Of a stretch of 46,117 bases of DNA, positions 1-46,117 are shown piece by piece. This DNA is from Candidatus Tayloriibacteriota bacterium. Lineage in GTDB: Bacteria; Patescibacteriota; Minisyncoccia; Phycocordibacterales; PALSA-1337. A program made the translations under genes and the position numbers. Every line of letters starts with the position of its first letter. Positions within the stretch are counted from its first letter, which is position 1. The stretch spans positions 1 to 46,117 of the forward strand of contig PLXZ01000004.1 in the NCBI GenBank assembly GCA_003151615.1. Direction: 5' to 3'. The notes under the pieces are model-generated. The model saw nothing but the letters and a program-made list of their open reading frames with translations. It was not told the DNA's origin and did not search any database.

Positions 1-138
1 CTCACCGCCCGTCAACTCAAGGGAGTTGGGAGTGCCCGAAGTCCGTCTTTATGGCGGCCTAAGGCAAGCTCAATGACAGGGAGTAAGTCGTAACAAGGCA
101 CGGGTAGCGGAAGCTGCTCGTGGATTATTTCAAATTGA
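1..138 (+). rRNA. rrs: 16S ribosomal RNA, 3' end (partial)
   Basis: The window opens inside helix 44 with the conserved 'CACCGCCCGTCA' and runs through 'AAGTCGTAACAAGG'. Helix 45 is intact: a 10-bp stem at 99-108/113-122 (one G-T wobble) capped by the GGAA loop that KsgA dimethylates in other bacteria. The tail is abnormal. Where most bacteria have GGATCACCTCCTTA, this gene has GGATTATTTCAAAT, so the CCTCC anti-Shine-Dalgarno core is absent. The end at 138 is set by analogy with E. coli and is approximate. No 23S, 5S or spacer tRNA follows; a terminator and protein genes come next. Confidence 0.95.
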
Positions 139-350
139 TCAAACGATGTGCCCAGAATTTATTCTGAAGCCATCTTACCGAGTCGATTGTTTAGCATTCG
201 CAAGAGTGTTAAACCACAGTAATTGTTCTCAACTGCAAATGGAACACTCAGTCCGCGAGAGAAAGGACAAAGGAGGGTGCCACCTTAAGAGGCCCTCTCC
301 GGTGAACGGAACAAAATAAAGGATATTAAAGCAATAGCAAGCATAAGCAA
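139..350 (+). other. 16S 3' trailer, no gene seen
   Basis: This stretch between the 16S end and its terminator has no credible ORF and no tRNA. It contains a G-rich/C-rich imperfect stem (GGAGGG near 272 with CCCTCTCC near 293) that could help pre-rRNA processing. The stem encloses 'CCACCTTAAG', a weak resemblance to the missing 16S tail. I see no group I intron core, and the length is short for one. Confidence 0.5.
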
Positions 351-402
351 AAACGGCGGAAATGCCGTCAAAAAGTCATCCACAGGGGTGGCTTTTTGTT
401 TT
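351..402 (+). terminator. rRNA terminator (two hairpins)
   Basis: A first hairpin, ACGGC/GCCGT, is followed by a second, GTCATCC-ACAG-GGGTGGC (375-392, with wobbles), and then by TTTTTGTTTT. This is a typical intrinsic terminator closing the rRNA transcript. It overlaps the spurious GTG start that the ORF track gives at 388. Confidence 0.8.
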
Positions 403-417
403 ATCGCGGTAAGGTGT

Positions 418-423
418 TATAAT
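418..423 (+). promoter_or_regulatory. -10 box, predicted leaderless start
   Basis: TATAAT lies six bases before the ATG at 430, so transcription should begin at or next to the start codon. The same geometry recurs across the window. It also argues that the protein starts at 430 and not at 388. Confidence 0.7.
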
Positions 424-429
424 TTTGTC

Positions 430-1239
430 ATGAAAACTAAAAACAATAGCGTATTGAATATGGTGAAAGTTTTATCCCTCTCCGTTCTCCTCGCCGCCGG
501 CGTCAGCTACATATTCGCCTGGACTGGTCCTTCGACCACGCCGCCGGGCGGGAATGTCGCGGCGCCTCTCAATGTCGCCACATCATCTCAGACCAAAATG
601 GGTCCTCTTATCGTCAATTACGCCAACCTCTTTTCACCGGCGTTGGAACTTCTTGGTCCGATCCAAATCGTTGATGGCACGCAGGCTTCCGGTTCGGTTC
701 TAACGTCCGACGCCAACGGTATAGGACATTGGGCTACGAGTACGTTGAGTGAAGGAAATTTACAATATGTAGCGACCACCCCAACAGAGATATTCGGGCG
801 AGGCTTTAAGATGGGAGATCAGGCAAACGACGGAAGTCCTTCAGTCTACGCTTTTCCCGCTGAATATTTTGACTCAAATTCTACCTACACCAATGAAGGA
901 AGCTACGTAACGGTAAATTATCCAACAGGCATACCCTCAAACGCAACTGCGCTAGAGGTTAAATTTTTTGCCTATAGTAACGGTGGTTCGTATAGTTCTA
1001 CATGGGACTCTCCCACAACTCAGTTGTGGGTCAAAGCAAGTAACATGCCAGAAACTGTGGTAGTCAGCGCACACGATGCCATACAAGACTCTAATGCTGA
1101 TTCAGAAACCAATACAATGCTTATCCCATACTCTTCTGACAGACAAGTTCAATTTAAATGGAACACTAGCGCTAGTGCGAGTGGCTCTGCAGATCCAGCG
1201 GCAGTTCGTGCTATAGTCGTTGGCTATATGGCTGGGTAG
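430..1239 (+). CDS. Secreted surface protein with fibre-like modules
   Basis: This 269-residue protein has a basic N-terminus and a hydrophobic segment ending near 'SYIFAW', which reads as a signal peptide or anchor. Next comes 'TPPGGNVAAPLNV' followed by 'SQTKMGPLIV', a module I recall from many CPR surface proteins. The rest is rich in Ser, Thr, Asn and Gly and looks like beta-sheet, ending 'VRAIVVGYMAG'. It is probably cell-surface or exported; a role in adhesion is inference only. I chose the ATG at 430 because a TATAAT box sits six bases upstream. The next reading frame (1239-1562) looks like the broken continuation or a decayed second module. Confidence 0.75.
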   Translation: MKTKNNSVLNMVKVLSLSVLLAAGVSYIFAWTGPSTTPPGGNVAAPLNVATSSQTKMGPLIVNYANLFSPALELLGPIQIVDGTQASGSVLTSDANGIGHWATSTLSEGNLQYVATTPTEIFGRGFKMGDQANDGSPSVYAFPAEYFDSNSTYTNEGSYVTVNYPTGIPSNATALEVKFFAYSNGGSYSSTWDSPTTQLWVKASNMPETVVVSAHDAIQDSNADSETNTMLIPYSSDRQVQFKWNTSASASGSADPAAVRAIVVGYMAG

Positions 1240-1562
1240 TGGTGACGGGGGCAGTAACTAGTCAGACATGGACGAATGAAACAGCGTCAAGACGATTTTA
1301 TACCAATTATACCAACACTACAGGTCAACCTATTGAAGTGAATGTTGCGATTGGTAACACCCCTAATTATGTGACATCGTATATAGATATTGCTGGAACA
1401 TATGTATTTGGCACCCCAGCGGGTACTAGCCCGGGAGCTACCGCAGTGATAGCGACCGTTCCGAATAATACGACTTATAGCGCAGGACTCATGAATGGCA
1501 CGTCATAACAGGGGCAGGGGACATTGAACGGAGCCGTCTCTTCGTGGGCTGAATTGCGATAA
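1239..1562 (+). pseudogene. Decayed fibre-like C-terminal module (frameshift plus in-frame stop)
   Basis: The ORF at 1239-1508 begins with a GTG that overlaps the previous stop by one base, in a shifted frame. It encodes a Ser/Thr/Asn-rich module with 'YTNTTGQPIEVNV' and 'AVIATVPNNTTYS', which resembles the last domain of phage-tail-fibre-like and surface proteins. After the TAA at 1506-1508 the same frame continues for 17 codons to a second TAA, ending 'SWAELR'. As I recall, that ending closes such domains. The simplest reading is a frameshift and a nonsense mutation in a once continuous gene. Readthrough or a sequencing error are alternatives. Confidence 0.5.
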
Positions 1563-1623
1563 ACACCAAAAACCCTTCAAATAAGGCGTATAATAGCGTT
1601 TTTTTCTGTGCGATTGTTAGTCA

Positions 1624-1652
1624 TTGACTTAGTCAAGACTCTATGATATAAT
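1624..1652 (+). promoter_or_regulatory. Consensus promoter TTGACT-17-TATAAT
   Basis: A near-perfect sigma-70 type promoter: TTGACT at 1624-1629, a 17-bp spacer and TATAAT at 1647-1652. It predicts a start near 1659 and a leader of about 74 nt before the small membrane protein gene at 1733. Confidence 0.85.
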
Positions 1653-1669
1653 GGAATCTGAAACAAAAG

Positions 1670-1700
1670 GTGGCTTGTGTCAACACAAGTTGACTGCCAC
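1670..1700 (+). promoter_or_regulatory. Structured 5' leader hairpin
   Basis: Within the leader of the 1733 gene, GTGGC (1670-1674) pairs with GCCAC (1696-1700). Inside it TTGTG and CACAA pair around a TCAA loop, with a GTTGACT bulge on the 3' side. This would be a stable RNA hairpin just after the transcript start. A stabilising or regulatory role is inference. Confidence 0.5.
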
Positions 1701-1732
1701 TTCAACAATTGAACAATTCCAATTAAAAAATT

Positions 1733-1954
1733 ATGAATGCAAACAACCTTAACGGTTATGGTGACGACCTTGCGGACACGACAGGCCTCATCAATCCGCC
1801 GCAACGGCGCGATGTGCACTATGTTCCTTTGATTGATTATCTCGGCCGATTCCTAGCCGGAATGACGCCGAGAAAGATCACCGTCGGAGCGATCGAGGTG
1901 CTTGGCGCGCTCGCCGCGCTGTGGTTGGCAATCAGCATCGGTTTCGCGGCGTAA
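1733..1954 (+). CDS. Small single-span membrane protein, unknown
   Basis: A 73-residue protein I do not recognise. The first 50 residues are polar, with Asn, Asp and Arg. Residues 52-72 form one hydrophobic helix ('[16 protein letters not shown]'), so it is probably tail-anchored or single-span. The strong promoter, a structured leader and an intrinsic terminator right behind suggest a well-expressed single-gene transcript. The leader just before the ATG is A/T-rich ('AATTAAAAAATT') with no Shine-Dalgarno motif. Confidence 0.7.
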
Positions 1955-1971
1955 ATCGCCTGTGAAGCCAA

Positions 1972-2005
1972 AAGGCGCTTGGAAAACCGAGCGCCTTTTT
2001 TGTTT
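1972..2005 (+). terminator. Intrinsic terminator
   Basis: AAGGCGCT (1972-1979) pairs with AGCGCCTT (1990-1997), followed by a run of T. It ends the transcript of the 1733 gene. Confidence 0.9.
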
Positions 2006-2031
2006 CATGGCGTTGTGTATAATGTCGAAAC

Positions 2032-2113
2032 GAGCATGTGGCGGAACTGGTATACGCGTACGCTTCAGGAGCGTATGGGGCAACCCTTGGAGGTTCGAGT
2101 CCTCTCATGCTCA
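2032..2113 (+). tRNA. tRNA-Leu (CAG)
   Basis: Acceptor stem GAGCATG/CATGCTC, D arm, anticodon stem TACGC/GCGTA with loop TTCAGGA (anticodon CAG), a class II variable arm, and a T arm with TTCGAGT. The discriminator is A and CCA is not encoded. A TATAAT box at 2018-2023 places the transcript start about 2 nt before the tRNA. Confidence 0.95.
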
Positions 2114-2203
2114 CTCGAATGTAATTTCGATGTAAATTGCAGTTTGAGCTTCTTTCTGCTATATTTTGGCATACGTTTCTTTCACGGTTTTCGCCTTTTT
2201 GAT

Positions 2204-2276
2204 GCGCGCGTAGCTCAGTTGGTAGAGCACGCCACTGATACTGGCGGGGTCCCAGGTTCGAATCCTGGCGCGCGCA
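2204..2276 (+). tRNA. tRNA-Ile (GAT)
   Basis: Acceptor stem GCGCGCG/CGCGCGC, a standard D arm (TAGCTCAGTTGGTAGAGCA), anticodon loop CTGATAC with anticodon GAT, and T arm CCAGG/CCTGG with TTCGAAT. The discriminator is A and CCA is not encoded. No separate promoter is evident, so it may be transcribed with tRNA-Leu. Confidence 0.97.
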
Positions 2277-2356
2277 CCCTGTTCAATACTTAACCCAAAT
2301 TCCCGGATTAAAACCGGCGGTGGATAACCCGTTCCACACGGATTTCCGGCAAATGC

Positions 2357-2362
2357 TATAAT
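2357..2362 (+). promoter_or_regulatory. Extended -10 promoter for the DUF378 gene
   Basis: TGC-TATAAT forms an extended -10 element 47 bases before the ATG at 2410. The leader is A/T-rich ('TTATTATTATTTAATTTTC') and contains no Shine-Dalgarno motif. Confidence 0.6.
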
Positions 2363-2409
2363 TTAAGGCGTAGAAGTACATTCTTATTATTATTTAATTT
2401 TCTTATAGT

Positions 2410-2664
2410 ATGAAAGCAACACATGTTATCGCGTACATCCTCCTTATTATCGGAGGATTGAATTGGGGTATTCTTGGTATCGCGTATTTTTTCGGATCAA
2501 GTTTGAATGTGGTTCAATGGATTTTCGGTTCATGGCCGTGGCTTTTGAACGTCGTTTACATTCTCGTCGGTATTGCGGCGGTTATGTCATTCGGTTGTCA
2601 CAAGAAAAACTGCAAAATGTGCACAGGTTCGTCGTCCGCTTCCGCAGGAGGACAACAGATGTAA
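2410..2664 (+). CDS. DUF378 small membrane protein
   Basis: This 84-residue protein matches the DUF378 (YuzA-like) pattern: a first helix (about 5-27) containing 'GGLNWGILGIAYFFG', a Trp-rich connecting segment, and a second helix (about 44-61) with 'YILVGIAAVMSFG'. A short Cys-containing tail ('CHKKNCKMC') follows. The family's molecular function is unknown. The gene stands alone between an extended -10 promoter and a terminator. Confidence 0.85.
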   Translation: MKATHVIAYILLIIGGLNWGILGIAYFFGSSLNVVQWIFGSWPWLLNVVYILVGIAAVMSFGCHKKNCKMCTGSSSASAGGQQM

Positions 2665-2694
2665 TCGCGATTTGATTTTTTCTGTGGTTCGCAC

Positions 2695-2723
2695 AAAAAA
2701 AACCGTCTTGTGGCGGTTTTTTG
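2695..2723. terminator. Bidirectional terminator
   Basis: CCGTC-TTGT-GGCGG flanked by an A run on the left and a T run on the right. It can end both the DUF378 transcript (+) and the recG transcript (-), which converge here. Confidence 0.85.
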
Positions 2724-2744
2724 TTGGGGCGCGTATGACTGTTT

Positions 2745-5078
2745 TTATTCAAAATGCGGAGTGTCGCTGTCTTTTTTGCGCGAAGCAAGATGTGCGGCGA
2801 TAATGGGGAAGTTGGCTGCGAGATTCGGCATGATTGCGTGGGCTTCATTCCGTGCGGCTTCCACCATTTTAATATTTTTGAGGGCTTCCATGGCGATGTC
2901 GGAAATGCCCCATTGTTTGCCGCCCGCGAGTACGCCGGCTCCGCGTTGCTGGAGATCGAATTCGGCGAGCTCGAAACCGTTTTTGGCGGCGGTCAGGGCT
3001 TTCAGCCGTTCGATCGTTTTCTCGCTCGGTTTATGGGTCGTCACGCCGTCGCCGGTGAAAACGTAGCAGTATGCCTGATGTGTTCCGCGGATGACGCGCC
3101 CGCGCAATTGATGCAATTGCGCAAGGCCGAAACGTTCGCTTCCTTCAATGACGATGATTGTCGCGTTCGGAACATTGACGCCGACTTCGACGACGGAGGT
3201 CGCGCAGAGAATGTCGATTGAGCCTGCTTTAAAATCGAGCATCACTTTTTCCTTTTCATCGGGCTTCATTTTGCTGTGAAGAATGCCGATTTCATATTCG
3301 GGGAATACGCGGTCTTTCAGGCGCTTTGCTTCTTCAACGACTGATTTTGCGTTGACGGCCATTTCCTTGGTTGGGTCCGGTTCATCGATGCGCGGACAGA
3401 TTATATATGCCTGGCGGCCGGCTGCCATTTCCGCGTGGATTTTTTCATATGTTGATTCACGTTTGTCCGGCGTGACAATTTCGGTGATGATCGGCTTGCG
3501 GCCCGACGGCATAACGTCGATTAACGTAAGGTCTAGGTCGCCGTATATGGTCAGCGCCAGCGTGCGGGGAATTGGCGTCGCTGTCATTGAGAGAAGATGG
3601 GGAACCGGCTGGATAGTTTTTTCCGGCTGAACCCCGAATGTTTTACCTGTTTGTACTGCGGCTTCCTTGCGGATGAGCTCGGCACGCTGATTGGTGCCGA
3701 AACGATGCTGTTCGTCGATGATTGCGAGTGCCAGATTTTTAAATTTGACTGATTTTTGGATGAGGGCGTGCGTGCCGATCAAAACGTGGATTTCGCCGTT
3801 CGCCACCCACTTCAATAATTGCGTGCGGGAAATGTCCGTCCAGCCTTTCGGATTTATTTTCGAAGGGAATTTTCGGCAGCCGTTTCCGGTGATGAGGCCG
3901 ATCTGAATGCCGAGGTATGCGAAATAGCCGATGAACGATTCGAAGTGTTGCGTCGCCAAAATTTCCGTCGGGCACATGTAGGCGACTTGCAGCTGTCTTT
4001 TGCGGTTGGCGACTACGGCATAGACCGCCGCCGCTGCGACGGCCGTTTTTCCGGAACCGACGTCGCCCTCGAGAAGTCGCGCCATCGCGTGGCCTTCATT
4101 GAAATCCCGCATGATTGCCTCGATGGCTTTCATCTGTGCCTCGGTCGGGGTGAACGGAAAGTGTTTTATAAAGTCGAGCACACTGCCGGCGTTTTGGATT
4201 TTTTCGTCGATTTTCGTTTCGATTTTCCACGCGGGATTTTGCTCGTATTCGCGCCGGGCCAATTGCTTCTCGAGCTGGATGAAGAAAATTTCCTCGAAGG
4301 CGAAGCGTTTTCGTGCGGATTCCGCGAGCGCCAGTTTCGTCGGCGTATGTACCCAGATGAGCGCGGTTTTCAATCCCGGCAAATTGTATTTTTTGAGCAT
4401 TTCCTCCGGAATCGGGTCGACGAGAGCGTCGAGCAATCCGCTTCGAAAAATACCGATGATTTTATGGTACATCCAGTTTGAGGTAATGCCGCGCGATTCG
4501 GGGTAGACGGGATATAGGTTGTGAGCCGCGGAATTCGCCGCATCATCGGCATTGCCGGAAGAAGCGAACAGCGAATCGCCGACGCCGGTCGGTATCGTGT
4601 TTACGACTTCCAGTTTTGGGTTGGAAAAATAGAGTTCCGGCGTTTTGTCCTTGTCCGCGAGATTTTTTTTGCGGCGTTGCGAAACCCTGCCTTCAATTCG
4701 AACGAGCGCGCCTTCCGGCGTCATTTTGGCGAGATACGGCTGGTTGAACCAGACGCATTGGATTTTGCCGCTCTCGTCGATGACAGTCGCGGTGGCCATG
4801 GTCATTCTGCTTTTGAAGCCTTTGCCGGCTTTCAGATTCGTGATTTTCCCGAAGATAACTGCGGCTTCACCCGCCTCGAGCAAACCGATATTTTTCATCT
4901 CCGAAATGTCGCCGTAACGCGCGGGGAAATGATAAAGGAGGTCGCCCACGGTGGTTAGCCCTAGTTTTTTCAGGGCTTTTATGTGCGACTCGTCCAGTCG
5001 TCCGGTTTTCGCGATCGGTGTGTCGAGTTGCAGACGTGGACGTTGTGAAGATTGCTGTGAAAATTGCGGCGAGGGCAT
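2745..5078 (-). CDS. recG: ATP-dependent DNA helicase RecG
   Basis: RecG remodels stalled replication forks and branched DNA. The 777-residue protein has an N-terminal wedge/OB region, then superfamily 2 helicase motifs: Walker A 'GDVGSGKTAVA' near 340, DEQH box 'IIDEQHRFG' near 465, 'SMTATPIPRTLAL' near 510, and 'GSERFGLAQLHQLRGRV' near 665. It is somewhat longer than the usual ~690 residues, partly from loops. The start at 5078 is supported by a TACAAT box six bases upstream, which makes it probably leaderless. mutY lies upstream on the same strand, separated by a large inverted repeat. Confidence 0.97.
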   Translation of the reverse strand: MPSPQFSQQSSQRPRLQLDTPIAKTGRLDESHIKALKKLGLTTVGDLLYHFPARYGDISEMKNIGLLEAGEAAVIFGKITNLKAGKGFKSRMTMATATVIDESGKIQCVWFNQPYLAKMTPEGALVRIEGRVSQRRKKNLADKDKTPELYFSNPKLEVVNTIPTGVGDSLFASSGNADDAANSAAHNLYPVYPESRGITSNWMYHKIIGIFRSGLLDALVDPIPEEMLKKYNLPGLKTALIWVHTPTKLALAESARKRFAFEEIFFIQLEKQLARREYEQNPAWKIETKIDEKIQNAGSVLDFIKHFPFTPTEAQMKAIEAIMRDFNEGHAMARLLEGDVGSGKTAVAAAAVYAVVANRKRQLQVAYMCPTEILATQHFESFIGYFAYLGIQIGLITGNGCRKFPSKINPKGWTDISRTQLLKWVANGEIHVLIGTHALIQKSVKFKNLALAIIDEQHRFGTNQRAELIRKEAAVQTGKTFGVQPEKTIQPVPHLLSMTATPIPRTLALTIYGDLDLTLIDVMPSGRKPIITEIVTPDKRESTYEKIHAEMAAGRQAYIICPRIDEPDPTKEMAVNAKSVVEEAKRLKDRVFPEYEIGILHSKMKPDEKEKVMLDFKAGSIDILCATSVVEVGVNVPNATIIVIEGSERFGLAQLHQLRGRVIRGTHQAYCYVFTGDGVTTHKPSEKTIERLKALTAAKNGFELAEFDLQQRGAGVLAGGKQWGISDIAMEALKNIKMVEAARNEAHAIMPNLAANFPIIAAHLASRKKDSDTPHFE

Positions 5079-5084
5079 GCGGGA

Positions 5085-5090
5085 ATTGTA
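5085..5090 (-). promoter_or_regulatory. -10 box of recG, predicted leaderless
   Basis: On the minus strand TACAAT is separated from the recG ATG by exactly six bases (TCCCGC). Confidence 0.6.
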
Positions 5091-5187
5091 CGATATATAC
5101 TGCGGATTTGCGACCTTTTTGGCGGTGTGGCGCGCGCGTATGTGCGCGGGAGGGGGAGTGGAAGTGCGTTTTTATTTCATTTTTTGC

Positions 5188-5261
5188 AAATGAGAATGAA
5201 GTTGTTCCTCTCCACGATTTTAAGCCATATTTTTTTGATCAGAACAGCTTCATTCTCATTT
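5188..5261. repeat. 20-bp inverted repeat between mutY and recG
   Basis: AAATGAGAATGAAGTTGTTC at 5188-5207 is matched by its reverse complement at 5242-5261 with one mismatch, around a 34-nt A/T-rich loop. Neither side has a T run, so it is not a standard intrinsic terminator. It could be a processing or stabilising stem in a mutY-recG transcript, or a small mobile palindrome. Confidence 0.8.
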
Positions 5262-5303
5262 AGAAAAACAGGAAGAAAAGAGATTATCCGCCGCCGCCAG
5301 CCA

Positions 5304-6164
5304 TTATCGAATCGAAATTTTTCGGCTGATTTTATCCTTCATCAAAAAGCCTTCTTTAGTCAAGTCGGCGATATTTTTATCAATTTGTTTTGTATTGTAG
5401 CGCGAACCGGCGGCTGTTCCCGAAAATTTTCGTCCGATTTCGGCGACACTTCGGCCTGACGGCTTTTCCATGACGAACCGCAGTATGTACGAACGCAATT
5501 GGCGATTGGACCCCTCGAATTTTTGTTGGCGTATATGGTGTACACTCCGTCGGGAAGGGTTCGGGAGCGTGCGTTTCAAATTCGAACCATAATCCATGAG
5601 GGCGTAGTACCATTCACGCGGATTTTTCAGGTCGAGTGACTTTTTAATGAACGGCGTCAGCTGATCGTCGCTGATTTTTTTGCAGGCTTTACGGCCGAAA
5701 GCGCGCTCGGTTTCGGGAAAGAAAAAGTGAATGTAGACGCTGCGGATGTTTGTTTCAATGAATGCCCGCGGGATATTGAAAGCGAAAGCCAAAATCGAGC
5801 CGGCCGTGTTCGGGCCGATACCCGGCAGTTCGGCCAATTCTTCATATGTTTTCGGCAGCTTGCCGCCGTATTTTTCGGTGACGATTTTAGCCAGTCTCTG
5901 TAAATTCAGTCCGCGGCGGTTGTAGCCGAGGCCTTGCCATTCGCGGAGGACTTCAATCGTGGGTGCTTTTGCGAGCGCAGCAAAATTCGGGAACTTTTTC
6001 AGGAACGGATTGAATTTATGCGCGACCCGCGTCACCTGCGTCTGCTGCAGCATCATTTCGGAGACAACGACTTCATAGGGAGTCGGCTTGTTGCGCCACG
6101 GGAGACTGCGCCCGTTGTGCGCATAATAGTCCCGTATTTTTTTGGATAAGGCGGCTATGGTCAT
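5304..6164 (-). CDS. mutY: MutY-like A/G-specific adenine glycosylase, Fe-S-less short form
   Basis: A HhH-GPD base-excision glycosylase, expected to remove adenine opposite 8-oxoguanine. Visible motifs are 'LPWR' (residue 20), 'SEMMLQQTQV' with the catalytic Glu (near 36), the helix-hairpin-helix 'LPGIGPNTAG' (near 113) and 'IETNIRSVY' near 136. In that last motif Glu stands where canonical MutY has the catalytic Asp. The four-Cys [4Fe-4S] motif that normally follows is missing, replaced by 'NPSRRSVHHIRQQKF', and there is no NUDIX-like C-terminal domain; a short basic, winged-helix-like tail ends the protein. The substrate is therefore less certain than the fold. A TATTAT box six bases before the ATG supports the start. 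Confidence 0.85.
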   Translation of the reverse strand: MTIAALSKKIRDYYAHNGRSLPWRNKPTPYEVVVSEMMLQQTQVTRVAHKFNPFLKKFPNFAALAKAPTIEVLREWQGLGYNRRGLNLQRLAKIVTEKYGGKLPKTYEELAELPGIGPNTAGSILAFAFNIPRAFIETNIRSVYIHFFFPETERAFGRKACKKISDDQLTPFIKKSLDLKNPREWYYALMDYGSNLKRTLPNPSRRSVHHIRQQKFEGSNRQLRSYILRFVMEKPSGRSVAEIGRKFSGTAAGSRYNTKQIDKNIADLTKEGFLMKDKISRKISIR

Positions 6165-6207
6165 TTGTGCATAATACTATTGTATGGCAAAATGCCAAAG
6201 CGAGTTT

Positions 6208-6298
6208 GGAGGGGTGTCAGAGCGGTCGAATGAGCTTCTTTGCTAAAGAAGTAAGCCCTTTAAAGGCTTCGCGGGTTCGAATCCCGCCCCTTCCGCCA
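6208..6298 (+). tRNA. tRNA-Ser (GCT)
   Basis: Acceptor GGAGGGG/CCCTTCC with one wobble, anticodon stem CTTCT/AGAAG with loop TTGCTAA (anticodon GCT), a long class II variable arm (AAGCCCTTTAAAGGCTTC), and T arm GCGGG/CCCGC. Discriminator G and an encoded CCA (6296-6298). Confidence 0.95.
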
Positions 6299-6351
6299 AC
6301 ACGAGTTAGCTCGAGTATTAAGAGGCAGTCGAGCGCTCGAGATTACAACAT

Positions 6352-6696
6352 ATGATTGCAAAAAATAATGATTTTGGAGTTCTATTTTGGATCCACCTTA
6401 TTTTAATAATTTTTGCGTATCTTTCTCCCATTTGGCTTGATTGGAAAATCATACTCGTAGTTGTAATAGGATTACAAATGTACTATTCAATAAGAGGTGG
6501 TTGCGATATTACTTTCTGGCAATTTGGTGACGATACTAATACGACGTTTGTTTGGTTCTATCTCAGAAAAATATTTCCCAAATTAGATCAAAGGAAGACT
6601 AAATTTTTTGTGAGGATAATTTTGCCCACATTATTGGTAGCTATTTCTTTTTTGACCCAATATTTTTATGGTTATAATCCATATGTGAGTTTCTAG
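6352..6696 (+). CDS. Small polytopic membrane protein, unknown
   Basis: A 114-residue protein I do not recognise. Three or four hydrophobic segments are visible: about 8-27, 30-45 and 88-107, with a shorter one around 61-72. A polar stretch 'SIRGGCDITFWQFGDDTN' lies between them. Base composition is more A/T-rich than its neighbours, which with the adjacent tRNA-Ser suggests an acquired gene. No clear promoter box was found. Confidence 0.55.
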   Translation: MIAKNNDFGVLFWIHLILIIFAYLSPIWLDWKIILVVVIGLQMYYSIRGGCDITFWQFGDDTNTTFVWFYLRKIFPKLDQRKTKFFVRIILPTLLVAISFLTQYFYGYNPYVSF

Positions 6697-6808
6697 CCTG
6701 CTCTAGACGCGGCGATGTGATATCATAAAAAGTGTTCCAAAAGCCTTATGGCGCAATGAACCAAAAGGTTCTAACTCGAGACGGCCCGCCAGTTTTTATT
6801 AGATATAA

Positions 6809-7600
6809 ATGATCGAAGTAAAAGAGAAATATAAAAATTATCTGAACACTCGCGAAGGAGCTGATACGTATAATCGTTTCAAGGAGATTCTTTATGGCAC
6901 GCCAGATACATTGGTTTTACGTCTTGCCGATAGAATTATGTCTCATGTACACAGGAAGAAATTGAGTATTCTTGATGTGGGTGGTGGAGATGGTAAGCGC
7001 TTAATTTTACTCATTGACTTGCTCCATTCAAAAGGGATTGAATGCTCAGCGACACTTGTCGACCAGTCTGGAATTTTTATCAATGATTTTGATGCAACGG
7101 ATAATTTTACCGCAAATATCCAAGCGGTTCATTCTACTTTTGAAGCATTCGAGTCATCACAGAAATACGATTTGGTATTGCTTATCCATAGTATTTTTAC
7201 ATTCGAAGATTCATTCTATGTGGATAAGATTAAAAATCTCTTGAATCCTCAAGGGATTGCGATCATTGTCGCGGATACCTCTGATTCGTTTCTTGCAGGC
7301 CTCAAAGCAATTACCGACAGCTCATTTGGGACAGAAAGGAAAAATATTTTGTCCGTCGTCAAGGATTTTACCGATGTCGGCTTTATGGTTGAACAAGAGA
7401 TGTCAGACACATGTTATGGCGACTGTTTATCTGACGGAGCATTGAACGATAATGGCAAACTAATTCTTCGTTGGATAGCTCTCCGCGATTGGAGTGATAT
7501 TCCTCCTGCTATCGTAGATATGGCAACCAAGCTTTTTATCGATAAAAGTAATGGCGGCAAGATCTGCGACAAGGAATGTTTTGTTTATGCTAGTCTATAG
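6809..7600 (+). CDS. Class I SAM-dependent methyltransferase
   Basis: A Rossmann-fold methyltransferase of 263 residues. Motif I is 'ILDVGGGDGKRL' near residue 53, an acidic end of strand 2 is seen in 'ATLVDQSG' near 82, and motif IV is 'YDLVLLIHSIF' near 119. The C-terminal third contains 'DWSDIPPAIVDMATK' and several Cys. The fold is clear but the substrate is not; a small-molecule target is possible. Like the previous gene it is A/T-richer than the pilus and housekeeping regions. It is followed by a convergent VOC gene. Confidence 0.85.
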   Translation: MIEVKEKYKNYLNTREGADTYNRFKEILYGTPDTLVLRLADRIMSHVHRKKLSILDVGGGDGKRLILLIDLLHSKGIECSATLVDQSGIFINDFDATDNFTANIQAVHSTFEAFESSQKYDLVLLIHSIFTFEDSFYVDKIKNLLNPQGIAIIVADTSDSFLAGLKAITDSSFGTERKNILSVVKDFTDVGFMVEQEMSDTCYGDCLSDGALNDNGKLILRWIALRDWSDIPPAIVDMATKLFIDKSNGGKICDKECFVYASL

Positions 7601-7617
7601 TCAGTGGGAATTGACCC

Positions 7618-7989
7618 CTATTTCTTTTCCTTCCTCCGGTGAATCATGATCTGATTTCCGTCGGGGTCTTCGATAAGAATCATATTGCAAGCGGGACCGT
7701 CATACGCGTCCATCAAAAATTTTACTTTTTTCGATTTCAGTTCCTTCACCGCACCGTCAAAGTCAACGACTTCCAACGCAACGGTTCCGCCCATTTTGCC
7801 GGGCTTGAAATTCGGAGCGCCTTTGCCGATGGCCAGGGTGTTCGGTCCAATTTCATATTCGATAAAAGCGGAATCCGCACCCTCCCATACGTTAATGGTT
7901 TTCAAACCTAAAACGCCCTCGTAAAAAGCACGGGCCCGAGGCACATCCGTGGTCGCATATGCGACGAAAGAAAATTCTTTGAATGTCAT
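7618..7989 (-). CDS. VOC superfamily (glyoxalase/dioxygenase-like) protein
   Basis: A 123-residue single vicinal-oxygen-chelate domain with paired beta-alpha-beta-beta-beta units: 'VPRARAFYEGVLGLKT' in the first half and 'IEDPDGNQIMIHRR' at the end, the usual metal-ligand-bearing terminal strand. Members include glyoxalase I-like, dioxygenase-like and resistance proteins, and the substrate cannot be assigned. TATAAT lies nine bases before the ATG on the minus strand. The gene is divergent from the DoxX-like gene at 8026. Confidence 0.85.
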   Translation of the reverse strand: MTFKEFSFVAYATTDVPRARAFYEGVLGLKTINVWEGADSAFIEYEIGPNTLAIGKGAPNFKPGKMGGTVALEVVDFDGAVKELKSKKVKFLMDAYDGPACNMILIEDPDGNQIMIHRRKEKK

Positions 7990-8025
7990 GGTAGTTCCAT
8001 TATATAACGTGCTAAACTAATTGTC

Positions 8026-9045
8026 ATGACACGTCAGGGAAAAATTTTCAGCATTCTCCGTATCGCCTTTGGAATTGTGTGGGCGATAGACGCGGCATTC
8101 AAATGGATGCCCGCGTTTTTGAACGGCTTGCCCGATATGATAGGCGGGTCAATTGCCGATCAGCCGGTTTTGATTGCTAACGTGCTTACTCTTTGTCTGA
8201 AAATTATCAGCATCGAACCCCATTTTTTTGCCGTCCTCATCGCGCTCACCGAATCGGCCCTTGCCATCGGACTCATTCTCAATGTGTTTCCAAAAACCAT
8301 TTATACGTTTGGTTTTATTTATTCGCTTTTTGTCTGGGGCATTCCCGAAAGTTTTGGCGGACCCTATGCGGCCGGTTCAACCGACGTCGGCACAGGAATC
8401 ATTTACGCTTTTGTTTTTGCCGCTTTTTACTTTGAAAGATTTGGCGGAAAGAATGCCGCTCAAAATACGGCAATTGACGCGGCCAAAAAAATTGAAGCGG
8501 ATAAAAGTCACAGAAAGGACATGGCAATCAAGATCCTCATTCTGGTTGCCGTCATTTTGTTCGCGCTTCTCGTTTCGCCGTACATTATTATTCGCAACAA
8601 CAGCGCGCCGGTTGCCGATATGAATATGGGCCTAGGAAACAGTTCAAGCACATCGTCGGAAATGTCTATGTCGGCCATGCAACAGACATTTGAATTGGCG
8701 AGCAGTACTGCACCGGGGGGAATCATTGCTCCGGTTCCGACTATTTCATTTACTCTGACTAAAGACACTCTCGACGGCTGGGATTTGCATATCGACACAA
8801 CCAACTTCACATGGACTCCGCAGAATATAAATCAGGCTCCTGTTGCCGATCAGGGCCATGCTCATTTATATATAGATGGAAATCTCATTGTGCTTCTTGC
8901 CCCGTGGTATCACATCGAAAGCGCACTTCTGCCGCCGGGCACTCACACAGTCACTGTTTCGCTCAATGCCAATGATCACAGCGTATTTTCGTATCATAAT
9001 AAATACATTGAAGTGTCGCAGACTCTGGTGGTAGGGCAGATTTAA
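8026..9045 (+). CDS. DoxX-like membrane protein fused to a His-rich extracytoplasmic domain
   Basis: This 339-residue protein has four or five membrane segments (about 8-28, 62-83, 88-105, 115-135 and 166-187), resembling the DoxX/quinol-oxidase-subunit family. A Ser/Met-rich linker follows ('MNMGLGNSSS', 'SEMSMSAMQQ'). The C-terminal beta domain contains 'GHAHLYIDG', 'WYHIES', 'LPPGTHTVTVSLNANDHS' and 'SYHNKY'. His and Met of this kind often bind copper; that is inference. TAAACT seven bases before the ATG supports the start. It is followed by a zinc-ribbon gene nine bases downstream. Confidence 0.75.
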   Translation: MTRQGKIFSILRIAFGIVWAIDAAFKWMPAFLNGLPDMIGGSIADQPVLIANVLTLCLKIISIEPHFFAVLIALTESALAIGLILNVFPKTIYTFGFIYSLFVWGIPESFGGPYAAGSTDVGTGIIYAFVFAAFYFERFGGKNAAQNTAIDAAKKIEADKSHRKDMAIKILILVAVILFALLVSPYIIIRNNSAPVADMNMGLGNSSSTSSEMSMSAMQQTFELASSTAPGGIIAPVPTISFTLTKDTLDGWDLHIDTTNFTWTPQNINQAPVADQGHAHLYIDGNLIVLLAPWYHIESALLPPGTHTVTVSLNANDHSVFSYHNKYIEVSQTLVVGQI

Positions 9046-9054
9046 TGCAAACAG

Positions 9055-9315
9055 ATGGATAAGAGAAAAATACAAAAATCACATAAAAACTTTATCTGCA
9101 TCGGCTGCGGCAAAGATACATGGAATGAATATTACATGCTCTATGGCAGAATATGGAGGAGAGCCAATCCCAGGGAAAAGGGGATGCTTTGCATCTCATG
9201 CGTTGAAGAAAAATTGGGAAGGAAACTTACAAAGAAGGACTTTACGAAAGCTCCGGTCAATATTGCGTCTGCGCTACGAACGGCCATTTTGAAAAATAGA
9301 CTGTCCCGTTCCTAA
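9055..9315 (+). CDS. Conserved small zinc-ribbon-like protein
   Basis: An 86-residue protein with CxxC at 15-18 ('CIGCG') and a second CxxC near 46-49 ('CISC'), spaced to bind one zinc ion. Between them is 'WNEYYMLYGRIWRRANP', a pattern I recall from uncharacterised bacterial and phage proteins. It starts nine bases after the DoxX-like gene and is probably cotranscribed. Function unknown. Confidence 0.7.
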   Translation: MDKRKIQKSHKNFICIGCGKDTWNEYYMLYGRIWRRANPREKGMLCISCVEEKLGRKLTKKDFTKAPVNIASALRTAILKNRLSRS

Positions 9316-9345
9316 TATTTTTCTACTGCAATTCTTTTTCCGTCC

Positions 9346-10473
9346 CTACAAAATCGGCTCGTACTTTTTCTTGCGGAAGAACCAGCCTTCGATTGAATAT
9401 TGATCGTAGCCGTACATGACCAGTGCGATTGGAATGCCGATCAAAATGATGTGCGGCCAGACGACTTCGCCGAAGAAAAAGAGCGAGAGCATAAGCCAGA
9501 ATTCAAAGAAAAGGGCGGCGAAGCGGATTTCCACGCCGAGAATGATGAAGGTACCGAGCAGGATTTCAATGATGGCGGCGCCAAGCACCAGGAAATGCGG
9601 TTCGAAGCCGAGAAGTTTGTCGAGGTGATATTGCATGACCGTGAAAAGGCCGAGATTGTTGTAGACGACTTTCGCGTACGCCGAGGCGAAGATGAGCGAG
9701 ATGCCGAAACAGACGCGAAGGATTGCAAAGCTTCGCGCGGCAATCCAACCGGAAATTTTTTGCCACGCGGTCAGTGATGAGTCGCCGGATTCTGTATTTA
9801 TTGTCGTCGGATTTGTCACGGATCCCGCCAGCGGCATTTTCGAGGTTTTCTTTTTCAGGAAAAAATTATCGAGACTTAAATTGTGCGCGCCGAGGGCGAG
9901 TAGGACGATGATTTCGCCCATGTAATTTATATAAGTGAGCATGTACCAACCGTGATACCAGACGGCAATTGAGTACATGACGAATGCCACAAACGCCGCA
10001 ATCCGGGCGTAAAAACCGATCATCGTGAGAATGCCGATGACGACCAAAACGACTGTGATAAAACCGGTCAGCGAGCCGTACGTATTGACCAGAGGCAATT
10101 CGGGTCCATAACTCGCCTGATAATATGCAGCCGCCAAAAATGACAGGCCGACGGTAACGCGGGCGACGAACGGGGCATAGGGACGCAACTTCGTAAAAAA
10201 CGGATCAATCCAACGCTCCAAAAAACGGATGATTGAAATAAAGAAGACGCAAAAAATCGCCAAAATTGTCACGAAAGCCCAGAAAATAAATTCATGAAGA
10301 TTGTTTTGGATGACCGCAATCATATTGAAGGGCGGTATTCCGATTGCTTGGGTAATCTGTGCCGGAGTCAGGACGTAGACTTCATGGGCGGATGCGATTG
10401 CCGGAGTGAAGAGTATTTGTGCTGAGATAAAAATGGCGATTGACGCGAAAAAAACTTTATTCATGTATTTCAT
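9346..10473 (-). CDS. DoxX family polytopic membrane protein
   Basis: A 375-residue protein with an N-terminal signal peptide ending near 'ASAHEVYVLTP' and about nine membrane segments in two DoxX-like halves, separated by a Ser/Thr-rich loop near 220-240 ('VTNPTTINTESGDSS'). DoxX relatives associate with quinone or sulfur redox chemistry; nothing here fixes the substrate. The ORF track starts it at 10494. I prefer the ATG at 10473 because TATACT (10480-10485) sits exactly six bases before it and would otherwise fall inside the coding sequence. Confidence 0.8.
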   Translation of the reverse strand: MKYMNKVFFASIAIFISAQILFTPAIASAHEVYVLTPAQITQAIGIPPFNMIAVIQNNLHEFIFWAFVTILAIFCVFFISIIRFLERWIDPFFTKLRPYAPFVARVTVGLSFLAAAYYQASYGPELPLVNTYGSLTGFITVVLVVIGILTMIGFYARIAAFVAFVMYSIAVWYHGWYMLTYINYMGEIIVLLALGAHNLSLDNFFLKKKTSKMPLAGSVTNPTTINTESGDSSLTAWQKISGWIAARSFAILRVCFGISLIFASAYAKVVYNNLGLFTVMQYHLDKLLGFEPHFLVLGAAIIEILLGTFIILGVEIRFAALFFEFWLMLSLFFFGEVVWPHIILIGIPIALVMYGYDQYSIEGWFFRKKKYEPIL

Positions 10474-10510
10474 GACATTAGTATAGCACCGCATTAAGTA
10501 TTGGTGTGAA

Positions 10511-11212
10511 TTAATGCGCCAGCGCCAATCCGGACACGTTTTTACATCCGGCTTTTTGCAAAGTCAAAATAGCTTCATTCATCGTGCTTCCGGTCGTGAG
10601 GACGTCGTCAATGATTATGAATTGCCGGCCGGAAAAGTTTTCGATTTTTCCGAGCACGGACTGATGCGCGGAAAAAACACCTTTCATTCCGGCAATGCGT
10701 TCAGCTCGTTTTTTGAAAGCCTGTTTTTTGGCATTTTCTTTTCGATAATTTCTGAACAAGATGTCGGTTCTTATTTCGATGCAGCAATTTTTACTGTCGC
10801 AGTGTTTTTTCATCTCACGAGCCAATAATTCGCACTGATTGTATCCGCGTTCGCGCCGTCTTTTTTGATGGATTGGCATGGGAATAATCACAGGCGCATG
10901 CGATGCAAGGGATGTGCCCGCCATTTTTTCAGCCAAAATATATCCGGCGCAGACGAATGCGTGGCGGTCGCGTTTTGTTTTTATATACCAGACGAGTGCG
11001 CGAACGGCGGGATTTTTATATGAAAGGCAGACGGCAATTTTTATGTTTTCGGGACCCAATTTTGGCGGCTGACGGGCCATTGGCAAAGTTCGGGCCAATT
11101 CGCGCGGTGATACCGTGGAAAAATCAAAAGTGCGGCGTTTTTCGGACCGCCGTTCGGGGAAGAGCAGATTGAGGATTGCGGAGCAGACAAGGCTGATTTT
11201 TAAATGTCGCAT
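10511..11212 (-). CDS. comF: ComF family phosphoribosyltransferase-like protein
   Basis: ComF proteins take part in DNA uptake, processing imported single strands. The 233-residue sequence shows 'VIIPMPIHQKRRRERGYNQ' near 110-128 and the PRPP-binding loop 'IIIDDVLTTGSTMNEA' near 200-215. The N-terminal Cys zinc finger of canonical ComF is absent ('LLFPERRSEKRR' instead). Its position beside the divergent type IV pilus cluster fits a role in transformation, though that is contextual inference. Confidence 0.9.
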   Translation of the reverse strand: MRHLKISLVCSAILNLLFPERRSEKRRTFDFSTVSPRELARTLPMARQPPKLGPENIKIAVCLSYKNPAVRALVWYIKTKRDRHAFVCAGYILAEKMAGTSLASHAPVIIPMPIHQKRRRERGYNQCELLAREMKKHCDSKNCCIEIRTDILFRNYRKENAKKQAFKKRAERIAGMKGVFSAHQSVLGKIENFSGRQFIIIDDVLTTGSTMNEAILTLQKAGCKNVSGLALAH

Positions 11213-11314
11213 GCCGAAATCATCGCATACTGCCGATAGAGAAACGCTGAAGTTTTGCTAAAATAACGATAAAATTTCGCAAAGAAAACAATCGATGCCG
11301 ACAAAGAGCTGTGG

Positions 11315-11320
11315 TATAAT
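11315..11320 (+). promoter_or_regulatory. -10 box of the pilus operon, leaderless
   Basis: TATAAT is separated from the pilM ATG by six bases (AATTTC). The -35 region is weak. Confidence 0.65.
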
Positions 11321-11326
11321 AATTTC

Positions 11327-12457
11327 ATGGCTTTTTCCTTTACTTCATTGTTCGGTTCGAAAGACCAAAGCGTTCTCGGCATTGACGTCGGCTCGTCGTC
11401 GGTCAAAGTCGTCGAGATAAAAAAGAAGCGCGGCCGCGCGGTCCTGAAAACGTACGGGGAGCTCGCTCTCGGTCCGTATGCTTCGACCGAAGTGGGTCGC
11501 GCGACCAATCTTCCGCCGGACAAAATCGCCGAGGCGATAAAGGACATTCTCCGCGAAGCGAAAACGACCTCGACGGCCTGCGGCATCGCTTTGCCGTTTT
11601 CATCGAGTCTCATTTCATTCATCACCATTCCGCCGGTTCCCGAAAAACAATTGGCCGAAGTCATTCAGCTGGAAGCCCGCAAATACATTCCCGTTCCGAT
11701 GAACGAGGTTCTCCTCGACTGGTCGCTCATTCCGCGCGAGGACAATTATGCAAACGAAGAGGAAGATGATGACGGAAAAAGCGGCGCGAAGGAAAATAAA
11801 GGGGGTAAAGCCCAGCAGGACGTTTTGGTTGTCGCGATCCACAACGAATTTATCGCTTCGTACCAGCAGATCATGGCAAACTCCGGGCTTCAGCCGACCT
11901 TTTATGAAATAGAAATATTCAGCGCGATCCGCGCGGTCGTCGAGCAGGGCGTTCAGGCCGTCATGATCCTCGACATGGGCGCGCGCGCCACGAAACTCTA
12001 CATAGTTGAGCGCGGCATACTGCGTACGGCGCACATCATAAACAGGGGAGGCCAGGACATCACCCTCGCCGTTTCAAAATCGCTTTCCGTCACCGTTGCC
12101 GAAGCGGAGAACATGAAACGGCTGTACGGCCTGTCCGGCGGACCGGAACATAAAGACCTCGCCAATATAATCATGACCAACCTCGACTACATTTTTTACG
12201 AATCGAATGCGGCTCTTCTCAATTACCAGAAAAAGTACGGTAAAAATGTGGCAAAGGTCATCCTGACGGGCGGCGGCGTCCTGCTCAAAGGCTTTGCGGA
12301 CATAGCGAAAGTCAGTTTTCAGACCGATATTTTCTATGCAAATCCCTTTGGAAAGATGGAAACGCCGGCATTTTTCGAGCAGCAGCTTCGTGAGGCGGGT
12401 CCGGAATTCGCGGTCGCCATCGGCATTGCCTTGCGTCGCTTGTCGGAGACGCAATAG
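11327..12457 (+). CDS. pilM: Type IV pilus assembly protein PilM
   Basis: PilM is an actin-like cytoplasmic protein that holds PilN at the base of the pilus machine. The 376-residue sequence has phosphate-1 'LGIDVGSSSVKVVE' near 17, the central 'VMILDMGARATKLYIVE' near 205 and 'VILTGGGVLLKGF' near 310. An acidic/Lys-Gly insert ('NEEEDDDGKSGAKENKGG') near 140-160 is unusual and probably a surface loop. It opens the cluster and is followed 33 bases later by pilN. Confidence 0.95.
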   Translation: MAFSFTSLFGSKDQSVLGIDVGSSSVKVVEIKKKRGRAVLKTYGELALGPYASTEVGRATNLPPDKIAEAIKDILREAKTTSTACGIALPFSSSLISFITIPPVPEKQLAEVIQLEARKYIPVPMNEVLLDWSLIPREDNYANEEEDDDGKSGAKENKGGKAQQDVLVVAIHNEFIASYQQIMANSGLQPTFYEIEIFSAIRAVVEQGVQAVMILDMGARATKLYIVERGILRTAHIINRGGQDITLAVSKSLSVTVAEAENMKRLYGLSGGPEHKDLANIIMTNLDYIFYESNAALLNYQKKYGKNVAKVILTGGGVLLKGFADIAKVSFQTDIFYANPFGKMETPAFFEQQLREAGPEFAVAIGIALRRLSETQ

Positions 12458-12489
12458 GGTTATATAATGAAAGGGAATATATAGAGAAT

Positions 12490-13101
12490 ATGGAAACTAA
12501 ATTTCAAACGTCGTTCATACCAAAAAAGCCCATTCTTGCGCAGACTTCCGTTGCGCACTCCGGTCCGGGCATAAACCTGTTCACGATGTTTTCCGTTCTC
12601 GTTTTCATTCTCTCCCTTGCCGGCGCGGGCTTTGTCCTCGTCTACCAGAACTACCTTAATAAAACCCAGGCCGAATATCAGCAGACCCTGCAGGCCAATG
12701 AAAATCAATTCAATCCGACCCTCATCGCCACGCTCCAGCGCGCAAGCGACAAGATAAATACCGCCAACACCCTTCTTTCGGATCATCTTGCCGTTTCGAA
12801 GGTGCTCAACATCATTGCGGCGCTTACCGCGCAAAATGTCACTTTCAGCAGCTTGTCATATACGGCTCCGGCGACCCCGGGCAGTCCCGCCTTGATTTCA
12901 ATGAGAGGCACCGCCAACAGTTTCAGCGACATTGCCTTCCAATCCGATGTTTTCGGTTCGGCCATAGATTACGGAACCAACGTGAAAATTGTCACTCCGA
13001 TATTGTCGAATCTCGGCCTTGCCCAGAACGGAGGCGTTACGTTCACCTTTACTGCCGGCATAAATCCATCCGATATCCTGTACAACAAATTCATACAATA
13101 A
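12490..13101 (+). CDS. pilN: PilN-like type IV pilus inner-membrane protein
   Basis: A 203-residue bitopic protein: about 35 polar residues, a membrane helix near 36-55 ('SVLVFILSLAGAGFVLVY'), a coiled-coil-prone segment to about 95, then an alpha/beta domain. That is the PilN layout. Position between pilM and a PilO-like gene supports the name. Primary sequence is weakly conserved, so the call rests on layout and order. Confidence 0.75.
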   Translation: METKFQTSFIPKKPILAQTSVAHSGPGINLFTMFSVLVFILSLAGAGFVLVYQNYLNKTQAEYQQTLQANENQFNPTLIATLQRASDKINTANTLLSDHLAVSKVLNIIAALTAQNVTFSSLSYTAPATPGSPALISMRGTANSFSDIAFQSDVFGSAIDYGTNVKIVTPILSNLGLAQNGGVTFTFTAGINPSDILYNKFIQ

Positions 13102-13107
13102 ATTTTT

Positions 13108-13677
13108 ATGAACAAAAATGTAATTCCAATTATTCTCATCGTCCTCGCCATCGGAATTTTCTATACGTTCACGGATTCGCGCATCGGCGCCATTCAGGCA
13201 ACGGCGGCATCCAACGGCGGTTATCTTTCCGCGATCAATAATTCCGTGGAGCTTATCAGCGAGCGTGATGCGGTTCTGAAACAATACAACGCCATCTCTC
13301 CTTCGGATCAGTCACGCCTCAATACGATGTTGCCCGATAATGTCGACAATGTCCGCCTCATAATTGACATTAACGGCATAGCGGCGCGCCACGGTTTCTC
13401 CCTGCAGGGTATCACGACAAGCGCAGATTCGACGACTGCGAACGGCAGCACCGGCGGCCTGTCGGAAAGTTCGGGCGGAACCGATTCCAATAATCATTAC
13501 GGAGTGGTCACTATTTCGTTCAGTTTCACCGCCTCCTACGACAATTTCCTGGCATTCATGCAGGATGTTCAGTCGAGTTTGCGCATTTTGGACATTTCAC
13601 AAATGACCGTTACCACCGGTTCGACTCCCGGCACCTATACGTATTCGATGCAGCTCCAGACATACTGGCTTAAATAA
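13108..13677 (+). CDS. pilO: PilO-like type IV pilus protein
   Basis: A 189-residue protein with an N-terminal membrane helix (4-20), a heptad-like stretch, and a ferredoxin-like domain containing 'YGVVTISFSFTASYDNFLAFMQDVQ' (quoted in part; near 135-155) and 'DISQMTVTT'. PilO partners PilN in the periplasm-equivalent space. A Ser/Gly/Thr linker (near 105-130) is longer than usual. It starts six bases after pilN. Confidence 0.8.
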   Translation: MNKNVIPIILIVLAIGIFYTFTDSRIGAIQATAASNGGYLSAINNSVELISERDAVLKQYNAISPSDQSRLNTMLPDNVDNVRLIIDINGIAARHGFSLQGITTSADSTTANGSTGGLSESSGGTDSNNHYGVVTISFSFTASYDNFLAFMQDVQSSLRILDISQMTVTTGSTPGTYTYSMQLQTYWLK

Positions 13678-13686
13678 AACCATTAT

Positions 13687-14049
13687 ATGAATCAATCAAT
13701 TAAAGCTCAAAAATCAAGACTTCCGGAAATAATAGCCATTCTCCTGGTTATTGGGGCAATCGGCTACTATTTTTACTCTTCGGGTTCAAACGGTTCGGCA
13801 TCCTCTTCCTTCACCATTTCCTCGGCAACGTCGAGCGTAGGGGCAAACGTCCTCGGTCTCCTCAACCAGATACATTCGCTGAAAATAGACGCGTCGCTTT
13901 TCCAGTCGCCGGTGTATCAATCCCTGAATGACTTCACCGTGCAGGTTCCTCCCGAGCCGATCGGCAAGAGCAATCCGTTCGTGGCCGGCGGCGCAGGCGT
14001 CAGTCCCGCTTTCACCGCGTCGACTTCTTCAACCACTGCGGGGCGTTAG
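13687..14049 (+). CDS. Small pilus-cluster membrane protein (PilP-like position)
   Basis: A 120-residue protein with one membrane helix at about 13-30 ('IIAILLVIGAIGYYFYSS'), a Ser-rich spacer, and a conserved-looking 'FTVQVPPEPIGKSNPFV' before a Ser/Thr/Ala tail. It sits nine bases after pilO, where pilP lies in other bacteria. Homology to PilP cannot be shown by eye; the role as a pilus assembly accessory is contextual. Confidence 0.65.
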   Translation: MNQSIKAQKSRLPEIIAILLVIGAIGYYFYSSGSNGSASSSFTISSATSSVGANVLGLLNQIHSLKIDASLFQSPVYQSLNDFTVQVPPEPIGKSNPFVAGGAGVSPAFTASTSSTTAGR

Positions 14050-14072
14050 TTTCGGCATGTAATATTTACATT

Positions 14073-15791
14073 ATGAGCGTCCTTGATACACTTCTCGAAA
14101 AAAAACTGATAACCAAAGACGACTACCGTGAGGTCAAGAAACAGACCACCACGGGAAAGATCTCCCTTGACCAGGTTTTGGTCGCCCGCGGCCTCAAGCC
14201 GGAGGATATTTTGGCCGCGAAAGGCGAATCCCTCAACATCCCGGTCCGGTCGCTCGGCGACGTCAGCATTCCTTTTGAAGTTCTCGAATATATTCCGCAG
14301 GAATCCGCCGTCCATTATAAATTCGCGCCGATTGCGGTGAAGGACGGCACGCTCGAAGTGGGTATCGTCGATCCGGACAATATCGAAGCCCGCGACGCCC
14401 TTAACTTCATAGCGGCGAAAAGCAACATTCCCTATAAGATTTTCCTCATAAGCGAAGATGATTTCAAAAAAGTCCTCGATACATACAAAGGCCTTTCGGG
14501 AGAAGTTTCGAATGCTCTGAAGGAACTCGAAACAGTTCTCTCCGTCGACGGGGATTCGGGAGTTGACCTGAAGCAGAGCAAAGCCGACGAAAAAACAAGC
14601 GCATTCATTATCGAGGACGCCCCGGTGGTCAAAATTGTGGCAACAATCGTCCGTTACGCGACGGAAGGGGACGCATCCGACGTGCATATAGAAGCAATGC
14701 GCGACAAAGTCCGCGTACGTTTCCGCGTCGACGGCATTTTGAACACCAGCCTCATTTTGCCTCCGCAAGTCCACGATGCCGTAGTTGCCCGCATCAAAGT
14801 GCTCTCCAACATGAAGCTCGACGAGCGCCGCAAGCCGCAGGACGGCCGCTTTTCCGCGCGCATTGACGGCCGAAAAATCGATTTCCGCGTTTCGACGTTT
14901 CCGGCGTACTACGGGGAAAAAGTTGAAATGCGTATCCTGGATCAGGAACGAGGCGTTAAAAAACTGGAGGAACTTGGTCTTTCCCAAAAAAATCTCGATT
15001 ATGTGAAAGACGCAATCAACCGCCCGTACGGCATGATTCTCATCACCGGTCCAACAGGTTCCGGAAAATCAACGACCCTCTATTCCATGCTCAATGCCGT
15101 CGACCGCGAGAGCTACAACGTGCTTTCCCTTGAAGACCCGATCGAATACAACATGGATGGCGTGACGCAGTCCCAGGTTCATCCTGAAATCGGATACACG
15201 TTTGCGTCCGGATTGCGCACGACATTGCGACAGGACCCCGACATCATCATGGTGGGCGAGATCCGCGACAAGGAAACCGCACAGCTCGCCGTGCAGGCGG
15301 CGTTGACCGGCCACCTCGTATTTTCAACGCTCCACACCAACAATTCCGCCGGCGTCATTCCGCGTCTCATCGACATGGGTGTCGACCCGTACCTAATCGC
15401 GCCTACTCTCATTTGCGCCATCGGCCAACGTCTCGTTCAGACTCTGTGTCCCGGTTCCGGCAAGCCGATTCCGGTTGAAGGCAGCATCAAGCTCATGATC
15501 GACAAGGAATTCGCGGATCTGCCCGCGCAATACCGCGCCGAAATCCCGTTTTCCAATACGGTGTACGAAGCGTCGCCGACTCCCGAATGTCCGAAAGGCG
15601 TCCGCGGCCGCATGGCCGTATGGGAAGTCTTCAAGATGGACAAGGACATCGAAGGAGCAATACTTAAAAATCCCACGGAACTTGAAATTTCACGCCTGCT
15701 CCGCACAAAGGGCATGCTCACCATGAAGGAAGACGCCCTCATCAAGGCCTTCCAGAAAATAATTCCGTTTGAGGAAGTCAATAAACTCTAG
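14073..15791 (+). CDS. pilB: Type IV pilus extension ATPase PilB
   Basis: PilB powers pilus extension as a hexameric ATPase. The 572-residue protein has an N-terminal GspE/MshEN-like domain (1-150), then 'DVHIEA' near 205, Walker A 'GPTGSGKST' near 328, Asp box 'NVLSLEDPIEY' near 350, Walker B 'DIIMVGEIRD' near 392, and the His box 'GHLVFSTLHTN' near 413. The two CxxC pairs of the usual zinc site are reduced to single Cys (in 'TLCPGSG' and 'ECPKG'), so zinc binding is doubtful. It is followed by a CheY-like gene and then pilT. Confidence 0.96.
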   Translation: MSVLDTLLEKKLITKDDYREVKKQTTTGKISLDQVLVARGLKPEDILAAKGESLNIPVRSLGDVSIPFEVLEYIPQESAVHYKFAPIAVKDGTLEVGIVDPDNIEARDALNFIAAKSNIPYKIFLISEDDFKKVLDTYKGLSGEVSNALKELETVLSVDGDSGVDLKQSKADEKTSAFIIEDAPVVKIVATIVRYATEGDASDVHIEAMRDKVRVRFRVDGILNTSLILPPQVHDAVVARIKVLSNMKLDERRKPQDGRFSARIDGRKIDFRVSTFPAYYGEKVEMRILDQERGVKKLEELGLSQKNLDYVKDAINRPYGMILITGPTGSGKSTTLYSMLNAVDRESYNVLSLEDPIEYNMDGVTQSQVHPEIGYTFASGLRTTLRQDPDIIMVGEIRDKETAQLAVQAALTGHLVFSTLHTNNSAGVIPRLIDMGVDPYLIAPTLICAIGQRLVQTLCPGSGKPIPVEGSIKLMIDKEFADLPAQYRAEIPFSNTVYEASPTPECPKGVRGRMAVWEVFKMDKDIEGAILKNPTELEISRLLRTKGMLTMKEDALIKAFQKIIPFEEVNKL

Positions 15792-15797
15792 TATACT
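15792..15797 (+). promoter_or_regulatory. Internal -10 box before the CheY-like gene
   Basis: TATACT overlaps the region just after the pilB stop and lies six bases before the ATG at 15804. This suggests a second, leaderless transcript inside the pilus cluster. Confidence 0.5.
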
Positions 15798-15803
15798 AAA
15801 GCC

Positions 15804-16211
15804 ATGAATCCAGAAAGCACCAAAGCAAAACTGACCATTTTCGTAGTCGATGACGACAAATTCCTTCTCGACATGTACGCCCTGAAGTTCTCGAAAAGCG
15901 GCTACGTGGTCGAAGCGGCCGACAACGGGGAAGACGCGCTGAAGAAATTCCGCGGCGGATTCGCTCCCGACATTCTCCTTCTCGACGACATCATGCCGGG
16001 TTTGACCGGACTGGAAACGCTCGAGGCCGTCCGCAAGGAAAATCTCATCCCCAACGCGACCGTCATCATGCTCACCAATCAGAATGCACCGGAAGACATC
16101 GCCCGGGCGAAAAGATGCAATGTCGACGGATATATCGTGAAGGCCATGGCCATCCCGTCCGAAGTCCTGAGCGAAGTCGAGAGGATCAACACGGCCAAGC
16201 AAAAAAAATAA
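15804..16211 (+). CDS. CheY-like single-domain response regulator
   Basis: A 135-residue receiver domain without an output domain. The acidic pocket is 'VVDDDK', the phosphoacceptor Asp is in 'ILLLDDIMPGLTG', the Thr/Ser switch is 'VIMLTNQ', and the conserved Lys is in 'GYIVKAMAIP'. All phosphorylation residues are present. It sits between pilB and pilT, like the CheY-type regulators that control twitching in other bacteria. No histidine kinase is visible in the window. It probably tunes extension versus retraction, which is inference. Confidence 0.92.
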   Translation: MNPESTKAKLTIFVVDDDKFLLDMYALKFSKSGYVVEAADNGEDALKKFRGGFAPDILLLDDIMPGLTGLETLEAVRKENLIPNATVIMLTNQNAPEDIARAKRCNVDGYIVKAMAIPSEVLSEVERINTAKQKK

Positions 16212-16215
16212 ATAT

Positions 16216-17274
16216 ATGGAACATAAAAAAGAATTGGAGGACATTGTCACGACGGTCATCAGGGAGGGAGCATCGGATCTCCATCTTACGGAAGGCCGCG
16301 TGCCGTTTATCCGTTCCGCCGGCGAACTTATTCCTCTTGTAAAAAAAGCCGCTCTGACAAACTCGGATTTGAAGGGTTTTCTCGATGAATTCCTGACTCC
16401 CGCGAACAAAATTCGCTTGGAAAAGGACAAGCAGGTTGACTTTTCATACAGCCTGACCGACGCGCGTTTCCGTGGCAACGCCTATTATCGCCAGGGACTC
16501 ATTGCCATTGCTTTGCGCCTCATTCCGAAAAAAATCATGAGCATTGCCGATCTCAACCTCCCGCCGATTTTGGAAACCTTCACCAGAAACCGCCAGGGAT
16601 TCTTTTTGGTGGTGGGGCCGATCGGCCAGGGCAAGACGACGACGCTCGCCGCCCTCATTGAAACAATAAATCAGACCCGTTCCGAGCACATTTTGACGAT
16701 TGAAGATCCGATTGAATATTTGTATGAATCGAAAAAATCCATCATCGACCAGCGCGAGGTTCTGATCGACACGCCTGATTTCAAGGACGCTCTCGTCGGC
16801 GCCTTGCGCGAGGATATTAACGTGATTCTCGTCGGGGAAATGCGCGACGCGGAGACGATGGCGACAGCCGTGACCGCCGCGGAAACGGGACATCTTGTTT
16901 TTTCGACGCTCCACACGAACAATGCCGCACAGACCATCAACCGCATCATCGACTCGTTTCCTCAGGGCCAGCAGGACCAAATTCGCGTTCAGTTGGCTAG
17001 CTCGCTCACCGGCATTTTCTCGCAACGCCTCATTCCGCGCGTTTCAGGAGGCCTCATTCCCGCCTACGAGCTTTTGATCAATAACGCCGCAGTATCCAAC
17101 CTCATCCGCGAAAAGCGCATTCACGAAGTCGGCACGGTCATCGAAACTTCCTCGACCGAAGGCATGATTGACATGAACCGATCTCTCGCCGACCTCGTCC
17201 GCCGCGGACAAATAACCGTGGAAAACGCCTATCTTCATTCCGTAAATCCGAAAAACCTCGAGAGGCTGATATAA
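16216..17274 (+). CDS. pilT: Type IV pilus retraction ATPase PilT
   Basis: PilT depolymerises pili, driving twitching and DNA uptake. The 352-residue protein has 'ASDLHLTEG' near 17, a Walker A variant 'GPIGQGKTTT' near 135, 'ILTIEDPIEYLY' near 160, 'INVILVGEMRDAETM' near 195, the His box 'GHLVFSTLHTNNAAQT' and the PilT-type 'AVSNLIREKRI' near 290. It starts four bases after the CheY-like stop. Confidence 0.96.
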   Translation: MEHKKELEDIVTTVIREGASDLHLTEGRVPFIRSAGELIPLVKKAALTNSDLKGFLDEFLTPANKIRLEKDKQVDFSYSLTDARFRGNAYYRQGLIAIALRLIPKKIMSIADLNLPPILETFTRNRQGFFLVVGPIGQGKTTTLAALIETINQTRSEHILTIEDPIEYLYESKKSIIDQREVLIDTPDFKDALVGALREDINVILVGEMRDAETMATAVTAAETGHLVFSTLHTNNAAQTINRIIDSFPQGQQDQIRVQLASSLTGIFSQRLIPRVSGGLIPAYELLINNAAVSNLIREKRIHEVGTVIETSSTEGMIDMNRSLADLVRRGQITVENAYLHSVNPKNLERLI

Positions 17275-17298
17275 TGGGGAAGTCACTTCAAAAAACAC

Positions 17299-18507
17299 AT
17301 GCTTTTTAATTACACAACCGTAGACGAAAAAGGCTCATCGACCAGCGGCTCCATTGACGCGGTCAATGCCGATATCGCAATTGCGTCCCTCCAGCGCCGC
17401 GGACTGACCATCACCTCGATCCACAGCGCCGACGAGAAAAAATCCCTGCTGACGATGAACATTAGCTTCTTCGACCGCGTATCAAACAAAGACGTGGTGA
17501 TTCTCTCGCGCCAGCTGTCCACGCTGTTTCAGGCGCAGGTCTCGGCGCTTCGCATTTTCCGCCTTCTCGGTTCCGAATCGGAAAACAAGATTCTCGGCGC
17601 GAAACTCACCACCATCGCCGACGATCTTCAGAGCGGCTCGTCCATATCGCAGGCCATTTCAAAACACCCGAAGGTCTTCTCCGAATTTTACGTTAATATG
17701 GTGAAGGCCGGAGAAGAGACGGGAAAATTGGACGAGACGTTTGCCTTCCTCGCCGATTATCTCGACCGAACCTACGAATTGGTGTCGAAGGCCAAGAGCG
17801 CCCTCATCTATCCGGCGTTCGTTATCGTGACGTTCGTGTCGGTCATGCTCCTCATGTTCACGGTCGTCATCCCGAAAATCGCCGCAACTCTGACGGATTC
17901 CGGCCAGGCCATTCCGGTGTACACGCAGGCGGTTTTGGATATCAGCCAGTTTCTCATCAATGACGGATTCTTTCTTTTGGCTGCGGTGGTCATTGCCGGC
18001 TATTTTTTCTGGCGTTACGTCCGAACGCCGACCGGCAGGCTCGCGTTCGACACCTTCAAACTGAAGATACCGTACATCGGCACATTGTATCGGAAACTGT
18101 ATTTGTCGCGCCTATCGGACAACATGAATACCATGCTCGTGTCCGGCATTCCAATGATACGCGCGCTGGAGCTGACGTCCTCGGTTATCAGCAATATGGT
18201 GTACCGAAACATCATTTCCGAAGCCGTTGAGTCGGTGAAGGGCGGCAAACCCGTTTCCGAAGCTCTCGGCAATAACCGCGAAATTCCCGGAATCATGATT
18301 CAGATGATAAAAGTGGGCGAAGAATCAGGGGAATTGGGCAATATTCTGAAAACACTGGCTAAATTCTATTCCCGCGAAGTTTTGACGGCCGTGGATAACC
18401 TGGTTGATTTGATTGAACCGGCCATGATCGTTCTTTTGGGCATTGGCGTGGGCATATTGCTCGCATCGGTTCTCATCCCTATTTACAACGTCGCCGCGGC
18501 CCAGTAG
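17299..18507 (+). CDS. pilC: Type IV pilus inner-membrane platform protein PilC
   Basis: PilC/GspF is the membrane platform on which PilB and PilT act. The 402-residue protein has two T2SSF domains with 'LSRQLSTLFQAQVSALRIF' near 70 and 'LSRLSDNMNTMLVSGIPMI' near 270, each followed by 'VKAGEETGKLDETF' or 'IKVGEESGELGNIL', and three membrane helices near 170, 215 and 370. It ends the ATPase/platform part of the cluster. Confidence 0.96.
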   Translation: MLFNYTTVDEKGSSTSGSIDAVNADIAIASLQRRGLTITSIHSADEKKSLLTMNISFFDRVSNKDVVILSRQLSTLFQAQVSALRIFRLLGSESENKILGAKLTTIADDLQSGSSISQAISKHPKVFSEFYVNMVKAGEETGKLDETFAFLADYLDRTYELVSKAKSALIYPAFVIVTFVSVMLLMFTVVIPKIAATLTDSGQAIPVYTQAVLDISQFLINDGFFLLAAVVIAGYFFWRYVRTPTGRLAFDTFKLKIPYIGTLYRKLYLSRLSDNMNTMLVSGIPMIRALELTSSVISNMVYRNIISEAVESVKGGKPVSEALGNNREIPGIMIQMIKVGEESGELGNILKTLAKFYSREVLTAVDNLVDLIEPAMIVLLGIGVGILLASVLIPIYNVAAAQ

Positions 18508-18535
18508 AGCCATAAAACTTATCCACATAAGCGTC

Positions 18536-18566
18536 TTGCACCTTTATTGGCCGTTCTTGCTATAAT
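18536..18566 (+). promoter_or_regulatory. Promoter of the major pilin gene
   Basis: TTGCAC at 18536-18541, a 19-bp spacer, and an extended -10 TGC-TATAAT at 18561-18566. Predicted start is near 18573, giving an A/T-rich leader of about 44 nt without Shine-Dalgarno motif. The leader begins with a five-codon ORF (ATG at 18574, MRLGL) placed at the predicted transcript start. Confidence 0.65.
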
Positions 18567-18616
18567 TACCCGTATGAGATTAGGTTTATAGATTATTTAT
18601 TAATTTTATTTAAAGT

Positions 18617-19138
18617 ATGAAATTCAACATGTTCAGAAAAAACACATTGCGCGACACGAAAGTGGCCGGTTTCAAGGGCGGCTTCACCCTCATCGAACTT
18701 CTCGTCGTCATCGCAATTATCGGTATTTTGTCTTCAATCGTTTTGGCCAGCTTGAGTACGGCGCGATCGAAGGCCAACGACTCGAAGGTTCAAGAACAAC
18801 TTTCCGGTTTGAGAAGCGCGGGTGAGATTTACAATTCTACTAATGGAGGGTACGCGACTGATTCTTCAACACATACAGGAACTACCGTTGCTGCGTGTGA
18901 AGGTCTATCGACTACACTTTTCTCTGATCCAACTTCGGGTGCCCTTGGTATCTTGAATGGTATTGCAAGCACGACGGGTATCGGTACGGTTAGCTGTGTA
19001 GCAAGCAGCACAGCTTGGGCTTTCGAAGCAGTTCTTCCTTCCAACCCTAGCACGAACCCATCATGGTGTGTTGATAGCACAGGCAAGTCTGAGGGACAAC
19101 CTACTGTTACTGTGACAGCAAGTCAGCTTTGTCATTAA
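18617..19138 (+). CDS. pilA: Type IV prepilin (major pilin candidate)
   Basis: A 173-residue prepilin with a basic leader and cleavage site KGG|FTLIELLVV, Glu at mature position 5, then the hydrophobic N-terminal helix. The head is Ser/Thr/Gly-rich, with Cys in 'AACEG', 'VSCVAS', 'SWCVD' and 'QLCH', enough for two disulfides. Strong promoter, A/T-rich leader and terminator suggest a highly expressed single-gene transcript just downstream of pilC. Its first part is about 90% identical at DNA level to the inverted pilin gene at 20373-20828. Confidence 0.95.
   Translation: MKFNMFRKNTLRDTKVAGFKGGFTLIELLVVIAIIGILSSIVLASLSTARSKANDSKVQEQLSGLRSAGEIYNSTNGGYATDSSTHTGTTVAACEGLSTTLFSDPTSGALGILNGIASTTGIGTVSCVASSTAWAFEAVLPSNPSTNPSWCVDSTGKSEGQPTVTVTASQLCH
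18637..18773 (+). repeat. Pilin N-terminal repeat, copy 1
   Basis: From AAAAAACACATTGCGCGACA through the helix-coding part to GCGATCGAAGG this stretch matches the inverted copy at 20714-20838. Differences are scattered bases and one 12-nt indel (the codons for the extra KGGF). Confidence 0.9.
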
Positions 19139-19163
19139 TTCCCAAATTAGTTTATTTTTTGAA

Positions 19164-19193
19164 TAAAAATCCCGGCATATGCCGTGATTTTTG
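19164..19193. terminator. Intrinsic terminator after the pilin gene
   Basis: AAAAATCCCGGCA-TA-TGCCGTGATTTTT is a nearly symmetrical hairpin with a T run on the plus strand and an A run on the left, so it could work in both directions. Confidence 0.85.
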
Positions 19194-19275
19194 TATGTGT
19201 GAGTTATCCCCAACTTTATCAAAATTTTATTCTTTCTTGAGCGTTTCTTCATTGTTGTATTGCTAAGCTGGTTAT

Positions 19276-19680
19276 GTGAAAACGGCAAAGAAAAATTATA
19301 AACAGTGGCACGTAGTCAAAGTAAAGGTAAACGACGCTGAACATGCACATGTTTACTTCAAAGAACGTGAAATTTGGTGGTGCTATTGCGGAGCAAATAT
19401 TGGTATGGAAGAGGATGGAAAAGGCGATCAGTTTAAGAGGCCGTTTCTCATCTTCAAAAAATTTAATAAACGACTCTGCTGGGCAATCCCGCTTTCGACC
19501 CAAGTCGCAAGAGGATCTTTTTTCTTTTATCTGTTGGCCGAGTCAAATATAATCCGTATGGCTATAATGCCCCAAATGCGCATGATTGATTCGAAACGAC
19601 TGATAAAAAAGACAGACATCATTTCTATGACGGAATACGGATTTATAAAAGAAAAAATCACCAAAGAATTTCTCCGGTGA
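19276..19680 (+). CDS. MazF/PemK-family endoribonuclease toxin
   Basis: MazF/PemK toxins cut mRNA. The 134-residue protein has an N-terminal extension of about 25 residues, then 'YFKEREIWWCYCGANIG', 'MEEDGKGDQFKRPFLIFKKF', 'WAIPLSTQ' and 'IMPQMRMIDSKRLIKK', the order of conserved blocks in the family, including the Arg-Pro and Ser/Thr catalytic-pocket region. The start is the GTG at 19276. No MazE-like antitoxin gene is seen on either side; the next gene is a HicB antitoxin. It is an orphan toxin or is controlled by an unlinked or unrecognised antitoxin. Confidence 0.85.
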   Translation: MKTAKKNYKQWHVVKVKVNDAEHAHVYFKEREIWWCYCGANIGMEEDGKGDQFKRPFLIFKKFNKRLCWAIPLSTQVARGSFFFYLLAESNIIRMAIMPQMRMIDSKRLIKKTDIISMTEYGFIKEKITKEFLR

Positions 19681-19794
19681 CTTTTTCTAATATCTGAAAC
19701 AATTTTCATTGTTCCGAGCCTTGCGGCCAATATATACATACTAGCAAAAACAAAAATATAGTCAAGTAATTTTTAGAAAATAAAATGAACATAG

Positions 19795-19823
19795 TTGACC
19801 GACAAAAATTTGTGACATATCAT
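19795..19823 (+). promoter_or_regulatory. Promoter TTGACC-17-TATCAT, leaderless hicB
   Basis: TTGACC (19795-19800), a 17-bp spacer and TATCAT (19818-19823), with ATG starting seven bases after the -10. This fixes the hicB start at 19830 rather than the ORF-track start at 19785. Confidence 0.75.
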
Positions 19824-19829
19824 GAGGGT

Positions 19830-20072
19830 ATGAAATCGTATACGTATCGCATAATCATTAAAAAAGACGAGAAATCTTTTCACGCGTACGTTCCGGCGCT
19901 TCCCGGATGCCATAGTTTTGGCAAAACCGTGTCGGACGCGCGCAGACACATCCGTGACGCCATAAAGACGTATATTTTGAGTCTTATCGATGACAAGCAG
20001 AAAATTCCGCACGACGAAAATATGGAATCCGTTGAGACTATTTCTATTTCGCTGAAGCCGTCATATACCTAA
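19830..20072 (+). CDS. hicB: HicB-family antitoxin (pair 1)
   Basis: An 80-residue partial RNase-H-fold antitoxin: 'YTYRIIIKKDEKSFHAYVPALPGCHSFG' (seen in pieces) followed by 'TVSDARRHIRDAIKTYI', the standard HicB core. There is no recognisable DNA-binding domain at the C-terminus. Its stop overlaps the start of the hicA-like frame. It neutralises the HicA toxin encoded downstream. Confidence 0.88.
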   Translation: MKSYTYRIIIKKDEKSFHAYVPALPGCHSFGKTVSDARRHIRDAIKTYILSLIDDKQKIPHDENMESVETISISLKPSYT

Positions 20073-20292
20073 ATTAAAAAGCGTCAAACCGCGCGAACTT
20101 GTTCGCATGCTTCTAAAACTTGGCTGTATCGAGAACAGACGACACAGTGGCAGTCACTTGATTATGAAGCATTCAGATGGTCGCCGAACAACTGTACCCA
20201 TTCATTCGGGACGAGACATTCCAAGAGGGACTTTGTTGGCGATTTTGCGAGATATTCGAGTTTCAAAAGATGATTTTTTGGCGAATTTATAG
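20065..20292 (+). CDS. hicA: HicA-family mRNA interferase toxin (pair 1), apparent ATA start
   Basis: HicA is a small dsRBD-fold RNase. The core 'LLKLGCIENRRHSGSHLIMKH' (in pieces), with the catalytic His in 'GSHLIM', and 'TVPIHSGRDIPRGTLLAILRD' are clear. The ORF track starts at 20107, which removes the first helix. The conserved HicA N-terminus (M-P-K-L-x-x-V-x-x-R-E-L-V) aligns with 'PKLKSVKPRELVRML', preceded by ATA at 20065 overlapping the hicB stop. The start is either a non-standard ATA, a mutated ATG, or the internal ATG with loss of function. Confidence 0.8.
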   Translation: MPKLKSVKPRELVRMLLKLGCIENRRHSGSHLIMKHSDGRRTTVPIHSGRDIPRGTLLAILRDIRVSKDDFLANL

Positions 20293-20310
20293 GCACAAGA
20301 GACGGAGAAT

Positions 20311-20353
20311 ACACAGACAAAAAAACCGGCATGTGCCGGTTTTTTGTCTGTGT
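20311..20353. terminator. Strong bidirectional terminator
   Basis: A nearly perfect palindrome built on AAAAACCGGCA-TG-TGCCGGTTTTT with further flanking CACAGAC/GTCTGTG pairing. It separates the convergent hicA and pilin-2 genes. Confidence 0.92.
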
Positions 20354-20372
20354 AGACTTTACAAAATTCTGA

Positions 20373-20828
20373 CTAAGGACAAATTGTTGCATTCGCTGCG
20401 AGAGCAGAGGGCTCTGACTTTGAAGAACCATTATTATCAACACACCAGTATGTACCCGATGTGCTTAATGGAGCCGCTGCAGTCCATGTATTTGCTGCGT
20501 CATTACAAGACACTACTGATCCTGATGATACTACATCATGCCCCACACTCGTAGCTCCAGAAGAAGACGCCACACCTAATAGAATTCCAGCGAGTCCTCC
20601 TGCTCCCGCGCTACCCTGACAAAGGCCTGCATAACTATTCGAGCTTGATGCGGCATAGATTTCACCCTGTGCTCGTGCGCCAGATAGACCTTCTTCCGTA
20701 GCCGCATCCTTGCCCTTCGATCGCGCCGTGCTCAAGCTCGCCAATACGATTGACGACAAAATACCGATGATTGCGATGACGACGAGAAGTTCGATAAGGG
20801 TGAAACCGGCCGCTTTCGTGTCGCGCAA
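20373..20828 (-). CDS. Second type IV prepilin, inverted copy
   Basis: A 151-residue prepilin with cleavage site AAG|FTLIELLVV and Glu5. The head domain differs from the first pilin but keeps paired Cys ('LCQGS', 'VSCND', 'YWCVD', 'TICP') and a small-residue-rich surface. The annotated start is a TTG. The first pilin has in-frame ATGs upstream of this point, but here the upstream leader has diverged and no in-frame ATG is present. A TATAAC box lies about 30 bases before the TTG on the minus strand. It may be a minor pilin, an alternative major pilin or a silent donor cassette. Confidence 0.85.
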   Translation of the reverse strand: MRDTKAAGFTLIELLVVIAIIGILSSIVLASLSTARSKGKDAATEEGLSGARAQGEIYAASSSNSYAGLCQGSAGAGGLAGILLGVASSSGATSVGHDVVSSGSVVSCNDAANTWTAAAPLSTSGTYWCVDNNGSSKSEPSALAANATICP

Positions 20829-20838
20829 TGTGTTTTTT
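20714..20838 (-). repeat. Pilin N-terminal repeat, copy 2 (inverted)
   Basis: Reverse-complement match to 18637-18773, beginning at the same AAAAAACACATTGCGCGACA. The two copies face each other around mazF and hicBA, about 2 kb apart. Confidence 0.9.
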
Positions 20839-20924
20839 AGGACGTGATTTGCGGTGTTATAAAAAATGGAAATACTTGTGTTTTTTGTAATAAAAATGCT
20901 ACTATTACTGTAATAAAAGGCGCC

Positions 20925-21284
20925 ATGTCAAAATCTGAAATTATCAAAAAATACGACAAAATTCTCCCGCAAAGAATAACAGTAAGAGTGGAAAAAAATC
21001 AAGACGAAAAAGGATACTGGGCAAAGATTTTGGAACTTCCTCATTGCTATACTCAAGCATCAACAATCAGCGAGTTGGCTGGTATGGTTACTGATGCAAT
21101 ACAAACTCATTTTGAAATCCCTCAATCTTACAGAAAAAATGTCGGGTATTATGTTCCCATATCTGAAAAACATTTTCAATTGGAAGAAATGTTCCGAAAA
21201 CTGGTTTCGATCGAACAAAAAGTTTCAGAAGGAAAAGAAGTTAGAGCCGTATTCCAAAGAGCTGGACAAGGAATGGCGTGTTAG
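20925..21284 (+). CDS. HicB-like antitoxin (pair 2)
   Basis: A 119-residue protein with a HicB-type core 'ITVRVEKNQDEKGYWAKILELPHCYTQ' (in pieces) and 'TISELAGMVTDAIQTHFEIP', then a longer C-terminal helix-rich part ('EEMFRKLVSIEQKVSEG'). The track start at 20844 adds 27 unlikely residues, and I prefer the ATG at 20925. Candidate -10 boxes are TACTAT (20900) and TGTAAT (20909). It starts divergently from the second pilin gene. Confidence 0.78.
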   Translation: MSKSEIIKKYDKILPQRITVRVEKNQDEKGYWAKILELPHCYTQASTISELAGMVTDAIQTHFEIPQSYRKNVGYYVPISEKHFQLEEMFRKLVSIEQKVSEGKEVRAVFQRAGQGMAC

Positions 21285-21305
21285 TTTAATTAATAAATCA
21301 GAAGT

Positions 21306-21566
21306 ATGGCAAGATATAGAGGAAAACCAAAGTTGGCATCTTGCTCTCCGAATGACGTCCTCCGCGCTCTTAAAAAGATAGGCGGATTCAACATTCTTGA
21401 GGGAAATAAACATATCAAAGTCGTCCATATAAAAACGGGCAAACCTTCGACGATTCCGAGGCACGAGAAAGTCAATAGACATCTTCTAAGAGATTTTGTC
21501 GATAATTATCTTATACGGGATTTGGGATATTCAGAAGAGACAGTATATGCGCACTTATGGTGTTAA
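21306..21566 (+). CDS. HicA-like toxin (pair 2)
   Basis: An 86-residue protein with a HicA/YcfA-like layout: 'NDVLRALKKIGGFNILEGNKHIKVVH' (in pieces), the candidate catalytic His in 'NKHIKVVH', a proline turn 'STIPRHEKVNRHLLRDFV', and an extra C-terminal helix. It is more divergent than the other two HicA proteins. It lies 21 bases after its putative antitoxin. Confidence 0.72.
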   Translation: MARYRGKPKLASCSPNDVLRALKKIGGFNILEGNKHIKVVHIKTGKPSTIPRHEKVNRHLLRDFVDNYLIRDLGYSEETVYAHLWC

Positions 21567-21610
21567 GCCTAAAAGATATCGTGATCTTACTTAATCTACA
21601 CAAGACGAAA

Positions 21611-21658
21611 CCCCGCCGATAATGGCGGGGAATCTCGGTTGCCCTAAATGGGCGGCTG
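21611..21658 (+). other. Two tandem stable hairpins upstream of gatB
   Basis: CCCCGCC-GATAAT-GGCGGGG (21611-21630) is followed after five bases by CGGTTGCCC-TAAAT-GGGCGGCTG (21636-21658, with wobbles). No T run follows, so intrinsic termination is not obvious. Because gatB seems to start transcription at its ATG, these hairpins belong to the hicA-2 3' region or to an independent RNA. Confidence 0.7.
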
Positions 21659-21728
21659 GAAGTGAATTAATAATAGCAGATCCAAAATAGCAGTCAAGAA
21701 AATTTGTGCATAAGTTTGCATAATTTGC

Positions 21729-21734
21729 TACAAT
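21729..21734 (+). promoter_or_regulatory. -10 box of gatB, leaderless
   Basis: TACAAT is six bases (CACCGC) before the gatB ATG. Confidence 0.6.
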
Positions 21735-21740
21735 CACCGC

Positions 21741-23219
21741 ATGAAAGAAACTGCGGTTGCACAGCCTGCTTCAAAATACATCCCGACCATCGGCTTGGAA
21801 ATTCACGCCGAACTGGCGACGAAGTCAAAGATGTTTTGCTCGTGCAAAAATGATCCGGACGAGGAGAAGCCGAATGTGAATATTTGCCCGGTCTGCATGG
21901 GGCACCCGGGAACTTTGCCGGTGCTCAACAGGGAAGCAATACGGCATGTATTGAAGATGGGGCATGCCGTCGGCGGAACGATTGCGGACTTCACCGAATG
22001 GGACCGCAAAAACTATTTCTATCCCGACATTCCGAAGGGTTATCAAATCAGCCAATACAAACATCCACTTGTTACCGGCGGTGCGGTCGCCGGCGTTTCG
22101 ACTACTCGAATTCATTTGGAAGAGGATACGGCGCAGTCTACACATGACATCAGTGAAAAAAGCCTTGTGAATTTCAATCGTGCCGGCGTGCCGCTCATGG
22201 AGCTTGTGACCGAGCCGGTCATTCACGATGCGTTGACTGCGGGAAATTTTGCGCGCGAATTGCAGTTATTATTACAGTATCTCGGCGCCGGCGAAGCCAA
22301 CATGGAAAAAGGCGAGATGCGCGTGGAAGCAAATATTTCAGTTGCATCGCCTGAAGATACCGCTGCCGGAAAATTCGGCACGAAAACCGAAGTAAAAAAT
22401 CTGAATTCGTTCCGTTCCGTCGAACGCGCAATCGCATATGAAATCGAGCGGCAGGTAAAGCTTATAGAGGCTGGCGAAAAAATTGTCCAGGAAACGCGTG
22501 GCTGGGACGAAGGGAAGCAAAAAACGTTTTCACAGCGTGCGAAGGAAAGCTCCCATGATTACCGCTATTTTCCCGACCCTGACATTCCAAAAATGAAGAT
22601 AAGCGAAGTTCCCGAATTTGCGCCTGCCGCGCTTCAAAAAGACATGCCCGAATTGCCAGCAGCCAAGCGCGCCCGGTACGCCGGGGATTTCGGCATGACG
22701 CCGAAGGAAGTCGCCATGTTTATCGATACGCCCGAACTTTCCGCATATTTTGAAGGCCTCGATTTTAATTCGTCTTCGGAAAAAAAATTGGTGCGTCTGG
22801 CAGTCAACTATCTTTTGACGGATTATGTCGGCCTTCTCAAAAAAGATTTCGGCGAGGCCGATTGGGTCAAAAAAATCGACCGCATCAAGTTGAATCATTT
22901 TGGCGCGCTCGTTCGTCTTGCCCAATCGGGCAAAATCAATTCCCGTGGTGCAAAGGACATCCTCGCGGAACTCTATAGAAATTTCGAAAATCCGGCTGAT
23001 CCCGAAAAAATTGCGGACGAAAAAGGGCTGATCCAAAAAGACATCGACCTGAAACCGATGGTGCAGAAAATTGTCGATGAAAATCCTGCGGTTGTCGCGG
23101 ATTATAAAGCCGGCAAGCAGGCGGCGCTCCAATTTTTCATCGGGCAGGGAATGAAGGTTTCGAAGGGGAGCGCCAATCCTGAGGCCTTAAAAGCCGCATT
23201 TATAGCCGTTTTGGGTTAG
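21741..23219 (+). CDS. gatB: Asp-tRNA(Asn)/Glu-tRNA(Gln) amidotransferase subunit B
   Basis: GatB binds misacylated tRNA and, with GatA and GatC, converts Glu-tRNA(Gln) or Asp-tRNA(Asn) to the amide form. The 492-residue protein shows 'TIGLEIHAELATKSKMFCSC', the zinc Cys pairs 'CSCK' and 'CPVCMG', 'YFYPDIPKGYQISQYKHP' and the C-terminal YqeY-like tail domain. GatA and GatC are not in this window. Confidence 0.98.
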   Translation: MKETAVAQPASKYIPTIGLEIHAELATKSKMFCSCKNDPDEEKPNVNICPVCMGHPGTLPVLNREAIRHVLKMGHAVGGTIADFTEWDRKNYFYPDIPKGYQISQYKHPLVTGGAVAGVSTTRIHLEEDTAQSTHDISEKSLVNFNRAGVPLMELVTEPVIHDALTAGNFARELQLLLQYLGAGEANMEKGEMRVEANISVASPEDTAAGKFGTKTEVKNLNSFRSVERAIAYEIERQVKLIEAGEKIVQETRGWDEGKQKTFSQRAKESSHDYRYFPDPDIPKMKISEVPEFAPAALQKDMPELPAAKRARYAGDFGMTPKEVAMFIDTPELSAYFEGLDFNSSSEKKLVRLAVNYLLTDYVGLLKKDFGEADWVKKIDRIKLNHFGALVRLAQSGKINSRGAKDILAELYRNFENPADPEKIADEKGLIQKDIDLKPMVQKIVDENPAVVADYKAGKQAALQFFIGQGMKVSKGSANPEALKAAFIAVLG

Positions 23220-23245
23220 TCTGGTGCGATTTTTTGGCTCAAAAC

Positions 23246-23274
23246 TTGACTTTTCGCCGCGAATCTGCTAGACT
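23246..23274 (+). promoter_or_regulatory. Promoter TTGACT-17-TAGACT
   Basis: TTGACT (23246-23251), a 17-bp spacer and an extended -10 TGC-TAGACT (23269-23274). The leader to the RRM gene is about 60 nt and contains GTAAG...CTTAC, which could form a hairpin near its 5' end. Confidence 0.8.
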
Positions 23275-23341
23275 ATTCAGTGAGTAAGTTTTCTCAGTCG
23301 CTTACGAATTAATTTTAAAAGACGGGAAGTAAATAGAAAAA

Positions 23342-23656
23342 ATGGCAAAGAAGCTATATGTAGGAGGTATTGCATACGGAACAAGCGAAGACACGTTGAA
23401 AAACCACTTCGCACAGGCCGGTGCAGTTGAATCAGCTAGCATTATCATGGACAAGATGACGGGCCGATCAAAAGGTTTCGGATTCGTCCAGTTTGCTAAC
23501 GATGCTGACGCTGACAAAGCGATCAACCAGTTCAACGGTCAGGAGCTCGAAGGACGAAAGCTTACGGTAAACGAAGCACGTCCTATGGAACCTCGTGCAC
23601 CACGCCGCGATTTCAATCGTGGAGCTGATGCAGGCGCAGGACGAAGCAACTGGTAA
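23342..23656 (+). CDS. RRM-type RNA-binding protein
   Basis: A 104-residue single RNA-recognition-motif protein: RNP2 'KLYVGGIAY' near 4 and RNP1 'KGFGFVQF' near 43, then a short Arg/Gly/Asn tail ('RRDFNRGADAGAGR'). Bacterial RRM proteins of this size often respond to cold or bind mRNAs; the target is unknown. The strong promoter, long leader and own terminator suggest high, possibly autoregulated expression. Confidence 0.95.
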   Translation: MAKKLYVGGIAYGTSEDTLKNHFAQAGAVESASIIMDKMTGRSKGFGFVQFANDADADKAINQFNGQELEGRKLTVNEARPMEPRAPRRDFNRGADAGAGRSNW

Positions 23657-23699
23657 TACCAACCGTCTTGTAAATCGGTTCTCTTGAATCGATTTGCGC

Positions 23700-23735
23700 A
23701 AAAAAGCCCCGGCAAAAGTCAGGGCTTTTTTGTTG
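23700..23735 (+). terminator. Intrinsic terminator
   Basis: AAAAAGCCC (23701-23709) pairs with GGGCTTTTT (23722-23730), with a T run following. Confidence 0.9.
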
Positions 23736-23760
23736 TGTAAATTGTGATACAATTTTCAGT

Positions 23761-24558
23761 ATGAGTAAAATAGCAATCCTAAAGGTTATGCAGATTATTT
23801 ATATTGTCTGTATAGCTTCGTATGTCCTGCTTGTTTTAGTTGTCAAATTTAAATTAGTTCACGATTCAGAAGGAATTGGTTTATTGTGGGGAATAACATT
23901 TGGTACTTTGTTTACTGCGTCTCTTGTCGCGTATATTGGATATTCTTTTTGGTATATAAAAAAGCTTGGGAAAATTGACTGGGTCTTTTTCATTTTTTCT
24001 CTGTTACTTGTTTTATTTTGGATTGTTTCCACTTTTTTAGGTTTTAGGGATGCTATTTATCAGGCACAAGAGATAAACAAGACATTTGGAACAAGTCAAC
24101 AACCTCTTATAGGAACTTTATACGCGGATAGTTTTGATTTGCCGGTGAGTTATTTCACTTTAAAGACCATAGCTCCGATGATGAAGGAAAATGCTAACAT
24201 TCAGATCGATCCAAATATATCTGACGGCAATTTTTCTTCGCCCGCGGGTCAAGGTCAGCAGGAGACAATGTATCTCATGTCGTTTAATATATTCGCATCG
24301 GGTGATAAGATTTCAAAAGAGATTGATCAACTCGGATATCGGCCGGCAAATATAGATGAGTTTTTGGCTTTTGTGTGGAATGAGTATGAAAGTCTTAAGA
24401 ATACCCAAGTAACCAGTGATCTTTCGTCTATTAATACAATCAATGGTTTGTACGAGATTCCTGTGTTTGTTTGGGTTAACGGTGTACCTACAGTAACTCT
24501 GAGAAATCAATCAATTGTTCAGGGAAGTAATGAATATTCGTTAGTAGTAAAAAAATAG
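23761..24558 (+). CDS. Membrane protein with extracytoplasmic domain, unknown
   Basis: A 265-residue protein I do not recognise. Three membrane helices lie at about 10-30, 40-62 and 72-95, followed by a soluble domain of about 165 residues with 'PVSYFTLKTIAPMMKENA' and a C-terminal beta-rich part 'YEIPVFVWVNGVPTVTLRN'. The DNA is A/T-rich compared with neighbours. TACAAT seven bases before the ATG suggests a leaderless transcript. Confidence 0.65.
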   Translation: MSKIAILKVMQIIYIVCIASYVLLVLVVKFKLVHDSEGIGLLWGITFGTLFTASLVAYIGYSFWYIKKLGKIDWVFFIFSLLLVLFWIVSTFLGFRDAIYQAQEINKTFGTSQQPLIGTLYADSFDLPVSYFTLKTIAPMMKENANIQIDPNISDGNFSSPAGQGQQETMYLMSFNIFASGDKISKEIDQLGYRPANIDEFLAFVWNEYESLKNTQVTSDLSSINTINGLYEIPVFVWVNGVPTVTLRNQSIVQGSNEYSLVVKK

Positions 24559-24585
24559 AGGATCGTTGATTTTTCGTTGTCCAAT

Positions 24586-24614
24586 TTGCAGCCACCCAAA
24601 AATTTTGCTATTGT
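24586..24614 (+). promoter_or_regulatory. Promoter TTGCAG-17-TATTGT, leaderless
   Basis: TTGCAG (24586-24591), a 17-bp spacer, TGC-TATTGT (24609-24614) and then six bases to the ATG at 24621. It should drive the hicB-hicA-trhO unit. Confidence 0.75.
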
Positions 24615-24620
24615 TAGCAC

Positions 24621-24944
24621 ATGAGCAAAATCCCTAATACACCCAATAGAGGTTCAGTGCGCTACATTGTCTTCAAGGAAGAAAATGAGTGGTACGCGGT
24701 CGGACTCGAATTCAACATTGTCATTGCCGCTGAAAATGCCCAGCTCGCACTTTTTGAATTGTTTGAAGCAATGAAGGGATATGTGGAATCGTTCCGGAAA
24801 CTGCGCGGGGTGCGGACACATGCGCTCAACCAGAAGGCTGATCCAGAATATGAATCATTGTGGAAATCCCTGCAGAAAAATAAACAGCCGGTTAAATCTC
24901 CCTACGAGGTTTACGCATTTGGGGAGAAAACTCTCGCGGCTTAG
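24621..24944 (+). CDS. HicB-like antitoxin (pair 3)
   Basis: A 107-residue protein with 'VRYIVFKEENEWYAVGLEFNIV' (in pieces), the two-strand HicB-like hairpin, then a helix 'NAQLALFELFEAMKGYVESF' and a basic C-terminus. The usual 'PELPG' turn of HicB is replaced by 'GLEFNI'. The call rests on this pattern plus a clear HicA-like gene 30 bases downstream. Confidence 0.7.
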   Translation: MSKIPNTPNRGSVRYIVFKEENEWYAVGLEFNIVIAAENAQLALFELFEAMKGYVESFRKLRGVRTHALNQKADPEYESLWKSLQKNKQPVKSPYEVYAFGEKTLAA

Positions 24945-24974
24945 TTTTGGCGTTTTTTAATTTCGTAACATATC

Positions 24975-25208
24975 ATGCCGAAAGGACTTCATAATTGGAA
25001 TTTTTATGCGGTTGAAAAGTTTCTTAAGAAGAATGGATTTTACCTTAATCACGTGCGCGGCAGTCATCATTATTTTGTCGCAGTCATCGGTGGAATCACG
25101 CGTCAGGTTTTAGTTGCTTTTCACGGTTCACAAAGCATTAAGCCAAAAACAATGAAAAGCATTATCGTCCAGTCCGGAATTTCGACGGAAGAATGGCTCA
25201 ACATATGA
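24975..25208 (+). CDS. HicA-family toxin (pair 3)
   Basis: A 77-residue HicA-like protein: 'WNFYAVEKFLKKNGFYLNHVRG', catalytic-type His in 'GSHHYFVA', 'VLVAFHGSQSIKPKTMKSII' and 'SGISTEEWLNI'. Its TGA stop overlaps the ATG of trhO (ATGA, 25205-25208), so translation of the tRNA-modifying enzyme is probably coupled to that of the toxin. Confidence 0.85.
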   Translation: MPKGLHNWNFYAVEKFLKKNGFYLNHVRGSHHYFVAVIGGITRQVLVAFHGSQSIKPKTMKSIIVQSGISTEEWLNI

Positions 25209-26143
25209 ACACTATTATTTTATTCTACAACTATGTGCCGATTAAAGATCCAGAAGTTTTGATGCATCAACAAGGCATCTTATGCGAACAATTAAATTTG
25301 AAAGGCCGCGTCATTGTCGCGCATGAAGGCGTAAATGTTACGTTGGAAGGGAAGACTGAAGCGATTGAAAAATATTGTACTGCTCTGCTGTCCGATCCGC
25401 GTTTTGCCGATACGCACATAAAAAAGAGTGCGGGGACCGGAAAGGCTTTTCCAAAATTGTCTGTAAAAGTGCGCAAAGAAATTGTTTCTCTTGGTTTGTC
25501 GCCAAAAAATGACATTAATCCGCGCGAAGTTTCCGGAAAATATGTCAGCGCCGACGAATTCCACGAGCTTTTGAATAAGAAAGAAAAAGGCGAAGAGGAT
25601 TTTGTCATCATCGACATGCGCAATGATTATGAACATGCGTCAGGACATTTCAAAGGCTCGGTTTTACCGCCAATCCACAATTTCCGCGATTTGCCGAAAA
25701 TCTTGTCGACGCTTGAACATCTGAAGAATAAAAAAGTGGTGACGGTCTGCACTGGCGGCGTTCGATGCGAAAAAGCTTCGGGTTTTCTGGTCAAAAACGG
25801 CTTCAAGGACGTGTATCAATTGCACGGCGGCATTGTCACGTACATGGAAAAATATGAAAATATGCAGGCAGGAGTTGCACAAAGCTCCGCATCAACTTTA
25901 ACTCCTGCCAAAAATTTCCTCGGTTCGCTCTATGTTTTCGATGATCGCGTGACGATGGCTTTTGCCGAAGCAGGCGAAGGGAAACAACGCAGACCGCTCA
26001 TAGGAACATGCGAATTGTGCGCGACTTCTTCGGAAAAATACATGAATTGCGCGAATAACGACTGTCATCGTCACTTTATCGTATGCGAGAAATGCACCGC
26101 GGCCAAGTCGGCCGATAATTTATTGTGCAGTCTCTGTCGCTAG
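25205..26143 (+). CDS. trhO: tRNA uridine(34) hydroxylase TrhO (YceA-like, rhodanese domain)
   Basis: TrhO hydroxylates wobble uridine 34 toward ho5U in an oxygen-dependent reaction. The 312-residue protein has an N-terminal ferredoxin-like domain ('GRVIVAHEGVNVTLEG'), a rhodanese domain with the active-site loop 'CTGGVRCEKASGFL' near 180, and a Cys-rich C-terminal tail ('CELCATSSEKYMNCANNDC' and two further CxxC). I chose the ATG at 25205 that overlaps the hicA stop. The track start at 25193 is also possible. Confidence 0.92.
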   Translation: MNTIILFYNYVPIKDPEVLMHQQGILCEQLNLKGRVIVAHEGVNVTLEGKTEAIEKYCTALLSDPRFADTHIKKSAGTGKAFPKLSVKVRKEIVSLGLSPKNDINPREVSGKYVSADEFHELLNKKEKGEEDFVIIDMRNDYEHASGHFKGSVLPPIHNFRDLPKILSTLEHLKNKKVVTVCTGGVRCEKASGFLVKNGFKDVYQLHGGIVTYMEKYENMQAGVAQSSASTLTPAKNFLGSLYVFDDRVTMAFAEAGEGKQRRPLIGTCELCATSSEKYMNCANNDCHRHFIVCEKCTAAKSADNLLCSLCR

Positions 26144-26155
26144 AAAATTCCGAAA

Positions 26156-26920
26156 TCAATCCGCATCATTCCACCATTCGGAATTCGGGCCTTTTTTGAT
26201 AATATCGATAATCTGGCTGACATCGTCGCTGACGGTATAAATGTGCATGTCGCCCTTGCTTATGGATGCGTGATTCTCAAACAAGTTCGTTCGGATGAAA
26301 TTAGTCAGTGGTTTCCAAAAATCCGATCCGACCAAAATGACCGGTACGCGCGGAATCTTGTGCGTTTGGATCATAGTGAGTATGCCGAAAAGTTCGTCAA
26401 ATGTTCCGAAGCCGCCGGGGAAGAAAACGTAGGCCTTGTCGGCGAACGCGAGCATGGCTTTGCGTGCGAAGAAATGATTGAAGCACATTGAATCGTCGAC
26501 ATATTTATTGACATGCTGTTCGCGGGGAAGACCGATCGAAAGGCCGATTGTTTTCGGGCTGTTTTTGACGCTTCCAATTGGGGCCGGGTTATCCCGTTCA
26601 ATGCGCACGCCTTTGTTCGCGGCTTCCATGATTCCGGGCCCGGCACCCGTCACTACGACGAGATTGAGTTCGGCTGAAATTTTTGCGGCCAGTTCCTCCG
26701 CGGCTTTATAATGAAGGCTTTCCGGCAAGGCACGGGCGGATCCGAAGATAGTCACGCGATGGGGATATTTTTCCAGGAACTCGAAACCTTCGCGGAACTC
26801 GCGCGCCGCGGCGTCCGATTGGGTTAGTATATTTTTTTCTATTTCTTCCTTCGTCGTTATCGGAACATGAAGGTTCGCTGTTTCTTCGACGGGAATCTTT
26901 TTGTCTGTCTTCTTGCTCAT
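26156..26920 (-). CDS. LOG family (lysine decarboxylase-like) nucleotide-binding protein
   Basis: A 254-residue Rossmann-fold protein with 'VTIFGSARALPESLHY', 'VVVTGAGPGIMEAANKG' and the signature 'FFPGGFGTFDELFGIL', the PGGxGTxxE motif of LOG/TIGR00730 proteins. Characterised members hydrolyse nucleoside 5'-monophosphates, releasing ribose 5-phosphate. The N-terminus has about 45 extra polar residues. TATACT lies eight bases before the ATG on the minus strand, within a perfect palindrome shared with tgt. Confidence 0.9.
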   Translation of the reverse strand: MSKKTDKKIPVEETANLHVPITTKEEIEKNILTQSDAAAREFREGFEFLEKYPHRVTIFGSARALPESLHYKAAEELAAKISAELNLVVVTGAGPGIMEAANKGVRIERDNPAPIGSVKNSPKTIGLSIGLPREQHVNKYVDDSMCFNHFFARKAMLAFADKAYVFFPGGFGTFDELFGILTMIQTHKIPRVPVILVGSDFWKPLTNFIRTNLFENHASISKGDMHIYTVSDDVSQIIDIIKKGPNSEWWNDAD

Positions 26921-26925
26921 AATGA

Positions 26926-26944
26926 GCTAGTATATCATACTAGC
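26926..26944. promoter_or_regulatory. Perfect 19-nt palindrome between divergent genes
   Basis: GCTAGTAT-ATC-ATACTAGC is a perfect inverted repeat of two 8-nt arms between the LOG gene and tgt. It contains -10-like hexamers on both strands, so it may be a shared divergent promoter or an operator. Confidence 0.6.
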
Positions 26945-26971
26945 GATATCACTTTAAAACGCCTTAAGCAT

Positions 26972-28216
26972 ATGCCATTTTCATTTAAAATAGAAAAGAA
27001 AGGCGGACGGATGCGCGCGGGAACTCTGGTTACGCCGCATGGCATCATTCAAACGCCGGCTTTTGTTACGGTCGGAACAAAGGCCACGGTCAAGGCTCTG
27101 ACTCCGGAACAGGTCGCGTCCCTCGGCGCGCAGGTGGTTTTGGCGAACACCTATCATTTATATCTGGAGCCGGGCGACGAGATTGTCCGAGACGGCGGCG
27201 GACTGGGAAAATTTATGAATTGGCCGGGACCGACGATGACCGATTCGGGCGGCTTTCAGGTTTTTTCATTGGGCGCGGCATTCGGAAAAAATGCCAGCAA
27301 AATTGCCGAGCGCGGGGCAGTGCCTGAAGCGGCTGCCGGTTTCCGTGGCGATTCTGACGAGAAATCTTCAGTCCACGAGGCGTTGGCGAAAATAGACGAG
27401 GATGGAGTTTCCTTCAAATCGGTTATTGACGGAAGCCCGCATCGATTCACCCCGGAACGTTCCATGGAAATTCAGCACAACATCGGCGCGGATATGTTTT
27501 TTGCTTTTGACGAGTGCACGTCGCCGCACGCTCCGTATGAATATCAGCACGAAGCAATGGATCGCACGCACCGTTGGGCAGAACGCTCGCTCGACTATCA
27601 TCAAAAAAATGTGAAAAGGGATGGAGATGGAATGCCGACTCAAGCCCTATTCGGAATCGTGCAAGGCGGCCGTCACGAAGACTTGCGAAAAGAAAGCGCG
27701 AAAATAATCGGAGGAATGAATTTCGATGGCTTCGGTATCGGTGGCTCGTTTGACAAGGAAGACATGTACACAGTCGTCGGCTGGGTCAATGATATTTTGC
27801 CGGAAGGGAAGCCGCGGCATTTGCTTGGCATCGGCGAGCCGGAGGATTTTTTCGGCGGGATTGAAAACGGTGCTGATTTGTTCGACTGCGTGGCGCCGAC
27901 ACGTTTGGCGCGAACCGGAAATTTGTACGGAGCGCATGGCCGCATCAATATCAATAATGCCAAATTCAAAAAAGATTTCGATTCGATCGCCACCGGTCCC
28001 GACGGAAAAAAATGCGTGTGCTACACCTGCGCCAATTACACCGCCGCATATCTCTCGCATTTGTTCCGCGCCAATGAAATGGAAGCGGCAACTCTCGCTT
28101 CAATCCACAATCTTCACTTCATCGTCAATCTGGTAAAAATGATTCGCCAGTCGATTTTGGACGAAAAATTCCAGGAATTCAAGAAAGAATTTCTGACGAA
28201 ATATCACGGAAAATAG
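26972..28216 (+). CDS. tgt: tRNA-guanine transglycosylase (queuine tRNA-ribosyltransferase)
   Basis: TGT exchanges guanine 34 for a queuine precursor in tRNAs with GUN anticodons. The 414-residue protein shows 'TMTDSGGFQVFSLG' near 92, 'ALFGIVQGGRHEDLR' near 225, 'GIGGSFDKEDM' and 'DLFDCVAPTRLARTG' (nucleophile Asp) near 305, and the zinc site 'CVCYTC' plus a later His. About 30 residues are inserted after 'FSLGAAFG', making it longer than typical. I start it at 26972; the track start at 26867 overlaps the divergent LOG gene. Confidence 0.97.
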   Translation: MPFSFKIEKKGGRMRAGTLVTPHGIIQTPAFVTVGTKATVKALTPEQVASLGAQVVLANTYHLYLEPGDEIVRDGGGLGKFMNWPGPTMTDSGGFQVFSLGAAFGKNASKIAERGAVPEAAAGFRGDSDEKSSVHEALAKIDEDGVSFKSVIDGSPHRFTPERSMEIQHNIGADMFFAFDECTSPHAPYEYQHEAMDRTHRWAERSLDYHQKNVKRDGDGMPTQALFGIVQGGRHEDLRKESAKIIGGMNFDGFGIGGSFDKEDMYTVVGWVNDILPEGKPRHLLGIGEPEDFFGGIENGADLFDCVAPTRLARTGNLYGAHGRININNAKFKKDFDSIATGPDGKKCVCYTCANYTAAYLSHLFRANEMEAATLASIHNLHFIVNLVKMIRQSILDEKFQEFKKEFLTKYHGK

Positions 28217-28245
28217 TCGCAAAGTAAAACCAACCTTGCCGCCGC

Positions 28246-29328
28246 TTATTTCTTGTGCTGGCTTTCCAAAAATGCGTTATAGGGAACCGGTTTGTAATCC
28301 GCGGGAGCTTTTTTGAGAAAATCTTCGAGAGCCGGTCGCGTGAGCAATCCTTCCTGTGCGCCGACATATTCGACGACCGACATCGAATTTATTGGAGCCC
28401 ATAAGAGGGCTTCAAGGGGGCTTTTGCCCATGGCCAACGCCGCGATGAACGTCGAAGCGAACGCGTCGCCGCAGCCGGTGCGCTCGTAGGGAGGTTTCAT
28501 GTCGGGATAAATCGGCATGAAGTAGGAACGCTCGCCGTCGTGCATGTACGCGCCGTTTGGTCCGTCGGTAATGAGGACGATTTTCGGCCCGAGTTTGTAA
28601 ATGCCGTTCAAAAGCACGTCAAGCCCTTCTTCTTTTGTATTTAAAATCAACCGCGATTCCTCGACATTTACGATGAAAACGTCAGTTCTCCGGTACAGCT
28701 CCGCCAATTTTTCCGTTCCGAGCTTCATCTGAAACGTTCCGGGCTGAAATGCCAGTTTCATCGAAGGATTTTTTTTCAAATAGTCGATGATTTCAACATG
28801 ATAGTTGAAGGAGTTGCTTGCGAGCGAGCTCAAATACATCCATCGCGGCGCCTGCTTCAGATTTTTTAATTTTTCCGGCAATGAATAACTATATTCGTGA
28901 TGCTTTATCAAAATAGTGCGGTCGGTTTCAAACCAAAGGGCGTAATGATAGTTAGTCTCGCTTCCTTTTTCAACTGCGACAAAATCCGCAAAAACATTGT
29001 TTTTCTTGAGCTCATTTATGCAATCCTGACCGCGGCTGTCTCCACCAACATTGGTAATCAACGCCGATCGCAATCCCAGTCGTGCGGCTGAAACGGCTGC
29101 ATTCGCCGAATTGCCGACGCCTTTTACCTCGATCATTTTGTCGAAAGGAATTTTGTCCGGAAAAGGGAGGCACAGTTCGCAGTGTTCCTTGTCCGCGTCA
29201 GTACAGATGCTGTGAACCGCGCTGCCTTCCGCTCCCGTTGCCAAATGTATGAAGGCGTCTATGGTTATATCGCCGATTGCCAGGAAATCAAGCTGGCCAT
29301 TCCCGGCGCTTTTATTCAGTTTAAACAT
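28246..29328 (-). CDS. PfkB family carbohydrate kinase
   Basis: A 360-residue ribokinase-like kinase. The N-terminal glycine motif region is 'VKGVGNSANAAVSAARLG', and the C-terminal anion-hole/catalytic motif is 'ERTGCGDAFASTFIAAL' with catalytic Asp in 'GCGDAF'. The sugar or nucleoside substrate is not evident. It starts divergently from fba with overlapping -10 boxes (TACAAT six bases before this ATG), so the two genes may be controlled together, which fits a role in sugar phosphate metabolism. I chose the ATG at 29328 over the track start at 29418. Confidence 0.9.
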   Translation of the reverse strand: MFKLNKSAGNGQLDFLAIGDITIDAFIHLATGAEGSAVHSICTDADKEHCELCLPFPDKIPFDKMIEVKGVGNSANAAVSAARLGLRSALITNVGGDSRGQDCINELKKNNVFADFVAVEKGSETNYHYALWFETDRTILIKHHEYSYSLPEKLKNLKQAPRWMYLSSLASNSFNYHVEIIDYLKKNPSMKLAFQPGTFQMKLGTEKLAELYRRTDVFIVNVEESRLILNTKEEGLDVLLNGIYKLGPKIVLITDGPNGAYMHDGERSYFMPIYPDMKPPYERTGCGDAFASTFIAALAMGKSPLEALLWAPINSMSVVEYVGAQEGLLTRPALEDFLKKAPADYKPVPYNAFLESQHKK

Positions 29329-29330
29329 GG

Positions 29331-29340
29331 TATAATTGTA
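29331..29340. promoter_or_regulatory. Overlapping divergent -10 boxes (kinase/fba)
   Basis: TATAAT on the plus strand (29331-29336) overlaps TACAAT on the minus strand (29335-29340). RNA polymerase could occupy only one at a time. Confidence 0.55.
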
Positions 29341-29349
29341 GCACAACAT

Positions 29350-30252
29350 ATGCAGCCTAAAAAAACACTTCGCGAATATGTGGCAGACGCTATGGCGCGA
29401 AAAGTGGCCGTCGGGCATTTTAATATCTCAAATGTTGAAGGTTTTTGGGCTGTGGTGCGCGCGGCCCAGGAAGTTTCGAAAAAAGCCGAACGCGAAATTC
29501 CGGTCATCATCGGCGTGTCGGAAGGGGAACGCGATTTCATTGGAGTCGCCCAGGTTCGCGCTCTTGTCGATACCGTGAAAGACAAACAACCAGTTTTTCT
29601 CAATGCCGACCATACGTACTCATTTGACCGCGTGAAAGAAGTCATCGATGCCGGTTTTGATTCGGCCATTTTTGACGGAGCCGCAATTTCGTACGACGAA
29701 AATGTTAAAATTACAAAACAGTGCGTCGACTATGCACACGAGATTTCAAAAAAAACCGGGCGCGATATTATTTTGGAGGCTGAAATGGGTTTCATTGGAA
29801 AATCTTCGGAGGTGCATGACTCGCTTCCCGAGGGCGTCGGTTTCACCGAGGAATATCTGACGAAAGTCGACGTGGCGAAAGCTTTTATCGCCGCAACTGG
29901 CGCGGACATGTTTGCTCCTGCAATCGGCAATATGCACGGCTTGCTCAAAAGCGGCCCGAAGCCCGCTCTCAACATCCAGCGCATCGCCGACATATCGAAA
30001 GCCGTCGGCATTCCACTTGTTTTGCACGGCGGCTCCGGCGATTCGGAAAGCGATCTCATGAAGGCTATCGACAGCGGCATCGGCATCGTGCACATCAATA
30101 CCGAACTGCGCGTCGCGTACCGAAACGCCTTGAAGCTATTTCTCCAGGACAATCCAGACGAAGTCGCCCCTTATAAATTCTCCAAACCGGCCCTTCAGGC
30201 CATGCAGGCGGTTGTGGAAAAGAAGCTTTCTATTTTCAATAAATTGGTTTAA
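29350..30252 (+). CDS. fba: Class II fructose-1,6-bisphosphate aldolase
   Basis: Cleaves fructose bisphosphate to triose phosphates with a zinc ion. In this 300-residue protein 'FLNADHTYSFDRV' carries the catalytic Asp/zinc His region, 'ILEAEMGFIG' the central Glu, 'FAPAIGNMHG' and 'LVLHGGSGDSE' further zinc His and phosphate-binding residues, and 'IVHINTELR' the C-terminal phosphate site. The ATG at 29350 follows a TATAAT box by 13 bases. Confidence 0.95.
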   Translation: MQPKKTLREYVADAMARKVAVGHFNISNVEGFWAVVRAAQEVSKKAEREIPVIIGVSEGERDFIGVAQVRALVDTVKDKQPVFLNADHTYSFDRVKEVIDAGFDSAIFDGAAISYDENVKITKQCVDYAHEISKKTGRDIILEAEMGFIGKSSEVHDSLPEGVGFTEEYLTKVDVAKAFIAATGADMFAPAIGNMHGLLKSGPKPALNIQRIADISKAVGIPLVLHGGSGDSESDLMKAIDSGIGIVHINTELRVAYRNALKLFLQDNPDEVAPYKFSKPALQAMQAVVEKKLSIFNKLV

Positions 30253-30273
30253 ATTTCATGTTATAATAAGCCT

Positions 30274-30486
30274 ATGTCAGAAAACGTACAATTCGATATG
30301 GATCAGCAGGGCAAGTTCACTTCCCGGGCGGTTTTGGGCCAGTCTCAGGTTCCCGGCATGGCTGCGTGGCTCGTCAAGAAGGGCATCATAAAGGACGAAT
30401 CAAACGCGAAAGGCATTCTCGTCGCCATTGTCGTCGCCGATTTCGTCATCGCCGCGCTTGTCATTTATTTCTTCGTATTGAAATAG
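30274..30486 (+). CDS. Small tail-anchored membrane protein, unknown
   Basis: A 70-residue protein with a polar first half ('NVQFDMDQQGKFTSRAVLG'), 'MAAWLVKKGIIKDESNAKG', and one membrane helix at about 48-68. I have no function for it. TATAAT six bases before the ATG indicates its own leaderless transcript. Confidence 0.75.
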   Translation: MSENVQFDMDQQGKFTSRAVLGQSQVPGMAAWLVKKGIIKDESNAKGILVAIVVADFVIAALVIYFFVLK

Positions 30487-30506
30487 TCGGCGTTTTTCAG
30501 GAAAAC

Positions 30507-30535
30507 TTGCCTTTTTTGCCCGAATATATTACATT
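30507..30535 (+). promoter_or_regulatory. Promoter of rplY, TTGCCT-17-TACATT
   Basis: TTGCCT (30507-30512), a 17-bp spacer starting TTTTT, and TACATT (30530-30535). It resembles the rpsB promoter, which has the same TTGCCTTTTT start. Confidence 0.65.
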
Positions 30536-30555
30536 TAACGCTCAATAATATCCAT

Positions 30556-31272
30556 ATGGCAATGATTACACTCGCGGTTGAAAAGAGAACGAAGGACCAG
30601 AAAATGGAAGCTCTCCGAAACAAGGGTCTTCTTCCTGCCGTTTTTTACGGTCCAAAGGAAAAATCGACTCCGATTACCGTTTCCCGCGTTGATTTCGTAA
30701 AGGTCTGGAAAAAGGCCGGCGAATCGTCAGTCATCATTTTGAAGGACGGCGCGCATGAACACGAAGCATTGATTCACGAAATCGACGTTCATCCTGTAAC
30801 AGGCGTTCCTCGTCACGCCGATTTTTATGTAATTGAAAAGGGCAAGAAAGTGAAGGTTCACGTTCCGCTCACGTTCGACGGAGTTTCTCCGGCCGTGAAG
30901 GATCTCGCCGGCATTCTCGTCAAAGTCATGCGCGAACTTGAAATCGAAGCCGCTCCGAAAGATCTCCCGCACGATCTTTCCGTTGATATTTCGGCTCTCG
31001 TTGAATTTACCAGCGTCATCCGCGCGAAGGACATTAAAATTCCCGCAGGCGTCACATTGATCGCGAGTCCCGAAGAAATCGTCGCATCCGTTTCAGAAGC
31101 AGTCGAGGAAGTCGAAGAAGCTCCGACGGCAGTCGATATGTCGGCAATCGAAGTCGAAAAGAAGGGCAAGGAAGCAAAGGAAGGTGAAGAAGGCGCGGCA
31201 GACGCAAAACCTGCAGCCGATGCGAAGGGCGGCGACAAAGACGCGAAAGGCGGAAAAGAGGCCAAAAAATAA
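30556..31272 (+). CDS. rplY: 50S ribosomal protein L25 (general stress protein Ctc type)
   Basis: L25 binds 5S rRNA. The 238-residue long (Ctc/TL5) form has an N-terminal 5S-binding domain ('LRNKGLLPAVFYGPKEKS', 'HEIDVHPVTGVPRHADFY') and a second beta domain, then an Ala/Lys/Glu/Gly-rich tail of about 50 residues, typical of this subfamily. The leader is A/T-rich, without Shine-Dalgarno motif. Confidence 0.97.
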   Translation: MAMITLAVEKRTKDQKMEALRNKGLLPAVFYGPKEKSTPITVSRVDFVKVWKKAGESSVIILKDGAHEHEALIHEIDVHPVTGVPRHADFYVIEKGKKVKVHVPLTFDGVSPAVKDLAGILVKVMRELEIEAAPKDLPHDLSVDISALVEFTSVIRAKDIKIPAGVTLIASPEEIVASVSEAVEEVEEAPTAVDMSAIEVEKKGKEAKEGEEGAADAKPAADAKGGDKDAKGGKEAKK

Positions 31273-31310
31273 TAAAAAATCCGATCACATTCATGTGATA
31301 TAATTGAAGC

Positions 31311-32717
31311 ATGAAGCGTTCCGCTTATGCTTTTTTTATTGCCTTTGTTTTCGTTCTCGCGCCTTTTCCTCTGCGTGCTGCGGTAATTACCGCTCCGACC
31401 GTTGATCCGTGCGCCGATACGACAAGCTATCTGCCAAATGAAACGACTGCCGCCCACCAGACTCGGCTCGAAACCGACTTGACCGGCTGTGAAGCGGAGG
31501 AAAGCCAGGCACAGAGCGCGTTGACTCAGGCTCAATCGCAATCTCAATCCCTGCAGAGCAATATCAATGTCCTGACCGCGCAGATAAAAGTCGCGCAATT
31601 GAATATTCAGGCCAAAAATCTTCTCATCGCGAGTCTCGGCAAGCAGATTTCGGACAAACAACAGACGGTACTCAGTCTGACTGCTCAGATCAATCAAGGG
31701 AAGGCGACTTTGGCCGAGTTGATTAGGAAAACGGACGAGCTCGACCAGGTGTCTTTGGCTGAAATACTTTTATCGGATGATACGCTGACGCAGGCATTGT
31801 CCGATTACGACAGTTTTTCCTCGCTGAATTCTGCGCTCCAGAGTACTGCGGCTGAATTGACTGACGAACAGACGCAGACCCAAAATGCAGAGGATGCTTT
31901 GACAGCCCAACAGAATCAGCAGGAGGATGCGCTCGCGACAATCCAGCAGGACGAGGCAACCGTCAAGCAGGCGCAGGCGGCGAAAACACAATTGCTGACT
32001 GTATCAAAAGGCAATGAGGCCGCGTATACAAAAATAGTCGCCCAGAAGGCCGCCAATGCCGCTTCGATCAAGGCCGCACTCTTCGCCCTCGCTGGAGGTT
32101 CGCAGGCAATTCAATTCGGACAGGCTTTGGCCTACGCGCAAATTGCATCGTCAAAAACGGGCGTAGCGCCGGCGTTTTTGCTGGCGATTCTGACCCAGGA
32201 AACGAATCTCGGCGCGAATGTCGGACAATGTTACGTGACAAATTTCAATACCGGTACGGGAATTTCGCTCAAAACAGGCTCGGCCGTTTCAAAAGTGATG
32301 AGCCCGACCCGAGACACCACTCCGTTTAGAACCATCACTGCGGCTCTTGGTCTCGACCCTCTCAAACAAGTCGTTTCGTGTCCGCAATCAGTCGGTTGGG
32401 GAGGGGCGATGGGACCGGCCCAGTTTATTCCTTCAACATGGACGCTTCTTGAAAATCGCATAGCCGGCGCACTCAGCGAACCGGTCGCCAATGTCAATCC
32501 ATGGAATCCGCAGGACGCATTTATGGCTTCTGCGCTGTATTTGAGCGATTTGGGAGCGGGGGCCGGCACCTACAGCAGTGAAAAAACGGCTGCTTGCAAA
32601 TATTATTCCGGCAAACCGTGCGGTTATGTGACCGGCTCAACGGCTTACGGAAACAGCGTATTGGCCTTAATGAACAGCATCCAGCTGAACAAGATTAACC
32701 CGCTGGAAGGTTTATAG
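31311..32717 (+). CDS. Secreted coiled-coil lytic transglycosylase (SLT-like)
   Basis: A 468-residue exported protein: signal peptide (1-23), a long Gln/Ala/Ser-rich coiled coil (about 50-255) like EnvC/PcsB-type hydrolase regulators, and a C-terminal SLT-like muramidase domain with the catalytic Glu in 'LAILTQETNLG' and the fold motif 'GWGGAMGPAQFIPSTW'. It likely cleaves peptidoglycan during division or envelope assembly. TATAAT lies six bases before the ATG. Confidence 0.88.
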   Translation: MKRSAYAFFIAFVFVLAPFPLRAAVITAPTVDPCADTTSYLPNETTAAHQTRLETDLTGCEAEESQAQSALTQAQSQSQSLQSNINVLTAQIKVAQLNIQAKNLLIASLGKQISDKQQTVLSLTAQINQGKATLAELIRKTDELDQVSLAEILLSDDTLTQALSDYDSFSSLNSALQSTAAELTDEQTQTQNAEDALTAQQNQQEDALATIQQDEATVKQAQAAKTQLLTVSKGNEAAYTKIVAQKAANAASIKAALFALAGGSQAIQFGQALAYAQIASSKTGVAPAFLLAILTQETNLGANVGQCYVTNFNTGTGISLKTGSAVSKVMSPTRDTTPFRTITAALGLDPLKQVVSCPQSVGWGGAMGPAQFIPSTWTLLENRIAGALSEPVANVNPWNPQDAFMASALYLSDLGAGAGTYSSEKTAACKYYSGKPCGYVTGSTAYGNSVLALMNSIQLNKINPLEGL

Positions 32718-32738
32718 CCCTGAAATCGGCCAGGCCTG

Positions 32739-32767
32739 TTGCTTTTGGCCGCGGGCTTTGGTATAGT
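32739..32767 (+). promoter_or_regulatory. Promoter of rpmE2, TTGCTT-17-TATAGT
   Basis: TTGCTT (32739-32744), a 17-bp spacer and TATAGT (32762-32767), followed by a leader of about 18 nt. Confidence 0.7.
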
Positions 32768-32791
32768 GCCTCCTACAAAAGAACCATATTT

Positions 32792-33055
32792 ATGAAGAAA
32801 GAAATCCATCCAAAAGAATACCGGCCGGTCATTTTCCTCGATAATTCCAACGGGACGATGTTTTTGATCAGTTCAACCATCGCCACGAAGGAAAAGGCGA
32901 AATTTACCGATGGCAAGGAGTATCCCGTCTATCATGTCGAAATTTCAAGCGCTTCGCATCCTTTCTATACGAACCAGGAGAAAACCATGGATGCCGCCGG
33001 TCGCGTTGAGAAGTTCAAGTCTCGTCAGTCGAAGGCTACCAAGAAATCGGCATAA
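32792..33055 (+). CDS. rpmE2: 50S ribosomal protein L31 type B
   Basis: An 87-residue type B (zinc-independent, Cys-free) L31. The start '[19 protein letters not shown]' and the '[12 protein letters not shown]' motif are typical, ending in a basic tail. Its last two codons and stop form the left edge of a long palindrome. Confidence 0.96.
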
Positions 33056-33201
33056 CGTAAAAGCGTATTTCTCTGTTTTTGGGAAACAGAAAATTTCTAC
33101 TGAAATTTTCTTCGTTACCAGGCCCGACCTTGCTACGTCGCCTCACGAATCCGCTTGCGGATGTTCCCTCAAACAGAGAAATACGCTTTTACGTTATGCC
33201 G
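33048..33201. repeat. 154-bp palindromic element with nested hairpins
   Basis: Two perfect 31-bp arms (33048-33078 and 33171-33201, beginning CGGCATAACGTAAAAGCG) enclose 92 nt. Inside, GGGAA and TTCCC continue the pairing, and there are nested hairpins such as GAAAATTTC-TACT-GAAATTTTC and ATCCGC-TT-GCGGAT. The left arm overlaps the end of rpmE2; prfA begins 26 bases after the right arm. A second pairing, CTGTTT with the nearby AAACAG, competes with the long stem. No ORF. MITE-like insertion or a large regulatory RNA fold are both possible. Confidence 0.9.
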
Positions 33202-33227
33202 TTCGCTTATATGTTAAACTGAACAAA

Positions 33228-34196
33228 ATGGAACACCTCGACGAATACAAAAAGAATCATAAGACCGCGTATTTGGCGGAAATGTATGAAAAACTTCTCA
33301 AGGACGAAGGGGAGCTTTTGATAATGGTCAAAGAGGCCGAGAAAACAGGCGATGCGTCGATGAAGGAATTGGCCGAGACGGACATTCTCGCGATGGCCGA
33401 ACAGAAAAAAACAATTGAAGGTCAGATTAAAACCATCATCGAATCCGAAAAGGAAGAGGAAGAAATGCCCGTCGAAATGATTTTGGAAGTGCGCGCGGCG
33501 GCAGGAGGTGATGAAGCGGCGATTTTCGCACGGGAACTTTTGGAAATGTATCAGCGGTACGCGGAAATGAAAGGCTGGGGAACTCGAGTTTTGGAGGAAG
33601 GTGCGGAAATGGAAGTAAAAGGCAAGGGCGCGTATGAGGCTCTTCGTTATGAAACAGGCGTTCATCGAATCCAGCGCGTTCCGGCGACGGAAAAAATGGG
33701 ACGCGTCCATACTTCGACCGCATCGGTCGCCATTTTGCCGATCCGCAAGAAATCAAAATTTGTAATAAATCCGGCTGATATTGATGTTGAATTTTCGCGA
33801 GCCGGTGGAAAGGGAGGTCAGAACGTGAACAAGGTTGAAACCGCGGTACGCGTCATTCACAAACCGACGGGACTCTGGGTTCGTGCTACCGCCGAACGCA
33901 GCCAGTCAAAAAACCGCGAAACCGCCATGAGCATTCTGCGTGCCAAGTTGGAGGTTTTGGAAGAGGAACGCGAGGCAAAAAAACACTCTGCAAACCGCAA
34001 GGGCCAGATCGGCACCGGCGACCGCTCCGAAAAGATCCGCACATACAATGTATTGCAGGACCGCATCACCGACCATCGCATAAAGGAATCATGGCACAAT
34101 ATCGAAAAGATTTTCGCGGGGGAATTGGACCCGATTGTTGATGCTTTGCAGAAATACAAGGAGACAGGGGTGGCGGGGAATGCTAAGGAGGAATAA
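33228..34196 (+). CDS. prfA: Peptide chain release factor 1
   Basis: RF1 ends translation at UAA and UAG. The 322-residue protein contains the GGQ motif ('[19 protein letters not shown]') and the RF1-type codon-recognition tripeptide PAT in '[16 protein letters not shown]'. It is shorter than the usual ~360 residues because the N-terminal domain is reduced. The ORF track start at 32910 runs through the palindrome and is spurious. The ATG at 33228 is preceded by TAAACT at seven bases. Confidence 0.96.
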
Positions 34197-34533
34197 GTCG
34201 GTGCGCTTTCCACAAAAGAAAATCACCCAGCTGTCGCCAGGCGATTTTCCCCCTTGATATTTGTCCGTTACCAGACAAACCCAGAATCGATACGCCATCA
34301 ATTTTAGCAAACTCCATTTTCTTGTCAACTGTCATTCGAAGCCGACGAAGAGACTCGAACCCTCGATAATCCAGAGTATCGATTCTGGTATCACACCATG
34401 TCATCGGCATCGAATCAATGTATCAAAGCGAAATGAATTTTTAATGAATATTTCCTAAAATTTCGATAAAGTTTTTGTTTTGCGTCATTTTATGGAAGAT
34501 GTGAATGCTCTGCGCGACAAATAGGCCAGCTTC
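34197..34533. other. Intergenic region with tRNA-like sequence, no protein gene
   Basis: Between prfA and rpsB there is no convincing ORF on either strand. The only recognisable structure is the tRNA-like sequence at 34341-34408 on the minus strand. The rest is A/T-rich near rpsB. Confidence 0.6.
34341..34408 (-). tRNA. tRNA-like gene or tRNA pseudogene, atypical fold
   Basis: On the minus strand a 7-bp acceptor-like stem (GCCGATG/CGTCGGC, one wobble) and a good T arm (GAGGG-TTCGAGT-CTCTT) are present, with a small D-like hairpin TGGT-GTGAT-ACCA. The anticodon arm is ambiguous. One fold gives loop ATACTCT with a mismatched closing pair. A competing fold makes a 6-bp TCGATA/TATCGA stem with an 8-nt loop CTCTGGAT, which looks like a tRNA-Gln (CTG) loop. 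U8 and the GG of the D loop are missing. A TACATT box is suitably placed upstream. Confidence 0.4.
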
Positions 34534-34562
34534 TTGCCTTTTTAAGCCCTATTTGCTACACT
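34534..34562 (+). promoter_or_regulatory. Promoter of rpsB-tsf, TTGCCT-17-TACACT
   Basis: TTGCCT (34534-34539), a 17-bp spacer and an extended -10 TGC-TACACT (34557-34562). The leader is about 15 nt and T-rich, without Shine-Dalgarno motif. Confidence 0.75.
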
Positions 34563-34583
34563 CTAGTCCACCTATTTTTATTT

Positions 34584-35360
34584 ATGGCTGAAACAAAGAC
34601 CCACAATTCCGCGGCGATTGCAGGAAATATGACCGCAAACCAATCAATCGACAGCATGTTCAAGGCTGGCGCGCATTTTGCTTTCAGCAAATCACGCCGA
34701 CACCCGACTGTCGCACCTTACATTTTCGGGGCAAAAAACAAAGTTGAGATTTTCGATCTTGAAAAGACCGGACCGCTTCTCGCAGCTGCATCAGAATTCG
34801 TAAAAAGCATCGCAAAGGAAGGGAAGTCGATCCTCATCGTCGGCGGAAAATCTGAAGCGCGAGCAGCGGTAAAAAATGCCGGCGAAACTCTCGGCATGCC
34901 GTTTGTCGACGGACGATGGATCGGCGGAACCCTCACAAACTTCAAGGAAATCCGAAAGCGCGTCGAAAAAATGGAACGCCTCATGTCGGAACGCGAAAAA
35001 GGCGAGCTTGCGAAATACACAAAAAAGGAACGCCTTCTCATTGACCGCGAAATTGCGAACCTCGAACGATTCTTTACGGGCATCGTCGTCATGAAGGAAT
35101 TGCCAAAGGCGCTCTTTGTCATCGACCCGAAAAGAGAGTATACTGCAGTGAAGGAAGCGAAGGACATCGGCATACCGGTCATCTCGCTCGCGGGATCCGA
35201 TTGCGACATTTCAGAGGACGATTATCCGATTGTCGGAAACGACTCCTCAAAATCAAGCATTGAATTTTTTGTGCACGAAATCGCGCACGCATATAGCGAA
35301 GGAAAAAAACTATGGCAACCACCACAAACAACAGCAAAAACATCAGCACCGAGCAAGTAA
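34584..35360 (+). CDS. rpsB: 30S ribosomal protein S2
   Basis: A 258-residue S2 with 'LFKAGAHF'-type start ('MFKAGAHFAFSKSRRHP'), 'FVDGRWIGGTLTNFKEI', 'PKALFVIDPKREYTAVKEA' and 'IPVISLAGSDCD'. An N-terminal extension of about 20 residues is present. Its last 16 codons and stop overlap tsf in another frame. Confidence 0.98.
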   Translation: MAETKTHNSAAIAGNMTANQSIDSMFKAGAHFAFSKSRRHPTVAPYIFGAKNKVEIFDLEKTGPLLAAASEFVKSIAKEGKSILIVGGKSEARAAVKNAGETLGMPFVDGRWIGGTLTNFKEIRKRVEKMERLMSEREKGELAKYTKKERLLIDREIANLERFFTGIVVMKELPKALFVIDPKREYTAVKEAKDIGIPVISLAGSDCDISEDDYPIVGNDSSKSSIEFFVHEIAHAYSEGKKLWQPPQTTAKTSAPSK

Positions 35361-35935
35361 AGGAATTGCGCGACAAGACCGGCATTTCAATCATGCAGTG
35401 CCGAAAGGCACTCGATGAAGCGGGAGGCGACATGGAAAAAGCAATCATCATTCTCCGGAAAAAGAGCGGCGAATTGGCGGCAAGGCGCGCGGACAAAACC
35501 TTCGGCGCCGGAACAATCGCATCGTATGTTCATGCCACAGGCAATGTCGGTGCAATGGTCGTTCTCTCATGCGAAACGGACTTTGTCTCCGGAAACGACG
35601 AATTCAAGGCTCTTGCCCGCGATATTGCGATGCATATCACTGCGGCAAAGCCGAAATATGTGAAAGTAGACGACATTACCGCTGAAGAAAAGGCAAAGGC
35701 AAAGGAGGTCTTTGAAACTGAAGTTGCCGCGCAGACGAAAGACAAGCCGGAGGCGATGAAGGAAAAAATTCTCGAAGGCAAATTGAGCGCATACTTCGCG
35801 GAACAGGTTTTGCTCAATCAGGCTTTCATCAAAAATCCCGACATCACCATTCAGGGTCTCATCGAGGGCGGCGTCCAAAAATTTGGCGAAAAAATCGAAG
35901 TTTCGAAGTTTGTGCGACTGGGTGTTGGCGAATAG
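35312..35935 (+). CDS. tsf: Elongation factor Ts
   Basis: EF-Ts recycles EF-Tu. The 207-residue protein has the UBA-like N-terminal domain ('EQVKELRDKTGISIMQCRKAL'-type sequence) and 'VLSCETDFVSGNDEFKALA', the EF-Tu contact region. No usable start exists downstream of the rpsB stop, so the 49-nt overlap with rpsB seems real. AAGGA lies eight bases before the ATG, the one good Shine-Dalgarno look-alike in the window, but it is also rpsB coding sequence. Confidence 0.97.
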   Translation: MATTTNNSKNISTEQVKELRDKTGISIMQCRKALDEAGGDMEKAIIILRKKSGELAARRADKTFGAGTIASYVHATGNVGAMVVLSCETDFVSGNDEFKALARDIAMHITAAKPKYVKVDDITAEEKAKAKEVFETEVAAQTKDKPEAMKEKILEGKLSAYFAEQVLLNQAFIKNPDITIQGLIEGGVQKFGEKIEVSKFVRLGVGE

Positions 35936-35949
35936 CACCTTTAACTATT

Positions 35950-35963
35950 GCCCGCATGCGGGC
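35950..35963. promoter_or_regulatory. Perfect 14-bp palindrome
   Basis: GCCCGCATGCGGGC lies between tsf and the next gene. No T run follows, so an operator or an RNA hairpin is more likely than a terminator. Confidence 0.5.
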
Positions 35964-35977
35964 GCATACATACTATA

Positions 35978-36361
35978 ATGACCGTAGAAATTATTTTTTT
36001 CATCTCGCTCCTCGGTATCATAGCCATGATCGTTCTCAAATCGGCAGAATTGAGAAGCGGCAAGAAATCGCTGTTCTCGCGCATGGGTTCCGGCACCGAC
36101 CATATCGTGTACGGCACGTACCGTAAAATCCGCGTCGGCTTTGCGCATATAAATAAAAATAATGCGGTGAATTTTCTTCAGTGGATCGCGTATCATGTCC
36201 TATCCGTCTTTCACAAAATATTTATCTGGATTCGCGACAAAGCGCACCGCCATCCTCATTCGAAAAAAGTCATCGACATGGTCAAAGGGAAGGTTGAGGT
36301 CAAGCCAAACGGCGGTTCGTCCTTCTTTCTGAAAAAGATTGCGGAGGAGACGAAAGAATAG
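35978..36361 (+). CDS. Single-span membrane protein, unknown
   Basis: A 127-residue protein with an N-terminal membrane helix (about 4-20) and a basic, His/Lys-rich cytoplasm-type remainder ('KVIDMVKGKVEVKPNGGSS'). No family recognised. The ATG at 35978 is preferred to the track's TTG at 35948, which would put the palindrome inside the coding region. Confidence 0.65.
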   Translation: MTVEIIFFISLLGIIAMIVLKSAELRSGKKSLFSRMGSGTDHIVYGTYRKIRVGFAHINKNNAVNFLQWIAYHVLSVFHKIFIWIRDKAHRHPHSKKVIDMVKGKVEVKPNGGSSFFLKKIAEETKE

Positions 36362-36376
36362 TATCCTATTTCAGAC

Positions 36377-36409
36377 GCCATCTTAGCTGTTTTGGTAGGT
36401 ATACGCCAC
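36377..36409 (+). pseudogene. Partial copy of the tRNA-Thr 5' half
   Basis: GCCATCTTAGCT followed by TTGGTAG and GCCAC repeats the first half of the intact tRNA-Thr 74 bases downstream, with altered D-loop bases. The anticodon and 3' half are missing. Confidence 0.6.
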
Positions 36410-36450
36410 AAGCCAGTGTTTATGGAGTGAATGTAATTGAAAAAACAAAC

Positions 36451-36526
36451 GCCATCTTAGCTCAGTTGGTAGAGCGCCACTTTTGTAAAGTGGATGTCCC
36501 CGGTTCGAGCCCGGGAGATGGCTCCA
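36451..36526 (+). tRNA. tRNA-Thr (TGT)
   Basis: Acceptor GCCATCT/AGATGGC, standard D arm, anticodon stem CCACT/AGTGG with loop TTTGTAA (anticodon TGT), and a T arm with TTCGAGC. Encoded CCA at 36524-36526. A truncated copy precedes it. Confidence 0.97.
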
Positions 36527-36557
36527 AAATTTTATTCGCTTGTGATAATATTGTTTC

Positions 36558-36989
36558 ATGTTGGAATCAAATTCTAATGTTAGAAAATGTAATAATTGTT
36601 CAACCGTTTTGAATGACCGCTTCAAAATAAAATTTTGTTCGAATACGTGTCAGCATGCGTATCAGTATAAAATTTTTGTCGACGATTGGAAAAATGGTTT
36701 TTTGAGTGGAACGATTGGTATCAACACGCGGGCGGTTTCCGCGCATCTTCGCCGCTATCTGCTCGAAAAATATAAAAACAAATGCTCGTCGTGCAGTTGG
36801 AACAAAAAACATCCGGTCACGGGACATGTGCCGCTTGAAATAGATCACATCGACGGCAATGCGGAAAACAACCGCGAAAATAATCTACGATTAATCTGTC
36901 CGAACTGCCATTCGCTCACGCCACATTTTCGAAATTTAAACAAAGGCAGCGGTCGGGCATGGCGACTAAAAAAGAAAAGTGCAGTATAA
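36558..36989 (+). CDS. HNH endonuclease-like protein
   Basis: A 143-residue protein with an N-terminal zinc-ribbon-like part ('CNNCSTVLNDRFKIKFCSNTC') and a C-terminal HNH core: 'CSSCSWNKK', 'PLEIDHIDGNAENNRENNLR' and 'LICPNCHSLTPHF'. Such small HNH proteins are often homing-type or phage-derived nucleases. It lies 31 bases after tRNA-Thr, next to a partial tRNA copy, which fits a mobile history. The DNA is A/T-rich at its start. Confidence 0.85.
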   Translation: MLESNSNVRKCNNCSTVLNDRFKIKFCSNTCQHAYQYKIFVDDWKNGFLSGTIGINTRAVSAHLRRYLLEKYKNKCSSCSWNKKHPVTGHVPLEIDHIDGNAENNRENNLRLICPNCHSLTPHFRNLNKGSGRAWRLKKKSAV

Positions 36990-36990
36990 T
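36985..36990 (+). promoter_or_regulatory. -10 box of the DUF192 gene
   Basis: TATAAT overlaps the HNH stop codon and lies eight bases before the ATG at 36999, again predicting an mRNA with almost no leader. Confidence 0.5.
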
Positions 36991-36998
36991 TGGTGCAC

Positions 36999-37517
36999 AT
37001 GAATCCTCGCTCGTATGTCGTCTATATTCTTGGTGCAATCGTCTTCGGTTGCGCTGTCTTTTTCTATGAAATGCAGGTCGATAATGAGCCATTATTGACT
37101 GTAACACCGAATGTATCGCAGGCCACGACAACTTTTCTACAAAATGCGCAAAATCAGGCCATCCAACCCCTCTCGCTCATCTTCGCCACGACTTCGGACG
37201 AGCAGGAACTCGGTTTGGGACAGAGAAATTCACTTCCGTCGGACGAGGGAATGCTTTTTGTATTTCCGATTCCTGGAAATTATGCGTTCTGGATGAAGGA
37301 CATGCGTTTTTCGATCGACATGATTTGGATGGATTCGAATTTTACGATTACGCACATCGCGTCTGACGTCTCGCCCGACACCTATCCGAAAAGTTTCACT
37401 CCGAATACCGATAGTTCGTACGTTTTGGAGACAAATGCCGGATATTCGCAAAAAAATAATTTGTCGGTGGGAGAAACCCTCGATTTCGTCAGAAATTCCG
37501 TCGAGAAAACGCAGTAG
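36999..37517 (+). CDS. DUF192 family exported protein
   Basis: A 172-residue protein with one N-terminal membrane helix (about 6-24) and a DUF192 domain: 'TSDEQELGLGQRNSLPSDEG', 'MLFVFPIPGNYAFWMKDMRF', 'SIDMIWMD' and 'YVLETNAG'. The family is common and its function uncertain. The ATG at 36999 is preferred to the TTG at 36990. Confidence 0.9.
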   Translation: MNPRSYVVYILGAIVFGCAVFFYEMQVDNEPLLTVTPNVSQATTTFLQNAQNQAIQPLSLIFATTSDEQELGLGQRNSLPSDEGMLFVFPIPGNYAFWMKDMRFSIDMIWMDSNFTITHIASDVSPDTYPKSFTPNTDSSYVLETNAGYSQKNNLSVGETLDFVRNSVEKTQ

Positions 37518-37570
37518 AATTGGGGGATTTTGCGCGGTGGGATGCCGACATATTTACACGACCCCTTTTT

Positions 37571-37639
37571 TATATTGTAGCGATGAAAAAACACTTTTCT
37601 CCACACCTTTTTATTTTCTGCGGGTGTATAATTGCATGA
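37571..37639 (+). CDS. Possible 18-codon leader ORF upstream of nrdA
   Basis: TATATT (37571-37576) is six bases before an ATG at 37583 that opens an 18-codon ORF (MKKHFSPHLFIFCGCIIA). Its TGA overlaps the ATG at 37636 of a second small frame (31 codons including the stop, to 37728), which in turn overlaps the nrdA start at 37676. This could be a chain of coupled leader ORFs or chance. A TATAAT box at 37627-37632 could start the nrdA transcript directly, with a leader of about 37 A-rich bases. Confidence 0.3.
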   Translation, partial: YIVAMKKHFSPHLFIFCGCIIA

Positions 37640-37675
37640 ACACTAAAAATTATCAGAAGAACATCGGAATAAAAA

Positions 37676-40444
37676 ATGAGCATATCAATAAAAAGACGGG
37701 ACGGCAGCACGGATCAGTTCAATGCTGACAAAATAAATCGCTCGATCGAACGCGCGTGCATCGGATTGACCGATCCCATTTCAAAAGTCACCCAAATCGC
37801 GACCGAAACCGCGCTGACCCTGTATGACGGCATGACAACCGATGAAATGGATCATGCAACCATCAATGCCGCCGTCCAAAACATCCGCGAAGACATAGAA
37901 TATGACAAAATCGCCACCCGTTTGCTCCTGAAAACCGTCTATCGACGCGTTGTGGGGGATTATGACAAGGACGACATTGACGATTTGAAGAAAAAACACG
38001 CCATTGCGTTCATTTCCTACATAGAAAAAAATGTCGCAGCCAACCGTTTGCACGCAAACATGAAATCGAAGTTCGATTTGAAAGTTTTGGCTGACATTTT
38101 GGACGTCGAACGCGACGAACTTTTCACCTACGCAGGACTCGACGGAATGATCAATAGATATTTTTTGAAGGATGACCATCAGCACGCGCTCGAAACTCCG
38201 CAATATTTTTTCATGCGTGCGGCCATGGGACTTTCCTACAACGAAAAAAATCCGACGGAGTATGCGAAAAAGTTTTACAAGAAAATGTCGCGCATGGAAT
38301 ACATTCCCGGCGGCTCCACGAACCTCGGCGCGGGCACGACACGTCCAGCTCTCTCCAATTGTTATCTTTTGGAAATTCATGACGACATGGAACATATCGC
38401 GAAATCAGTTTCCGACGTGATGCTTTTGTCAAAAGGCTCCGGCGGTATCGGAGCATCGATTACGAAACTGCGCGCGTCCGGTTCTCCGCTGAAATCCAAT
38501 TTCGGGGGAACGTCCAGCGGTCCGACTCCGTTTGCGAAAATTATCGACACATCCATTCGCGCTATTATGCGCGGAGGAAAGAAAAAAGGCGCGCTCTGTT
38601 TTTACATGGAAAATTGGCACCTCGATTTTCCTGAGTTCTTGGACTGGAAGCACAATGCCGGCGACGACTATATGCGCATGCGAACTGCTGACACTGCGGT
38701 GTTCCTCTCCGACGAATTCATGAAGCGCGTACAGGCCGGGGAAGATTGGTATATGTTTGATCCTGCCGACGTGCGCGGCCTCGATGAATTGTATGGCCAG
38801 GAATTCAGCAAGAAATACAACGAATATGTGGAAAAAGCAGAAAATGGCCTCATGCGCACCTTTAAAAAAGTGCCTGCAAGCGAGCAATTCCGCCAGATAA
38901 TCACGTCTTTGCAGTCCACGTCCCATCCATGGTGCGTTTGGAAGGATACCATCAATAACAGGGCTCTCAACAACAATACCGGCACCATTCACATGTCCAA
39001 TTTATGTACGGAAATCTGCCTTCCGCAGGACAAGGATAATGTGGCTGTATGTAACCTCGCATCTCTCAACCTCGCTGCTCATGTGAAGGACAAGGAAGTC
39101 AACTGGATTCGTTTGGAAGAATCCGTGCGCCTTGCCATTCGCCAGCTCGACAACCTCATTGATATAAATGTATTGCCGATCAAGGAAGCCGTGAAGTCAG
39201 ACAAGGAAAACCGCGCAATCGGTTTGGGTGTGATGGGATTTGCGGATACGATTGAACGTCTCGGCATGGCGTATGACAGCGAACATGCCTGGGATTTCGC
39301 CGACAGAATTTTTGAATTCGTCAGCTATATGGCGATCGACGAGAGTGCGAATCTTGCGCAGGAACGCGGACCGTATACCCACTTTGCCGGGTCGGAATGG
39401 TCAAAGGGTCACGTGCCAATCGACACGCTCCGAAAAACAGGGGAATCTCGCGGTCTGCCGGTTTCAGTCGACGAGCGCAGCAAACACAAGGGCCTCAACT
39501 GGGATCTTCTCCGCGCGAAGGTCGCGAAGGGAATGCGAAATGCAACGCTCATGGCCGTTGCTCCGAACGCGAACATCGGCTTGGTTGCGGGAACAACGCC
39601 GGGCATCGACCCTCGCTTCGCCCAGGTTTTCTCGCGAAATAAAATTTCCGGAAAATACATGGATCTCAACCACAATCTCGTGAAGGATCTCAAGAATATG
39701 AACATCTGGGAGAACGTGCGTGATCAGATCATCGAAAGTCAGGGTGACATCTCGAATATCAACGGCATTCCGGCGCACATAAAGGAAGTCTACAAAACAT
39801 CCTTCACCACTTCGCCGTTCGCTTTCATTGAAGTCGCGGCCCGCGCGCAGAAATGGGTTGACCAGGCATTGTCGCGAAACATGTATCTCGAAACGCGCGA
39901 CATTGATGAGACGATGAAAATTTACGCGACGGCATGGGAGAAGGGATTGAAGTCAACGTATTACTTGCACATGAAGCCCCGACACACGGCGGAGCAGTCG
40001 ACAACCCGCGTCAACAAAGCCGAGAAAATGGGTCAAAGAGGTTTTGCCTCAGTTGCGAAGGCCGCCGCATCCGCTCCGGTTGCCGCGTCAGTCTCGGAAT
40101 CCGTCAAATCTCCGGCGGAAATGCAGCCTGAACCTCAATTCCGGCCTCAATTGCAGACATTCGATAATCCGTTACGGCCTTTCAACAAGGTAGCGGTAGC
40201 CGCAACTATGGCCATGCCTTTGCCGGAACCGGCAAAACAGACAGCTTCGACCTCGGGAGCCAAAGAAAAACAGTCTCTTTCAGCCGCAACCCACGCTTTT
40301 GACCATATAAAAACGGCTCTTGCGGAAGGGAATCACGGTAAAAATCCCGCGGCAAGCCGCCCAAAGGTCCACATTTCAAAAGACGCGGCAAAAGTCTGCC
40401 CGACGGATCCGGCAGAGAAAGCCCTGTGCGATAGTTGTCAGTAA
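37676..40444 (+). CDS. nrdA: Class I ribonucleotide reductase large subunit (NrdA)
   Basis: NrdA reduces ribonucleotides to deoxyribonucleotides. The 922-residue protein has an N-terminal ATP-cone (1-90), the barrel with 'LSNCYLLEI' (redox Cys), 'MSNLCTEICLP' (active-site Cys) and 'CNLASLNLAA', and 'LMAVAPNANIGLVAGTTPGI'. A long Ala/Pro/Ser-rich linker of about 100 residues (near 795-895) precedes the C-terminal redox tail 'CPTDPAEKALCDSCQ', whose final CxxC transfers electrons from thioredoxin or glutaredoxin to the active site. A separate mini-gene downstream encodes a second copy of this tail, followed by nrdB. Confidence 0.97.
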   Translation: MSISIKRRDGSTDQFNADKINRSIERACIGLTDPISKVTQIATETALTLYDGMTTDEMDHATINAAVQNIREDIEYDKIATRLLLKTVYRRVVGDYDKDDIDDLKKKHAIAFISYIEKNVAANRLHANMKSKFDLKVLADILDVERDELFTYAGLDGMINRYFLKDDHQHALETPQYFFMRAAMGLSYNEKNPTEYAKKFYKKMSRMEYIPGGSTNLGAGTTRPALSNCYLLEIHDDMEHIAKSVSDVMLLSKGSGGIGASITKLRASGSPLKSNFGGTSSGPTPFAKIIDTSIRAIMRGGKKKGALCFYMENWHLDFPEFLDWKHNAGDDYMRMRTADTAVFLSDEFMKRVQAGEDWYMFDPADVRGLDELYGQEFSKKYNEYVEKAENGLMRTFKKVPASEQFRQIITSLQSTSHPWCVWKDTINNRALNNNTGTIHMSNLCTEICLPQDKDNVAVCNLASLNLAAHVKDKEVNWIRLEESVRLAIRQLDNLIDINVLPIKEAVKSDKENRAIGLGVMGFADTIERLGMAYDSEHAWDFADRIFEFVSYMAIDESANLAQERGPYTHFAGSEWSKGHVPIDTLRKTGESRGLPVSVDERSKHKGLNWDLLRAKVAKGMRNATLMAVAPNANIGLVAGTTPGIDPRFAQVFSRNKISGKYMDLNHNLVKDLKNMNIWENVRDQIIESQGDISNINGIPAHIKEVYKTSFTTSPFAFIEVAARAQKWVDQALSRNMYLETRDIDETMKIYATAWEKGLKSTYYLHMKPRHTAEQSTTRVNKAEKMGQRGFASVAKAAASAPVAASVSESVKSPAEMQPEPQFRPQLQTFDNPLRPFNKVAVAATMAMPLPEPAKQTASTSGAKEKQSLSAATHAFDHIKTALAEGNHGKNPAASRPKVHISKDAAKVCPTDPAEKALCDSCQ

Positions 40445-40463
40445 TGCGTCCAAGTAGTATTAT
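40435..40463 (+). promoter_or_regulatory. Promoter TTGTCA-17-TATTAT at the end of nrdA
   Basis: TTGTCA (40435-40440) lies in the last codons of nrdA. A 17-bp spacer leads to TATTAT (40458-40463). Predicted start near 40470, giving an A/T-rich leader of about 24 nt for the mini-gene. The mini-gene and nrdB can therefore be transcribed without nrdA. Confidence 0.65.
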
Positions 40464-40493
40464 AGTATTATCAAGACATATCATTTTTAAAAT

Positions 40494-40619
40494 ATGAACA
40501 CACCAGAACAAAATCAGGCATCAACACAGTCGGCTCCGGTTCAGTCCCAGCCGAAAGCCAAGCCGTTTGTCTGTCCGGTCGATCCGGCTGAACTCGAACA
40601 GTGCGACAGCTGTCAGTAG
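40494..40619 (+). CDS. 41-residue stand-alone copy of the NrdA C-terminal redox tail
   Basis: This ORF is too short for the supplied track. It starts with ATG at 40494 and ends with TAG at 40617-40619, giving 41 residues. The first 25 are a Gln/Pro/Ser/Ala-rich flexible segment. The last 15 are CPVDPAELEQCDSCQ, against CPTDPAEKALCDSCQ at the end of NrdA; the Cys spacing (27, 37, 40) is identical to Cys908, 918 and 921 of NrdA. Within the matched part several codons differ only at the third base (TGC/TGT, GAG/GAA, GAT/GAC, AGT/AGC), which points to selection on the protein and not a recent DNA copy. It has its own promoter and precedes nrdB by 32 bases. A diffusible thiol arm for the reductase is my inference. 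Confidence 0.75.
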   Translation: MNTPEQNQASTQSAPVQSQPKAKPFVCPVDPAELEQCDSCQ

Positions 40620-40651
40620 GACTTCATTATCAACTTCATAATTATAATTTC

Positions 40652-41674
40652 ATGCTTATAGGAAAAGCCGCGCCTGAGGATACGACACTGCACCCCATCA
40701 AATACAAATGGGCTTACGACCTGTACAATCAGGCCGTCCGCAACACCTGGTTCCCCCATGAAATTACATTGAAGGAAGACCTCGACGACTGGCGAAAAAT
40801 GACCGAGGACGAGCGCCATGCGGTCGAATTTCTGATGGCCTTTTTCAATCCGGCCGAGCTCATCGTCAACCGTTCGATCGCGCTGGGCATATATCCGTAT
40901 TTGAAATCACCGGAATGCCATCTCTATCTGGCAAAGCAAATGTGGGAAGAAGCGAATCATTGCGTCGCCTTTGAATACGTTCTCGAGACATTCCCGTTTG
41001 ACCGCGAAAAAGTTTTCGGCTTGCATCTTACCGTTCCGTCAATGAAGGCGAAGGAAGATTACATCAATAAATACATGCGACGCATGACGGAGATGTCGCT
41101 CGACGTCGGCACGACGGATGGGAAGAAGGACTTCATCCGAAACCTTGTTGCGACGAACATCGTGATGGAAGGGATTTGGTTTTATTCAGGCTTCATGGTG
41201 GTTCTCTCGTTCCGCCAGCGAAAAGTTCTCCGCAATTTCGGCTCGATGATCAACTGGGTTCTGCGCGACGAGTCATTGCACTTGAAATTCGGCATGAATT
41301 TGATCCAGAATATTTTGGAAGAAAACAGCGACCTTTTGACGGAAGATTTTGCCGACGATATTCGCAACATTATTATTGAGGGCGTCGATTTGGAAGTCGA
41401 ATACAATAAAGGCCTTTTTCCGAACGGCATTTTGGGTCTCAACGCGGATTATGTTAACCAGTATGTAAAATATGTCGCTGACCGCCGTCTCGAAGAGCTC
41501 GGTTTCCCAAAACATTACAACGTTACCAACCCGGCAAAATGGATGTCGACAGCGACCGACGTGTACGAACTCGTGAATTTCTTCGAAGCGCAGAACACCA
41601 GCTATGAAGTGGATTCACACGCGCACGGAAAGGACACTAAAAAGGAAGTGAAGAAAGAGGCTGCGGCAGAGTAG
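40652..41674 (+). CDS. nrdB: Class I ribonucleotide reductase small subunit, tyrosine-less (class Ic-like)
   Basis: NrdB carries the di-metal cofactor that starts catalysis. In this 340-residue protein the metal ligands can be read without gaps against E. coli spacing in the first pair: Glu69, Glu100 and His103 ('WEEANH'). The second set is Glu173 ('VMEGIW'), Glu207 and His210 ('RDESLH'). At the radical-tyrosine position (Glu100 plus 7) there is Phe107, and the first ligand is Glu instead of Asp. Both features match the chlamydial class Ic pattern (Glu89, Glu120, His123, Phe127), which uses a Mn/Fe centre. I use the ATG at 40652, three bases after a TATAAT. The track start at 40601 overlaps the mini-gene. 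Confidence 0.93.
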   Translation: MLIGKAAPEDTTLHPIKYKWAYDLYNQAVRNTWFPHEITLKEDLDDWRKMTEDERHAVEFLMAFFNPAELIVNRSIALGIYPYLKSPECHLYLAKQMWEEANHCVAFEYVLETFPFDREKVFGLHLTVPSMKAKEDYINKYMRRMTEMSLDVGTTDGKKDFIRNLVATNIVMEGIWFYSGFMVVLSFRQRKVLRNFGSMINWVLRDESLHLKFGMNLIQNILEENSDLLTEDFADDIRNIIIEGVDLEVEYNKGLFPNGILGLNADYVNQYVKYVADRRLEELGFPKHYNVTNPAKWMSTATDVYELVNFFEAQNTSYEVDSHAHGKDTKKEVKKEAAAE

Positions 41675-41694
41675 CAAGAAATCATATATTGTGG

Positions 41695-41700
41695 TATAGT
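41695..41700 (+). promoter_or_regulatory. -10 box of rnpB
   Basis: TATAGT seven bases before the predicted 5' end of RNase P RNA. Confidence 0.55.
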
Positions 41701-41706
41701 ATTCCC

Positions 41707-42102
41707 GCTGTACCAGACAACCGCTGTGGTTAACGGCGAAAGCCGCTGGCCATGGAGGAAAGTCCGAGCATCGGCTTTGCGGCCGCGCAAGCGGCCATAC
41801 AGCAGAAGGGTAGCGGGTAACGCCCGTCCGGCGCAAGCCGTGAGGTGCGAACAGAGACGCCCGAGTCACCGCAAGGTGCGTTTGAAAAAACAGGGCATCC
41901 ATGCGGAGCAATCCGCGCGGATGAGCCGCTTCGGCAACGAGGCGGGTGCAACGGCTAAATCCTTACTTCGATGCAAGGCCGTGTCCCGTGCAGCAATGCA
42001 AGGGAAGTGCCGCTCGAGGTATGCGGTAACGCATATCCCAGATAAATGGTTGTCGATTATGGTCCTCAAAAGCCAATAATTACAGAACTCGGCTTATAGG
42101 TA
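41707..42102 (+). ncRNA. rnpB: RNase P RNA
   Basis: The catalytic RNA that trims pre-tRNA 5' ends. Conserved landmarks are 'GAGGAAAGTCCGAGCA' near 41755, 'CAGAAGGGTAGCGGG', the core 'GGGTGCAACGGCTAAATCC', 'AGATAAATGGTTGTCG' near 42041 and the 3' strand 'TTACAGAACTCGGCTTATAG'. It is of ancestral type A length (about 395 nt). Ends are estimated from the promoter and the last helix. Confidence 0.95.
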
Positions 42103-42117
42103 CAACAACATCAAAGG

Positions 42118-42149
42118 GCGCTCCACACGGGGGCGCTTTTTGCTTTTTT
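42118..42149 (+). terminator. Intrinsic terminator of rnpB
   Basis: GCGCTCC (42118-42124) pairs with GGGGCGC (42130-42136), followed by TTTTTGCTTTTTT. Confidence 0.88.
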
Positions 42150-42155
42150 CTTTGG

Positions 42156-42161
42156 TATAAT
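42156..42161 (+). promoter_or_regulatory. -10 box of the O-antigen-ligase-like gene
   Basis: TATAAT directly after the rnpB terminator. The leader of about 45 nt ends in the A/T-rich 'TATTATTTTTTAATT' just before the ATG. Confidence 0.6.
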
Positions 42162-42213
42162 AACCGGTACCTGTCAGCGGCCCTTTATCCTTTATTAGTA
42201 TTATTTTTTAATT

Positions 42214-44400
42214 ATGGGAACAGATCAAAAATCACTTTTGCAGTCGGCGAGCCTCGAAAAGGCTTCGTTCGTCACATTACTCATAACAGTCGTGCTCGGT
42301 TTCCTTGCTTTTACTCCGGCGGCATTCCTCTCGTTGGCCGCGGTGAAGACATTCGTCATAGGAATCGGCACGCTCATTGCCGTTATCTTTTTCGTCCTTT
42401 CGAAGATAAAGGCGAAGTCCCTGACGCTCTCGTCGCATCCTCTCATTTGGACCGGTGCGGTTATGGCTCTCGTGGTCCTTCTTTCATCTCTTTTCAGCCC
42501 GAGCGTCGCCGCTTCGTTTTTCGGAAAAGATTTTGCGCCTGATACGGCTGTTTTTCTCCTCGTCTTGTTTGTCGCGTGTGCGCTGTCGTTTGGTCTGACA
42601 AAAGGACGCGAGAACCGGACGTTCTTCCTTTTTTCCGCGATACTCGGTTCGTTTTCGCTCCTGGCCCTGTTTCATATCGTACGTTTTTTTGCGGGCGCCA
42701 ATTTTCTCGCGCTCGGAACGTTTACCGGCATTGTCTATACGACCGTGGGTTCATGGCATGATTTGGGCGTATTTGCCGGACTGTCCCTCGTCATCTCGCT
42801 CATCACGCTTCAGCTTTTGCCGATCACTAACAAACTCATCCGCGCCCTCTTCGTTGCGGCTTTTGTTTTGGCCGTGGCGATTCTGATTGTTGTTGACCTG
42901 CAATCCGTGTGGATCATTGTCGCGATAACGACTCTCGCATTCAGCATTTACAAATATATCCTCAACAAAAGGGGAACCGGCGTAAAATGGACTTCGGCCC
43001 TTCCGGTGTTTCCGCTTATTATCACTGTCATAGCCCTTGTTCTCATCTGGAGCCCGGGTATTATCGGAACTTTCATCAGCACGAATATTGTGACAAAGTT
43101 CGGAGCATCCTATACGGAGGTCAACCTGCCGTGGGGGCTTACGATGGATATTGCCGAACCTACCATAAAGGCTTCTCCGCTTTTTGGAGCAGGTCCTGAC
43201 CGCTTCGTCGAACAGTATTTGCAGTACAAGCCGGAGGTCGTGAACGCGACGCCGTTCTGGTCCTCGACTTTTTCAAGTGGAACAGGCTTTATTCTGACGA
43301 GCCTCGTGACGGAGGGTATTCTCGGTTTTCTTTTGTGGATAGCCCTTGTTGTCATGTTTGTCTGGTTTGGAGCGAAGAGCCTTCTTCGCAGGAATGCGGT
43401 TTCGGATAATCCGTTTACACGCTATGGAACCGCTGCTTCCTATTTTGGCGGAGGTCTCCTGTGGCTTTCGTTGATAGATTATATGCCTCAGCACGCGATT
43501 CTGCTCGCCCTTTTTGTCCTGGCCGGTATTTTTGCGGCGCATATCGTCTCGGCGCCGGGAAAGATGATTAGTTTCTCAAACGGTCCAATGAAGATCCCTG
43601 TAATCGTATTGCTTTGGATTCTTATCGCGGGCTCAGCCGTCTTTATCGTATTCTATGCGAAGGGGACAATCGCCGCTGCATATTTCCAGAACGCGGTTCA
43701 GTCGCTTAATTCCGGAGGCAATATCAGCCAGACGGCGCAGAAAATACAGACAGCCCTCAAGCTCGACAAGAGCGACGTCTACTACCAGGCAATTTCGCAG
43801 ATTGACGTGTATGCCGTCGACCAGATCATCTCGGCCGCAACGAGCACTCCGAGCCAGGCAACGGTCCAGCTTATCGGCGGTCTCATCAATGACGGCATCA
43901 ATTCTTCATTGTTGGCGCAGAAATTCGATCCGACAAACCCCTACAACTATCTGACGGAAGCACAAGTCGCCGTAGTAGCCGCGGGAATTGGCATCCAGGG
44001 CGCCTATGGCACTGCGACGTCATCGTACCAGCAGGCTCTTGTCCGCGATCCATTTGATCCTTCAATATACCTTGGGGCGGCGAAGCTTGAATTCTTTGAG
44101 AAAAACGACGCGGCTGCAAAAAATGATCTCAATGCCGCGCTGGCGCTGAAACCTGATTATACCGATGCGTTATTCGAAGCCGGAGTGATATCGTACACCG
44201 ACAAGGATTACGCAACCGCAGTCCAGGCATTTACCCAGGTTCAGCAGATTAACAGTACGTATCCGAACATTCAGGCTGACATAAATCTGGCGAAAGCCGG
44301 CGGAACGGGAGCGCCAGTCGGATCAAGTCCGGTAGTCACGGTCCCATCGACAACGTCGACGGCTTCCACCACTCCTTCTAAAACCACCAAGGCAAAATAG
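42214..44400 (+). CDS. O-antigen ligase-like polytopic protein with TPR tail
   Basis: A 728-residue protein with 11-13 membrane segments (to about 475). The large extracytoplasmic loop contains 'ASPLFGAGPDRFVEQYLQYK' and other Wzy/WaaL-family-like features, followed by a C-terminal region with at least three tetratricopeptide-like repeats ('PSIYLGAAKLEFFEKNDAAA', 'TDALFEAGVISYTDKDYATA') and a Thr/Ser tail. Such proteins transfer lipid-linked glycans to lipids or proteins. Here the acceptor is unknown; pilin or surface-protein glycosylation is possible. murJ follows 28 bases later. Confidence 0.8.
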   Translation: MGTDQKSLLQSASLEKASFVTLLITVVLGFLAFTPAAFLSLAAVKTFVIGIGTLIAVIFFVLSKIKAKSLTLSSHPLIWTGAVMALVVLLSSLFSPSVAASFFGKDFAPDTAVFLLVLFVACALSFGLTKGRENRTFFLFSAILGSFSLLALFHIVRFFAGANFLALGTFTGIVYTTVGSWHDLGVFAGLSLVISLITLQLLPITNKLIRALFVAAFVLAVAILIVVDLQSVWIIVAITTLAFSIYKYILNKRGTGVKWTSALPVFPLIITVIALVLIWSPGIIGTFISTNIVTKFGASYTEVNLPWGLTMDIAEPTIKASPLFGAGPDRFVEQYLQYKPEVVNATPFWSSTFSSGTGFILTSLVTEGILGFLLWIALVVMFVWFGAKSLLRRNAVSDNPFTRYGTAASYFGGGLLWLSLIDYMPQHAILLALFVLAGIFAAHIVSAPGKMISFSNGPMKIPVIVLLWILIAGSAVFIVFYAKGTIAAAYFQNAVQSLNSGGNISQTAQKIQTALKLDKSDVYYQAISQIDVYAVDQIISAATSTPSQATVQLIGGLINDGINSSLLAQKFDPTNPYNYLTEAQVAVVAAGIGIQGAYGTATSSYQQALVRDPFDPSIYLGAAKLEFFEKNDAAAKNDLNAALALKPDYTDALFEAGVISYTDKDYATAVQAFTQVQQINSTYPNIQADINLAKAGGTGAPVGSSPVVTVPSTTSTASTTPSKTTKAK

Positions 44401-44428
44401 CGCCGGGCGAGGAGAATAAAAGAACCAC

Positions 44429-46117
44429 ATGGTCAAAAAGTTTTTCAGCCTTTTCAACAGAGAGATAGACGGCCTTCACGAGGCCGCTTATCTTTTAGCT
44501 GCGGCGACGGTGGCGTCGCAGATACTGGCATTGGTTCGCGACAAATTGCTGGCATATTTTTTCGGCGCGGGACATACGCTCGATCTGTATTACGCGTCAT
44601 TCCGGATTTCCGACATGATATATGCGACGATTGCGTCGATGGTGGCGGCGTCGGTTCTGGTGCCGTTTCTCGTAAAGAAGTGCAATGTCAATGGGGAAGC
44701 GAGGGATCGCGCCGCGGGCATCGAGGTGACCGAATCAGGCCGCGCCGAAGCCCGTCACTTCATTGACCATACTTTCTCCGTGTTTTTTCTGGCAATCATT
44801 GCCGTATCCGCGGTGATTTTCATCTTCATGCCATGGATTATTCCGCATCTGTTGCCCGGGTACGCCAATGACCCGGCCAGCCTGCATCAAATCGTCATCG
44901 CTTCGCGCATCATGCTTTTGTCGCCGATATTTTTGGGAATTTCAAATTTCCTGGCGAGCATCACGCAGATGTACAACCGTTTTTTGATTTATGCAATCAG
45001 TCCTCTTCTCTATAATATCGGCATCATTTTCGGAACATTGTTTTTGTATCCGCTGTTTGGTTTGTACGGTCTGGTCGGCGGCGTTATTTTGGGAACGGCC
45101 ATGCACATGGGAATTCAGATTCCGTTCGTCGCCTCAAAACGGCTGTTTCCGCGTCTGCGCCTGAAAATTGATTGGAAGGAAGTGAAGCAAGTCGTTTTGG
45201 TTTCTTTTCCACGCACGTTGACGCTTTCTTCAACCGAAATTGCCGAGTTGTTTTTGATTGCTCTCGCAACATTTATGGGTACCGGCGCGATTTCGATTTT
45301 CAATTTCTCGTTTAATCTGCAGTCGGTGCCGCTGGCCGTCATCGGGGTTAGCTATGCCTCCGCCGCGTTTTCGACGCTCGCAAAATTTCACGAATCGGGC
45401 GATATGAAGCGCTATATCGAATATATGGCGACCTCGGTCAAGCACATCATTTTCTGGTCCATGCCGGTCACTGTTTTCTTCATCGTCCTGCGCGCGCAGA
45501 TTGTGCGAACGATTCTCGGTGCCGGACAATTCACGTGGGCCGACACCCGTCTGACCGCCGCCATGCTCGCCTTGTTCACGATTTCGGTCGTCGGACAGTC
45601 GCTCATTCTCCTCTTCGTTCGCGCATATTACGCCGAAGGCAAGACGAAGCGTCCGCTTATCGCCAATATGACTTCGGCCGCGGCGATCATTATTTTCGCT
45701 TTCGTTTTGAAATGGTTTTTCGAAGTTTCGCCGGCATTCGCGTATTTTATCGAATCTCTTTTCAAAGTCGCTGATTTGAACGGCACGACCACGAGTGCAA
45801 TCGTGCTGACCCTCGCCTTGGCATATTCGCTCGGCAATATTCTGAATGCATATCTGCATTGGCATATGTTTAAAACAGATCATCGCGCGCATGCCGATTT
45901 TAAAACGGTATTCACCCGGCCGATTTTCAAAACAACGTTCGACAGTCTCGGTGCGTCAATTATCGGCGGTTATGCCGCGTTCCTCGGTCTGCAGGTTTTC
46001 GCTCTCGTCGTCAATCAGCAAAAAATCATCGGAGTTTTCCTGCAGGGTTTTTGCGCGGGAATCATCGGCATCGTCGTCTGGCTTCTTGTTCTGTGGATTC
46101 TCCGGTCAAAAGAATTG
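44429..46117 (+). CDS. murJ: Lipid II flippase MurJ/MviN-like protein (truncated by window end)
   Basis: An open frame of 563 codons runs off the right edge without a stop, which is why the ORF track misses it. The start is 'MVKKFFSLFNREIDG', followed by 'AATVASQILALVRDKLLAYFF' (typical MurJ N-terminus), 'LDLYYASFRISDM', 'LLPGYANDP' and about 13-14 membrane helices. MurJ flips lipid II for peptidoglycan synthesis. A charged loop near 90-110 is longer than usual. It could also serve flipping of another lipid-linked glycan for the adjacent ligase-like protein. Confidence 0.92.
   Translation, partial: MVKKFFSLFNREIDGLHEAAYLLAAATVASQILALVRDKLLAYFFGAGHTLDLYYASFRISDMIYATIASMVAASVLVPFLVKKCNVNGEARDRAAGIEVTESGRAEARHFIDHTFSVFFLAIIAVSAVIFIFMPWIIPHLLPGYANDPASLHQIVIASRIMLLSPIFLGISNFLASITQMYNRFLIYAISPLLYNIGIIFGTLFLYPLFGLYGLVGGVILGTAMHMGIQIPFVASKRLFPRLRLKIDWKEVKQVVLVSFPRTLTLSSTEIAELFLIALATFMGTGAISIFNFSFNLQSVPLAVIGVSYASAAFSTLAKFHESGDMKRYIEYMATSVKHIIFWSMPVTVFFIVLRAQIVRTILGAGQFTWADTRLTAAMLALFTISVVGQSLILLFVRAYYAEGKTKRPLIANMTSAAAIIIFAFVLKWFFEVSPAFAYFIESLFKVADLNGTTTSAIVLTLALAYSLGNILNAYLHWHMFKTDHRAHADFKTVFTRPIFKTTFDSLGASIIGGYAAFLGLQVFALVVNQQKIIGVFLQGFCAGIIGIVVWLLVLWILRSKEL

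What the first reader, a model, noticed from the sequence alone, without database searches (positions are those of the whole stretch)
120..138. 16S rRNA 3' tail lacks the anti-Shine-Dalgarno sequence
Helix 45 with its GGAA loop is intact, so the alignment of the tail is secure. After GGAT the sequence is TATTTCAAAT, where nearly all bacteria have CACCTCCTTA. The CCTCC core that pairs with Shine-Dalgarno motifs is gone. Loss is known in a few reduced endosymbionts; whether it is described for this lineage I cannot say. It fits the window's own mRNAs, which almost never show GGAGG-type motifs before starts.
Basis: partly seen in the sequence, partly recalled or inferred. Interest (0 to 1): 0.88.

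Follow-up and report, generated by a model that had tools for sequence, protein, structure and literature searches.

The report
Bacterial ribosome without Shine-Dalgarno-reading tail
The 16S ribosomal RNA of this tiny uncultured bacterium (a Patescibacteria member close to Ca. Taylorbacteria) really lacks the short sequence that most bacterial ribosomes use to find the start of genes; so does nearly every relative in its order, and its genes instead often seem to be transcribed starting right at the start codon, which needs no such sequence.

Summary
Confirmed. GGAT (window 122-125) follows an intact helix 45, and the tail reads TATTTCAAATT with no CCTCC. The genome has a single 16S; its two halves lie on two contigs joined by an 18-nt perfect leader/trailer stem, so it is a real, processed gene. 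No trailer of 67 ASD-less relatives hides CACCTCC, so intron rescue is excluded. The tail type is shared by 40 of 41 readable genomes of the order; the exception is a contaminant. In the wider class about half of families lack CCTCC, through at least three well-supported independent losses. Elsewhere in the phylum CCTCC is almost universal. mRNAs agree: SD-like motifs in this genome are at shuffle level (E. coli scored the same way is far above). A -10 box sits 6-9 nt before ATG in about a fifth of genes (16 of 41 window ORFs), pointing to leaderless mRNAs. Era, which binds GAUCACCUCC, is absent; bS21, KsgA and an S1 protein are kept. ASD-less 16S is already known, including in a Ca. Campbellbacteria genome, a name found in this order: a new member of a known kind. 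Order-wide fixation, repeated loss and leaderless-type promoters are the new part. Unexplained: well-placed AGGAG motifs on about 4% of genes in ASD-less relatives.

The parts
1..135 (+). 3' end of the single 16S rRNA gene (the 5' part ends contig C1 of the same genome; roughly 600 nt between are unassembled)
   Evidence: Rfam RF00177, 93 bits, model 1386-1533; 5' part at G000:C1:10856-11566
99..122 (+). Helix 45 (arms 99-108 and 113-122, GGAA loop 109-112), intact
   Evidence: KsgA, which methylates this loop, is encoded in the genome
122..136 (+). GGAT plus TATTTCAAATT: the tail where CACCTCCTTTC is expected; no anti-Shine-Dalgarno
130..138 (+). Weak tail hairpin TCA-AAT-TGA, the remnant of a small hairpin conserved at the ASD position in the order (inferred)
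   Evidence: Stem score above flank-swap control in the order (3 of 500 swaps as high)
303..320 (+). Trailer arm of the pre-16S processing stem; pairs 18 of 18 nt with the leader that ends 5 nt before the 16S 5' end on contig C1
418..423 (+). TATAAT -10 box 6 nt before the ATG of the next gene; predicts a leaderless mRNA
430..1239 (+). First ORF after the 16S (269 aa, predicted secreted), a leaderless-type start without SD

Best explanation
The 16S gene is functional and has lost its anti-Shine-Dalgarno, as has practically the whole order (which contains Ca. Kaiserbacteria, Taylorbacteria, Zambryskibacteria and Campbellbacteria). Ribosomes of this lineage cannot choose starts by SD/anti-SD pairing. 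The most likely mechanism: many mRNAs are leaderless, because the -10 box lies 6-9 nt before ATG and transcription starts at or near the AUG; a 5'-terminal AUG is then recognised by ribosomes carrying initiator tRNA. The remaining genes are started by S1-assisted binding to A-rich, unstructured leaders and by reinitiation inside operons. Order of events (inferred): the class already used SD rarely and had already lost Era, the assembly GTPase that reads GAUCACCUCC, so selection on the ASD was weak and it eroded several times independently. Shown: tail sequence, its distribution, absence of other ASD sources in the assembly, SD scarcity, -10 box position, Era absence, bS21/KsgA/S1 presence. Inferred: leaderless transcription, mode of initiation, order of events.
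For: Tail and h45 register. Order-wide: (40 of 41). Class: (106 genomes outside the order: 56 with CCTCC, 13 with one base off, 37 without; 48 families, of which 17 all present and 24 all absent). Rest of phylum keeps CCTCC. Tree: (the window's clade of 43 rows has no CCTCC, support 100/99; two further ASD-less clades, 99/99 and 100/96; outgroups all CCTCC). Single processed gene. No hidden ASD. SD at shuffle level, with E. coli as positive control. TATAAT-like box at -14..-11 in 51 of 242 genes against 8.7 expected, peak at exactly -12 (28 genes, 10 with extended TG); E. coli 0 of 37; 16 of 41 ORFs in the window. Era absent in the class, with or without ASD: in line with PMC12641178. bS21. 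KsgA. S1.
Against: No RNA data: mature 16S 3' end and transcription starts are not measured. ORF starts are the leftmost ATG, without a trained gene finder. -10-at-ATG also occurs in ASD-keeping relatives (14% against 19% in ASD-less; p = 0.04), so it is not specific to the loss. AGGAG motifs at -10 to -14 are still 4-5 times over shuffles in ASD-less relatives (32 of 760 genes against 6.9 expected), which the model does not explain. The genome is 92% complete, so an unassembled second 16S is not strictly excluded for this one genome.
Confidence: 0.85

Rival explanations
1. The ASD is present but separated: an intron or insertion follows GGAT and the true 3' exon with CACCTCC lies downstream.
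For: CPR rRNAs often carry insertions: several relatives' 16S spans exceed 2 kb. The trailer between h45 and the processing stem is long here (about 177 nt).
Against: None of 67 ASD-less relatives has CACCTCC or CCTCCTT within 300 nt; CCTCC occurs in 7 against 4.3 expected, and the reversed motif also in 7. Rfam finds no intron family in the window. Tails are conserved as tails within the order.
Confidence: 0.03
2. Assembly error, contamination or pseudogene: the real 16S has a normal tail.
For: The gene is broken over two contigs.
Against: 40 of 41 genomes of the order agree; an 18-nt perfect stem joins leader on C1 and trailer on C2; the 16S tree puts the joined gene with its own family at 100/91; no other 16S in the genome.
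Confidence: 0.02
3. The replaced tail is an alternative anti-SD that pairs with a new motif (AATTTGAAATA-like) in mRNAs.
For: The new tail is itself conserved across the order.
Against: 5- and 6-mers complementary to the tail are at or near shuffle level before starts: own 0.198 against 0.172 and 0.029 against 0.027; order 0.209 against 0.200 and 0.030 against 0.032. Only own 4-mers are slightly high, 0.612 against 0.516.
Confidence: 0.05
4. SD recognition persists by other means: AGGAG motifs on a few genes are still read, or they sit on recently acquired genes not yet adapted.
For: AGGAG at -10 to -14 is enriched in ASD-less genomes (32 of 760 against 6.9). Those genes have Pfam matches less often than length-matched controls (5 of 17 against 13 of 20, p = 0.049); one of the three in this genome is a serine recombinase. 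This favours acquisition over function.
Against: In this genome only 3 of 242 genes carry it; no second ASD source was found.
Confidence: 0.3

Closest known systems
'SD-scarce' organisms lacking CCUCC, class iv of PMC10783764 (includes Ca. Campbellbacteria, Ca. Wolfebacteria, SR1)
   Same: No CCUCC in the tail, few SD motifs.
   Different: That list names single CPR genomes. Here the loss is shown to be order-wide, repeated in the class, with intermediates (CATCTCC, TTTCTCC, CACCTTC), and accompanied by leaderless-type promoters.
ASD-less endosymbionts and Bacteroidetes of PMC6107228 (Carsonella, Hodgkinia, Blattabacterium, Chryseobacterium, mycoplasmas)
   Same: ASD lost together with enriched SD motifs.
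   Different: Different phyla; mostly extreme symbionts or Flavobacteriia. Here it is a species-rich environmental lineage with genomes of about 0.4-1.4 Mb.
Bacteroidia ribosomes with sequestered ASD (Flavobacterium johnsoniae, PMC9976891, PMC8710568)
   Same: SD-independent initiation with bS21 kept.
   Different: There CCUCC is present and hidden by bS21/bS18/bS6, and rpsU carries an SD; here CCUCC is absent and this genome's rpsU shows no AGGAG.
Leaderless mRNA translation (archaea, mycobacteria, Deinococcus; general knowledge)
   Same: -10 box placed so that transcription starts at AUG.
   Different: Here predicted from sequence only, in Patescibacteria.

Membership tests
16S rRNA lacking the anti-Shine-Dalgarno (PMC6107228, PMC10783764) | Helix 45 intact and aligned | tested here: met
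   Rfam alignment
16S rRNA lacking the anti-Shine-Dalgarno (PMC6107228, PMC10783764) | No CCUCC in the tail after helix 45 | tested here: met
   TATTTCAAATTGATC
16S rRNA lacking the anti-Shine-Dalgarno (PMC6107228, PMC10783764) | No other 16S copy with CCUCC | tested here: met
   Only one 16S in the 923-kb assembly, 92% complete
16S rRNA lacking the anti-Shine-Dalgarno (PMC6107228, PMC10783764) | Variant shared by close relatives (not a sequencing error) | tested here: met
   40 of 41 genomes of the order
16S rRNA lacking the anti-Shine-Dalgarno (PMC6107228, PMC10783764) | mRNAs without enriched SD motif | tested here: met
   7.4% against 6.7% shuffle in this genome; E. coli control 55-73%
16S rRNA lacking the anti-Shine-Dalgarno (PMC6107228, PMC10783764) | Mature 16S RNA ends without CCUCC | not testable with these tools
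   Needs 3' RACE or RNA-seq
Bacteroidia-type sequestered ASD | CCUCC present in the 16S tail | tested here: not met
   Absent
Bacteroidia-type sequestered ASD | bS21 present | tested here: met
   G000:C2:67272-67499, 96.8 bits with a clade profile
Bacteroidia-type sequestered ASD | rpsU preceded by a strong SD (many Flavobacteriales) | tested here: not met
   No AGGAG/GGAGG before the bS21 start
Leaderless-mRNA users | -10 box about 6 nt before the start codon in many genes | tested here: met
   51 of 242 genes against 8.7 expected, sharp peak at -12; E. coli 0 of 37
Leaderless-mRNA users | Transcripts start at AUG | not testable with these tools
   Needs TSS mapping

The most novel reading that the evidence does not exclude
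Across the class around this genome (probably Paceibacteria), SD-guided initiation was largely replaced by leaderless and S1-type initiation before the ASD disappeared. With Era also gone, the ASD then eroded independently at least three times and is fixed as absent in a whole order, while a small hairpin at the same spot in the pre-16S tail was kept by compensating changes for 3'-end processing.
Probability: 0.4. Interest if true: 0.78.

Novelty: new member of a known kind. Interest (0 to 1): 0.6.

Why it matters
The anti-Shine-Dalgarno is among the most conserved stretches of bacterial RNA. A large environmental lineage in which it is fixed as lost, flanked by relatives that keep it or hold it half-eroded, is a natural series for asking what keeps the ASD and how bacteria start translation without it. 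It also matters in practice: gene finders that score SD motifs can misplace starts in these genomes, and heterologous expression of their genes needs added leaders.

Tried and rejected
(1) First pattern with a fixed 24-nt spacer found nothing because the spacer is 23 nt; repeated with a variable gap. (2) bS21 loss as partner of ASD loss: PF01165 found bS21 in fewer ASD-less than ASD-keeping genomes, about half against four fifths, but a clade-specific profile found it in 31 of 32 genomes retested, this one included; the association was a detection artefact. (3) New tail as an alternative anti-SD: 5- and 6-mer complements not enriched. (4) ASD restored by an intron: no CACCTCC in trailers. (5) RNAduplex on long leader/trailer stretches gave energies no better than shuffles for this genome and many others and was dropped for exact complementarity. 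(6) A first 16S tree held ten long or gappy rows that clustered oddly; the tree used leaves them out. (7) The apparent ASD-positive exception in the order (G180) is a contaminant; the ASD-less row in otherwise ASD-positive family f96 (G440, a 5.5-kb contig with the same h45 and tail as G475 of another family) is probably misbinned and was left out of the motif, hairpin and tree analyses. (8) A -35 element in the leaderless-type genes: no clear motif. (9) Era search: only generic GTPase-domain hits in this genome, best 24 bits against a cut-off of 116.

Full report
WHAT IS THERE. The window begins inside a 16S rRNA gene, on the + strand. GTCGTAACAAGG is at 87-98, helix 45 at 99-122 with a GGAA loop at 109-112, GGAT at 122-125, then TATTTCAAATTGATC. 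Rfam aligns 1-135 to model positions 1386-1533 without doubt about the register. Columns that read CACCUCCUUU in the family consensus read UAUUUCAAAU here.

IS IT A REAL, FUNCTIONAL GENE? The genome (923 kb, 5 contigs, 92% complete) has one 16S: the 5' part ends contig C1, the 3' part starts contig C2, which carries the window. The leader on C1, ending 5 nt before the 16S 5' end, and window 303-320 are perfectly complementary over 18 nt (TGAACGGAACAAAATAAA); 20 shuffles reach at most 11. The same-family genome G039 has 17 nt of nearly the same stem at the corresponding place. This is the classical processing stem around 16S (the role is inferred from general knowledge). It shows that the two pieces belong to one transcript and that the trailer lies between h45 and that stem. 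Among 67 ASD-less relatives none has CACCTCC or CCTCCTT in the trailer (+14 to +300), and CCTCC is at chance level, so an intron that restores the ASD is excluded.

HOW WIDESPREAD? Of 197 genomes of the order, 41 have a 3' end that the pattern can read; 40 lack CCTCC. Tails are similar to each other, roughly GGAT[TC]A[AT]TTC[CA]AATT. The exception, G180, is on a 4-kb contig whose 16S is closest to E. coli (90% over 240 nt), a contaminant. In the class outside the order, 106 genomes: 56 have CCTCC, 13 are one base off (CATCTCC, TTTCTCC, CACCTTC), 37 have none; by family, 17 of 48 all present, 24 all absent, 4 all one-off, 3 mixed. In the phylum outside the class all but about two of some 120 keep CCTCC. 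A 16S tree of 92 rows, built without helix 45 and the tail, needs 8 changes of the 'absent' label, at least 5 forced by well-supported branches. The window's clade of 43 rows has no CCTCC at all (100/99), and two more ASD-less clades stand apart (99/99 and 100/96) with ASD-keeping relatives between. Since nearly all outgroups keep it, these are losses: at least three well supported, more if singletons (f104, f111, f112) hold.

WHO IS IT? Exact matches of the order's tail in named genomes are Ca. Kaiserbacteria, Taylorbacteria, Zambryskibacteria, Campbellbacteria and some labelled Nomurabacteria or Paceibacterota. The order and class names (class probably Paceibacteria) are inferred from this.

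DO THE mRNAs AGREE? With a simple ORF caller (leftmost ATG, at least 100-120 aa) 242 starts were taken from about 300 kb of contig C2, the window included. SD 4-mers (GGAG, GAGG, AGGA) stand at -20 to -4 in 7.4%, against 6.7% in shuffles. The same caller gives 55-73% against 23-24% in 50 kb of E. coli K-12. In the window one ORF of 41 has even a 4-mer. SD use is as low in class members that keep CCTCC as in those that lack it (AGGAG/GGAGG 6.7% against 5.9%, p = 0.60). Scarce SD use is therefore most likely the older, class-wide state.

HOW DOES TRANSLATION START? The strongest signals before ATG in this genome are TGCTA and TATAAT. TATAAT-like hexamers peak sharply at -12, so the box ends 6 nt before ATG and transcription should begin at the A of ATG: 51 of 242 genes at -14 to -11 against 8.7 expected, 10 of the 28 at -12 with an extended TG. 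E. coli shows none in 37. In the window 16 of 41 ORFs have it, including the gene just after the 16S (TATAAT 418-423, ATG 430). I infer leaderless mRNAs for about a fifth of genes. The feature is also present, somewhat weaker, in ASD-keeping relatives and outgroups, so it probably came before the loss. The other genes have A-rich leaders, and the genome encodes an S1-domain protein (452-aa frame, at least three S1 domains), consistent with S1-assisted initiation (inferred).

TRANSLATION PARTNERS. KsgA, which modifies the h45 loop, is present, in keeping with intact h45. bS21, which lies next to the ASD in other ribosomes, is present; the weaker Pfam search had suggested otherwise, and that lead was wrong. 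Era, which binds GAUCACCUCC (PMC10582724), has no match over the cut-off in this genome or in any of the other 77 class members tested, with or without ASD; PMC12641178 reports the same for most of Paceibacteria. With SD use low and Era gone, two reasons to keep the ASD had already weakened. This order of events is inference.

THE TAIL ITSELF. In ASD-keeping relatives the ASD can pair with the bases just after it (CTCC...GGAG). In the order, many tails form a small hairpin at the same place with different letters (TTCC-AAAT-GGAA, TTTCA-AAT-TGAAA). Its stem score exceeds flank swaps between families (8.38 against 7.02, 3 of 500 as high). In this genome only three pairs remain. The signal is modest and relatedness is only partly controlled. 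I read it as a possible processing hairpin kept while the ASD letters were lost.

WHAT DOES NOT FIT. In ASD-less relatives AGGAG at -10 to -14 is still found on about 4% of genes, 32 of 760 against 6.9 expected. The genes concerned have Pfam matches less often than length-matched controls (5 of 17 against 13 of 20, p = 0.049), and in this genome one of three is a serine recombinase. Recent acquisition is the easiest reading, but function is not excluded.

WHAT IS KNOWN. ASD-less 16S is published for more than 100 taxa (PMC6107228), and in 2024 for single genomes of Ca. Campbellbacteria, Wolfebacteria, SR1 and Peribacter (PMC10783764). A Ca. Campbellbacteria genome is in this order. So the finding is a new member of a known kind. 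In the library searched I found no description of order-wide fixation, of repeated loss within the class, or of leaderless-type promoters in Patescibacteria; subscription papers, among them Lim et al. 2012 and Tsurumaki et al. 2022, were not read, so this absence is weak evidence.

LIMITS. No RNA data; simple gene calls; one incomplete genome; genome samples drawn by the tool; class-level motif counts come from stretches around the 16S only.

Noticed in passing
window 1-46117: No 23S rRNA follows the 16S within 46 kb (Rfam), so the rRNA genes appear unlinked in this genome.
   Followed up: no
window 418-432 and 15 other ORFs of the window: A -10-like box lies 6-9 nt before ATG in 16 of 41 ORFs: leaderless-type promoters, apparently widespread in the phylum sample.
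   Followed up: partly
L035-L068 and L070-L149 (ASD-less genomes): Well-placed AGGAG motifs persist before about 4% of genes although the only 16S read lacks CCTCC.
   Followed up: partly
window 136-302: The spacer between helix 45 and the processing stem is long (about 175-180 nt here and in same-family G039; about 100-250 nt in other relatives).
   Followed up: no
L069 (G180:C6), L073 (G440:C15): A contaminant 16S near E. coli in one genome of the order, and a probably misbinned ASD-less 16S in a genome of an ASD-keeping family.
   Followed up: yes
window 41705-42112: RNase P RNA, bacterial class A, 107 bits, only a little over the gathering score of 100.
   Followed up: no
L042, L051, L056, L081, L082, L087, L088, L110 and others: Many class members have 16S spans over 2 kb between the 5' motif and helix 45, suggesting large insertions or introns.
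   Followed up: no
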